Translations under genes and position numbers: made by a program | Assembly: GCA_019096195.1 (NCBI GenBank) | Contig: JAGTXK010000040.1 | Location: 62,001-126,000 of the forward strand | Direction: 5' to 3' | DNA: 64,000 bases | DNA from: Boletus sp. NGJ | Lineage: Eukaryota; Basidiomycota; Agaricomycetes; Boletales; Boletaceae | In this document: piece by piece, positions 1 to 64,000 of the stretch | How the letters are laid out: the number at the start of each line of letters is the position of its first letter | Numbering within the stretch: position 1 is the first letter of the stretch | The notes under the pieces: model-generated | Told to the model about the DNA's origin: nothing | Database searches by the model: none | Seen by the model: only the letters and a program-made list of their open reading frames with translations

Positions 1-2027
1 GAGCAATTGAAATCCACCCTATTATGACACTACCCTGGGAAGCAGACATAATAACGTCACTGAATAAATGACTGCCTCTGACTAATGTGAATACTCCAAT
101 TTTTTACCTATACTTCAGGGACTGGTAGGATAGAATGCTAGCAAAACACTGTCTTATAAATTGACTAGCACTATCTGTTGCTCCCAAATTCATCCATCAA
201 ACATTTGTTACCACAGTAAGGCAGAATGTTACTTGCCTAGTAATGCTAACAAGGCAATTGTGTAGATGCTTACTTCACCTACCAAATTCACCCACTACCA
301 TTCAAATGGCACCTTTATTTTTGTGTGGAGCACAAGCTCCCACCTTGAATATATCTTAGAACATGAATTATTGTGTTCACTCCAATCCCACAGCCAAATC
401 ACCATTTATGCTCATAAATCACCTGATCCTATATTTATTGGACATCTATCTCACATCATCTGCCACTACTATGATTGTGTTGACATCATTATCAAATCAT
501 CATCAAAATACCATCCCACCTCCACTATGCCATACACCTTATACATCCACAAGGATTGAATAAGCTTAAATCAGATACAAGCTTTAAGTCAGACCATCAT
601 GTTACAATTTCTTAGGCTGTCCAGGCTAAAGTATTTCAATCCAAATCCTGTTTAGTTCCTACCCATCCATCCATCCATTCCATCCCCTTCTGATTTTGTA
701 GTATTACAACTTGGAACATGTACAATAGCCATCTTAATCTGCCGATTAGTAGATATATATATTGTTATTGTTACCAGCAAAGTACCTTGCTCAGGCCAGT
801 AATACTAGGGAAGCTCCATTTCATCCACAAATTTAATATCTACACTACCCTACATACCATCAAAAACAACAGGGAGTGATAGTGTGTAAAGTAATGAATA
901 TATAGTAGCTTGAGTATTAGTCATAATACCATCAGAACAAATGGCTGAACTCAATAACTCAATTGAATCTATCTGCACATTATGTGCACACCAAAAGTTT
1001 CTTGATCACCTACCATAACTGCCTTCTTGCATGGCCACCTTGTTGACTATGCACATGAAGAACAGCACAACCATTATCCTTTCCAATATCATGCTACTGT
1101 TACAATTGATACTTCTACTGGACCCCAACAAGAACTGCCCACAGTAGAGTGGCATTGTACCTATTGTCGTTGCATCTAACTATATTGAAACGATCACTGT
1201 TGATACCCATTATTTAACACCACCTTCCTACACCTCCACACTACCTACAGACGATACACTCGCCTACCATTCACCAAGCTCCATCCCCGCTTCACCTCAG
1301 TATACACCTAGAGTAGCCACTCATCGTATCCTTCCTCATATGACACACCACACCACCAAGCACACCCACGTACGCTTTCACTAGCAGTACCCTCGTCATT
1401 GTACCCATTACACCTACAACACCAAGTAGCCTCATGGCCAACCCCGGCGTTCATCGCCACAAGCATAGGCCCGCACACCTCTAAACTACACAACCTCGTA
1501 GACCGTACCTGATGCCGTGCTCGGCACTCTACACCACTGTGACATGCCTGATGCAGTGCTCAGCATTCACACCAAGGATACTAATCAGGAGTCCATCCCC
1601 AGATCCTTGACTCCTCCGCCTAACCCAGATCCTTGGCTCATGCCATAGATCATCCATCATCCTGCCACAAGTACTGATCAAGCAATGCTAGATCAACAAG
1701 CTATTTATCAGGGTACATATCCCGAATGCTCCGACCATCCCGAGTTCCTGACCGGAACCATCCCGAGCATTCCAAGTATTCCGAGCATTCCAACCAAAAC
1801 CATCCCCAGAACCCTCTGGAAGCCCTTCACCTAGATTTCCCCTTCTGTTTCCTTTTTGTCACTATTTACTAAACCTTCGGATATATCACAACGTAGCCAC
1901 ACCCAGAGCGTCATGGACTACATCTCTCTTACATGCACATACCATGCACATCTCATTCCTCCCCTAGATACTTTCGCCATTGAACACTGACACTTTCTCG
2001 TTCCTGTGATGTCATACCCAGTACCCA

Positions 2028-2077
2028 TGACGTCATAGCATAGCACGGCCCATGCACCACTATCGGTAGTATATAAG
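2028..2077 (+). promoter_or_regulatory. TATA promoter-like block with CRE-type palindrome
   Basis: TGACGTCA at 2028-2035 is a perfect CRE/ATF-type palindrome, and TATATAAG follows at 2070-2077. A pyrimidine-rich start-like stretch lies downstream. No host gene follows, so an LTR promoter of an old element is the simplest reading. Confidence 0.3.
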
Positions 2078-2984
2078 TAGCCAGTAGAGTACCATGTTCC
2101 ACTTAGCCTTGAAATTGCCTTTCTCTCTCTCGCATATTGCTTTAGCTAGCAACACTTGAGATATCAGGTTTAGGTTTCCTTCTTCTGTTCATTGCAAGTT
2201 CCTTTCATATATGCCAGAATCTACAATTGAATGCATAACAGCTTATATAATGAAATAAGGCAAATCAACCCCTTTGGCAATTCAGCAAGACATCCTTGTA
2301 CAGAGCTCACCAATCTATATAGATACTTGCACCACCATTTGCACCACTCCCTTCAGATGACTTCACAGAAACTCTTCATATTCTTACTCAAAGGGAAATT
2401 AACCTGGACCAAATAATGGTAATGCTACATCATCCAGTGGAGAACAAGCAAGGACAAATGGAGTGATCCATATCCATATAACCTGACCCCGAAAGAGAGG
2501 GACAATTGTGGACAATTGTATTCCATTCCCTGTGAATGACCTGCATCAAACTTGTTTCATGCACAGTTAGAAGCTATCATCCAAATGGAGTTAATTCTGC
2601 CACTTGCAGCAGTTAGAATCTTTCGATACTCTAGGGCCTACTGACCCTCAGTATGACCTAGCACCCCTGCAATTTTCAGAATATTCCATCAAGAAACTTA
2701 GAAGAAATTAATGTTTTTCTCCAACATATAGCTTTGTTACTGTCTACAAGTACTGTACATAGCTAGTAGTATTGTCAATACTATATATATAGTTAAGTGC
2801 CAATGAGAGAATGTGACCATGTGACCATATCCTACACAGCCTTGCATCACATGACTCAGCATTCTATGGTGTTCCATACATTAGTCAGCAAAAGCTTGGC
2901 ATTTATAAGAAAAGTCTTGGCAATCTCTTAGCATTTGTAAGCAGCCAACCCTTCTGATTGGTTAGTCAAGCCCATGTATTTATC

Positions 2985-2993
2985 TATAAAAGG
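2985..2993 (+). promoter_or_regulatory. TATA box of a second LTR-like block
   Basis: TATAAAAGG lies in AT-rich sequence and is followed by several hundred bases with no convincing gene. It resembles the U3/R region of an LTR, but no paired copy was found in the window. Confidence 0.3.
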
Positions 2994-3966
2994 AGAGCCC
3001 TTTAGGCCACCAAAAGAGCGGGTTATTACCCTAACACGATTTCACCCTCATAGAAATTTATCCTTAGTGGTTTTATCTCAATCAGAGAAGTTCTCTCAAG
3101 GAGAACAATTCTCACCCCACTTGGAGTACCCCTTACAGGCATCCCACAGAGGATCTTAAGGAGGACCAACTCCACTAATTAGACAGCTAGTTAGATTGTT
3201 AGGAGTAAAAGACTTGTAGCCAATAGTGCACAAGTAAAATAGGACACCTTTTGGGAGAAAACCCTAAATAGGACAACAAAAGGGAATAGATCCCCAACAC
3301 TCTAATTCTACTAGAACCTAAGCAATCCTGCTACTCAGCTAACTGTCCACCTAAAGGGATAAGTGACAGTATAGCCAAACAAAGCCTGAATTTGCATTCT
3401 CCATAGCAAACAATAAGATTGTGTTACTATAACCTATCTGAGTGAACTACATAAGTGAAATGTGAACCCATTCCAGCTTTATCTGGAACATCTTAACATC
3501 TCTGTAATCCAGTATATCTGTGGATTATCAGCCACAAAGTCATTGCAATTGACTCATTTGATCTTCTAACTCTTTCTAACAACAGCCTAGCAATCTAGTA
3601 GAGCATACATACATTTAGATGTGTTTACTGTTGTTTACACTTGTTTACACCACTAACACCTTACTAACCAGATCACAGTTGAATACATCAATTCCAATTC
3701 TGCAACATTTGTTGGGAATTGGCAAACAACCTGTGCACTTAGTTACACTAAGTTTACCAACTGACTCACATCTAGCTGAGCTAGATACTGTTTCATCTAG
3801 GAGGTAACTATTCCCCCAGCTTATAGTGTTCTAACCACAGGAGGCAAAGCAAAAGTCTGGGACAGCCCATTGTTTGCAGTTTCCATTGCTTTTGCCTGAC
3901 ACAGAAGTCATCACCTCATTCCCACTCACTCACACCATCCTCTTTGTGGTGTATGGCCTTATTTTC

Positions 3967-4075
3967 CATGATACTATGAATATACTATGAACACTATGAT
4001 GCTATGATGCTATGATGCTATGAATACTATGAGTTGTCTATCATTGAAAATGCTATGATACTATATGTACTATGG
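3967..4075. repeat. Imperfect tandem repeat of ctatgatg-type units
   Basis: The 7-9 bp unit (actatga / gctatgat) is repeated about twelve times with small variations; the middle units are identical 8-mers. It is a short microsatellite-like array with no coding frame. Confidence 0.75.
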
Positions 4076-4488
4076 TGAAATCCAGGTTTTGCAGATGCAG
4101 TGACATTCCTGGCTGGTATTCTAAAGGTTCAGAAAGTGTACATATCTTTGCTGATTTCCCTGGTGTGATAAATGATTGATGATGGACTTGAAATTGATTG
4201 CAAATATGCCTAGGACCTGGTCATCAGCAGAGCAGGTTCATTGATGTGAATACCAGCAAGTCCCTGTTCAGAAGGGATCGGGCCTGGACCAAGTGATTCA
4301 GATACTTGGATCCATAGTCAACCAGAAAACTCACCCAAGTAGGGGGACTGCGACGACCTAATAACATACACATCGAGGTTGCCAAGAAATCAGACAGACA
4401 CATGTAGGCACTTGTCGACTTTGTGAAATTTACCCGAATACTAACTGGTTTCGCTCATTTGTCGGTTCAACAGTCTACAACCCGCAAA

Positions 4489-7400
4489 CTATGGATCCGA
4501 GTCTTCATCCATCGGCTCCTCCGGCAGCTCACTTCCATCGCCAACGTCCACTCTCTCTGGGTGTTCGGAGACCCATGTTGCATCATCGTACCAGAATGGT
4601 AGCATTTGATGAACAAGTTGCAGCGACTCCTCGTTTTGTCTCGGATGGTCGTCCAAAAGATCGTCTCTGCCCAAGGCCTGGATGTAGTCTGCATGCTCCG
4701 TACTGTTGATAACTTCCCATGTCCTATTCGTGCACCCCTTAGCTCGAAGGCTGTACTTTGGATGCTCTGCCGGTCGCTTGGCTTCAAGGCGAGAGGAGGT
4801 GCGCCGTGGGCTTTGACTGACGTCTAAGATGTCAATGTCGGATTTCGAGGTAACATCGACGCCTAGCTCAGCGAGAAGTGTCACATACGGCCTTGAAGAT
4901 TTCTGGGTGGTAGAATGACCCGGGAAGAAGTCGAGCGTCTTCTGGTCAATGGTGTAGGCATTGGTGCTGCCCGCCTTTTTCCGCCGTTTCACCTGTATGA
5001 GCAGTGCAGACATTGAGGACTCTGCCACCGTGTCATCTTTGTCAAGTAAAACTGGAATGATGATGTCGACGTCTTTCTGGCGGTTGTGACATATGAATGC
5101 CGAACCCCTCATAAAGCCGGCTTCCATGGCTTCTGTCTTCACAACAGTGTCGTCGACCGCTTTGACGAAATGTGTGAACCGCACAACTGCATCTTTAAAG
5201 GCATCTTCGAGAGTACGGGCCTCGACCCCGTTCTCCGGAGTGGCGTTTAGGATCCGGTCATGGTGCCTATCTGCAAACAGAGCTTTCAAAAAATGGAGGA
5301 AGCTACAACCCTTGCTGAAGTTCGGCTGCGGATCCTGGCTACCTTGCTCAACGACAATGGCCTCCATGTATGCCTTCCTGAGAAGGACCCGCATGACGAC
5401 CTCACCCCTCTGACCGAGGTCGATCAGGCCATGATCGAGATTGTTCTTCAGGATGGAGATCATCGTATTTGGCGAATCTCGCATGTAGAGGTACATTTGA
5501 CGTGATGCAGCCTCCGCAAGGAAAGGCTCGGATGGGTATCCGGAGCGGATGTAGAGGCGAGGATCTGGAACGGAGAAAGCGGTCCTCATGTGACTCGCAA
5601 CCATGTCCATTTCGGTCTTGTGTGCCGTGTCCCGCCTTGGCTCAAAGTCAATTGTGATCAAGACATCTAAAATCGCGAGCATTGCCGTCTCGGAGTGTTT
5701 GACCTTGTAGATGTCGTCGTCAAAAACGAGTTTCTTACGTGCTAGCTCCATGGCTCGGTCGACGACTCCATCGTCCTCGGCTTGTTTGAGCATAGTCCAG
5801 AACCTATAACACCGAGATCAAAGAAAGAGAAGCCAAGTGGACTGGGTCTCATACAATGGCCTCCCGAAGCGCGCCAGAAAGCGGAGGTCCCCAAGCTCCT
5901 CCAACTTGAATTCTCCACGTCGGAGTGGGAAACTCGGGTGGCAGTCGAATGGTGTCTCCGTGATTGGAGCATTAAGTTTCTTCGTATCTTGCTGCCGAGC
6001 GGACCGAGCTGCCGCAGCAGTTGGAGCCAACAATGTCAGAGATGATTGGGTGGAAAGAAATATGGTAAAAAAAGAGTGTCCAAAGTAATTCAAACTTGAC
6101 TGCACAACATCATACATTTTTTTTCTATCCGTGTCGCCTGGGATGGGATAATTGAACTCGTGTGCTTCGTCGAAGTACAACACAACTTTGACATCCTTCG
6201 ATTCCGGATACTGGCAAAAAGTCGCCAAGGCCGACAGCAACGCTCTTGACTGTGATTCTGCATACAGTCTGGTGCTGTAGTTACCCTAAGTGGTCAAACA
6301 TGATCATGATGGGATCAGAAACAAGTACACATTCAACATACTGACCAGGCAATCTGTGCTGCATGCCTCTACGACATTCTTGTATAGCTGAGATCGCTTC
6401 TGACCCTCTGACAGATATGTCCTCCAGCGGCGCGCAAGGCAATTTGGAGATATTTTCCTATCTGCCGGGAAGACATGTCGCAGTTCCTTGACGACTTGTA
6501 AAAATAGGTGTCCGAAGAACAAAGTGGTGCGATCCAGAGCTACTTGCGTGCTTGCGAGCTCCGGCTTGTTGCAGAGGTATTTCCTAACTTCAGTATCTTC
6601 GGGTGGATATGCCCCGGCTGACAATCAGACAGCAATTAGCACCGTGCGCAAGGCCGACATGGGCACGAATCACTTATCTGGTCCTTGGGATCACGAAGAT
6701 TGAACGGGATCGTGAAGACCAGGTTAGCCTGCTCGTCGACCATACGAGATTTTCCTGTGCCAGAGCTCTGGATAATCGCGACAGAAGTAGCATAATCCTC
6801 TTGACGTTCCATAGCGTTGATATTCTTCAACAAGATCTCGTGACAACTTCCACGGTATGGCTCGGACCATGCCAATTGCGCAGCTTGTGGCGGAACCTCA
6901 ATCAGTACAGTCGAGGCACAAGCTCAGGGAATGACTTACCAGCTACAGATAAGCACCACGAAAACGGGACGGACGTTATCAACAACAAGACGAGTGATCA
7001 GGATAGTTACTCACTACCAGTGGTCGTAGGGGATTTGACACAGCCCTCAGCACTCCGACCCGGCTGTTTTTGATCCGAAGTGTGGTCGGCGATGTATCGA
7101 GTAATGGCTGACAGAGATGATCATGTGTGAGGAAAGTAACAGAGACATCTGCTACCTACCCGAGCTCATGACGTCTTTGTAGTGTCCCTTGTCAATGGCA
7201 TTTTGCAGAGCTTTCGAAAAATCAGGATCGCCCTCGAGCAGATCCTCACACCAACTAATCTTGGGAACCACATGAATGGGTCCGTCGGATACAGCCAGGC
7301 GGTAAATGATCCGCAGTGCATCGAGTCGCAAGTCGGCGGGCGGGAATCCGGCTAGCCGCATCTGCAAGATACGTTGGTGTATCTTTTCATCCGCTCTCTT

Positions 7401-7496
7401 GTATTCATCTCCAGGGTCTCCAAGCTTGGGAGCCGTTGGAGTAACCTCCGATTCCTCCTGCGCAGTGTGATCTATGCGCCGTTTGCCAGTGGACAT
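4489..7496 (-). CDS. CR-type P-loop NTPase fused to a nuclease-like domain
   Basis: This is a multi-exon gene read right to left. The start is the ATG at 7496. A Walker A motif (SSGTGKSR) lies near 6770 and is followed by FTIPFNLRDPKDQ and, after an intron, a GAYPPEDTEVRKYL-like stretch. Walker B is VLYFDEAHE (about 6180), followed by an FLSTQSS sensor-like stretch and ARFGRPL. The last exon (434 codons) has a D..IIIPV...LLIQVKRR pattern that fits a PD-(D/E)XK nuclease core. The NTPase plus REase-fold architecture is known from the Crinkler-RHS-like (CR) proteins of fungi and oomycetes, thought to act in conflict or as effectors inside nuclei. I see no signal peptide. The gene looks whole, with roughly six introns. 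The family call comes from motif order; the nuclease assignment is less certain than the NTPase. Confidence 0.72.
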
Positions 7497-8280
7497 GGTG
7501 ACTGCAGTAGATATAGGGAGTCGGAATTGTCAGCCGCATAGGTGGCTCAGCGCTCAAGCGGCGATCGAAATCCGTGAGGTGTTACTGTCACACAACACGT
7601 CACCTTGCTTGCAAAGTAAGGTCCCAGAAATACCTTCGGTAAGGTTACCACATTGGACTACGTCGTTAAGCTCAAAGCAGAGACAGCGGACGATGATCTC
7701 CCTGCCTGGGAATGGCTTTCCCACCTGATTGAAAGAAACCATGGGGGAACTTAAGACGGAATGAGCTCCGAGAGTGCTGTGGAGAACGAGATAGAACATG
7801 TTCTTCGAGCGAAGAGGATGGAATGGCGGTGACACTGAACGGCTCCTAGACAGCGATATTTTCGCTTGTCAGGGTGCTAAACTTGTGAAGCGGGTTCATG
7901 CATATGACAACCTGGTGAGCTCTAGGGATGCCGTCGCTGGCGTACTGATGTGGCACGTGGATTGCTGAACGTGAGCTTACTACATGTTTCTTCAACGAAC
8001 TTTGCATGGACGAAAGTGGCCATGGCATACTAGTACTACTGGAAGTACTTAGCATGTATCACGAGCCCTGAATATTGAATCCAGATGCGATCCCGCGACC
8101 CATCTCATCGATGGATTTGAAAGTCGAGCAACCACCGCAAAATCCGTTTTCCTCTCCCTACTCATCTGCTTCGTCGTCGTCTGAATGTACGGATCGCGTC
8201 ATCCGTGCTTCCGCCTGGGATGCATCCGACGTACCATCGACCTTCATCCTCCCACTCTGCTCCAGATCCTTATCCGGAAT
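7497..8280. other. Intergenic region, no recognised gene
   Basis: About 0.8 kb separates the CR-type gene start from the 3' end of the MFS gene. The open frames are short (under 100 codons) and resemble nothing I know. It probably holds the promoter of the CR-type gene. Confidence 0.5.
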
Positions 8281-10946
8281 CTACAACCCTCGTCGAGTCA
8301 GCACCAGGAACAGCGCACGCACCACGACCCAACTGACCGGAAGTCGAATCAGGTACGCCAGGAGCGTCGAACACGCCGCAAGGAAAAACACCGCACGCAG
8401 AGAAACCGCATACGAATCCCTCGCAGCGCGCTGCAAGTCAGGGCCAAGTCGCGCGACCAGCGTCGTCGAATGTCGAATCCGACTGATCATCTGCACCAAT
8501 CAGTGGCGGTCAAGGTACCGTGGTATTTGATGTAACCCTCACCTCGTCCGCGTCGGGCGTATGGATGCGGGCGCGCAACTCCGAGTTGAGTTTGGATTGG
8601 AAGAGCGCGGATGAGACGGCGACACCGCACACTTGTCCTGTACACAGATCCATCAGAGGGCATTCACACCAACGCCAATGCCGGTCACTCACCGACACCA
8701 CGGAAAACCTGTCCGAACCCTGTGCCAACAGCCATCGAGCCCTCTGTGCACCGTCGTGAGTTCACTGTGATCATCTTCATTCTCCCCATCACGCACCGGG
8801 CAAATGTGCCAGCAATGCAACTGATAGTCGCAGTGAACAACGGTCAACATTGATGCTTTCTATCGAAAAACGCACTCGTCATCGTTTGCAACACCACAGC
8901 GTTTCCAAAGCCCAACGGGATCTGTCGTTTCCTAGTCAGCCTGATGCAACGCGGGGAAGAAGATGTGAAATTACAATGCTGAACCACGTTTGTAGTGGTC
9001 CCGAGCTCTCGTGAATGAGAGTAATCAACACGATTCCGATGAACGGGAAGAAGCCGAAAACGACGTTGATCATTTTATATTTACCCGTGCGATGCATCAT
9101 CCAACTATGACCCGTCAACACACTCTGAATGCAACAGACAACGACTCACCCAGACAACAGCGACCCGATAGACATGGCGATACTATTGGGGAGCAGATGA
9201 AGACCTTTTATCGTCACATTTGCGTTCCGACCCACGTCAAAAAAGGGATATCTCACCTGCTACAGAGGCACTCGTCAAGGCTACAGTTTGAAACCACGTG
9301 GGGTAGAAATACATGACCGAAAAGTTGCACAGAGCGACCAGAAAGTTGCTTGCCCCCACCAAAACAGGTACGCGCTGCTTCAATAGGAACGGTGCAAGCA
9401 CAGGTTCCGGGGCGACCAGCAGCTCCACCACTAGGAATGCAACAAAAAACGCGCTGGCCAAGGAGAGCGGAATAATGACCCAGGGGTCATCCCACTATGG
9501 CAAGATCAGATTCTGGAATGGGAAGGCGGATAAAAAGTATTACCGTGTAGTCTTCATTGAACTTCATACTCAGGAACGTCAAAAAAGCTCCCACCTGTCA
9601 GAGTCAATTTATCCAAAAGCTTGGTTAACGAGAGATAAACCACGCACCGCCACCAGGAGTGTGAAGCTGCCACCCCAGTCTATTCTCTTTAGTATGTCCT
9701 TGGTGCTTTTAGCTTTTCCCTGCAGAGATATCAGGAAGTTGCTCCGGTGCTTGTGACAACCAAGCTTACGGGGGTTACGTAGTGCAGGTTATATGCGGTT
9801 AGAACGAGTGATAACGCAAAAAGCGGCAACTGCATAATAAACGCCCATCGCCATCCAAACCTTTTGGAACAAGATAAATTAAAGCTTGGCCAAGATGAAG
9901 AGAGAGACTGCTTACCAATCACTCACAAGACCCCCAATGGGTCCACCAAGTCCCATGCCGAGCTAAAATAAAAATTTGAATGACTCCACATGAAAACCGA
10001 GGATGGGGAACCTACACCATTGAATAAGGCGGCGAAGCCTTGTGCCAAACCCCTGGACTGTGTCGTGTTAATGATCATCATCGTGGGGTAATAATTGACG
10101 AAAACGGACACGCAAACTGTACATGTCACTGATCACGATCCTGCATGACGGGCGTCAAGATTAGATTAACTCCGTACGGAATCCAGAATATTCCCAAACT
10201 CACGACGAGGTCGTCTGGATACCTCCGCCACCCATACCAGACAGCTAGCGGGGCGTTACTCTTTGCGTCAGCGTACCCGATTGATGCAACATACGAATCT
10301 AGCCAGAATAAGCATTTCCATGTTTCTTGAATATCCGCATGCAGCGGTTCCTAACGCCGCAACGATGACCGCTGTTTGGTTAGCGCCCCTCCGTCCCAAG
10401 ACGTTGCACAAGCGACCGTAAAGCGGCGTAAATGTACAAACTGCCAACAGGTATCTGGAAACCGGGTACGTCAGCTGGGATCGCAGGCAAGCCTATTCGA
10501 TGAGGATTTACGATGTTCCCAACCAACTAGCCTCGTTGGACCTCTCGAACTCCGATGAAATGGAGGGAAGCACTGCGCCGGAACTGGTTAATTATGGTTG
10601 AATTGGAGACGACATTTGAACGCATACAGGTTGCCACCAGGGTAGCTGCAGATTCGATGAGACCGATTGCACGCCAGGAGAATGGTACGTACTGTTTAGA
10701 GCCTGTCAAACGAGGAGAGACGGTCAAAAACGACTAGATGGCATGCTGAGAGACACTGACCGAAAGAAACGTAGCGGACCAGAGGCCAGCCAGGATTGCA
10801 TAACGTGTCGAACGTGAGATCTCCAACGGCCCGACAGACGAATGTTTGCCGACCTCGTCGTGCGGGCTGGGACGGGATAACAACGAATCGCGTTCTGTCG
10901 CCATCTCCGGCAGGCCAACGAGCTGGGGATTATCGAATGACGACAA
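8281..10946 (-). CDS. MFS transporter, DHA2/VBA-like (about 14 membrane segments)
   Basis: The start is the ATG at 10946: a soluble N-terminus (MSSFDNPQLVGLPEMATERD) runs into the first membrane segment (YAILAGLWSATFLSV). Split over many short exons are AACGYSRNMEMLILARF, then GMGGGGIQTTSS, SDMYSL(R)GLAQGFAALFNGVG, GLGGPIGGLVSDWFGWRWAF, and IMQLPLFALSLVL. These are the conserved substrate-path motifs of DHA2 drug:H+ antiporters and vacuolar basic amino acid (VBA) permeases. The C-terminal part (SSALFQSKLNSELRARI, later RIRHSTTLVARL and LAACSTLLAYLIRLP) is typical of the VBA-like fungal group. A role in export, or vacuolar uptake, of toxins or basic amino acids is inferred from the family. At least eight introns are needed to join the segments. 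The product lies in the plasma or vacuolar membrane. Confidence 0.82.
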
Positions 10947-10949
10947 ACC

Positions 10950-13570
10950 AGGCCATCATTTTTTTTTATCTATAAAGAGCGTGTGGACGTTTCGGATTCT
11001 CCTGTGCCATCGACCGTCGACGCCGTGCGGCAGTAGATGAATATGGAAACTCGGACTTTGCTGGCATTGCACTGACCCCCCCTTCAATGAATCTACCGTA
11101 GAGCCACTCTCAGCTTCTCTGTTGCGTGCTATCGATGGAGACGAACCCATTCGACGGAAATTGCACAAGCCTTGGCACAAAGTAGAGCGGAGTAAAAATC
11201 GTTGCATCTGCCGCACTCCGCTCACACGTGATCGAGCGGGACTTCGGCCGACACGGGTAGTTTTAACTCGTCCAGCGTTTTGTACATATCCTTATCTGGG
11301 TGTCTTCGCCGTGAAGCTGCAAGGAGCGATGGGTCTCAAGCTGCCCGTGCATGAGAAACGCCTCATAATTGTTCGACGAGAGGCGGTCCGCCACGCCAAA
11401 GGGCGTCACGGTAAATATTCCATGACAGGTGGTGCCATTCTGTCTCGAGGACAAGGCTGTCTCGATCAAATTAGCGTTTTCATTGACATCCCCGCTATCG
11501 TGTTCGGCACTTTGAGATCGCGAACATAGACAGTCATGCTGTCCTTGGCTTGTCGACGGACGGTTTGCAATCCGGGGTTGGTCACCTCGTCGTTCGCGGT
11601 CCACGACCCGATGTTCCGTAGCATTATTGAAAGTTGGGCGAATGAATTTTCCACACGCCCTTGGAAACCTACCAAAGCGGCGTTGAAACACCCGCTTTCC
11701 CAAGGCATGACATGTCGCTTGAGAATCAATAAAAGGCAGTCGTACGCGGGGGTGATCGATATCGATCAATTGAGTCAATGGCAATTCCCGTAAACCATCG
11801 GCGAGTTCCTGCCATTCAAAACATCACCATATCATATGCTCCTGCACGAGTCTACCCAGGACTTGACGGTGCAATACTACCATGCGGGGATGCCCCTGAT
11901 AATGCTAATGCTCCGTCAGTTCAAAGGGTCGAAAAAGGCACCAACTAACAGCTCCTCGCTCGCATCCGAAAATGACGGACCTGAGGAAAAGACTTATTCT
12001 GCACCCATGCACGTACCGTGCATCATTTATCATTTGATAGACAGGCTGGCGCTGCTATGATCCTTGGCATGGGCATGTCCTACCAATTCCTGTGACGCCT
12101 CAGGTTGAAGGAGGTGAGAACGACATTCGTATGCCGTATGATTCCTAAGACAGGGTATATCGATTGTCGTATTAGGTATTCATATGAATGGTGTTTGACA
12201 CTGTGGACGAACTCACATTCGGTCCGTTCTGACAATGACTCCACAACCTATTTTGTACTTGGCAGCTCGCTTCAGGGCTGCGAAAGATTGACGTTTGTGT
12301 CAGGCTGCTCACTCCACGGTGCTGGTACCAGGATCAGGCACCTTACTCTCCGCGGCATCATAACGACAAAGTTTACCGTGCCCGCAAGCTGTCATGGACC
12401 TGGGCCGATCGGATAAGCGAACGTGACTCGTCGTGTATTCAGCGTTCTCGCACACCCACCAACTTGATGGCAATCGTTACCGTGCACGCTACAGCCTCAG
12501 CCGGGTGTGTGTCCATGACTCATGTACCATCTATGGACATTGCTTCACAACGCCGACGATCGCATGAAACAAGGAAAGCTTACTACCTGAGCAAGGAACC
12601 CGCTTGGTCCCAAACCAAAGTTCCCCACACCCGACTTGTATGAACCTCAGGGTCCTCATGGGGCCCGCATGGACGCCGTCACAGTCACGTTAGCAGGGTG
12701 TAAAAAAAAAAAAAAAACGCAAACAGTCCTAATTTTCATGTTTCCCCTGTCCTGTCAAAGCTAGGCACTGGTGGAGTTGGACAACTTTGGGTCGGATTGT
12801 GTCATATGCCCCACTGGATACCGGCACCAGAGAAAAAAAAAACGGTGGTGTACCTGATGCAGCGTATGGTAGTATGCACATTGGTGGCTCACTGCGATAA
12901 GTTCAGGGAGTTCTTAACCGCTCTCGGAGTTCTGCGTGTCATCATGTCGTATGACCACGTATTGATTCAGAGGACCCGCGCGAATAGAGACGAGGATATT
13001 TCGGTTTGGCGAAGGGTTTCAAGGGGGGAACTGAAACTGGTCATGGACCGCACTTGCCTGCCCCGCATCGTTTTTCTTTTTCTCGCCTGGGATGGCCGGA
13101 GCGCGTGGAAAGCCCACCAGCCGAGCCCAAACCCACTTATTTGACTTCTAAAATCGTAGATACGACATCGCGACTCCACGGAGCCCTTGGAGTTGGGTGG
13201 TATGTACCTCGACTCCATGATTTCACGAGACTTTACATACTGATGGGCCCAGCAGCGGGCCCTTTTTTGGTGATTCATTGCGTTGGAAAGAGTGATGCAA
13301 TTGCCCTTGGCTGGTTTTGATCTCCGCGACCTCTTATTACTCTGCGTTTGTGGATTTCACAACAAGGCACAAAGAACGAAATTGCTTCCGTTAGACTCCC
13401 GCAAGGAACCTTTATTTTGTTTTATTTTTCTTAAATAAAGTAAACAACACGGTGACACACATACAGAGGCATCCCCTCGGTTACAGTCAAGAAACTAAGA
13501 TTAATTAGGGGATATGGCAACAAGTGTTTCAAGTCTAGACTATCATTCCGAGCACGGCGGGCGCGCAGGC
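10950..13570. other. 2.6 kb region without a nameable gene
   Basis: The longest open stretches are about 170 codons at 11263-11784 on the minus strand and about 135 codons at 11122-11529 on the plus strand. A minus-strand frame at 11466-11729 reads more like real protein than its neighbours (FQGRVENSFAQLS and QTVRRQAKDSMTVYVRDL), so a multi-exon or decayed gene may lie here; I do not know its family. A poly-A run of about 16 bases lies near 12702-12717. The part from 12440 to 13570 shows nothing convincing. Confidence 0.4.
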
Positions 13571-13572
13571 GA

Positions 13573-14083
13573 TCAGTGCCTCATCGCAGCCTGCTGGCAA
13601 GTTGGGCACATGCTATTGATGTTTGGAGCTTTGAAAAGGGAATAAGCACCAGTCGGCGAGCAACGTCGACGAAACGTACAGTATTGCTGAGGGTACTGCC
13701 GGCTAGCGAACCCAAATCCTAGTCAGTGACAAGCGACCCGAGAGAGACGGGAACCATACTATTGGCAACACGTCTGCCTGCATCTAGGTGGAACGCAGTC
13801 GGGCGGGTGGTTAGGGCTAAATCTGCAGTTGCGGTTCTCGCAGACGATCTGTCAGCTATGTGGTCAGTGACCATGACATGCGTGTGACTTGCAACTAACG
13901 AGTTCTTCGGGCTGCGAAGTGGGTCAGTCGAGTCGGCCACCGTGAACGGCGAGGTGTCGCTCGCTTACCAAGGTAAATGCATGGCCGCAAGACAGGTAGA
14001 CGTTGCGGACGCTAGATGGCAAGGGCGTGTAAGCGACGATATAGCCGCGACCGCACGAGCACTCACTGTCTCCAGCGGCACAT
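13573..14083 (-). CDS. Small cysteine-rich CGH-type protein
   Basis: The start ATG at 14083 begins MCRWR. After a short intron comes VYLSCGHAFTL, then after a second intron IVCENRNCRFSPNHPPDC with PPRCRQTC next to it, then RQYPQQY, and finally MCPTCQQAAMRH and a stop. I recall this order (MC.W, CGH, C..CKFS..HP..C, C.QTCWQ, QFPQQY, CP.C) from a family of roughly 100-residue cytosolic proteins common in Agaricomycetes, where paired Cys/His residues suggest metal binding; the function is unknown. The frame around TCCQ is unclear: an in-frame TAG follows unless an intron begins there, and the QQY to CPTC stretch is open either as one exon or with an intron. A pseudogene is therefore possible. 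Confidence 0.5.
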
Positions 14084-14089
14084 TGTGAA

Positions 14090-14968
14090 CTGTGTGGTTA
14101 ACTCGACGAGGTGAAGTGATAAGCTATCGAGGTAGTGACTGAGGAGAAGGAGAGCGATGGTATGAATGGGTGCTCGTAGCCGCCTTTTATCTTCCGAATA
14201 AAGCTATGAGATCATTATCCGGACGACAATAGTAAAGGACGTACAGGCATGCCAAGGGACACGACACGTTAGCGTTTAACGCAGTCCGCCGCCACATCTG
14301 TGTAAAACGAGCACAGATTGCGCAGTAATTTATAACGAGAGATGAGTGGATGCCGTGCGTCATTTGATAGGGTTTCGCAGAGTTTGTCGTCGAGAAAGAC
14401 TAATCGAATAAGGAACGAGAACAAATAATCACTCAGGTCGTTGGCAGGAAGACGGGTCGTTAGCCCGGAAAGCGCCTCAAATCAGGTCACACGAAACCTG
14501 ATATTCGGTGACAGCCACCGATTTAGATAAATGAGAGCTGTCAGAGGAGTTGAACCGTTACAAAACTTGATTGAACATGTAACTGCCTTGGCTCACAAAT
14601 TTTGAGGGCGAGGTTGGGCGACGAAATGAAGTGGGAAATTGTCATCGCAGGGGTAACTTGAAGGGGTGACCCTCGCTGCCGTTAGCGTGGTCCATCCCCC
14701 TGCATATGACTGTAACAGGTCTGGAAAGATGAGGGAGCTGCATGCCATAATGATATTAACGGGGAACTTTCCGTTGTGAGCTGCAACCAATCCAAGTTGG
14801 ACGAAAAAAATGAAACGAGTGCAACAATTGGTTGTTAGGTTAGCTTGATCGTCTAACCCGGCTCTCTCCCAAATGAAACTCTGTTGAGCACATTAGCTGA
14901 CTAATACAGACAGCTCCTACCCAGGCTCTATCATCACAACTGCATTGCAGCAGTACTGGACGGATGCA
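14090..14968. other. Intergenic region between divergent genes
   Basis: Nearly 0.9 kb lies between the starts of the Cys-rich gene (minus) and the next gene (plus). An AGATAAAAGG box about 100 bp upstream of the Cys-rich start (around 14192) could serve as its TATA element. No RNA gene or credible coding frame was seen. Confidence 0.45.
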
Positions 14969-15547
14969 ATGACAGAATCAAATCAGACACCTACAGTGCC
15001 TTTATCTGTCTCGAAGGAGAACAAGAGAAAAAATTTCTACGAACACGGCAAGGTAAGTTAAGCCGCGCCCGAAGCTCTTCCCTTCTTGATAACCGGAGCT
15101 TGTTCGCTCCCATGTTCACAGGACGCATTGGGGCTGGCGCTTTCGGTAGCTAAGATGCAGGAAGAAAATGCGTTACGGAAGGCAGAGAAACATCATCATC
15201 AGGTAACTGAACTCCTCCGGTCTGGTTTCAGCCAAAGGCAATCGGCTCACTGCCAACTGTCGTCCACAGGTTGGCAAGTCTCGCGCTGTGCGGAACGATC
15301 GGGATCGTGCGAGCGAGAGGAGAAAGCGACTGGTAAATCACCTGACGGTGAATTACGGCCGCACTTATTTTATTCTTGTTCCCAGGAAGAGGCAAAGGTC
15401 GTGATTGCGAAACGACGAGCCGAAGCGAAGAAGGAGAAGGCAAGGTCCCGGAAAAAGTCCAAAAGTCGGTTGCGAAACCATGATGATGCCAAAATCACCG
15501 CACCGGAAGATACCACTGCGCCTCGGAAAAGAGTATCATTTGCTTGA
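14969..15547 (+). CDS. Small basic coiled-coil protein, unknown function
   Basis: The start is ATG 14969 (MTESNQTPTVPLSVSKENKR). Four exons join through introns with clear GTAAGT/GTAACT donors. They give KNFYEHGK, then DALGLALSVAKMQEENALRK, then VGKSRAVRNDRDRASERRKR, then EEAKVVIAKRRAEAKKEKAR, a Lys/Arg/Ser tract and a C-terminus ending KRVSFA. The charge pattern (alternating E/K/R/A) predicts a long helix or coiled coil, and the basic tail could be a nuclear localisation signal. About 130 residues. I do not recognise the family. Confidence 0.6.
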
Positions 15548-15619
15548 ATGACTGATTTATCAGTCCTCGCATTCCGAGCGGTCGAGTGCGATGCGGCGGC
15601 GAGCGATCTGATCGCGATT

Positions 15620-16002
15620 TTACTGCTGTCCGTCCTGCGCTTGTAATTTAGAGAGAGAATTGCTCGAATAACCTGTTACAAAACTTACAATGCCTGCCCA
15701 ATGCGCGTAGTTCGGCGAAGCCAGCTGTCATGGCGATCAACCGCCGCTGTTCTGGACCGAGGATCAACGGAACGTGGGTTGCGACGTGCTGTCTTGTTTG
15801 AATGTAAGCTAGAGCCTTGCCTCTCGTTGTCCAAGATTTTACACGTGCCCCGATTAACTTACGTAATAACAAACTTGTATTGAACCATTTCGAACAAGTC
15901 AGCTCTCGTCAAGTTCCCTTCAACGGCTAGTCCACGTACGTTTTCACTCACGTCTAAGACTTGTTGTGTCTTTACTGAAAGATCCTGCAATCTTGCCGAC
16001 AT
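15620..16002 (-). CDS. Small helical protein of about 97 residues, unknown
   Basis: The start ATG at 16002 gives MSARLQDLSVKTQQVLDVSE, a helical heptad-like N-terminus, followed by NLTRADLFEMVQYKFVIT. After a 40-bp-class intron comes GKALAYIQTRQHVATHVPLI then LGPEQRRLIAMTAGFAELRA, and after a further intron a short tail ending QDGQQ. The size, helical content and lack of signal suggest a subunit of a larger complex, but I could not match it to a named subunit. Its start lies 46 bp from the start of the divergent gene on the plus strand, so the two probably share a promoter. Confidence 0.55.
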
Positions 16003-16048
16003 CGCCGCCCTGCGATTCGCTTTCTCTTGGTTTTTGCAGAGACGTCCG
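16003..16048. promoter_or_regulatory. Very short bidirectional promoter
   Basis: Only 46 bp separates the two divergent start codons (16002 minus, 16049 plus). No TATA box fits. Either the 5' leaders overlap, or one of the starts lies further downstream in its frame. Confidence 0.45.
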
Positions 16049-17948
16049 ATGTCTCTGTACACTCCCGTTTTCCCGCCCCTGGATGAGCCCAACAGTTTGC
16101 AAAAGGGTTTGCCTGAAAACACGTCGACGGCTGCCTCTCGAAAGCAACAGAGCTACGTCGAGTTCTTACGCGATGTCCATCTATTCCTCTCCACTCAAAA
16201 CGACGTGTTGTCACCCCCTTCCCGTCCGAACTCCCCCATGTTTGACCATCGCGTCGAGAAAGTGAGGGGTGAAATACAAGATGTATTTAAAGCAACAGGG
16301 GGTGATACATCAAGTGGAAAGTGGACGCGCATCAGTCAATCCTTGAAGTTGGGATGTGTAAGAGGAAGGCCTTGGTCGGTACCCAAAGGTGATCCATGTG
16401 CACCCGAGGAGGACACGCATTGGATATTACCAGATGAAGAATCAGAGTGGATTGACTGGGAGAAGAAGAGGGAGGAGAGTAGACGGCTCAAAGGAAAGAC
16501 CAACACGTCTCCGCAGATTGGCAACGCCGCTGCCACCATACCTGACTCACAGAAGCCCAATCATGGAAGCTTTGTAGGGCTGACTCAACCTAACGCTATG
16601 GCGCGCCAACGGCCCCCTCGAGATGTCTCACCCACTACCCTCCGCGCCGCCAAGGAAAAGGTTAGAAAGTGGCAGGCGTCTGTGCCTGCCGAAGTGTGGC
16701 ATAATACGTCAAGTGGCTCCTCACCCGCTTCTACTAGAGCAGTTGCAGCAGAAAGACTACAGCGAAGCCGCACCCTTGATTTTGCAGTCGTGAAGCCAGC
16801 AGTGAAATCCGTCATCAGCAAGAGGGGGATAGGACCTCTGTCGCGTCCGACCGTCCGGAGTGGTTCCGCCCCCACACCTTCGCACAAGCCGGGAACATCT
16901 AAACTCTCAAAACCATCCAATGTACCGGCGCCCATTGATGTTGGTTCCAAGCGACCCATGAAAACCTCGCCCACAAAGGATGATATACAAACGGTGAGAC
17001 ACAGTTAGGTCATACTACATAGAGTTTCTGAGCCCCGGTCTGCTGTAGCCGTTCCTCCCACCATCTTTCCCAGCGCATCTGGCGACATCGACACCACTAG
17101 CTCATTCTGTGGCGCTTGTTCGCAACAAGCCGTCACCGATTTTGCCCCACCCTGCATCGTCGTCGATGCCTCTACCGTCGACACCTGCAGATCTTCCTGA
17201 GGCTCGCCAGCTCATTCCGGCGGAGCCCCACGCTACCAATGTGTCGCCTTCCCTACCGCCACAGATTAGTATTGTGCAACCAGGGAAACGATCTCGAGGG
17301 GTTTCCATGTCATTGGATCCTATTCCAGAAGACCCCCTTCTCACACTACCGGCTAAGAGATTACGAACCTTATCGCAGAAATGCTCCAGCTCGGCTCCCA
17401 AACATTCCGGGTTAATGTCGTCAAATGGGGAGTTGGACATAGTATCAAGCACTCGAGATGACGCACGAGATCCAAACCTTGGCCTAGCACCATCCCGCCG
17501 ATCCGATACGAACTCACTTGAGATGGTATCAGGTGCACCTTTGACTCCCGGGAAATTTGATCAGCTTGTCACGGCTGCAGACGCCCAAGGTTTTCCTGAG
17601 AAGATTCCATCGCCGACGAAATCGGTCAAGTCATACTTTTCTGTACCGGATTCAGATCTTGCGGATTCACCAGTGAAAACCAACTTGCTGCTAGAATCCC
17701 CGGTCAGTCCTATGCTCTCGTATGCTCAGAACCCGAGCGGCTTCCTACCTCAAATTACGTCGACTCAAATGGGCAAGGAATCTCCTACTGCTGGTCGGAC
17801 GAACAATGGGATCTTTGGGGTGGGCTATAGCTCTCAGTTTGATGTTGAGAGGCACGTGGATCGTGTCAGCGAATTACTGGAAAAGGACGTCGACTTTGAA
17901 GGGTGGTTGCGGGACGTGCGGATAGTCGAAACGAGCCAAGACCAATAG
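16049..17948 (+). CDS. Large Ser/Pro-rich basic protein, unknown function
   Basis: I chose ATG 16049 (MSLYTPVFPPLDEPNS) over the upstream TTG in the same frame. Exon 1 ends near 16992 with a GTGAGA donor; the acceptor that keeps the frame is the CTGTAG at about 17049. The N-terminal 150 residues look folded (YVEFLRDVHLFLSTQNDVLS and a W-rich acidic stretch DEESEWIDWEKKREESRRLK). The middle is disordered and rich in Ser, Pro, Thr and Lys with SPT/TPG phosphosite-like motifs. The C-terminus carries a second conserved-looking block (YSSQFDVERHVDRVSELLEK followed by DVDFEGWLRDV). It is probably a nuclear protein; no family recognised. Confidence 0.6.
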
Positions 17949-18177
17949 GAATTTTGTAACACGTGTACTCTATCTTTGATTATTCTGAGAGATGAACAAT
18001 AACTGAGGCTGGGAGCGGACCGAAGAAGGGAATCTGAAGGAGGGCAGTACGGCCTCGAGGCAGAGACCTGGACGCGTTATGATGATCATGTGACTTCCGT
18101 CCTTGTTCGATATCAGCGCGTGTTGCGGGACAAGTCGTGACAGCCACTGACAACCAATCGTTTCGTTTCTGCTCACG

Positions 18178-20218
18178 ATGAGTCGGAGGGACTCTCGGGC
18201 CTCCCTCAACGTCAGGCAGCACGACGCCCTCACAGAATTCGAAAACTGTAAGTCTCCTCATCCCTTTCCCAGCGTCCGTCTTGACGTTGTGGCAGTCAAG
18301 AAGAAATTTCTGCTCGCAAACAAGCACATCACGAAGTAGGCTTGCATTCTCATCTCCAAGAACGACGCTGAGCCTCTCATCCGGATATTAGACTTAATTC
18401 CACCCTGAGCGTTCGGATTGAGGAACTCCAAGCCGAGATATCTACCCTATATGTCGAGAATCTACGGCTTCGTGCTTCTGAGATTGCGCTGGCCACACAA
18501 CTCAAGAAGGAACAAGAGAAGTCGAGGAAAATTCTCGCGGATGCGGAAGCTGCGGTACGCCTCCATTCCGCCCTGTGGCATTGCATTCCTTGGACTTATT
18601 CTACCCCGTCTTAGACATCGAATCTCTCGAAACACCTTAGTTTCCTACGACAGTCATTGGACATCTCGCCTGATGCACTCTCCCCGACCTTGGAACCCAA
18701 ACCCCCTCCGAAGGCTCGTCGACCCATGTCGGATCCGAACACATCTCCACAGATGCCACGACTTTCTCGCGCTCCAAACTTTCCGGGAATCTATGAGGAT
18801 GACGAAGTGGCATCTTCTCCTGAAGCAGACGAGGACGAGGTCGTGCACGTCAGTTCGTCGGCACGTCGGAAAGCAAAGGACAGACTGTCTTCATCTCGCC
18901 TACTGTTGCCGCCTCGGGTGGTTTCCCCACCTCCCATACCAACACCTGTCCATGCTAACGTGGTAGAACGCGAGTCCACGAAACGGAAATCGAGTCGGAG
19001 GCAGAGTGGATTGCTTTCTATCAATACGGATGTTGGCTCATCGACGGGATCGGAGAGGCTGGAGGGTCCAGTACATCCGAGAGCGGCCAGCCCTGCCCTC
19101 GGGTCGCCAGAGCGTAGACATGCGGGGTTGGCTGAAGACGATGAAGAAAGACAGGTTAACGAATTAATGAGCTCAGGATTAGGTCGTACAGAGGAACTGG
19201 ATTTCGCGGCGTGGGCGAGGAAGGAGAGAAAAGAAAAGAAGTTGAAACTGGCGGAGAGGGACGTTGTTCACGAAGATACCGACCTCGGGACGTTGAGGGT
19301 AAAGGAGAGAAAGAGACGCAAGGAAGAGGAGGGCTCTGGGTTGAAGGATGTCACGAATTCTCCGAGAAGTCGTATGATGCTCCCGCCATTGGATACTCAT
19401 ACATCTGGTACGTGTAGGTCCCACCCTTCCCCCGGTTATCAGACCTTGCTTATCTGACTCCCTTTTGGTAAAAAGATCGAGATCGACAGCGCACGCCAGA
19501 GACTGATGTTCCAACTTCTGCTGCGACAACATCACGAACCTTCCTGTCGACTCCTGCAACCACACCCATTACCACGCCCCAAGTGTCTCAGGTACCAACA
19601 CCCCGCACGTCGAGTCCCATACCTCAAGGTGCTACATCCGCATCTGAATCCGAGGCACCTACAGGTGCGCGTGAACGTCGAGCCCGTAGAAGTGTCAACT
19701 ACGCTGAACCTAAACTTAACACGTGAGTCCGAAGCTCACAGTCCCCACGATATTTTCGCACACTGATACGTGATGGGGTTTCCAGAAAAATGCGGAAGCC
19801 TGATTCGGTACCCCCAGCCCCGGTGGCTATGGCAGCTCCGAAAAAGCGTATCTCGACGACCAACATTCAGAGCGACGACACGGACGGACGATCGTCGTTG
19901 GACGGTCCTTCCAGGCGCCCTGTCTCCCCTCTCCAACCTCCTGCGCCGAAACCGTTGACGGCGACGTCGGGCTCCTCTTCGACGAACGGTGGTTCCTCTG
20001 TTAAGCGCAAGAAATCACGACCGATTATACCCATTGACGATGACGATGAGAGCGACGGCACGCAGGCGGACGCTGAATATGGCGACGGGACTGTGAACGG
20101 GTGGGTCAACACGGACGGGCGACGACGAAATGCCCAAGCCGGCACGGCGCGGGGCAGTAATAGCCTTCGCAGGGTACTCGAAGCCGACGACGCGAGGCGA
20201 CACAGCCTTGCCGTATGA
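18178..20218 (+). CDS. SGO1: Shugoshin, protector of centromeric cohesin
   Basis: The start ATG at 18178 gives MSRRDSRASLNVRQHDALTE. Exons 2-3 encode the shugoshin N-terminal coiled coil (KKKFLLANKHITK, then LNSTLSVRIEELQAEIS and LYVENLRLRASEIALATQLK), which in known family members recruits PP2A. A long disordered, phosphosite-rich middle follows. The C-terminal SGO motif is present: RRARRSVNYAEPKLNT, then after an intron KMRKPD, the basic box that in known shugoshins binds phosphorylated histone H2A near centromeres. An acidic segment (IPIDDDDESDGTQAD) and a basic tail close the protein at the TGA at 20218. It acts at meiotic and mitotic centromeres to shield cohesin from separase. At least five introns. 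Confidence 0.85.
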
Positions 20219-20692
20219 CATGTACGATCCCCCCCCCTCCTCTCCTCCCTAGCTCTTGTCGTTGCGCATGATGTCCTTGTTTCTTTCGTAGGCTTATTCT
20301 ATACTATTGACAATACGAACCATGGTGATAAAGTACCATACGGATAAACCAAACCCGCTCATCATGTAATTATACGTTGGCTTTCTTTTCTCTCAATCTC
20401 CCATTCTCAGTCTCTTTTTTTTTTTGATCAACGTCCGTGATGACTTTTTTACGACATAATTATCATGTTATTCAGAAGCAAATAATATTTACAACATCTC
20501 GAATCCGTGTTGGAACCGATCTGACGCCCTCGTCCTACAGACGAAAAGGAGTGTATATGCACAGCAGAAAAAGGGTATCTCGACGTGGAGGTCACTTGGG
20601 TTCGTCAAAAGGAAGCCTAGTGATCATGACTCTCGAACGCGTCCTACAGAAGAAGAAAAAGGGTATTTCGACGCCCAAGTCTCTTGGGTTCG
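20219..20692. other. Short region between convergent genes
   Basis: It holds the 3' ends of shugoshin and the cyclase gene, a poly-T tract near 20418 and the outer unit of a two-copy repeat. No gene seen. Confidence 0.5.
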
Positions 20693-20720
20693 TCAAAAGT
20701 AAGCCTAGTCACACATCAAT
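20530..20720. repeat. Two-unit direct repeat covering the cyclase last exon
   Basis: Unit 1 (about 20530-20620) and unit 2 (about 20641-20715) share cgtcctacag, aaaaagggtat.tcgacg and cttgggttcgtcaaaag.aagcctagt. Unit 2 contains the short terminal exon and stop of the cyclase gene. Unit 1 is an outer copy with a further in-frame-looking stop, and probably lies in the 3' UTR. Confidence 0.7.
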
Positions 20721-22844
20721 CAGAAATCTCTCGCACGTTTGCATAGTTGAACGCAAATACTCACCGCGGCGTTGGGAGGACTCGCTGCTCCGCCAATGCT
20801 AACGAAGAGAATCGATGAGGGGACGGAACTCTACGATTAAAAGAAGAGAAAGACGGCTCTGCACGTACATGTTCAAAGGCCAAGAGGTGAAGAAGAAGGT
20901 GTATCTTCCCGTCTCCTTGCATACTTGCGACAGCGCTTCGAGGTCAAAGAATTCACCTTGCAGGGTTGAACAAAACAAAAAAGGATGAGTAAAATTTGGG
21001 GTCGTGACGAACGTAGTAACGTTGGCCCGAAAAAGGAAACTTGCCTATGGGCATTCCCCATAATCTTGGGGAGAGGCAGACGAGCGGTATGTCAGCATAT
21101 GCTTTCCACTTAGAGGTTTTGTCCACTCACCCAATGATGGTCTGGGCAAGGAGTGACGAAGAGGAAGAGTGTATCAGCCTCATGTGCAAAGTAATTCACT
21201 GTTGTGTTTGACCTACCTGGTGAAGCTGTGCAATACCTTGAGGTGCTGGCCAACGCTTTTCATTTTATTTTCATCGTCAGAACAGGCAACAATTGCCAAC
21301 ACCCTCTGAATTCCACACACCTCAAGGGAAGGTTGGTCTGATGCAATGGCAGCAAAGTGGTTGTTCCTGGAAGAGACCACGCGTCAGTTTTCCCTGTGTC
21401 ACTGGAAAACAAGAGGTGGCGAAAAAGTGTAGACGTACCATAAGAAACGTTTCATATCTTCGCTCTGTTCGATACCAGCACTTTAAAAACACACACACGC
21501 CCACGCACAAAAAAAAAAAAGAAAATGTCAGCTCAGCGTTTGAAAGACAACCACCCAAAAAAAGATTTGCGACGCACAAGCGCTCCCCCTCAGATCCACC
21601 ATCGCGCAAAGCTGCCTTGGCATCATTTTGAACAGCATAATACGTTTGAATGAACCCAACGCGGATGAGGAGGATGTCCGCCTGTCTAAACGTGACGCCC
21701 TGCTTCTTGGCGCACGCTTCGAGCTCGGCGACGCTGATCGGATGGGTGGTCCAGGGGTTGTAGGGCAGCGGGTTGCCGTCGGCGGTGTAATAGTGAACGA
21801 GGTCGAGGAGGACGCCGCGTCCGCAGATACCGTGTTTCGACCAGTCTAGATGGGGTAACAAACAAAAAAATGCCGTCAGTCGTTATGGACGTACGAGAGG
21901 CACTGGAAAAGACAAACTGTGCATTCCGAGCTTCACACGGGCGTGATCGATCTCACTCGGATCGTGAATCTCCATTTCACCCTCTGAAAGCGAGTCGGCG
22001 GGCGTGCTAATTGGGGGGAGAAGGGGAGGGGGTTGAAGAACAAACGCGTATCGAACCAAGCCAGACGTACTTGTTGTAAAACACGTTGTAATCCCTTAAC
22101 CCGTAATGCTTCAGACCGTCCCACTGCGAACCCGATTGCGTATTCTAAGGACATCCCAGGAACAGAAGTACGGTGACTCTGTGTGGGCAAACCGGCACAG
22201 AGCGGGCGAGGAGCACGTACGATGTGTATCACGTCGTCCCTGATCGGGATCGAATGCGAATCCTTGACAAACGTCGTAATCGAAGGAATCTTGCGTCCAA
22301 AGACAGGCTATACGCCATCGACAACGGTTCTCAGTCAAAACGCCAGCGTGAACTCGGACGAAACGTACTCTGGAAGGAAAATGAATCGGCCTATAGACCA
22401 CACCACAGGTCCCTAAAGTCAGCCGATACCATCCAGCGACAACATTTCATTGGCAGCCGACGACGTACCAATTCAACGAGACCGCCCTCCCAAAGCTATC
22501 CGTTCAAAACCCCCAATATAAGTAAGCAATTCAACACCAAACACCATCACGAACACAACGTACCGGATTTCCTCTTGCGCAGCCTTCTGCACGACATCTT
22601 CCGTCAACATATTGATCGTCCCCAGCTCGTCGTCTTTGCCCCACACCTCCCAAGCACATCCGTTGAACTCGTGAAACTTGGGCAGCTCGTCAAAGGATGG
22701 GAGGACCTTGGGCACGGTACCGTTCGTCTTGACCGCAGTCTCTGTCTTGAGAATCCCATTGGCCGGCACAACAGCCATCAGGGACGCAGGCTGCTCAGTC
22801 TTACCTTTCCTCTGAGAGAACATACGCTTTACACGAGATGTCAT
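20693..22844 (-). CDS. Putative cyclase (kynurenine formamidase-like)
   Basis: The start ATG at 22844 gives MTSRVKRMFSQRKGKTEQPA. FNGCAWEVWGKDDELGTINM is the N-terminal signature of fungal putative-cyclase (PF04199-type) proteins. Later exons hold HLDWSKHGICGRGVLLDLVH, the metal-site DWSKH.I.GRG block, then ACAKKQGVTFRQADILLIRV, HFAAIASDQPSLE, GMPIGEFFDLEALSQVCKET and GGAASPPNAA near the end. Members are metal-dependent amide hydrolases or cyclases; the substrate here cannot be told. The intron after GMPIG begins with GCAAGT, a GC-AG intron. The last exon is only a few codons long and lies in a two-copy repeat. Many short introns; cytosolic, no signal peptide. Confidence 0.82.
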
Positions 22845-23099
22845 GATGGAGAGCGAGAGAGAATGCGCGTGGGTGTATCAGAGGTACGATTGTCACGCCC
22901 GACAACGAATATATAGTCTCCACACGTTTTCCAGAGACGCGGGGAAAATATACACCGTCCTACGCGAATCATCACATGCCTATAGACCAGCAGCTGTCAG
23001 ATGTGGAAATTCGAACTGGATAGAACAGAAGACAAAAGTATAAATACATGGAAGCGGGCACTACTATAACAATTAGGCGACACGCGGCGTGTGGTATTC

Positions 23100-25785
<2,686 letters not shown>

Positions 25786-26093
25786 TGCTTGTTCGAGCGA
25801 ATAATTTGGTTGACGGGGCACCGCACGGTCAGAAAAAGCAACGACAACGAAAATAAAAAGAAAAAGAAAACGGGCTTGTGGAGAGACTTGAGGGAGTGTT
25901 ACGTTGCTGTGGAAGACGGGACAAAAACCAACCAGCTGACCGAACACAACTTAAGTTACCCTTTCGGGCGGAGGTCCGTGCGCCGCATTTCATTATGAAA
26001 AAAACATATGGTACTACGGGTACTTACAGTAAATCAAGCCAACGATTTAAAAAAAACGACCAACGTATATTGAAACCAGGTAACTCCCCCTCA

Positions 26094-28729
26094 TCACCGC
26101 CTCCATTTTCCTTTCGCCATCTTCGCTGCACGAGTCCCCGGTAGGGGCGTATATGGCATGCTTCTTTCCTCCTCTTGAACGCGATCTACCACCGCCCTCG
26201 CTTTCGTCCTCGGACTCGGAAATGCACGCGCTTGCTTTCCCGACCGGGTCCGACGAGGGCTGATTTGCTGTGTCTGTGTCATCGAGCGGGTGACCCTCGG
26301 CCGAACTGGTGTGGGCGAAGATGGAGCGTAAAGCAATTCACTCGCCATTGGTTTAACCCGATCCACCTCTTCTGAGTCCTCGTCGTCTTCGTGTTGGTCT
26401 TGGTCCTGGTCAGATCCGGATTTCTCTAATGCATTACCCCCACCAACAGACCCCTCCCGAACAGCACCCGATCGCACCAAAAACGCATGGGTCTCCGCAT
26501 CATCCGAGTCGGATGGCTCGCCTTCAATCTCGATCATTTGGAACCGGGATAACTCTGATATGAGATCCCCATCTTCATCCCCATCACTACTGTCATCATC
26601 CACGTTGTGCTCATCCTCACTCACCCTGTTCTCCTTGTTGACCTCACCTTCGACACTCGCCTCAAGCAAATCCTCCACAGCCATCTCGTCCTCAAATGTC
26701 TCCTGTACTGTTACTGAGACAGGTCCGACGTCTTCCTCAGCGTATGCTTTATTTGGCCCCTCTTCGACGCGGATGTCCTCTTCAATAGAAGCAAGCACCT
26801 CTTTCGCTTTTCCCTTTCCTCTGCCTCCCTGGGCTTTCCGTTGTGGCGGAAGCTGGGGCTGGGGATCGGCTGAACGCGACCGTGCCCGAGTGTTCCGGTA
26901 AGGTTGACCCACTGCTGGAGCACCACCTCGAGTCCTCCTCTCCGACGGCCCCGGTTGCGCAGAAGCACCACGCGCACGTTGCGCGGTGACGCGTTCCTGT
27001 GTCATGACCAACGTCGGCTGTGAACTCTGTGGGCCGGCTGGCTCAAGTGTAACTTCGACCACTTTCGTTGGTGTAAGGGTCAAGGCTGTAGTATGTTGCC
27101 TTTCAGCAGAGAGAGGCGAAGCAATCAGTGTTGCTTGGGTAGAGAGCGGTGGACCATCCTGTTCAGGAACCGAACGAACCCTTGGGGAAAATGGCTTCGG
27201 AAGGTCAATTCTGTCAAATTAAGGCCATGAGCTCGTCGAACCTAGTATAATCGTAAAAATCAAACACGTACTCTTGAGAGTCAAAGTCGAAACGTGATTC
27301 ATCCCCGTATGTGCGATCTCCAAAAAGATCGCTACCTTCGATTTCATCTGATTCTTCTCTATCCGTGCCTTCCTCGCTCGCTGAACTTCCCTCATCGCGA
27401 CCTGCTTTGACACCCAATGCCCGTCTTTCGATTGTTGACGTATGTGAAACGCGCGCTCGCTTCGCCTGCGTCTTTCGAATGTCGGGTTGACGGTGTGCAT
27501 CAGGATGGACACGGTGGCGTTTGACACGCTGCGGCTCTAGGATAACTTCTTCTGCTTCTTGTATACCATCACCCTCCTCTTCATCCAAGGCGACGAGATC
27601 TTGTTCGTGATGCTCGAGATAATCGCGCGCCGCTTGGTCTGGCCGTCTTTCTGCTGCGACGGCCGGGCGGACTTGTTCCCGTCTTTCACGGACTTGTCGC
27701 CCTGGACGTTGCCCCTCTTCTTCTTCTTCTTCTTCTTCCTCCTCTTCTCCTTCTCCTCCCTCCTCTTCTTCTTCCTGTAATTCTCGTCTCCGATCCCGAT
27801 GGTCATGCCTACGCGGGTCGTGACCAAAATTATGACCGACGCCTTTCAATCGCTGCAGGTAATAATCAATGCGCGCGTCCATCATCTCTGGATTCATCTT
27901 GTAATGCTCTCGCCACGAATGAGTCGTATGTCGTCTTGCCCATGCCCAGGACCGGTCTTCCGTTTGACCCTGCAAAATCACCATATGAGTAAGGTGCGCA
28001 TCAATAGCGATACCACCGCCAACAAGACAAGAAAACGCGCGAAATACCACGTACCAACCGCTCGAGGTCCTTGTATGCGCTCACGCCCATTCGTCCGTCT
28101 CGCGTCGGACATCGCGTCGCGATATAATACGCAAGATGGTCCCTATCCTCTTCCGTGAACGGGACGCGTCTAAAGCACAAAGCACAAAACAACACGCATC
28201 AGTTAAGCCCACATCCACGTCTCCCCAAAACAGAAAGCACATCCGATCCAACGACACGGAATATGCAAGACCCACTCACGTCCTTCTCCCATCCCTTCTT
28301 CCCCCTAGCGCGCGTCCGGGCATCCCCTGCTTGATGGGCCCAGAATGATGATACAACCCGGCGCGGATGCAGGCTTGCACGAACCCGCGTCGTTCGACGT
28401 AGAGCGAGAGACGGTACTGTTCAGTGGAGGAGTAGTACCGGCGGCGGAAAAAGGCGAGGTCTTCTTGTTCGTCGACGAGGAGGACGTTAGCGAGGCGTTC
28501 GTGGGCAACAATTTGGCCACCGTGTTGCTGCGTAAGGGAGTAAGTGAGCGAGGGGTGGTGAGTGGGTGGGTGAATAGATGCGAGGAGAGGACGGACACAC
28601 CTCAACGTTCCGGGTAATCTGACCGCGTCCCTGCGTCACGCTTCCATGAAAGCAAAACTTGACTGGGGCACCGTCTTTGACGAAGAGCGCGTCGTCGTCG
28701 CGTCCGACGGTGGGTGCTCTATTGGCCAT
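26094..28729 (-). CDS. Rap1-like telomere protein with BRCT and Myb domains
   Basis: The start ATG at 28729 gives MANRAPTVGRDDDALFVKDG. Residues 14-110 form a BRCT-like domain (LFVKDGAPVKFCFHG, then HGGQIVAHERLANVLLVDEQ, YVERRGFVQACIRAG). After introns comes a Rap1-type Myb domain (PFTEEDRDHLAYYIATRCPT then RDGRMGVSAYKDLERL, and RSWAWARRHTTHSWREHYKM). A long acidic region follows with runs of Glu near 27720-27780. A small intron near 27245-27270 joins FDSQE to IDLPKPFSPRVRS, extending the protein through a Thr/Ser-rich part to the stop at 26094. No RCT domain was seen at the C-terminus. Known Rap1 proteins bind shelterin partners or telomeric DNA. A second Rap1-like gene lies about 3.3 kb away on the same strand. 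Confidence 0.75.
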
Positions 28730-28881
28730 GGTGACGAGGACGAAGGAAAGACTGCGCTGCTGAGTCCCCGGTTGAGGCTGAAATTTCGAACCCCGAATCA
28801 TGGTTAGGGTTTGGGTGATCTCATCCTAACCCTAACTAACAACACAAACACAATACACTCTAGAAATAAACCCCTGTCTCG

Positions 28882-30955
28882 TCAGCCCTCGTCCTCCTCA
28901 CCCAACACCTCCCAAATCATCTCTCCCTCTATGTAATAACTCGGAAAACTCGCCACCAAGCTCTCAATGTACCAATAACACCCCCCTGCATGCCTCTTAC
29001 CCCCTCGCTCCGGCACCATCTGCACCCACGTCCCATAGAGTACCATCCCATTTACCAACTGCCCTGCCACCTCCCCATCCACCAAAATCACCACATCATC
29101 GCGGTACGGATTCCACGCCTCCTCCCCCCCGTCCCCATCCTCGTCGACGTTCACTCCCTCTGGTCTCACCTCCGCAACAACAGCACCCCTCGACCCAGGC
29201 ATAATCACCGGCCTCGGAAAAGCCACCGTCTCCTCAGATACACTCCCCACCCTCGGACTCATCACAACCCTATAAAACTTCTCCTCCAACGCCGCTTCCA
29301 CAATCGACGCCGTTCGAATTTTATGCCCAATCTCAGTCTCATCCACTGGATTCGCCCCCGGTGCGATCACATCCCGAATTCGCCGCGTCGAAGATTCGAC
29401 AATACCCGTCGTCATCGTCAATGGAAACACACTTGGCCCAAGGAGTTGCATTAACCACGGCACAGACGGGTCCGTCCACGACGCCGTCGTATACTCTTCC
29501 GCTCGAATAGCCGCTGTCCAGGGATCGCCCGCCACAGGTATCGTCGTCACCGGAACCTCATGATCCGTGTCTAGATTGTTTTCCATGACCTGTCTCGCAG
29601 TGATCGAATCCAAAACAACATCGGACGGGACGACTTCGATATCGTGTTCCTTGAGATCCGTTTCGAACGTAGAGCTGGTTTCGCTTGGAGGAGGGGTGCC
29701 GTTGGTCTGGGTATTATCGACATCCGCGGGTGGAAGGGTAGCAGAAATTTGGATGCTCAGACTGCCTTTGATGCCCCAACACTCCTTGCAGGCGAGGTCG
29801 AAGTGTCCGGGAAGGATTTGGCCAAGTTTGGCGGTAAGTGGCAACTCTTTCTGGGCGAATGCAGCGACGGATAGTGCTCGCTTGAGAGTGTCGAGGTGTT
29901 CTGTGGAATCGGCGAATACTCTGTTTCGAAGCATGAAGCGTAGAAAGAAATGCAATACGGTTGGTGCGATAAACAAGTTTTTCTCTGTCCTGTTAACTGG
30001 TCAGATAAAATCGTGATCGGTGTAGACAAAACATGCCAACCAGATCAGGCCTGTGTCACACAGGTAGGACGACAGAAACACCTTGACCGTCTTTTCCATA
30101 TCGTCCAGGAAAGCACGCAGTCGTTGCGCTTCTACTATCGACTCGTTTGGACTCGGTTCGAGCTGTTTTCCAGGAAGCGCGCTTTGTTCGAGATAGTCCT
30201 GGACGATGACCACCTTGGTTTGTTTTGCTCTCGGTACGTCGTCTTCTTCATCGGATGCTTCGTCACCGTTGTTGGGACCATCGACTTGGCCTTTTCGACT
30301 GTTTTTGACCTTTTTGTATATCGGAATGCTGGATATCAGTCCGATATAGATACGGAACTGTAGACGAGGTCGATAGAGGGTCAGACGGTGGCAATGAACA
30401 TGCCTACATGATCCCACATCAACCTGACGCCCTGCGCTATCTCGGGCCAAGTCCGTCCGAGTCTGAAATCGTCCGCTGCCAAGCAGACGCGATCCTCGAA
30501 ACTCGTGTGACTAACAACTGACATGTCAAAACATTCCCACAAAAAAAAAAGGCGCGAATGATGCGAAATATCAAAATATGATATAACGAGGGAACGCACC
30601 TATTAAACGACGCCTCGGTCATCGCGCGCAATGCCTCGCCTTCGTCCCACTCCTCCCACCACGGGATCAACTTCCCCTCTGCATCCATCGTGTTCCCCGC
30701 GTTCCGCTGCTTCCGTCTCGCCTTGCGTTTCTGCGCAGCCTCTTCCTCGTTGGACACCTTGACCGTCGGTATCTTTGCCCATCCGTCGACTTCGATCAAG
30801 TCCCCCGATGGGTCTGTGACGCGCAGATACCCCGCCGGTGCAAACGCGCTAAAAGGTACAATCATCACGCCCTCGGGCGGGGCAGGAAACGGCGGGAACC
30901 TGTACAACTGTTCGTTGGCATGCATCAACGCGGTCACATGCGTTGTCGAGGACAT
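28882..30955 (-). CDS. Arb1-like argonaute-chaperone subunit
   Basis: The start ATG at 30955 gives MSSTTHVTALMHANEQLYRF. Exon 1 ends EWDEGEALRAMTEASFN; later exons give FRLGRTWPEIAQGVRLMWDH, FRIYIGLISSIPIYKK, a Glu/Asp-rich linker, and the block YLEQSALPGKQLEPSPNESI followed by FLDDMEKTVKVFLSSYLCDT. The long last exon has PTVLHFFLRFMLRNRVFADS, WNPYRDDVVILVDGEVAGQL, NGMVLYGTWVQMV and YWYIESLVASFPSYYIEGE. I recognise this order from fungal Arb1 proteins. In fission yeast Arb1 sits with Arb2 and Ago1 in the ARC complex and blocks release of the passenger strand during siRNA-directed heterochromatin formation. The assignment is by memory of family motifs and is moderately sure. Confidence 0.62.
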
Positions 30956-31185
30956 CGTGATGGCGAGTCGTCAATCAAGCTCAAGAGCACAAGCACAGAG
31001 TAGGAATCGTACTTGCCCAACAATATGTTGCTTACCTTCGTACGTATCCGGAGCTGACATAATCGACTCGGCGCCCCTTGTCCTCATGAGTCGCTGCGCC
31101 GGCGCTGAGAACGTGGGGTTTACCATGCACAGAGCGAGACGCCGCCGCCCCACAGTGACCGGTTGACCCTCGTCCCCTCACCTCG

Positions 31186-31931
31186 ATGACCTTAAGATTC
31201 CTCATAACGAAGAAAGACCCCCGCCGTGCCGACTTTATTCTCGTCCGCGACCCCAACGCCCACGCCGACAGCCACGGTATCACCGCCAACCCGCCCGCCT
31301 ACACATCTGACACGACCCACTACAGCAACGGCAATCGCGCTACGACCACCATCACACGCACAGATCCCACTGGCGATCGCTTTCAGGTCGGCGTCATCGA
31401 GTGGCCAGTGCGTCCAAATAATAGCGTGCAGCTCGTCGTGGGCACGAGGGACGTGCAGATGGTCAAATCCGGGCTTTACACGTCGTAAGTCTCGTTCTCG
31501 TTGTCATCCATCCCCATCCCTGTTGTCGTCGTTGATGCGTGGCTACTGGACTCTTCTTGCCCGGGGCATGATGCAGCCCAGAACATTTTATAGCTGCAGA
31601 TGGCTACGTGTACGAATGGCAAATCCAAGACGGTCGTCCACAGGTAAGGTCCACCCGTTTCTCTGCCAAGGTGCCCCACACTAACTCGAACACCGTACTT
31701 AAGCTCGTCCCTCTCCGAACCCACAAACCCACCTCCAATGCCTACGTCGCCACCTTTCTCCAATCCCGATCTGGTTTCTGGCTCCGGCGTAAACGCACCT
31801 CATCACTCTTCATATCTCCAGAGGGATTTCACATCCTTGATGACATTATTGTCACATTTATCTACTTTGAGAGTAAATGGCAGGACAGGGAGAATACCAA
31901 GTCCCATTCAAGTTTATCTGGTGCATTGTAG
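31186..31931 (+). CDS. DUF6593-family protein
   Basis: The start ATG at 31186 gives MTLRFLITKKDPRRADFILV. A polar N-terminal half with paired beta-strand-like segments (RFQVGVIEWP, SVQLVVGTRDVQM) is followed, after an intron ending near 31570, by HFIAADGYVYEWQIQDG and then LVPLRTHKPTSNAYVATF. The ending ISPEGFHILDDIIVTFIYFE is the family's best-conserved part (family pattern I.PEGMHMLDEIVVTFIYVE). DUF6593 proteins are small, numerous in Agaricomycetes and of unknown role. The start lies about 230 bp from the divergent Arb1-like gene, so they may share a promoter. Confidence 0.75.
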
Positions 31932-32034
31932 CCATCTGCTGTTCATTTTCATTCTTGGTCTTGGATCTCAATCATGTTATATTAGAGGGTGAAATAGTGT
32001 ACTTGTCTTGGGCATATATAGTATGACACAACAA

Positions 32035-34788
32035 CTATGAAAATTTCTTCACAATCTCCCTGTGAAGCTTTGTTCTCCCAATCCGCCTTTCTACCTCCCG
32101 GGCTCTCATGTCCTTCTTAAACACTTGTGAAAAGTCATGGTAGCCATTAGCAAGTCCATTCTCATTGTCACTTTCTCCCGCCCTGTCCTCCAAGAGCTGC
32201 TCCTCCACAACACGCCCTTCCTCTTCCTCTTCATCCTCCTCCTCCTCCTCTTCCTCGACATAACTTGCTGACTCCGACTGGTGTTTCCACATTGCTGCCC
32301 TACTTGTCCAAGGCGGCGAATATTCCGATCCTTCTCCGTCCTCTGATGCCGCCACATACCTTAACACTGTTCTTTTCTGTTCCTTCCTATCCCTATCCCC
32401 TCTTCTTGCCTGTCCTACCCCATGCTTCCCTTCATGTGCATCCCCGCTCCCCCGCGGCTCCTTATATCGCCCCCTCGTCTTCCTCTCAATTTCCCTCTCC
32501 CCAAATCCCTCTGCAGCCTTCCTCATCCCCATCAACACCTCATCTGCCTCCCTCAAACTCCCTACTCGTGTATACACTGCTTCCACCACGTTCAGTGCTA
32601 ACCCGTGATTTGCAGACATATGCGCAAGGATCGAGGCGAGGCCGTGCGAGGCCGCAAGGAGGACATCAGGGGGATGGGGGGAGATGGAGATGGGAGGGGA
32701 TGTGGGGTTGAAGTTAAGCAGAGGGGCAGATGCGTTAGTGTCGGTGGGAACGGCAGTGATAGAGCGCGCTGGCGAGGGAGTGAACATAAGCTGAGGAGTC
32801 GAGGTCCCCCCCTAGCGAGGACGTCCGCGCGAGTCCCAAAATATCAGCGTACACCGGGGAGGGAGCGACCCACCTAAATGGCGACCCCGAGCCCGACCCC
32901 AACATTGAACCTGGGGCCAAGGGAGCACGTTCGGGTTCATCAATCACCCAAGGCGTCGCGTGCGCAAACGAAGGGAGGGACCAACGCGACGGCCTCCTGG
33001 GGATTGACGTGTCCGTCGAGGAATGCGAATGCGATCGCACGGACATGGACGAGCGAGACAGCGCAACGAGGTCGACGCTGGGCACCTGTCCATGCTCGCG
33101 TCCGCGTCCATTTTCGCGTTCGCGCCCGTTGCCATTAGCATTCCCGTCGATGGTTTGTCGTCGAATGCGGCTCGGTGCTGGATGGCGCGCTGCCTGTGTC
33201 CGTGATTGCGGGCGGGGAGCGGGATGGCGAGTCTCCCCGGCTGGAGGCTCGGGCCGGAAAGGAGACAGCGTTGAGGCGCGCGGTGCAGGGAAGTTGAATG
33301 CTTTAGAAACGGGATTTGGGATAAGACCAGAGAGCAGCGCTGACGCTGGTGCGGTTCCTATAATGCGTTTGAATGGGGAAGTGCCATTCCGAGTTATATC
33401 TTCGCGTCGCTCGCCTGTCACTTGAGGGGCCACACCGTGATTCAGCTCGGCCGAAAACAGAGTTGCGACGGTGCATTGATCGAGCCGCCGGGAGACCTGT
33501 CCAAACAGGTGATGTGGCTTCCCTTGTTCTCGTTCGGCCATTGCCATCCCCTCCTGAGAAGCCTCGGGTCGAGGCTGGGGTTGGGTCTGACTAAATGCGT
33601 GATGTGTGTTGACCTCGTTGCCTGGTCTACTCACCGTCCTTTGTTTGGCGGTGTGGCCACGAAGGGGAGGCCATCGCGCGTTCTCCTCCTGCTCTTTTTC
33701 TTCTTCAGCCACATCTTCCTCTCCGTGAGGGAATGCACGCGGTACATAACCCCTTTCATCGACCAAGGTTTGCCCGTGGAGTGAATCCACAACACGCGGC
33801 GGTGCGCGCGGGTATACTGTATCAGTAACAGGGGCACTCCCAACATTGACGACAGCAGGGTCCCTTCTGGGCGATGATGGTTCCGAGACAAACACCTCTG
33901 ACGGAGTACGACGTCGTTTTTGAATACGTTTCACGGCACGCGGTGAGCTGCGATGGTGAGGTTCGCCGTCCGCCGCGATTGGGACTGGTTGGTTGAGCGA
34001 GGCTGGGATTTTGAGGGAGGGCTTCTTGGTCGCATCAGTATTCGTATCGTTATTGGAACGCGGTATAGACAACGACCGGACATCCGTCGATCTAGGTTTG
34101 GGTTGGCGGTGTGCCTGCGAGTTCGGCGCTTCCAGAGGCTCGCGAGGGCACTTTGATACCAATTTTGATTTCGACGAGCGTGTGATTGCGTGTTGCGCAG
34201 CCGCACCCTGTTCTGTGCATGTCTTACTAGAGAGTATACGTCAAGACGATGCCACCACCCCCACATGAGACATGGACATACCTAACAGGGGCCTTCTCGA
34301 GCCTGGCGCGTTTCGCGGTCGGCCCGAGCATCTCGATCGGAATTGGCTCAGCAGCTCTCTTCGACCCCTCCGTCGACTTGACGTTATGTTTCCGTTGGTA
34401 GTTGAGAATGAGTGCATCGAAACGGTCCGTGTTCCTAACGTAGCGTTCGCGCCAGGACTGCCACGTGTGGTGGACAGACCACGGCCATGTGTTGTTTTCC
34501 TACACGGGCGATCAGGCTAAGATCAAACGGGATGTGGAAGGGCGTACATTAGCGACCAAGCGCTGGAATATCTTTTGACCCTTGCGACCCTCGTGGGATG
34601 GACAGTACCTGGCGAGATATTTGTATAGGTAACTGTCGTGCTCTGTGGAGAACTCGACGCGGATGCTGTGGGTTTGGGTGAGCTTTAGCGGCGCGAAAGA
34701 GGGAGATACGTACGTGTTTCTGCGAGACTCCATGGTCTTTGGGACCAGGTGCGGTGCTGGCGCGTGCCAGTTGGGTCGCGTCGGTCAC
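32035..34788 (-). CDS. Second Rap1-like protein: Myb plus possible RCT domain, no BRCT
   Basis: The start ATG at 34788 gives MTDATQLARASTAPGPKDHG. The Myb domain begins almost at once: RVEFSTEHDSYLYKYLARYC, then PSHEGRKGQKIFQRLVAN, then after an intron WPWSVHHTWQSWRERYV. These match the same positions in the Rap1-like gene at 26094-28729. There is no room for a BRCT before the Myb. A long disordered Pro/Ser/Arg-rich region follows. An intron at about 32780-32850 (donor after WVAPSP) joins the final exon, where HGLALNVVEAVYTRVGSLRE followed by ADEVLMGMRKAAEGF looks like the helical Rap1 C-terminal (RCT) domain. Acidic Glu runs and a basic tail end the protein. The role is inferred from the Myb match. 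Confidence 0.62.
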
Positions 34789-36416
34789 GAGTTCGAATTT
34801 AAATTTCCCAGGAAGGAGGCTAATGGCGTGAGAACGATAAATAATATTATGCTTATGGGCAGCGTCGAGTTAGAATGTCGAAGATTAGATTAGCCGCTCT
34901 TTTCATGTAGATATCTACCGTATTAATTGTTAGGAGACATTTTTCCGTGGTTTTGGAATCGAGTTCCAAGTATTAGCCCGGCATCTCGGCTAAGTGTAGC
35001 TTGTATATATTTATTTATCACCCAACATCCAGTTTCAAACATTCCCGTGTTGGGTACACTATCATTATAGGTATGCGACGACACAGTGACTGGGTGCAAG
35101 CAGTTGCAACATTGCTCCTCGCACCATCATCGCCCCAGGTCCGCTTTCTCTCCGACTTCATCTTTGTGAAGAAGTCTGAAAACACTCCACACCGCCATCC
35201 TTGGCCATGTGGATCAACGGCCTCAAAAATGCTTTGACGAAGGGTCTACTTGGCGTCGTACGATGTTCGATGATGGGCCACGTATTAACCCCTACGCCGT
35301 AAACATGGCGCGCGCTATTGTCATTTGGATCATCCCCTGAGGTGGCCTGTTTGCTGAGATCGTGCTCTTCCAACTATTGTGGAAAAACAGGGTTGGCACA
35401 TCCGTTCTCGCTCCCAGTGGCGCTCGGATTCTATGCGCAATGATCCCAACCAACTTGATCGATGGCCGCCTTTTCCCCACTGTGATTGTATGCCTGTCAA
35501 CCGAGTTTCAGGTAGCGACCAGCTTAACATTGCATTTGAGAAATTTAGCGACTCATGATAGGATCCGGCCGTGTCCTCCAAAGTATCAAATTAATCAATG
35601 GTTAGTGGCATGATGATTCGACGCCATGAAATGGAGCGTCTTGCTGATGAAATTGAGGTGATTTCGTAACCCGGCTCAGCGCACCCTCGGTCAACGCAAG
35701 GGTCAATGTGCCAGAGGCCCAGACCCACCTTTCCCACTGCCAAAATCTTGATGCAGACTCGACATGAATTTGAAGAAATGTTGTCGCAATGTCCTTGTCA
35801 CATGGCGCTCTAGTACACGGCCGCAAGAGACGTGTAATTCAGGGTGGGGTATCATCGTTCCTGGTTCACACCAACACAACGCAATGTCCTCAATTCTCCC
35901 TCCATTGCCCAAAGACCTTGCAATGCTGACTGTCTACCAAAATTTAAAGCTTCATGGGCGACACGCTGATTGCTGGTGTTGAACATTGCTACACCAAGTT
36001 TTGCGGCAACCTCTGCCCTCCACTGCCATTGCTATTCCGTCACCGTTACCCGTTATCCAGGCGAAAACTCGATTGCTCCGTTAAACTGCCCCTTATCACA
36101 GTGTTCATATCCGCTGAGGGGCAGAATGACTCAATGATGATGGAAATAATGGCTGGATGCCGCTTGTCCACGCACGCCTTCACCTCTGACCGCTTCTGAA
36201 GCTAGTACTACAACAATGGAGTCGATGACAACTCTTGTCGCACCTTGGGCAACTCATACTAGGGCATTGGACAACACAGCATCGAGAGACGTTGTACAAT
36301 GGAAGACATAACGTGTCCAGCACCGTGCTACTGCCACTCAACTCTTGGGTACGCTGGGCCTATGACCGCACAGAACGGATCAATCAGCGCTGGATGCACC
36401 TCAATTTGTGATTGAT

Positions 36417-36677
36417 TTATATACTATGGGCGTGTTTTGTGAGGGAGCAGAAATAATGATAAGATCCAAGTTCATTGTCGGTGATTGGAGGGCGCGGCCA
36501 ACTACAACTGCACACATAACATAGCGGGGCACATGTTCTAAATTCAGCCCCCTTTCGCCCAGATCTATCTTTGGCCAGAAGTAAGGTTTTCGGAATTTGA
36601 AGACGAGGATCATAGAGTCTGATCAACTCGTATTCTTTCGTCAGGTTCTTTTGTGCCACCCTCCAAAGGTTCGTCAT
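36417..36677 (-). pseudogene. Relic of an unknown gene (relic B), copy 1
   Basis: The frame begins MTNLWRVAQKNLTKEYELIR and continues LYDPRLQI. Matching pieces occur on the plus strand near 43306 (MTNLWKVVKKEYELIELYGP) and 45765 (HYELIKLHNLRLEI). In all three places it points away from relic A. No family is recognised, and none of the copies looks like a full gene. Confidence 0.4.
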
Positions 36678-36819
36678 TCGATATATGTTGCATACTAGTT
36701 AACAACCCATTTCAAGAAAAAGTATTTGATGGCGTGTTTTGTACACGGAGTTCTCAGCTGGGTCAGAAACGCCGCTTTCACTAGGCTTGGACAAGGACGC
36801 AGCTCCAAGTCCTCTTGTC

Positions 36820-37330
36820 TTATTTTGTCTGGACCAGATTCAGAACATACATGAGCTGCATGAGCGACTGGGCTGATTGAAAAGTCATCAGAGGATTCGG
36901 GAGTCTCCATAACGAGGATCCGGATATGCGAGCTCGTGTTAAATGGCGTCTGATGAAGAAGAATATGGTCCAGTCTTCAAGATGTCGTTCTGCATCATCG
37001 GAGAGTATCGAGTTAGCTAGGAGTCTATCGATGGGCCCAAGAAAATCGCAAGGTTTACTCGCTATCCTCGGAAATGAAACATGGTCCTTGGACTCTCTTC
37101 CAGGGTCCGGAAAATGAGGCTTGCGCAAACCAGTGTTGTATGTTCCTGCCCAGAGTCCCAGTTTGGTGCACAAGGCTCGAGGGTCTTTACCCACTCTGGG
37201 GGCAGTTCTCAGGTCCCGGCGCCGACGAACTCCGAAATGAACGTGGCGTTTGACTCTACAGGATGATCCAATCATTACCACGATGCGCCAAGGGCCAATG
37301 ATGTCCAATGGAAGAAGGTTCTCGAGACGG
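36820..37330 (+). pseudogene. Relic of an unknown gene (relic A), copy 1
   Basis: It shares the pattern WADWK.I.GFG, a VEWRL-like stretch and VF/VQSSKM-like ending with copies at 42.5-43.3 and 45.36-45.75 kb on the minus strand. Here the frame holds RVKWRLMKKNMVQSS. The unit was carried along with the hydrophobin duplications and appears decayed; the function is unknown. Confidence 0.4.
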
Positions 37331-37834
37331 TCGTTTTCATGTCAGTTTACCACCTTGACATCAATTAGTACAGGGTGCGTGCTGTGTTTTATATTCCGCG
37401 AACTGAAATTGGTCGCCGGGCCTAGGCTGTGCTCATAAGCCACTCCAGGGCAATTGATTCACGCACGTTGCACTCATTGTCTCATCCAGGTACTGATCAC
37501 AAGTGCCCCCCGATAGACGACCTTCCGTTTCGTGATGTCCCTGAGCTCCTGCGGGAAGAATGAGGCCCAACCTTCCCGCCATATTCAATCCGTTTTCGTT
37601 AATCCAAGCGCGAATGAGCGGTTGTGAGCGGTTGTGGTATGATATACGCAGCCCGCAATAACGGTCATTAAGTCTCGACATTTCATTCAACACATGACAC
37701 CTTTTCTCCTCGTTAAATTACCATGACGGAATGATGGGTAGGTATCCCCGACCTTGTCGCATTGATCAATGCTTTTTTGGCACGGGCTGTGTGCAGAGGG
37801 GTGCAGAGGAAAGGGGAGGGGGTAGCTCCTCGCT

Positions 37835-37845
37835 GAATAAAAAGG
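37835..37845 (+). promoter_or_regulatory. TATA-like box of hydrophobin H1
   Basis: GAATAAAAAGG lies about 90 bp before the start codon. The sequence just after it (CAGTCGCAGAACACCTCAG) is conserved in all nine hydrophobin copies, which fits a shared transcription start region. Confidence 0.55.
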
Positions 37846-37930
37846 CCAGTCGCAGAACACCTCAGTATCAGCAAAACAGTATCCCATCGCCTCTGCAACA
37901 AATCGACTCGCCAACTCTACCGCTAACAAC

Positions 37931-38396
37931 ATGTACATGCGCTTCGCTGCTCTTATTCCTGTCGCTGCCCTCGCTGCAGTCGCCGCCGCCGCGCCCAGCG
38001 CCCTCGAAGCCCGTGCTAGCAGCTCTAGTTGCAACACCGGCTCGATTCAATGCTGCACCCAAACCCTCAGTCAATCTGTGAGATTTTCCTCCCCCCCCCA
38101 CGCATCCGCGCATTGCGCTAAATATGACCCACACTACAGCAATTCGTGTCGACCTATGGCGGCCTCCTCCAACTGCTTGGAATCAACCTTTCCAACACCC
38201 AGGGTCTCATCGGGACCCAGTGCACCGGTTCGACCGTGTGTGACCAGCAGCCCGTCTGCTGCACTGGCAATAGCTTCGTAAGTCGCCCTGTTTGTCTGAA
38301 CACGCGAGCGGAGGTCAGCGGGGCTAATTCTTTCTTCTGCACGAATAGAACGGGTTGATCACTGTCGGCTGCTCTCCAATCACCATCAACGGGTGA
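37931..38396 (+). CDS. Class I-type hydrophobin H1
   Basis: Three exons joined by a GTGAGA intron after SLSQS-type residues (about 38078) and a second intron after GNSF. The product is about 110 residues: signal peptide MYMRFAALIPVAALAAVAAA, then eight cysteines in the order C-CC-C-C-CC-C with spacings of 6, 34, 5, 5 and 12 residues. The loop between cysteines 4 and 5 (QCTGSTVCDQQPVCC) has only 5 residues, shorter than the usual class I range. The ending is NGLITVGCSPITING. Hydrophobins are secreted, coat hyphae and spores, and self-assemble at air-water surfaces. It is the leftmost member of the cluster and appears intact. Confidence 0.88.
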
Positions 38397-40285
38397 ACAG
38401 CTAAAGAGTGACGGGGCCAAAGTCGCCACGGAATCTCTCGAGACCTTTCCATTCGTGTTTTGAGCGTGGGCTATGATTACTATGTGTGTGTAAAGTAGTG
38501 CGATGGAAAGAAATATGTTACCGTCGCCAGTGTCAGCATGGTCGACCATGCGATCCAGGAACAACACGCAAACTCTAGGCCTCCTTCTGAGTGAATGACA
38601 GTTAACTTCAACTCACCGTTTCGTCGTAAAAGCATAAATTTTGCGCCTTCCAGGTCTTCGTGATGAGATTCAAATGTTGTGGTGTCGTGGTATGTTCTTC
38701 GGGATGTACTACAGAACGGTTATTGACTCTTTATAAAATGGCGGCGCGGGGCAGCACCCCAGACTCCAGAGCGAAAGGTCGGGTTTTGTTGCAATTCAAA
38801 ATTTATTGATATGTTGAAACTTTTGTAGTACTGTACCGGGATGTCCGTAGTGTCACATGCTTTGTCATCAACGCACCCTTGTTCAACATACGATGTTCAA
38901 CGTTTCAACGTTTCAACGTTCAACGTACGGTGTTCATCTCGACCTCCTTGTGAGTTTCACTACCCGTTTTCCATGTCTGACATGTAGTCATGATCCTGTG
39001 ATGATTTTAGCTGCATTTATCGAATTAGATTATGATGAATGATAAAAATATTGATTCCATTGATCATGCCAGCCCGAACACGGTGTGATCATGTCCTGAC
39101 ATTGAAACGGACTCACTTATCTCCCGGGCTAGGGCCAAACAAGCCCGCTGCATTCACCAGCAAGCCGAACCTATCCAATACATTGACCAGCACCTCATTC
39201 TTCGAGCCTAAGATGTCGTCTGCACCATCCATTGTCAGCTTTCGACGCCGGGGTGGAGTCTTACCCCTCATCTGTCCGGAGCAGCTAGGGAAACAGGTAG
39301 GTGAGCTGAGCCCTAGTATCAACACGACAAATCAATACGATCAAATTTGGTGAGCAAGTCAAATGAACAGTGGGGGGTTCGAAAAACATCTCGCAAGCTT
39401 CGCTCCCTATCCTCGGAAGGGGAACCTGGTCATTACTCTCTAATTCCAGGATCCCGGCCATGAAACCCGCGCTAACCAGTGCTGTATCTTAATGTACATC
39501 ATATTGAGGCACGTGCCTGCTGACTAAGTTGTCCGCACAAATGGCCTCAATACTAACTCGAGGGTCTTACCCACCTTGGCAGTGTCTCTTAGGTCCCAGT
39601 GCGTCGATGAGTACCCCGAGATGAACGTGGCGTTTGACTCTACATAGCGATACCCAATCGTAATTGGCATCTGAACAACGTTCTTGAGATGGTCATCTCG
39701 ATGTCGGCTTTTGCAGGGTGGGCATCCGTCGGCGCGCCGTTGACTGCATCTATATTGCATTGTCAAGCTGACATTGGCCATGGGCCTAGGCTGTGCTCAT
39801 AAGTCACCTCCCCGTCAATTATGATTGCTTGTGTGCATTGTACGTTGCATTCTGATCACTCTCTCACCCAGGCACTGATATTCGACTAGTTCCCCGCAAT
39901 AGACGACCATTGGTGCTCCCCTGAGCCCCTACGGGAAGTATGAGGCCCAATCTTCCCCGCCTATTCAATGCCATTTCATTGCCAGGCACCAATGAGCGGT
40001 GGTCATGCGATATCTCCAGCCAGCAATGCCGCTCATAAGTCTCGACATTTCATTCGACAACTGACTTCTGTTCTCCTTTCTAAATTATTATGACGGAATG
40101 CTCCCGACCTCGTCGCACTGGCAGGCGCGCTGAGTGAGCAGGCAGTGTTCAGATGGTGCAGTGGAAGGGCGGAATTAACCCCCTTTGCTGTATAAAAAGA
40201 TCTGTCGCAGAACATATCAACATCCGCAAAACAGTATCCAATCGCCTCTGCAACAAATCGACTCACCAACGCTACCGCTAACAAC
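38397..40285. other. Region between H1 and H2
   Basis: It includes H1 3' flank, a short tandem repeat at 38895-38926, sequence around 39100-39800 that resembles parts of relic A, and the H2 5' flank, which matches the H1 5' flank (for example the block ending gagcggt..tc near 39990 against 37615). No intact gene. Confidence 0.5.
38895..38926. repeat. Short tandem repeat, unit about 8 bp (ttcaacgt)
   Basis: Four near-identical copies of ttcaacgt occur in a row. Too short to be informative. Confidence 0.7.
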
Positions 40286-40752
40286 ATGTACATCCGCTTC
40301 TCAGCCCTTCTCCCCGTCGCTGCTCTCGCCGCAGTCGTCGCCGCCGCGCCCAGCGCCCTCGACGTCCGTGCTAGCAGCTCCAGTTGCAACACCGGCTCGA
40401 TCCAATGCTGCACCCAAACTTCCGTGAGATTTGCCTCCCCTCACGAATTTGCGCATTGTGCTGACTCTGGTCCACGCTTCAGTCGAGCACCGACACGAGC
40501 AGCTCGTCGCTTACTAGCGTCCTCGGACTACTCGGGATCGTCGTTCCCGACGTCACGGGTCTCATCGCGATTGGCTGCACCGGTGCGACTGTCTGTGCCC
40601 AGCAGCCCGTCTGCTGCACAGGCAATACCTTCGTAAGTCGTCCTGTTTGTCTGAATACATGAGTGGAGATGAACGGCGCAATTTTTTTTCCCTTTCATGA
40701 TTAGAACGGGTTGGTCAACATCGGCTGCAACCCCATCATTATCAACGCGTGA
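40286..40752 (+). CDS. Class I-type hydrophobin H2, divergent member
   Basis: The signal peptide is MYIRFSALLPVAALAAVVAA. Exon 2 reads SSTDTSSSSLTSVLGLLGIV before GLIAIGCTGATVCAQQPVCC, and exon 3 NGLVNIGCNPIIINA. All eight cysteines are present, again with five residues between cysteines 4 and 5. The stretch between CC and the fourth Cys is Ser/Thr-rich and differs from H1, H3 and H4, so this is the most divergent copy of the left half. TATAAAAAGA lies at 40191-40200. Appears intact. Confidence 0.87.
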
Positions 40753-41443
40753 GCAGCTGCAAGACGTGATAGAGCCCAAGTCGTTACGGCAGCTCTCGAG
40801 ATCTTTCCTTCTTAGTTTGAATATGGTTTTGTGTTTTCCGCGCGTGTGTAAGGTATGCGATTGGATGAATGGATCGTGCTTCAGTGTCGGAATTGCCTGA
40901 AATACAATATCGAGAGGAGCCCGGCGAATCGGTCATATTGCAATATGAGGATGAGATGGAGCACCAAAGATCCAGGAATATCCCAAAAGAAAGCGACACA
41001 ATATACATTCAAGGAAGCAAAATCTAGGAGTGGCAAGATCATTCCGGACTGATGGTAACAATGATAATCCATATGACATGATGTTCTGGACACTGATTGT
41101 CAAGTACTTTACTTCCCTCAGTGTCCAGGCGGAATCCGGAGCGGCACCGGGCAGGCGCATGAATGACGAGATAGTCATAGAGTTAACTGTCACTCACTCG
41201 GGAGGACTCGAGAGTTGGCATGCTGCTCCCAGATCGCGTGCTCTACTATGCCGGCAGAGGCGATCGGACGATCGGGCCATTTACGAGGACCAGCTTCAGC
41301 GTAAATTTGACAGTATAACACAACACGTTCATTTCAATCGCGCTACTTTACACACAAAAAACCATAACCCATATTCAAAACAAGATAGGAAAAATCTCGA
41401 GAGCTGCGGTGGCGACTTTGGCATAGTCACATCATTCAGCTGT
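40753..41443. other. Region between the convergent H2 and H3
   Basis: It holds the two 3' flanks. The block 40840-41060 resembles other inter-hydrophobin DNA (for example about 55600-55740). No gene seen. Confidence 0.45.
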
Positions 41444-41901
41444 TCACCCGTTGATGGTGATGGGAGAGCACCCGACGACGACCAACCCGTTCTATTCGTG
41501 CAGGGGAAAAAATATTAGCACTGCTCTCGCGTGTTCAAACAAACAGGGCGACTTACGAAGCTATTGCCAGTGCAGCAGACGGGCTGCTGGTCGCACACAG
41601 TCGAACCGGTGCACTGGGTCCCGACGAGACCCTGGTAGTTGGAAAGGTTGATTCCGAGCGCTTGGAGGACGCTGGAATACTGGGACTCGTATTCCTGCAG
41701 CGTGGACGATAGTTACCGCAAAGCGTGAATGCGCGAGGGGCAGGGTAAACTCACATATTGACTATAGTATTGGGTGCAGCATTGGACCGAACCGGTGTCA
41801 CAGCTGGAACTGCTAGCACGGACTTCGAGGGCGCTGGGCGCAGCGGCGGCGACCGCCGCGAGGGCAGCGACAGGAATAAGAGCAGCGAAACGCATGTACA
41901 T
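41444..41901 (-). CDS. Class I-type hydrophobin H3
   Basis: The start ATG at 41901 gives MYMRFAALIPVAALAAVAAA. Exon 1 ends QCCTQYYSQY, and exon 2 begins EYESQYSSVLQALGINLSNY before GLVGTQCTGSTVCDQQPVCC; exon 3 is NGLVVVGCSPITING. Eight cysteines, with the short five-residue loop. The Tyr-rich segment around the first intron is special to this copy. A TATA-like GCATAAAAAGG lies at 41988-41998. Appears intact and secreted. Confidence 0.87.
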
Positions 41902-43867
41902 GTTGTTAGTGGTAGAGTTGGCAAGTCGATTTGTTACAGAGGCGATGGGATACTGTTTTGCTGGGGTTGAGGTGTTCTGCGACCGACCTTTTTATGCGGC
42001 GAGGTTCCCCCCCTCTCCTTTGCACCCTCTGCATACAGCACGTTCGCCAAGAAAGCATAGGTCAATGCGGCAAGGTTGGGCGTACCTACCCCGTCATTCC
42101 GTCATTGTAATTTAACGAAAAGGAGCCAGGTGTTGACTGAAATGTCGAGACTTATGAGCGGCATTTCTGGCTGGATATGTGATATGACCACCGCTCATTG
42201 CCCGGATCGATGAAAATGGATTCGGATGGATTGGATATGGCGGGGAAGATTGGGCCTCATTCTTCCCGCAGAAACTCAGGGGGAACGCCGTGACGAAACG
42301 AATGGTCGTCTATCGCGGGCGACTTGTGACCAGTGCCTGAATAAGACAATGAGCAAAATACAACGCACGTGAATACAAGTAATCACACTTACCAGGGTGG
42401 TCGATTATGAGCACAGCATAGATCTGGCCACCAAATTCAGGTAGTGGAATGCAAAATACGTCCACACCACGCACCCGAATAATCGATGTTGAAGCAGCAC
42501 ACAACTCCATAAACTGACATGAAAACGACCGTATCTCGAGAACCATCAGACATCAGACATCAATCGCCCATCATGCTAATGACGCTCGGATCATCATGTA
42601 GATCAATCGCCAAGTGCATTTCGGAGTTTGTCGGCGCGCCTGGACCTAGAACTACTTCCAAAGTGAGTAAAGGCTCTCGAGTCTTGTGCGGCCAAAAGTG
42701 TCAGGGCGGAAACATGATACAACGCCGGCCCATACAACCCTCATTTCCAAGTGTATGGAGTGAACCTTGTGGATTTCTTTGGATTTCCCTTCTGGAGGTG
42801 CCTCACCGTTCGTCCGTCTTGATCGCCGAATTCGAAATTGATAGTGGACTCAGCTCACCCCTGCATCGATGGCTGACGACTGATGGCCCGTCGATAAACC
42901 CTAGCCAACGTCCCGATGCGGTCCGGTCGTACAAATCGACATTTTGAAGAATGCACCATATTCATCCTCAACCAGACGCAAACACCATCTTGCATGTCCT
43001 CGCTTTCGAGACTCCCGAATCCTGCGATGATCTTTTAACCAGCCCGGTCTGTCACCCAGAGCTCATACATGTTTTGAACCTGGTCCGGACGAAATGGCTT
43101 GGAGGTGCATCGTTGTCCAAGCCTCAAAGCGGGGTTTCTGACCCGGCTCGACGCATAGTTGCAGACAAAGGAGATGACCGGATTGGGAATATCCACTGAC
43201 GGATGAGATAGTCTGTTGAAGTTTACCGTCCCAATGGCAGTGGTAATTTTCCCTGTACAAACCAAACTATCAAATACTTTTCTCGAAATGGGACGTTAAC
43301 TTATCGAATGACGAACCTTTGGAAAGTGGTAAAGAAAGAATACGAGTTGATCGAACTCTATGGTCCTCGTCTTCCAATAATGTTGCTAGGCTCCTACCAT
43401 CACTGCTTCGCGTGTGACTGGTGAGGGCGAAGCGAATTCAAATGCATGCGAGGGAGTTGGGGTCACGTGCTCATCCCAAGAATTTAAACACCGCTATCCA
43501 TAACTGGCAGCAGCGACAACATTTTTTTATAAGGGTTAACTTGAATCACTAATTGTCAATCCGTTTACTACTGTCAGTCCAGGCGGGATCCGGACAGGTG
43601 GGGGGTTGAACGGCGAGACTGTCATTCATTCGGGAGGCCTTGCCAGTGGGGTTCCCACTCCGAGTTGGCAATGATACTGGCATACTGCTCCCCGATGGCA
43701 TCCATGCTAGCACAGGCGATCAGGCGATCGGGCCATTTACGAGGATTCACCAGCTTCAGCGTAAATTCGCACTACTTTACACACAAAAAAACCCAGAATC
43801 AAAACAAGAATGGAACAATCTTGAGAGCTGCGGTGGCGACTTTGGCCCCGTCAGATCATTCAGCTGT
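41902..43867. other. Region between H3 and H4 with relic copies
   Basis: The H3 5' flank extends to about 42440. Relic A copy 2 lies on the minus strand (42500-43265), relic B copy 2 on the plus strand (43306-43390), and the H4 3' flank from about 43640. No intact gene. Confidence 0.5.
42500..43265 (-). pseudogene. Relic A, copy 2
   Basis: The minus-strand frame holds DQVQNMYELWVTDRAG and then, beyond an interruption, IIAGFGSLESEDMQDGV, matching copy 3 at 45.4-45.7 kb. It ends near a conserved block (GAPTNSEM) that is also seen at 37.2 and 45.0 kb. Decayed; function unknown. Confidence 0.4.
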
Positions 43868-44342
43868 TCACCCGTTGATGGTGATAGGAGAGCACCCGAC
43901 GGTAACCAACCCGTTCTATTCGTGCAGGAGAAAAATATTAGCACCGCTGTTGCGTGTTCAGACAAACAGGGCGACTTACGAAGCTATTGCCAGAGCAGCA
44001 GACGGGCTGCTGGTCACACACAGTCGAACCGGTGCACTGGTACCCGACAAGACCCTGGGTGTTGGAAAGGTTGATTCCGAGTGCTTGGAGGAGGCCTCCA
44101 TACGAATCCTGGAATTGCTGTAGTGTAGGTCACGGTCATATTTAGCGCAATGCGCGAATACGTGCGGGGGAGACAGGGAATCTCACAGATTGACTGAAGG
44201 ATTGGGAGCAGCAATAGATAGAGCCACCACTGCATGAGCTGGTGGAGCTGCCGCCGAAACGGGCGTCGAGCGCGTTGGGCGCGGCGGCGGCGACTGCAGC
44301 GAGGGCAGCGACAGGAATAAGAGCAGCGAAGCGCATGTACAT
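43868..44342 (-). CDS. Class I-type hydrophobin H4
   Basis: The start ATG at 44342 gives MYMRFAALIPVAALAAVAAA, then PNALDARFGGSSTSSCSGGS before IYCCSQSFSQS. Exon 2 reads QFQDSYGGLLQALGINLSNT with GLVGYQCTGSTVCDQQPVCC, and exon 3 NGLVTVGCSPITING. Its closest relative in the window is H5, which shares the FGGSST N-terminus. TATA-like AAATAAAAAG at about 44429-44438. Appears intact. Confidence 0.87.
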
Positions 44343-46417
44343 GTTGTTAGCGGTGCAGTTGGCGAGTTGATTTGTTGCAGAGACGATGGGATACTGTTTT
44401 ACTGGGGCTGAGATGTCCTGCGACTAAACTTTTTATTTGGCGAGGAGTTCCTTCCCCCCTTCCATCGGCACCACTTTGCACACAGCCCGCGCCCGGAAAG
44501 TATTGGTGAATGCGACAAGGTCGGGCGTACCTGCCCATCATTCCGACATAATAAATTAACGAGTATGGAATGGCAAGGCTATGAGCGCCATTGCTACTGG
44601 CTATATCGTACGACCACCGCTCATCTGTGCTTGGATCAACAAAAATGGATTGAATATGGCGGGGAACATTGCAGGAACTCAGGGGAAATACCATGACGAA
44701 ACGAAAGGTCGTCTATCGTGGGCTTCTGATTAGTGCCTGAGTGAGACAATGATCAGAATACAACGTGGGTGCACAGTTACCGGGGAGGTGGCTGATGCGC
44801 ACAGCCTAGGTCTGGCTACCAGCTTCAGTTCGCGGAATGTATAATGCATTCATAGCACGGGCGCGGCCGAATAATCAAATGTTATAAACTGAGATGAAAA
44901 CGACCGTCTCGAGAACCTTCTCTCACCGGACATCATTAACGCATCGTGCTGATAGTGGTTGGATCATCATGTAGAGTTAAACCCCACGTTCATTTCGGGG
45001 TTCGTCGGCGCGCTGGGACCTGAGGACTGCTCCCAAAGTGGGCGATGACCCTCGAGTCGTGTGCGGCCACCACAACCCGGGCAGGAACATACATTACGAT
45101 ACAACGCTGGTCTGCGCAGAGCTTTTTTTTCGCGATCCTGTAAGTGAGCCCAAGGTTTCATTTCCGATATAGGCAGCGAACCTTTCGAAATTCCCTTCCA
45201 GAGGTCCACAACTGTTGGTCCGTCTTACCCGCCGAACTCGAATTTGATAGTGGACTCAGCTCACCTACCAATCTCGCCAGCTACTCGGGACAGATGGGGG
45301 GTGAGACTGGTCACGTCTGCATAGAAGGCTGACGATTGATGGCCCGTCGATAAAACCTTAGCCAACCCGATGTCGTCCGATGGTACAGAACAACATCTTG
45401 AAGACTGGACCATATTCATCCTCAATCAGACGCCATTCAACGCCATCCTGCATGCTCTCGCTTTTGAGACGCCCGAATCCTGCGATGAACTTCCAATCGG
45501 CCCAGTCCGTCACCCGGAGCTCAGACAAGACGGCTTGGAGGTACGTCGCTGTCCAAGCCTCAAGGTGGGGTTTCTGACCGGCTCGACGCATGTTTACACA
45601 AGGGAGACAATCGAATCCTGAGATTCGGACCATCCACTGACGGACGACAACACATACGTTCCGTGCTTGCTCTGACGATCCGAGATACATCACTCTGTTG
45701 AAGCTTACTGTGGGAACTCCCTCTAAATGTTTTTTTTGAATCGTCAAGTTGTATGCTATATCGAATACGAACCTTTGCAGAGTGAACCGAGTGAAACATT
45801 ATGAGCTGATCAAACTGCATAATCTTCGTCTTGAAATCCTTGCAAGTTGCGTGCTAACTAGCCAAAGGCAGGCGGAGCTTGAAACACTCATGTATTGAAA
45901 TTGGTGGCCGGATCTACTAGAGCTCTGCTCATAAACCACCTCCCTGGCAATTGTGATTGCTCGCATTCACGCACGTTGTATTCTGGCCAAATATCGTCTC
46001 ATCCAGGCACTGATCACAAGTTCCCCGTGATAGACGACCTTCGTGTCGTCACGATGTGTTCCTGCGGGAAGAATGGGGACAATCTTCCCCGCCGTTCGTT
46101 GATCCAAGCACAGATGAGCGGTGGTCATATCACATATCCAGCCAGAAATGCCGCTCATAAGCCTCGACATTTCATTCAATATCCGACCCCTTTTCTCCTT
46201 GTTACATTACTGTGACGGAATGGAATAATGGGTTACGCCCGCCCTTGTCGCGTTGATCAATGATTTCTGGGCGCGGGCTGCATGTAAAGGAGTGCCCAGG
46301 AAAGGAGGGAACATCCTCGCCGTATAAGAAGGTAGGTCGCAGAACACCTCAGCCCCAGTAAAACAGTACCCCATCGTCTCTGCAACAAATCGACTCGCCA
46401 ACTGCACCGCTAACAAC
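44343..46417. other. Region between the divergent H4 and H5
   Basis: The two hydrophobin 5' flanks face each other here, with relic A copy 3 (minus, 45358-45747) and a relic B piece (plus, about 45760) in the middle. The two flanks are inverted copies of one another in part (for example 44560-44720 against 46010-46190). Confidence 0.5.
45358..45747 (-). pseudogene. Relic A, copy 3 (best preserved, 129 codons open)
   Basis: The open frame begins MTIQKKHLEGVPTVSFNRVM and includes SSEQARNVCVVVRQWMVRIS, VTDWADWKFIAGFGRLKSES and GVEWRLIEDEYGPVFKMLF. The residue mix looks like real protein, unlike most frames in the area. It is a fragment of an unknown protein family multiplied with the hydrophobins. 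It could be one exon of a living gene, but the other two copies are clearly decayed. Confidence 0.4.
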
Positions 46418-46888
46418 ATGTACATGCGCTTCGCTGCTCTTATTCCTGTCGCCGCCCTCGCTGCAGTCGCCGCTCGCTGCGCCCAACGCGCTCGACGCCC
46501 GTTTCGGCGGTAGCTCCACCACTCAATGCAACGGTGGCTATGTCTATTGCTGCTCCCAATCCCTCAGTCAATCTGTGAGACTCCCTGTCTTCCCCCGCAC
46601 GCATTCGGGCATTGCGCTAAATATGGCCTACACTACAGCAATTCCAGGACTCGTATGGAGGCCTCCTCCAAGCACTCGGAATCAACCTTTCCAGCACCCA
46701 GGGTCTCGTCGGGTACCAGTGCACCGGTTCGACTGTGTGTGACCAGCAGCCCGTCTGCTGCTCTGGCAATAGCTTCGTAAGTCGCCCTGTTTGTCTGAAC
46801 ACGCAACAGCGGTGCTAATATTTTTCTCCTGCACGAATAGAACGGGTTGGTTACCGTCGGGTGCTCTCCTATCACCATCAACGGGTGA
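46418..46888 (+). pseudogene. Hydrophobin H5, frame broken in the signal peptide
   Basis: All three exons, the splice sites, eight cysteines and the stop are present and match H4 closely (FGGSST N-terminus, GLVGYQCTGSTVCDQQPVCC, NGLVTVGCSPITING). However, the signal-peptide codons carry one extra base around 46470-46480 (gcagtcgccgctcgctgcg against gcagtcgccgccgccgcg in H4). This shifts the ATG frame off the mature protein and leads to an early stop. The other frame through the signal region is also hydrophobic (ASLLLFLSPPSLQSPLAAPN) but has no ATG. It could be a recent pseudogene, a sequencing error, or use a non-ATG start. TATA-like box at 46323-46332. Confidence 0.7.
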
Positions 46889-46904
46889 ACAGCTGAATGA
46901 TCTG

Positions 46905-47628
46905 ACGGGGCCAAAGTCGCCACCGCAGCTCTCGAAATATTTTCTTTCTGTCGTTTTGTGTAATTTGTATCGAATGAATGAATCGTCCATTGGTGTTAGG
47001 ATGTGTTTGAAAGATCCGCGGTCAAACGTCCTTAACTGAGACAAGCTCACATTAGATCATCCTCTCCGGCACGGTCATATTCAAATTGCCATGATATCAA
47101 GTATGGGCGCTTGAGCAAGCCAGAAATCGAGCGGGGAGATCCGAAAACTTATCCGAAAAGGTACTCCCGCGTCAAGCGCAGATCATCCATCGACGCAAAC
47201 GAATTAACATCATAATGATCAGCGTATTGATCCAACCGCAGTTCCGACATTGGTAGCAAGCATTACCTCGACTATCATCACCAGCCCACTAGGATCAATA
47301 GATCATAAGCAATTATTGCGCGCTCTCTCGTGTATCCCCGATCTACCCTTCCCATTCACCATACTCCCAGTTAAAGCAATCCTGCCGTCGTCGTGAGCGC
47401 CACCAAACAAATCGGTGAAACAGACACATACCACACAATCCACCTCTTCTTCTGCCACGGGGATGGCCAGCTTCACCTTCTTCTTCGTAGTATCTTTGTC
47501 TTTGTCCTTGTCCCCGCCACCTCACCAGGGCCAGCTCATCTACGAAATCGTCTCATTGTCCGGTGGAGGCTCATCGGCCCACTCGAGGTCTTCAGCAAGT
47601 ACGCGCTCGACACCATCTCGTACTGATG
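46905..47628 (+). repeat. Direct duplicate of 57215-57932
   Basis: The copy runs in the same orientation with high identity: the block cgtccattggtgttaggat, the agcgcagatcatccatcgac block and the ATG15 3' end are all shared at a constant offset of about 10.3 kb. Homology ends around 47628/57932. The duplicated unit is therefore hydrophobin plus 3' flank plus ATG15 tail. Confidence 0.85.
47343..47628 (-). pseudogene. ATG15 3'-end fragment
   Basis: It carries the last exon ([12 protein letters not shown]-type ending), the last intron and part of the preceding exon with the Lys/Asp-rich KDKDK stretch of ATG15, and stops abruptly at 47628. No lipase core is present. It is a by-product of segmental duplication, not a gene. 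Confidence 0.8.
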
Positions 47629-48225
47629 CGGGATGTATCGTGCGAAGTGCGAACAGAACGCGGATCGATTGAACACTGGATGCACCTGAACCTCAATTTG
47701 TGATCGACCTGTGGGCTATTTGCTACTAGGGAGTAGAAGAATTACTTTGCGACGTTGTCGTTAGATATACATGATCCGAGCTCGTTGTCAGTGATTGGAA
47801 GGCGCGCAGGTCCAGCCGTATCTGAATCTGTAGTGTGGAAGTCCAAGTGCATTTAGATTGACGCGCCAACAAACGGCGACTTCACGGCGTACGCAACACT
47901 TTGTATGTACAGTCCAAGACAACCCATACAGTGAAACTGATGTGTGAGTAGCCTGCTCATTAGCACAAAAATGTGGTACATAAATAGTGGTGATGGCAAA
48001 AGCCTCTCAGCGTTCAAACGTTCACTCACTTATTCATCACTATCAATTGTACTACAATCTGCCGCACAGGCGATCGGGCGATCGGGCCGTTTACGAGGAT
48101 TCACCAACTTCAGCGTAAATTCGCACTACTTTACACACAAAAACCTATAACCCAGAATCAAAACAAGATAGGAAAATCTTGAGAGCTGCGGTGGCAACTT
48201 TGGCCCCGTCACATCATTCAGCTGT

Positions 48226-48672
48226 TCACGCGCCGATGGTGATGGGAGAACACCCGACGATGATCAACCCGTTCTATGGGTGCGGAATAAAACAATCAGC
48301 ACTGTTTGCCGCACCCTCAGTGTCGACTTACATAAGTGTTGCCAGTGCAGCAGACAGGCTGCTGGGTACACGTATTGGTACCCACGATCGGGCTGCATTG
48401 GTACCCGACGAGACCCGCCACGTTGGGGATGGTGATACCGAGCAGTCCGAGAAGCGTGGTAAGCTGAGAGGAACCTTGCTGCAGTGTATCGTTAGTGCAA
48501 TGCGCGGATGCGCGAAGAGTAGTCTCACAGTGAAGGTCTGGTTGCAGCATTGAATAGTGCCGGTGTCGCACGAGGAGGAGCCACCGGTACGGGCTTCGAG
48601 TGCGTCAGGCGCAGCGGCAGCAACTGCAGCGAGGGCAGCGACGGGAACAAGAGCAGAGAAGCGCATGTACAT
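48226..48672 (-). CDS. Class I-type hydrophobin H6
   Basis: The start ATG at 48672 gives MYMRFSALVPVAALAAVAAA. Mature part: GGSSSCDTGTIQCCNQTFT, then QGSSQLTTLLGLLGITIPNV, GLVGYQCSPIVGTNTCTQQP, VCCTGNTY and NGLIIVGCSPITIGA. The product is about 112 residues. Cysteine spacings are 6, 32, 8, 5 and 12; the eight-residue loop between cysteines 4 and 5 marks the H6-H9 subgroup. TATA box at 48759-48769, with a 17-bp palindrome just upstream. Mirror partner of H9. Intact. Confidence 0.9.
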
Positions 48673-50913
48673 GTTGTTAGCGGTAGAACTGGTGAGTCGG
48701 TTTGTTCGAGAGGTGATGAGGTACTGTTTCGCTGATGCTGACCTGTTCTGCGACTGTCCTTTTTATACAGCGAGGGGGTGAACTTCACCCCTCCTCCGCA
48801 CCCCTCCGCACCCCTCCGCGCACGGTCCGTTCGTCCAAAAACATTGGTGGATGTGACAAGGACGGGCATACCGACCCGTTATCCCGTTCACAATAATGCT
48901 CCGAGGAGAAAAGAAGCCAGACGATTTCGTGAAATGTCGAGAGTGACGAGTGGCGTTCTTGGCTAGACAGATCATATGACCACCACCGATTGGTGGTTGG
49001 ACCAACGAAGACGGCGGGGAACGTTTCGCCCCATTCTCCCTGCAGGAACACAAACGGAAATGGCTGTTTATCATGAGAAAGTTGACATAGTATCAGTGTC
49101 TGTGTGAGAAAATGAGCAGAATGATGTCGGAATGTACGTGAATACAAGAATCTACGACTTGCAGTTTGACGGCTGATGGAGTCCGACCACCGTGTCTGGA
49201 TCCTTGGCAGTCACTGCATACAACGTTAACGCGGTGGAGCGACCGGCCCGCAGGCCGTGTCGCACCAGGAATGCAGTGAGGGCAGGAGTGCCAGGAGTCC
49301 ATGGCGGGAGATGCCGCACTAGCATGACACATTAGCTAAGGCGTTCGCCCGCATACTCTGTATCTGTCTCTCTGAATTTCTCTCTAGCCGGTCCAGCGGA
49401 ACAATCAAACATGCTCAAGCTCAAGGACGTGCCGGTGTTGATCGGTCGTAACGCGGCCCACAACGACATGGTGGAGGGGTCGTACCTCAATGTGGCGTAT
49501 GTTACCTCAGGCTAAGATACAACTTACGAAATTCATGAACGTTGAACGGCGTCAAGGAAATATGGAGCTACTAAGTGATAGAAAAATCTCCATTCTGATA
49601 TGCCCACGAGGGATGTATTTACTCACTGGCAGCAACACGAAGCCAATTCCAACCCCTGTGGTCACGCCCGACATCCCTTCAACTTTGGGGACGGTGACTC
49701 GGTGAATGGGAGTATATTGACATGCTCGTCACTGATCATCGGTGTCCCAGTGTGTGAGTACCAATCCAAAATGATTTCGCAATTCCTTGATTCAGTGTAT
49801 ATCGCATTTCCTGGATCTGCGTGCTCGGTCAGTCGGTCGCTCGTACCTCATACTATTGTAATTTGATTAGAGAGGATGATCGGAACCAAGCTCTCTCAAT
49901 ATATGCATTTCAGGCAAATTTCGACACCGTACTCGCATTCCGTGGATCTGAAAAAAAAATTATGCTCGTATTCAAGCTAAGAAAGGGTCACACGAACAAT
50001 CAGAATGTGCGACTCAGCTCTCAGTGTCATCGAGAACAGTCGAGGGGACTCGGATTAGTTGAACACATCCAAGCTCGTAACACCGAAAGTGGAGTTGACT
50101 ATCCGACACTGAGAAACCATCAAAATATTGTATTTCTGCTATGATTTAGCTGGACATTTCCTTCAAGGATGCCGCTCAAGATTCGTGGATTTGGTAGTTC
50201 GTATCTTATGTAGGTATTGGATGCCACATTGAAGTACGACCCGTCCACCACTTAAACATGTCATTGTGGGCCCGCTACGACCGTCTGTCATCGATTCATC
50301 CGCGTCTATAACAGCATCGGGTACCATGATTGCTTGGCAAGACCACCAGACAAGCCTTGGGACGGCTCGTTCACCAACGTTGCCGATGCTATTGTATTCC
50401 GTGACCTGTCAGGCCGCTTTGGGGCGCAGCGGTGTCTAGACACGGTGGCCGGACTCACATCAGCTATCAAACTGCAAGTCGTAAATCTTGCATTCACGTA
50501 CATTCGCATTATCCTTCTACTCATTTTCTCACACAGGCGCTGATACCATGTCAAGTTTCTAATGTCGGAACTGCGGTTGGACCAATGCGCTGATCATTAT
50601 AATGTTAATTTGTCTCAGCCGATGGATGATCTGCGCTCGGGAGTACCTTTTCCGGATTTCCGCGCTCAATCTCTCGCTTGCTCATACTTGATACCATGGC
50701 AATATGACCGTGCCGGAGAGGATGATTTAATGTGAGCTCCTCTCACTTAGGGACGTTTGACCGTGGGTCTTTCAGACACATGCTAACACCAGACGACGAT
50801 TTGTTTATTCGATTCAAAATACAAGAACCCCGTTCAACCTAAACAAAATGACAGAAAGAAAATATTTCGAGGGGTGTGGTGACGATTTGGGCACTGTCAC
50901 ATCATTCAGCTGT
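48673..50913. other. Region between H6 and H7
   Basis: It holds the H6 5' flank, extra sequence near 49230-49400 not matched in the other arm, and the H7 3' flank. Open frames here are mirrored in the right arm and look like non-coding repeat DNA. Confidence 0.5.
48775..48791 (-). promoter_or_regulatory. Palindromic box GGGGTGAAnTTCACCCC, H6 promoter
   Basis: Two 8-bp arms around one central base lie just upstream of the H6 TATA box. The box is absent from the H1-H5 promoters. It would suit a dimeric regulator. Confidence 0.5.
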
Positions 50914-51360
50914 TCACGCGCCGATGGTGATGGGAGAACACCCGACGATGATCAACCCGTTCTATGGGTGCGGAATAAAACAATCAGCACTGTTTGCCGC
51001 ACCCTCAGTGTCGACTTACATAAGTGTTGCCAGTGCAGCAGACAGGCTGCTGGGTACACGTATTGGTACCCACGATCGGGTTGCATTGGTACCCGACGAG
51101 ACCCGCCACGTTAGGGATGGTGATACCGAGCAGTCCGAGAAGCGCGGTAAGCTGAGAGGAACCTTGCTGCAGTGTATCGTTAGTGCAATGCGCGGATGCG
51201 CGAAGAGTAGTCTCACAGTGTAGGTCTGGTTGCAGCATTGAATAGTGCCGGTGTCGCACGAGGAGGAGCCACCGTTGCGGGCTTCGAGCGCGTTGGGCGC
51301 AGCGGCAGCAACTGCAGCGAGGGCAGCGACGGGAACAAGAGCAGAGAAGCGCATGTACAT
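50914..51360 (-). CDS. Class I-type hydrophobin H7
   Basis: The start ATG at 51360. It matches H6 except for few residues (NALEARNGGSSSCDTGT, NQTYT, GYQCNPIVGTNTC). Both introns and all eight cysteines are present, and the ending is NGLIIVGCSPITIGA. TATA box at 51447-51456. It is the near-identical mirror copy of H8 but keeps the reading frame that H8 lacks, so H7 is the functional member of that pair. Confidence 0.9.
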
Positions 51361-51462
51361 GTTGTTAGCGGTAGAACTGGTGAGTCGGTTTGTTCGAGAG
51401 GTGATGAGGTACTGTTTCGCTGATGCTGACCTGTTCTGCGACTGACCTTTTTATACAGCGAG

Positions 51463-51479
51463 GGGGTGAACTTCACCCC
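51463..51479 (-). promoter_or_regulatory. Palindromic box, H7 promoter
   Basis: Same 8+1+8 palindrome as at H6, in the same place upstream of the TATA box. Confidence 0.5.
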
Positions 51480-52190
51480 TCCTCCGCACCCCTCCGCGCA
51501 CAGCCCGTTTGTCCAAAAACATTGGTGGATGTGACAAGGACGGGCATACCGACCCGTTATCCCGTTCACAATAATGCTCCGAGGAGAAAAGAAGCCAGAC
51601 GATTTCGTGAAATGTCGAGACTGACGAGTGGCGTTCTTGGCTAGACAGATCATATGACCACCACCGATTGGTGGTTGGACCAACGAAGACGGCGGGGAAC
51701 GTTTCGCCCCATTCTCCCTGCAGGAACACAAACGGAAATGGCTGTTTATCATGAGAAAGTTGACATAGTATCAGTGTCTGTGTGAGAAAATGAGTAAAAT
51801 GATGTCGGAATGTACGTGAATACAAGGATCTACGACTTGCAGGTTGACGGTTGATGAGTCCGGTCACCGTGTCCCGACACCACTGCGCCCTGAAGCGGCC
51901 TGACAAGTCACCGAAAACAATACATCGACGTTGATCAACGAGCCTTCCCAAGGCATGTCTGTACCAAGATCGCTTGGCAACAGTGATACACCCCCGATGT
52001 ATTGTGGACGCGGATGACGGACATACCAGTGATCGGTCTTAACGGGGCCCACAACGAAATGTCCGAGTCGTGGAGGGGTCGTACCTCGATGTGGCGTCCA
52101 TTACCTAAGATACAAGTTACGAAATTCACGAACTTTGAACGTTGAGCGGCGTCCTTGAAGGAAATGTCCAGCTTTGAAGTCATAGCAGAA

Positions 52191-53353
52191 ATACCACACC
52201 TTGATGGTTTCTCTGCAGTCCGAGACATGGCTGTCAGTGGAAAGCCGCTAGTCAACTTACTTTCGGTGCTACAAGCTTGGATTTGTTCAGTTAATCCCCT
52301 CGCCGACCGGTCTTCTACTGCAAGTGGGTCCCTAGGCAATAGCACAGGTAATCCATGTGGGTCAGGGGCACAGCCGCACGGGTACCTGCCGGGTAACACT
52401 TTTGGGACCCGTGACAGAATCTGTATTCGTAACCATAGCCTGCAGTGATGTGCGAGGCTCAGTCTGAAGCGGCCTCAGCCGGGCCCAGCCTGGCGTGCAC
52501 GTCCCTGGGCTTATGCAAGTGATCGAGCATTGATGTTCAGTACAATCAGACATAATGCATACGGTTGGGGCTGCCAACTTAAAGAGCCATGTGTTATGAG
52601 AAATCAACAAGCATTTAAATGGCAGGAAAGAGACGAACAAGCACCCAACAACGCCCTAGTGCCGCGCTGGAGTGGTTACCCGTTATGTCGCTATTAGTAA
52701 TCGCTCCTGATCATCCTCGGCGACTCCCCGACCCTTGTGGTTCACTATACGGCCTCCCGGTTTTCTATCTCGGCACGACGGGTTCACATCCCGCCGACTT
52801 GCTACTTCATATAATATCCTTAGCGCTCTGGTTTACTGTGTAAACTACATGGTGTGAATGCTTCGTCGTCCGGCTTGCTTAGCCTACAGTGGATGCCCAG
52901 TCTTAGTATCGAGATTCCTGGAAATGAGGAAGTGGACGAGGAGGCGAAAAAGGCAGCGAAGGGTAACATCAGCGTGGTGAAACTCTTACCCAAAACCTTC
53001 GGGAAACGAAAGGGAGCTCCCAAGGAGCAAGTCAGCTACGAAGCAGGTTAAAAATTTCACCATGCAGCACCAGTGGCCCACACCATCGACGATTCCCTGC
53101 CTTCTAAAAGCTTGCTCTTCTTCACTGCCGACCCACCCAGCCGTTACACATCATTAAATTCCACTTTCAGAGTAATATACCGACGACGCACCACTGTATA
53201 AGCATCTTCACTGCATATCCAAAGCAGAAACCCCTGGACACGACGGGTCCCCAAGTCGGCGCTACAAGATGGTAGCACCCTACCTCCCTCACTGCCTGCG
53301 CCACACACGACCCAGAGTTATGCCCCGCAGGGCAGAACCAGATAGATTTCAAA
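52191..53353. other. 1.16 kb spacer at the centre of the inverted repeat
   Basis: The left 250 bases are a diverged relative of the block near 55380-55500 (both contain gatggtttctc.gt.tcgg and actttcggtg.tac.agcttgga). The rest shows no recognised gene; the open frames are under 80 codons. No transposase, RNA gene or terminal repeats found. Confidence 0.5.
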
Positions 53354-54050
53354 TTCTGCTATGACTTCAAAGCTGGACATTTCCTTCAAGGACGCCGCTC
53401 AACGTTCAAAGTTCGTGAATTTCGTAACTTGTATCTTAGGTAATGGACGCCACATCGAGGTACGACCCCTCCACGACTCGGACATTTCGTGGCCCCGTTA
53501 AGACCGATCACTGGTATGTCCGTCATCCGCGTCCACAATACATCGGGGGTGTATCACTGTTGCCAAGCGATCTTGGTACAGACATGCCTTGGGAAGGCTC
53601 GTTGATCAACGTCGATGTATTGTTTTCGGTGACTTGTCAGGCCGCTTCAGGGCGCAGTGGTGTCGGGACACGGTGACCGGACTCATCAACCGTCAACCTG
53701 CAAGTCGTAGATCCTTGTATTCACGTACATTCCGACATCATTTTACTCATTTTCTCACACAGACACTGATACTATGTCAACTTTCTCATGATAAACAGCC
53801 ATTTCCGTTTGTGTTCCTGCAGGGAGAATGGGGCGAAACGTTCCCCGCCGTCTTCGTTGGTCCAACCACCAATCGGTGGTGGTCATATGATCTGTCTAGC
53901 CAAGAACGCCACTCGTCAGTCTCGACATTGTCTGGCTTCTTTTCTCCTCGGAGCATTATTGTGAACGGGATAACGGGTCGGTATGCCCGTCCTTGTCACA
54001 TCCACCAATGTTTTTGGACAAACGGGCTGTGCGCGGAGGGGTGCGGAGGA

Positions 54051-54067
54051 GGGGTGAAGTTCACCCC
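54051..54067 (+). promoter_or_regulatory. Palindromic box, H8 promoter
   Basis: The 8+1+8 palindrome is conserved, lying just before the TATA box at 54074-54083. Confidence 0.5.
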
Positions 54068-54169
54068 CTCGCTGTATAAAAAGGTCAGTCGCAGAACAGG
54101 TCAGCATCAGCGAAACAGTACCTCATCACCTCTCGAACAAACCGACTCACCAGTTCTACCGCTAACAAC

Positions 54170-54617
54170 ATGTACATGCGCTTCTCTGCTCTTGTTCCCG
54201 TCGCTGCCCTCGCTGCAGTTGCTCGCCGCTGCGCCCAACGCACTCGAAGCCCGCAACGGTGGCTCCTCCTCGTGCGACACCGGCACTATTCAATGCTGCA
54301 ACCAGACCTACACTGTGAGATTACTCTTCGCGCATCCGCGCATTGCACTAACGATACACTGCAGCAAGGTTCCTCTCAGCTTACCGCGCTTCTCGGACTG
54401 CTCGGTATCACCATCCCTAACGTGGCGGGTCTCGTCGGGTACCAATGCAACCCGATCGTGGGTACCAATACGTGTACCCAGCAGCCTGTCTGCTGCACCG
54501 GCAACACTTATGTAAGTCGACACTGAGGGTGCGGCAAACAGTGCTGATTGTTTTATTCCGCACCCATAGAACGGGTTGATCATCGTCGGGTGTTCTCCCA
54601 TCACCATCGGCGCGTGA
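54170..54617 (+). pseudogene. Hydrophobin H8, frame broken in the signal peptide
   Basis: Apart from one extra base around 54219-54228 (gcagttgctcgccgctgcg, compared with gcagttgtcgccgctgcg in H9), the gene is a near-perfect copy of H7: 448 instead of 447 bp, both introns, all cysteine codons and the same stop. The ATG frame is lost before the mature domain. The frame that leads into the mature domain is open far upstream and passes through ASLLLFPSLPSLQLLAAAPN, a signal-like stretch, but has no ATG after the TATA box. Very recent inactivation, base-call error or unusual start are all possible. Confidence 0.72.
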
Positions 54618-56673
54618 ACAGCTGAATGATGTGACAGTGCCCAAATCGTCACCACACCCCTCGAAATATTTTCTTTCTGTCATTTTGTTTAGGTTGAACG
54701 GGGTTCTTGTATTTTGAATCGAATAAACAAATCGTCGTCTGGTGTTAGCATGTGTCTGAAAGATCCACGGTCAAACGTCCCTAAGTGAGAGGAGCTCACA
54801 TTAAATCATCCTCTCCGGCACGGTCATATTGCCATGGTATCAAGTATGAGCAAGCGAGAGATTGAGCGCGGAAATCCGGAAAAGGTACTCCCGAGCGCAG
54901 ATCATCCATCGGCTGAGACAAATTAACATTATAATGATCAGCGCATTGGTCCAACCGCAGTTCCGACATTAGAAACTTGACATGGTATCAGCGCCTGTGT
55001 GAGAAAATGAGTAGAAGGATAATGCGAATGTACGTGAATGCAAGATTTACGACTTGCAGTTTGATAGCTGATGTGAGTCCGGCCACCGTGTCTAGACACC
55101 GCTGCGCCCCAAAGCGGCCTGACAGGTCACGGAATACAATAGCGTCGGCAACGTTGGTGAACGAGCCGTCCCAAGGCTTGTCTGGTGGTCTTGCCAAGCA
55201 ATCATGGTACCCGATGCTGTTATAGACGCGGATGAATCGATGACAGACGGTCGTAGCGGGCCCACAATGACATGTTTAAGTGGTGGACGGGTCGTACTTC
55301 AATGTGGCATCCAATACCTACATAAGATACGAACTACCAAATCCACGAATCTTGAGCGGCATCCTTGAAGGAAATGTCCAGCTAAATCATAGCAGAAATA
55401 CAATATTTTGATGGTTTCTCAGTGTCGGATAGTCAACTCCACTTTCGGTGTTACGAGCTTGGATGTGTTCAACTAATCCGAGTCCCCTCGACTGTTCTCG
55501 ATGACACTGAGAGCTGAGTCGCACATTCTGATTGTTCGTGTGACCCTTTCTTAGCTTGAATACGAGCATAGTTTTTTTTTTCAGATCCACGGAATGCGAG
55601 TACGGTGTCGAAATTTGCCTGAAATGCATATATTGAGAGAGCTTGGTTCCGATCATCCTCTCTGGTCAAATTACAATAGTATGAGGTACGAGCGACCGAC
55701 TGACCGAGCACGCAGATCCAGGAAATGCGATATACACTGAATCAAGGAATTGCGAAATCATTTTGGATTGGTACTCACACTGGGACACCGATGATCAGTG
55801 ACGAGCGTGTCAATATACTCCCATTCACTGAGCCACCGTCCCCAAAGTTGGTTGGAGGGATGTCGGGCGTGACCACAGGGGTTGGAATTGGCTTCGTGTT
55901 GCTGCCAGTGAGTAAACACATCCCTCGTGGGCATATCAGAATGGAGATTTTTGCTAGCTCCATATTTCCTTGACGCCGTTCAACGTTCGTGAATTTCGTA
56001 ACTTGTATCTTGCCAAGGTAATGTACGCCACATCGAGGTACGACCCCTCCACCATGTCGTTGTGGGCCGCGTTACGACCGATCAACCGGCACGTTCTTGC
56101 GTTTGACAAGCTTGATCCGCGTCAACGTTGTATGCAGTGACCCGCAAGGGGTTTAGACACGGTGACTGGACTCATCAGCCGTCGCACTGCAAGTCGTAAG
56201 TCCTCGTATTCACGTGGTCACCATTCCGACATCATTCTGCTCATTTTCTCACACAGACACTGATACTATGTCAACTTTCTCATGATAAACAGCCATTTCC
56301 GTTTGTGTTCCTGCAGGGAGAATGGGGCGAAACGTTCCCCGCCGTCTTCGTTGGTCCAACCACCAATCGGTGGTGGTCATATGATCTGTCTAGCCAAGAA
56401 CGCCACTCGTCAGTCTCGACATTTCACGAAATCTCGTCTGGCTTCTTTCTCATTGGAGCATTATTGTGACGGGGTAACAGGTCGGCATGCCCGTTCTTGT
56501 CACATTCACCAATGTTTTTGGACGAACGGGCCGTGTGCAGAGGGGTGCGGAGGAGGGGTGAACTTCACCCCCTCGCTGTATAAAAAGGTCAGTCGCAGAA
56601 CAGGTCAGCATCAGCGAAACAGTACCTCATCACCTCTCGAACAAACCGACTCACCAGTTCTACCGCTAACAAC
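54618..56673. other. Region between H8 and H9
   Basis: Mirror of 48673-50913 without the extra 190 bp. No intact gene; the last 400 bp are the H9 5' flank. Confidence 0.5.
56555..56571 (+). promoter_or_regulatory. Palindromic box, H9 promoter
   Basis: The 8+1+8 palindrome lies directly before the TATA box at 56578-56587. Confidence 0.5.
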
Positions 56674-57120
56674 ATGTACATGCGCTTCTCTGCTCTTGTT
56701 CCCGTCGCTGCCCTCGCTGCAGTTGTCGCCGCTGCGCCTGACGCACTCGAAGCCCGTACCGGTGGCTCCTCCTCGTGCGACACCGGCACTATTCAATGCT
56801 GCAACCAGACCTTCACTGTGAGACTACTCTGCGCGCATCCGCGCATTGCACTAACGATACACTGCAGCAAGGTTCCTCTCAGCTTACCGCCCTTCTCGGA
56901 CTGCTCGGTATCGCCATCCCCAACGTGGCGGGTCTCGTCGGGTACCAATGCAACCCGATCGTGGGTACCAATACGTGTACCCAGCAGCCTGTCTGCTGCA
57001 CTGGCAACACTTATGTAAGTCGACACTGAGGGTGCGGCGAACGGTGCTGATTGTTTTATTCCGCACCCATAGAACGGGTTGATCATCGTCGGGTGTTCTC
57101 CCATCACCATCGGCGCGTGA
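56674..57120 (+). CDS. Class I-type hydrophobin H9
   Basis: The start ATG at 56674 gives MYMRFSALVPVAALAAVVAA, then PDALEARTGGSSSCDTGT, NQTFT, GLLGIAIPNV and GLVGYQCNPIVGTNTCTQQP. Eight cysteines, both introns, stop at 57120. Mirror partner of H6. Its 3' flank contains two stacked hydrophobin-type 3' ends (around 57135-57170 and 57215-57245), a sign of recombination. It lies tail to tail with ATG15, 530 bp away, and is probably the source of the H5-ATG15-tail duplication. Confidence 0.9.
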
Positions 57121-57649
57121 ACAGCTGAATGATGTGACGGGGCCAAAGTCGCCGCGGCAGCCTGAGCTCTCAAGGTTTTCCTATCTTGTTTTGATTCTGG
57201 GTTATAGGTTTCAGTGCCCAAATTGTCACCGCAGCTCTCGAAATATTTTCTTTTCTGTCGTTTTTTGTGTTTTGTATCGAATGAATGAATCGTCCATTGG
57301 TGTTAGGATCTGTCGGAAAGATCCACGGTCAAACGTCCTTAACTGAGACAAGCTCACATTAGATCATCCTCTCCGGCACGGTCATATTCAAATTGCCATG
57401 GTATCAAGTATGGGCGCTTGAGCAAGCCAGAAATCGAATGCGGGAGATCCCAAGCTTATCCGAAAAGGTACTCCCGCGTCAAGCGCAGATCATCCATCGA
57501 CGCAAACGAATTAACATCATAATGATCAGCGTATTGATCCAACCGCAGTTCCGACATTGGTAGCAAGCATTACCTCGACTATCATCACCAGCCCACTAGG
57601 ATCAATAGATCATAAGCAATTATTCCGCGCTCTCTCGTGTATCCCCGAT
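57121..57649. other. Region between convergent H9 and ATG15
   Basis: Chimeric 3' flank of H9 followed by the ATG15 3' flank. From 57215 onward it is duplicated at 46905. No gene. Confidence 0.6.
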
Positions 57650-59336
57650 CTACCCTTCCCATTCACCATACTCCCAGTTAAAGCAATCCTGCCGTCGTCG
57701 TGAGCGCCACCAAACAAATCGGTGAAACAGACACATACCACACAATCCACCTCTTCTTCCGCCACGGGGACGGCAAGCTTCACCTTCTTCTTCGTATCTT
57801 TGTCTTTGTCCTTGTCCCCGCCACCCCACCAGGGCCAGCTCATCCACGAGACCGTCTCGTCGTCCGGTGGAGGTTCGTCGGCCCACTCGAGGTCTTCAGC
57901 AAGTACGCGCTCGACAACCTCTCGTATCGAGTGCGTTCGGATGTCTACTGCCCATTTGAGCTTGGTCACCGTGTCATACAGTGCAACCTTGCCCAGATGA
58001 CACCTGTGCAACCACTGTTAGATGATTCCTGCTGGCGATGGAAATGAAAAATGGTGAAAATATGGACTGCTCACCTCGTCTCCATCGCATAGCCAGCAAT
58101 TGCACAGGTGGATGTGACACCGGTACATACTCCCATGGCTATTGGGTCTGCTGTATGTATGACATGAATAATATGCTGGGTCGACGGCTGTGGAGGATGT
58201 TAACACTGTATCATTCAGGGAATGTCAACCCAGACACACAGGGGAAGGGAGATGCAATCGAGCAGCTGCTAGCTTCTCAGCCGGCGCTTCAAACGCCACT
58301 ACCGGTGCACCAAAAGTAACACCAATAAGTGAGGACACAGAACCACCCAATGAATGACCTGTAAATCCATATGAGCACTCGGTGTGCCGGAAATGCACGT
58401 CAAGGGGAGAAAAACAGAATGCCCACCAATTATCCAGATGTAAGAGTTTGGGTACATGTAAGCAAGATTATTATATAAATTCTGGGAAGTCGAGTTGGCA
58501 TGGTTGGTATGAACGAGGAAGCGTGCTTACCACTCCAACCGAATAGTATAAATTGTCGTCTTGGAGTGCACTTTCTACACATTCTTGGCTGCATTTCCCT
58601 GCACCCTTGTAGCACCCACAAACGGTGCTCCACGTTGGGCCCACACGAGCACAGCAGCAGGAGAAGAGCATGTTATCATTCAGCTTGTCCTTTCGTACCG
58701 TGGGGCCTCCGCCGCCAGTGATCCACCCAGCCGACGTACCCTTCAGGGAAAGAACCACTGTAGAATTATCTTCCGAAACGAACACATGACCACGAAGGCC
58801 ATCATCGGTAGGCTGCCATCCCACAGGGATCGTCTATACGAATAATGAGAACACATTGCAGAAAGAAGGTAGAAAAGAACTTGACTTGCCATGTTAAACC
58901 CGTCGACGTTGTACCAGCCCGCATCAGGACTTGCGCTGTAGGCATTATTGGACATCTTCGCAAGAGAGAGCAATGTTTCCCGGTCGGTTACATCCGGACC
59001 GAGCACCTCTTCTGACTGCCATAAAGTACCATCGTTCTGTCCGTGGAGCATCGAGCGAAGGCGAGCCTCGTGAAAGGCGGCGTATGAAGACGGTCGGTGT
59101 GTAAGAAGGTGTGACGTGTCTACGTCGTAGGTGTATGGGTCTGCAGGCGTGCTCAGCGAATGCGATAGGAGCTGAGATGAACCGACGTCGGAGAAGATCA
59201 CGCGCGATGTGTTCGTAACTGCGTGTTGGTGTCGGAGGCGTAACGACAGTCGTGGTGTGCGAGCCTGCAGGTCCTTCTGCCAAAGCAGCGAGGCCAGTAA
59301 AAGGCGAAGTGTAACTGGGAATATGTCAAATATCAT
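57650..59336 (-). CDS. ATG15: ATG15, vacuolar lipase that breaks autophagic bodies
   Basis: The start ATG at 59336 gives [19 protein letters not shown], a signal anchor as expected for this family. Next come [20 protein letters not shown] and [20 protein letters not shown], then [20 protein letters not shown]. The catalytic serine motif [13 protein letters not shown] is followed by [16 protein letters not shown], the His-bearing [20 protein letters not shown] and [20 protein letters not shown]. The C-terminus (EEVDCV, then after an intron [12 protein letters not shown]) is the usual cysteine-containing ATG15 tail. In yeast Atg15 is delivered to the vacuole and lyses the membranes of autophagic and Cvt bodies. 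At least six exons. The 3' end was copied into the hydrophobin cluster at 47.3-47.6 kb. Confidence 0.9.
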
Positions 59337-59892
59337 GGCCCTGTGTATGGCTATTGATTCATAAACATGAGAAGAGATACGCTCTGTCGTGGTCGCAGTG
59401 GCAGTGGTGAAGAATCGATGAATGAGTGTCAAAGAGGGTTGTGCTTGGTTACATAATCCTCTCGTCCTCTGGCGGCCTGACCCGTTTACCAACTTCTTGG
59501 ACGATCCAGCGCGGGCTACATACACTGAGATTTCTTGCTACAGTGCAGGTAAGAGTGGTCGACAACCACTTTGACTGCATTCTTGGCTTTTGAAGTAACC
59601 AATCACGAGCACACCATGTAAGCATCGAACGACAAGTCTTGTGAACTCGGCTAAAGACCAGGTGTCTGAGCCCGCGCAAGACATCGATGGCCCCGGAGAA
59701 CAAAATAGATTTATCCATCCAATGACCAGTTTACCGATCATTCTCGACTGTCTTGTTCGGAATTCCGTCCAGTCTGCCACAGTTTCCAGTGCACGAGTAG
59801 TAATCAGTCTGGACTGCGACTGCCATATAACATTACTTCCGTGCTGAAGGTGACATATTTTCACTGCTAACTTCTAGCAACAGCCCAGGAGA
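59337..59892. other. Region between divergent ATG15 and the lyase gene
   Basis: 550 bp of probable promoter DNA. Open frames on the minus strand (59449-59864) carry no recognisable motif. Confidence 0.5.
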
Positions 59893-61346
59893 ATGAATTC
59901 TCTCGTCTATATCCTGGCGCTGGTCGCCTGTAAAGCCCTTGCAGCCCCAGCTATGTCCAACCAGCCCAGGATGCCATTCGACTCGACGCAAAATGCCACC
60001 GATACTAGTTTATCTTCACTCTCGAATCCCACTGACACCACATCCTCACAACTCACCCAGTCCAACGACCCACTGAGCACCGTCCCTTCCCCTCTGTCTT
60101 TTATCTCATCTTCTCTTTCACCTTTCTCCCCCTCGTCCACGTCACCTCTTACTTTCTCTATCTTTGTAACCGAGGTTCCAATCGTTTCTGAGATGACCAC
60201 TGTCGATGCGACGCCATCTTCAACCACTATCGCTACCGTGGTCGTGACCGTAACTGCAACCGCAACAGTAACCACATCCCCTTCCCCTTCCTGGGACAAC
60301 CGTACCCTATGGGCTGCACCGCCTCAAATGACTGACCTATCTGCATTCAACGTTACATACTTTCCCAGCGGCCAACGAAACCTCCACATTGTCGCCCAAA
60401 TCCCAACCCAGGCCATCGCCCCCGCCTTCAAATTCCTCCCAAGCAACACTGACACCCCATCTACGATCCTACAACTCGTCTACCCAGCCTACTCTGTCAA
60501 TCCAGGTAGCAAACCCGAGGGCGGCGCTGATTTTTACGCGGCACCACTCAATCTGGCCGGTGCGCACAACGTAACGTTGGAATATAGCGTCTTCTTTCCA
60601 GTACATTTCAATTGGGTCAAAGGGGGCAAGTTACCGGGCTTGTTTGGAGGGCATACGGGGTGCTCGGGTGGTGCCTCAGCCCGTGACTGTTTCAGCACGC
60701 GTTTGATGTGGCGTCCGCAGGGCGTTGGAGAGCTTTATCTGGTATGTGTCCCGTTCGACTTCCAACCTTTGTTTCCTTCTCTTTTCCGCACCGAGTTCTA
60801 TGGATCATGACCACTCGTAGTATGCTCCCAAGGACAAACAAACAGTGGCCTTGTGCACGGATGTAGGGTCGGTTTGCGATTCCACCTACGGGCTCTCCAT
60901 TGGCCGGGGCGCCTTCAAATTTACTGCTGGCGAATGGACGCACCTCCGGCAAAACGTCGTTCTCAATACGCCGGGGCAAAGTGACGGCATCTTCACACTT
61001 TTTGTCGATGGACGACCGGTGATCAATCGGACAGACGTATTCTATAGAGATGTCACGCAGCAATCCAAGAAGAGCAAGTCGAATTTCAAGACGTCCATTG
61101 CTTTCACTCCCTCTGCGACTGCTACTCAGCAAGCGACCGCAACCACGTTGGATGAGATCGAAGGGGTTTCACAGCCTGCAGAATTCCTCGGTCTTTTCTT
61201 CAGGTATTCTCCGGTCTCTAACGATCGAATCACGTCATGCTCATCCACCCTCAAGCACCTTCTTTGGAGGCCACGGGAAGCAATACGCCACGCCGAAAGA
61301 ACAGTATACTTGGTTCAAAGACTTTGCAATCATCCGCCACGACTAA
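59893..61346 (+). CDS. Secreted polysaccharide lyase, PL14-like
   Basis: The start ATG at 59893 gives MNSLVYILALVACKALAAPA, a signal peptide. Residues about 30-135 form a Ser/Thr/Pro-rich linker with NAT, NPT and NRT-like sites, likely glycosylated. The catalytic region has VTLEYSVFFPVHFNWVKGGK, LPGLFGGHTGCSGG, CFSTRLMWRPQGVGELYL, then after an intron YAPKDKQTVALCTDVGSVCD, YGLSIGRGAFKFTAGEWTHL and VVLNTPGQSDGIFTLFVDG. These are motifs of fungal PL14-type lyases, which cleave uronic acid polymers such as glucuronan or alginate-like chains. The last exon reads TFFGGHGKQYATPKEQYTWF and ends at 61346. Extracellular. The substrate is inferred from the family only. Confidence 0.78.
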
Positions 61347-62845
61347 AAACCGCCGTGTTTTTCGCAAGACAAGTCCAACAACTTACAAGTATGGAAAGCC
61401 AGACAAGCGTGCTTCGTTACTCGCGTGACATTTTCACTTTTATAGGAAACCACAAATCCCGCTTTCCGTGCACTCTGGTGACAAGTACGTCAATACCGTG
61501 CTATACACCTCTGGGCACGCCAAATGTTCGTAAATCTCGAAATTAGTAAGAAAAGGAGGACCAGCCGATAATAATTTACCCTCACGTACCTAGACAACCT
61601 CAAGATATGATACGCGCTCACGTTCGTCCCCTCACTACTTACTCATGAGTTAACGAGATGTTCACCGATGTACCTAAGCTGTACTGGAAATTTAGTCAAT
61701 CGTTCTAAGTTCTCTTTGAACACCCCCTCGTGATCAGTCATGATGCGCGATCTTCAATTAAAATGACACTGATCGTCACCACACCAATAGAAACCATTCA
61801 CCAACCGATCTCTCCGTGTGAACCGAGACCGCTAGAACGTTCTATAGTTGGCTGGGACATCAAGCCGCATACACACCATATGGGGTATGGAGGAGCACCT
61901 CAGCCGCATGTGACCGATAACGTTGTAGCAGAGCAAATAGGAAGTTGTGGACTGATCTGAATCACCCGCTGTACCTACCCCACGGCAAGGCCACGCCCCC
62001 CTCCCTCTCGCGGAAGAAGGAAAAGCAAGACTGCTACGTACCCGCGGCTTCTTCGTTGCGTCTGGAGCCCTTTGATTCCACACTGTCGCGTCTCATACGG
62101 CGGTTAGATAACTTCTCTGTTTAGGAGTTCTTCTCCGAGCCATACGTCGCCGCCCAAGAACGTGTGTAGTTTATTGTTATCGCCATTGGTGCAGAACCCG
62201 AGTCCGTTACGTTGGTGCATATCATGAGGACCGAGGGCTACAAGCGGCAGCTGTGGTGATTATGAGCGGTGAGCTGCTTCTGTATATGCTGTATTCAGCG
62301 GGTCAGTAGATATGCTAAAGAACTGTTCGTAAGTGGCGTATCAAATGTACCCATTTTGAATCATCGACTTCGGGAAGGTTTATTGTTGGGGAGTCGAACT
62401 TTGGGTGGAGATTGCGTACGACACAACGCGGACCGTGATCATAAATCGGCGGCACCCCCGTGCAACCCGCAAATCAATCATTTTGGTAGTATATGCCAGA
62501 CCATAAGAATACATTAAACGGATAGATGGCCTAGGCATACTGTCACCCAAACAAGAAGTTTAATGTGCACAGGTCCCTAGAACTTTAGCCGATGGAGTTA
62601 GGGCAAACACGGTTCCGCTAGGTCGTTGATTATCACCCTTTGTTTACATTTCGGGGGTATTCTCTATTGCTCTGTGGGCAAGGATAGTGAAGGTCAAGTT
62701 GGCGTGAATAAACTTGGAGATCAGGCAAACCACTGGGTAGCGTAAAGATCCGAGTGAAACAAGGTCAAAGAAAGGTCAGCGTGAGCACATCAAGAAATAA
62801 ACAAGGATACTCTAATGGATCACACATGAACGTCTGATGACCCCG
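61347..62845. other. 1.5 kb between the convergent lyase and SUV3 genes
   Basis: Open frames are under 85 codons and unrecognised. No RNA gene identified by eye. Confidence 0.5.
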
Positions 62846-64000
62846 TCATCGCCGTATGCTCTCCACGACCGTTTTCGCAGCCGCCACCCCCGCCACCCAA
62901 TCCCTTCCTCCCACTCTCACCTTCCGTCGATGCCGATAATCCAACTTGTCCACCGACCGGGTGAGACCAGCGACCTCGGACCTTCCATGTGACGACACCT
63001 GGCGAAGACACCACTCCAACACGCGTTCCACACGCGCCTTGAGTTCGTACGCCTTGTCCGCTTCGTAAAATGCCATCGCATTACGGAAGGATAACCAGAG
63101 GTATAACACAAGCACCTTGTGCAACCCTTCCAGATGTTTCAATGCGTCCTTGCACACACGCGCCTTTGCCCGATCCGGCATCATTCCCTCCACATTCCGC
63201 AACACATTCATGAACGGTGCGACAGATAACACCGCGTCGAGCTCGACACGAATCGTGTTAGTATACAGACGCAAGATTTGCGCGATGGCGTCAAGAGCGA
63301 CGGGATCGGACCATTGGATGGGACAGTTCTTGAACAGGAGTTTGTCGGATAGGAGGAGATCCTTGACATGCATGTCAAGGAACTGACTCAGCTGACCTAA
63401 CCGGATCTGCGCAGCGGCGCGGAAGGGAGGGCGAATACCAGAGATGTACGATGGAACTTCGAGGAGTGCCTGGGTGGAGGCTTTGGGTGGGAGAACTTGG
63501 GAAATGTCCTCCATCCAGTGACCTGGAGGATCGAAGACGGCACAGCTGAGAGCGGGTGCAGGAGTTGCGAGTGCCCGACAAAGGGTTGATATGTCCTCCT
63601 TGTGTAATGTAGTGACGAAGCCACCAGGTTGGCCGTGCAGTCCATAGCGCCCAGCTCGTCCGGCGATTTGCTTAATTTGAGATATGGACAATGGACGCCT
63701 CTCTTGACCATCAAACTTGTCAAGCGTTTCGAACACGACACGTTTGATCTTTCTATAAAATGTGAGACATGAGTGACGGGGTTGCGAAAGTCCAAGACAT
63801 GCAAGCGTACAGGTTCAGCCCCATTCCAACCGCGTCGCTGGCAACGATGACGTCGTAACCGCTCTGGGGGTTATTAAAAAGCGCGGCTTGTTCAGATCGA
63901 ATCTCGGGCGGGAGTCTGCCATAAGCGACTGCACAACGCAAACCAGTCCTCTCCTCGATCTTCGCCTTGACCGCGAATATCCCATCCCGCGAGAATACGA
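62846..64000 (-). CDS. SUV3: SUV3 mitochondrial ATP-dependent RNA helicase, 3' part
   Basis: The gene enters from beyond the right edge, so its N-terminus is not in this window. Visible: [20 protein letters not shown]-type sequence, [20 protein letters not shown], helicase motif V ([14 protein letters not shown]), an intron at about 63750-63812, then [20 protein letters not shown] and motif VI ([12 protein letters not shown]). The C-terminal SUV3 helical region follows ([40 protein letters not shown]) and the protein ends ESIRR. SUV3 is the helicase of the mitochondrial degradosome that unwinds RNA for decay and processes group I intron RNA in yeast. Confident from motif order. Confidence 0.9.

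Follow-up and report, generated by a model that had tools for sequence, protein, structure and literature searches.

Two Rap1-like genes of Boletus sp. NGJ, here called gene A and gene B, carry complementary sets of Rap1 domains and lie close together, and a conventional-looking Rap1 (gene C) is present elsewhere in the same genome. We suggest that A and B are additional, faster-evolving Rap1 paralogs standing beside gene C, so that a small family has diversified into specialised members rather than one Rap1 having been divided, and we put the probability of this reading at roughly two in three. What is established is the domain layouts of A and B, as given by profiles and fold prediction, the fact that relatives show them again, and the existence of gene C in the genome.

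Two Rap1-like genes in one block

In most descriptions, members of the Rap1 family combine a BRCT domain, a Myb domain and an RCT. The window, i.e. the whole stretch of DNA that was analysed, comprises 64,000 nt of the forward strand (GCA_019096195.1, contig JAGTXK010000040.1, positions 62,001–126,000), and the block of interest extends from 26094 to 34788 (∼8.7 kb, Table 1). A first-pass annotation had noticed complementary Rap1-like domain sets in the two genes, and this observation is upheld by sequence and fold prediction. Both layouts are seen again in those orthologs whose records extend to the relevant end.

Table 1. Features of the block, in window positions
Feature	Position	Strand	Remarks
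Gene A, Rap1-like, BRCT + Myb	26094..28729	-	768 aa; spliced model from genome letters; relatives P0012-P0017; alignment A2
Gene A exons	28729-28601, 28527-28280, 28169-28055, 27969-27272, 27210-26094	-	
Gene A BRCT domain	28280..28729	-	exons 1-2
Gene A Rap1-type Myb	27847..28169	-	exons 3-4, intron 28054-27970
Gene A conserved C-terminal tail (FPSPxTKAR ... PYxPxxGxxAA)	26094..26225	-	read by eye, alignment A2
Arb1-like gene between A and B	28882..30970	-	span is a reading of three ORFs
DUF6593 gene between A and B	31189..31931	+	start is a reading from sequence
Gene B, Rap1-like, Myb + RCT-like, without BRCT	32035..34733	-	829 aa; spliced model; relatives P0001-P0011
Gene B exons	34733-34714, 34665-34548, 34499-34282, 34226-32870, 32811-32035	-	last junction uncertain
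Gene B Rap1-type Myb	34383..34663	-	intron 34547-34500
Gene B RCT-like helical bundle	32473..32676	-	AlphaFold2, Foldseek, ortholog conservation
Gene B conserved block (SEDGEGSEYSPPxTSRAAMWK)	32269..32376	-	ortholog conservation

Gene A combines a BRCT domain with a Rap1-type Myb

By its sequence gene A has both the Rap1-type Myb and the N-terminal BRCT domain expected of the family. Myb_Rap1 was found in all seven A-family members (best E 1.7e-9) and BRCT_2 in four of the seven (best E 5.2e-6); gene A alone stays below the cut-off with 13.1 and 12 bits, respectively. A BRCT profile of the A family, gene A itself included, finds its two exons at 1e-35 and 1.8e-13. The domain aligns with the second BRCT of the canonical Rap1 (gene C family), which is itself modelled as a BRCT, and the A and C families match each other by hhalign with an E of 2e-36.

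At the usual place of the Rap1 RCT gene A has a short conserved tail, which all five of the seven alignment rows extending to the C-terminus show whole or in part; P0015 holds only its first half, and P0013 and P0014 stop before the tail. Among the families shown, Rap1_C matched none of the seven A proteins, two of which stop early; the rows listed for searches with RCT-type C-terminal profiles include no A protein, and a further profile scan gave nothing significant near gene A. The first reading of this gene as BRCT plus Rap1-type Myb with no visible RCT agrees with the family profiles. Nevertheless, the same profiles also fail to link gene B with gene C (see below), so their failure in A is no proof that A is devoid of an RCT.

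Gene B combines a Rap1-type Myb with a predicted RCT-like bundle

As first noticed, gene B has a Rap1-type Myb and no BRCT: Myb_Rap1 (PF08914) scores 35.8 bits against a cut-off of 27.1 (E 1.1e-8), and on sequence evidence gene B has the Myb of the family. The same profile is found in 5 of the 12 B-family members, the remaining seven rows of alignment A1 starting inside or after the Myb. No BRCT was detected in gene B or among the 12 B-family proteins, only five of which, gene B included, reach the N-terminus. The gene B protein begins a few residues ahead of the Myb, and upstream, to 42 kb, there is no significant BRCT match. Because a BRCT is lacking, we call gene B Rap1-like and not a full Rap1. 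Single-sequence PDB searches with the N-terminal regions of the gene B and gene A proteins gave no Rap1 match.

The helical, RCT-like C-terminus proposed for gene B is recovered in structure prediction, whereas its likeness to known RCTs is suggestive only. AlphaFold2 predicts helices at residues 47–56, 58–69, 73–83 and 86–113 of the C-terminal fragment, with block means of 83–88 for residues 51–100 and lower values at both ends. The first two PDB entries in Foldseek are the human RAP1 RCT with TRF2 (3k6g), at an E of ∼1 and with 20–21% identity over 48–50 columns; VIA-align did not rank 3k6g above unrelated rows. The Pfam profile Rap1_C appeared in none of the 12 B-family proteins among the families shown. 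The module is present in 11 of the 12 B proteins; P0002 ends before it. A further conserved block (Table 1) shares a mean identity of 80.7% with 10 orthologs, while its flanks reach 31% and 47%.

In this assembly the frame of gene B shifts at a run of G, at a point where the bolete orthologs keep one uninterrupted frame. Gene B could thus be truncated in this strain, the shift removing the RCT-like part and leaving a Myb protein. The available in-frame introns have donor sites that are judged weak, and an orphan RCT-like fragment on another contig (C133), 2.5 kb from an ORF read as a transposase, illustrates that copies of the module may decay; in the 10 kb of that locus, B, A and C queries found no part beyond the fragment. 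On the other hand, the module past the shift is on average 81% identical to 10 orthologs (range 77–84%) and as conserved as any part of gene B, and homopolymer runs are common sites of assembly error. Decay of gene B therefore appears improbable to us.

A conventional-looking Rap1 elsewhere in the genome

Gene C (contig C81) codes for a protein of 492 aa with two BRCT domains and a Rap1 Myb, followed at the C-terminus by a conserved bundle of three helices. Its family is conserved across Agaricomycetes and bears the UniRef name 'DNA-binding protein RAP1' (P0018–P0137). From the 120 relatives listed, 74 entered alignment A4, and 21 together with gene C were used for the first alignment and likewise for the tree; from the 121 C rows the C-terminus was cut in 115 and the BRCT parts in 116, the others being left out. 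Among the 74 relatives scanned Myb_Rap1 was found in 74 and BRCT_2 in 73, and by sequence gene C accordingly has both the BRCT and the Myb of the Rap1 family.

The three C-terminal helices of gene C are predicted with block means of pLDDT 90–98. For the 74 C-family proteins 25 of 32 families are shown, and Rap1_C is not one of them; since this profile gives no match within that scope, any assignment of the gene C bundle as RCT rests on its position and predicted fold. The Foldseek and VIA lists for the gene C model are filled by BRCT matches. Pfam searches, proposed earlier as a check, found the Myb in B and Myb and BRCT in the A family, but, within the families shown, Rap1_C in none of the A, B and C proteins.

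The B module and the C-terminus of C could not be joined by sequence. In hhalign the probability is 2.9% (E 0.015); with the C profile one of the 12 B proteins is among the best 60 rows, where it scores 1.9 bits and 22 shuffles rank higher; with the B profile 5 of 121 C proteins appear at 3.5–4.7 bits, the best shuffle reaching 5.9. As the scores are no better than shuffles in both directions, we do not claim homology by sequence. In the predicted models, the starts of the helices 58–69, 73–83 and 86–113 of the B fragment and 431–442, 447–457 and 460–484 of the C family coincide to within one residue when shifted by 374, the same register as in the hhalign alignment. With alignments A6, A5 and A4 as profiles, PDB searches gave no Rap1 match. 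Neither Rap1_C nor the TRF family (PF08558) matched the own genome, and as the 14 control genomes likewise gave no match for either profile, this does not show absence.

As regards other loci, a BRCT-like place on contig C103 was considered as a further Rap1 and set aside, as no Myb was visible by eye in six frames. Weak matches lie on C35 (E 0.03) and, in the Myb range, on C102 (E 1.97). TTAGGG arrays gave 11 genome matches against 33 for a backwards control pattern, and nothing is drawn from them.

Origin of the two genes

The first-pass annotation had proposed a duplicated Rap1 whose domains were divided between the copies: A and B would stem from one duplicate, share out the BRCT and RCT jobs and cooperate in trans. 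Three observations agree with this proposal, namely the complementary domains within one window, the apparent linkage of an A and a B protein in Boletus coccyginus (P0013 and P0003, listed on a same-sized contig, 779081), which suggests that the pair is linked there too, and the Myb tree, in which A and B stand on one side against C with support 99/99 (97/86 without P0012). However, this tree is unrooted, and according to a warning of the tool long branches meet at just this split. P0012 joins B at 98/95 when included, and without it the grouping of the A proteins has a support of only 43/68. AU tests of four constrained trees rejected none of them (p 0.225–0.29). The tree thus places A and B together against C but does not settle that they are sisters.

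The distribution speaks against a division as well. A-type proteins are found in Boletales and in one polypore, Steccherinum, there without a recognised RCT, whereas B-type proteins come only from boletes among the matches with species given, which suggests different ages of the two types; among the matches from the bolete Chiua virens are A (P0014) and C (P0032) proteins but no B. Gene C keeps BRCT, Myb and C-terminal bundle, so that a sole Rap1 needed no division and a plain split of Rap1 into A and B did not take place. The annotation had counted as evidence against itself a full-length Rap1 elsewhere combined with no significant Myb or RCT match in the block; the former exists in gene C, with a putative RCT, while the block does have genuine Myb and RCT-like matches. 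We consider a division of one Rap1 unlikely, and this part of the first reading is not supported.

Possible functions of the three proteins

In the preferred reading of A and B as additional family members, gene C would do the standard work of Rap1 and contact the telomere via a partner and not via its single Myb. Gene B may have lost the BRCT or never had it, and has kept Myb and RCT-like bundle, from which we suggest that it very probably binds the partner of C, or a similar one, and so competes with C or replaces it at some chromosome sites without the BRCT functions. For gene A, in which BRCT and Myb are joined by a short conserved tail and no RCT is recognised, recruitment through another contact and a role as BRCT adaptor are most likely.

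Alternatively, A and B may not be telomere proteins at all but Rap1-derived promoter-binding or heterochromatin factors. Arb1 belongs to the ARC complex and has a role in heterochromatin, and an Arb1-like gene sits between A and B (PF09692, E 3e-7, 30.4 bits, above the cut-off, in the ORF 28885–30000; the two ORFs upstream in this gene have no profile match). The other gene in between matches DUF6593 (PF20236, E 2.4e-10 in 31575–31931; 3.9e-4, below the cut-off, in 31159–31488). Gene neighbourhood alone is a weak argument, and the RCT-like part of B favours docking on a telomere partner. The divergent binding sites of the Rap1 duplicates of Hansenula polymorpha (PMC6510891) fit such non-telomeric factors. 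We regard this alternative as possible but doubtful. It is even harder to credit that A and B are a linked, co-inherited pair acting in trans as another Rap1 made of two parts, beside the intact C, for a special chromosome-end state, for example, in meiosis or subtelomeric silencing, in which B would dock by its RCT-like bundle and A would supply the BRCT.

Comparison with known systems

Compared with the Agaricomycete RAP1 of the C family, A shares the Rap1-type Myb and the adjacent BRCT but has no first BRCT and no recognised bundle, and B shares the Myb but has neither BRCT. Rap1A and Rap1B of H. polymorpha are encoded on different chromosomes and are each reported to resemble ScRap1 in the BRCT, the duplicated Myb and the RCT; one binds telomeres and the other one subtelomeres, and sites for both occur in ribosomal protein gene promoters (PMC6510891). 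The bolete resembles this yeast in having a duplicated Rap1 in one fungus, with divergent roles in the yeast; in the bolete, by contrast, A and B each hold only part of the domain set and are accompanied by a third Rap1 that looks intact. Gene A also resembles the Rap1 of Candida albicans, for which the sources list a BRCT, two DNA-binding Myb domains, no RCT and a single Rap1 (PMC4416457, PMC4839565), but differs in being an extra copy with one Myb found. Tay1 and Trf2 of Ustilago maydis are basidiomycete duplex telomere proteins as well, but different Myb proteins; the main texts of the two papers, as far as available, contain no word beginning with Agaricomyc- (PMC7744550, PMC7952879).

In the literature searched we found no account of Agaricomycete Rap1 paralogs. 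Three Rap1-type proteins with different domain make-up would be a natural experiment on the roles of the single domains, with B providing Myb and RCT-like bundle, A providing BRCT and Myb, and a complete-looking Rap1 as control.

Gene C and the reading of genes A and B as a divided Rap1

The window belongs to a fungal genome (32.8 Mb, 141 contigs), and its proteins mark it as bolete DNA. When this genome was searched with the Rap1 Myb, the top locus was found on contig C81, where gene C, a third Rap1-like gene, is predicted to encode 492 amino acids in seven exons. In a protein search (E ≤ 10) the best 120 of 209 relatives share 45–88% identity with gene C. Many of the listed relatives carry the name "DNA-binding protein RAP1" and, judged from the species names, they span Boletales, Agaricales, Russulales, Polyporales, and other orders. 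The predicted structure of the C family (mean pLDDT 68.6, pTM 0.37) comprises two BRCT folds and a Myb, together with a bundle at the C-terminus, where pLDDT is 90–98. The top Foldseek rows for this model are tandem BRCT proteins, and VIA-align lists the human RAP1 BRCT among its rows for the first BRCT.

The first-pass annotation had proposed that the neighboring genes A and B are a duplicated Rap1 which divides its domains. Because an intact-looking Rap1 is present in the same genome, such a split is not supported. The underlying domain reading is largely correct: Myb_Rap1 occurs in both families; of the two genes, BRCT is recognized only at gene A, and the B module, a predicted RCT-like helical bundle near the C-terminus, only at gene B.

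Coordinates of the features discussed (G000, own genome; L003 and L005, loci cut from it; others, window)
Feature	Position	Strand	Remark
Gene A	28729–26094	minus	spliced model, 768 aa
Conserved C-terminal tail of A-type proteins	26094–26225		A-family alignment
Arb1-like gene	28882–30970		between genes A and B
Gene B	34733–32035	minus	spliced model, 829 aa
Very weak Rap1-Myb locus	G000:C102:538073–538294		two internal stops
RCT-like fragment	L003:5138–5353 (G000:C133:346637–346852)		39% identity to B module
BRCT-like stretch	L005:4729–4881 (G000:C103:191722–191883)		tblastn E 2e-4
TTAGGG arrays (four repeats)	G000:C107:480617–496075; C20:131323		11 matches, 10 on C107

Domains and conservation

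In the Pfam scan Myb_Rap1 scores 35.8 bits in gene B. Gene A alone yields 13.1 bits for Myb_Rap1 and 12 bits for BRCT_2, both under the Pfam cut-offs; within its family (gene A and P0012–P0017) Myb_Rap1 is found in 7/7 and BRCT_2 in 4/7 members, and an alignment of gene A to the C family covers the latter's second BRCT and Myb (E 2e-36). Between 20 and 42 kb of the window, significant BRCT profile matches are confined to gene A and the B-module profile matches gene B only; the C-family C-terminal profile matched neither gene in this range. As only 5/12 B-family rows reach the N-terminus and 5/7 A-family rows the C-terminal end, the ortholog support is below the row counts.

The gene B search scored at least 7994 candidates and returned 12 proteins, 11 of them B-type (five named boletes, P0001–P0004 and P0009, and six ENA records). 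The twelfth, P0012 from Steccherinum, is A-type and is matched by gene A too. The nearest named relative, the annotated P0002 of Butyriboletus roseoflavus, shares 84% identity over the aligning half of gene B and 99% in the Myb. Conservation in gene B is highest in three places: the RCT-like region (mean 81%) and a block at residues 717–752 (80.7%), each over 10 orthologs, and the Myb (75% over 4 orthologs, 67% without P0002). Two middle stretches reach 65–66% and the linkers 31–53%.

Relative to the bolete orthologs, whose frame continues unbroken, gene B is shifted at a G run near 32811–32817. In-frame introns could span the shift; the orthologs have no intron there. An assembly error seems the likeliest explanation, a real truncation a less likely one.

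The last large ORF of the Arb1-like gene matches PF09692 (ARC complex subunit) at E 3e-7.

Other Rap1-like traces

Rap1-Myb loci in the genome are, as lower bounds, A, B, C, and a very weak one on C102, whose match to gene C falls within the BRCT-Myb range, at E 1.97 and 22% identity. The lone RCT-like fragment lies ∼2.5 kb from an ORF judged by eye to be a transposase, and queries with A, B, and C found no further part of these genes in its locus. The BRCT-like stretch weakly resembles the second BRCT of canonical Rap1; no Myb was seen by eye near it. From the TTAGGG arrays no inference is drawn, as the reversed control pattern gave 33 matches versus 11.

Distribution and history

In Boletus coccyginus each type has a representative (A, P0013; B, P0003; C, P0022); its A and B are recorded on contigs of equal length and are thus probably linked, as in the window. 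A and C occur together in Steccherinum (P0012, P0130), Leucogyrophana (P0017, P0048), and the bolete Chiua virens (P0014, P0032), for which B is absent among the matches listed. The bolete-only range of B refers to the matches listed in one shared-short-word search, which diverged relatives could escape. A Myb tree (83 columns, 33 rows), which carries a long-branch warning, sets apart the C group at 99/99 and the B group at 100/99; the tree comparison favors no single sister for B among A, one A, or C.

According to published reports, the RCT was lost in Candida albicans (PMC4416457, PMC4839565), Rap1 was duplicated in methylotrophic yeasts (PMC6510891), and some Rap1 proteins have lost DNA-binding domains. 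No account of mushroom Rap1 paralogs was found in the literature searched, which includes PMC7952879, PMC7744550, and PMC3487762 and leaves out most subscription papers. The value of the finding is a three-member Rap1 family with differing domain sets in a single genome.
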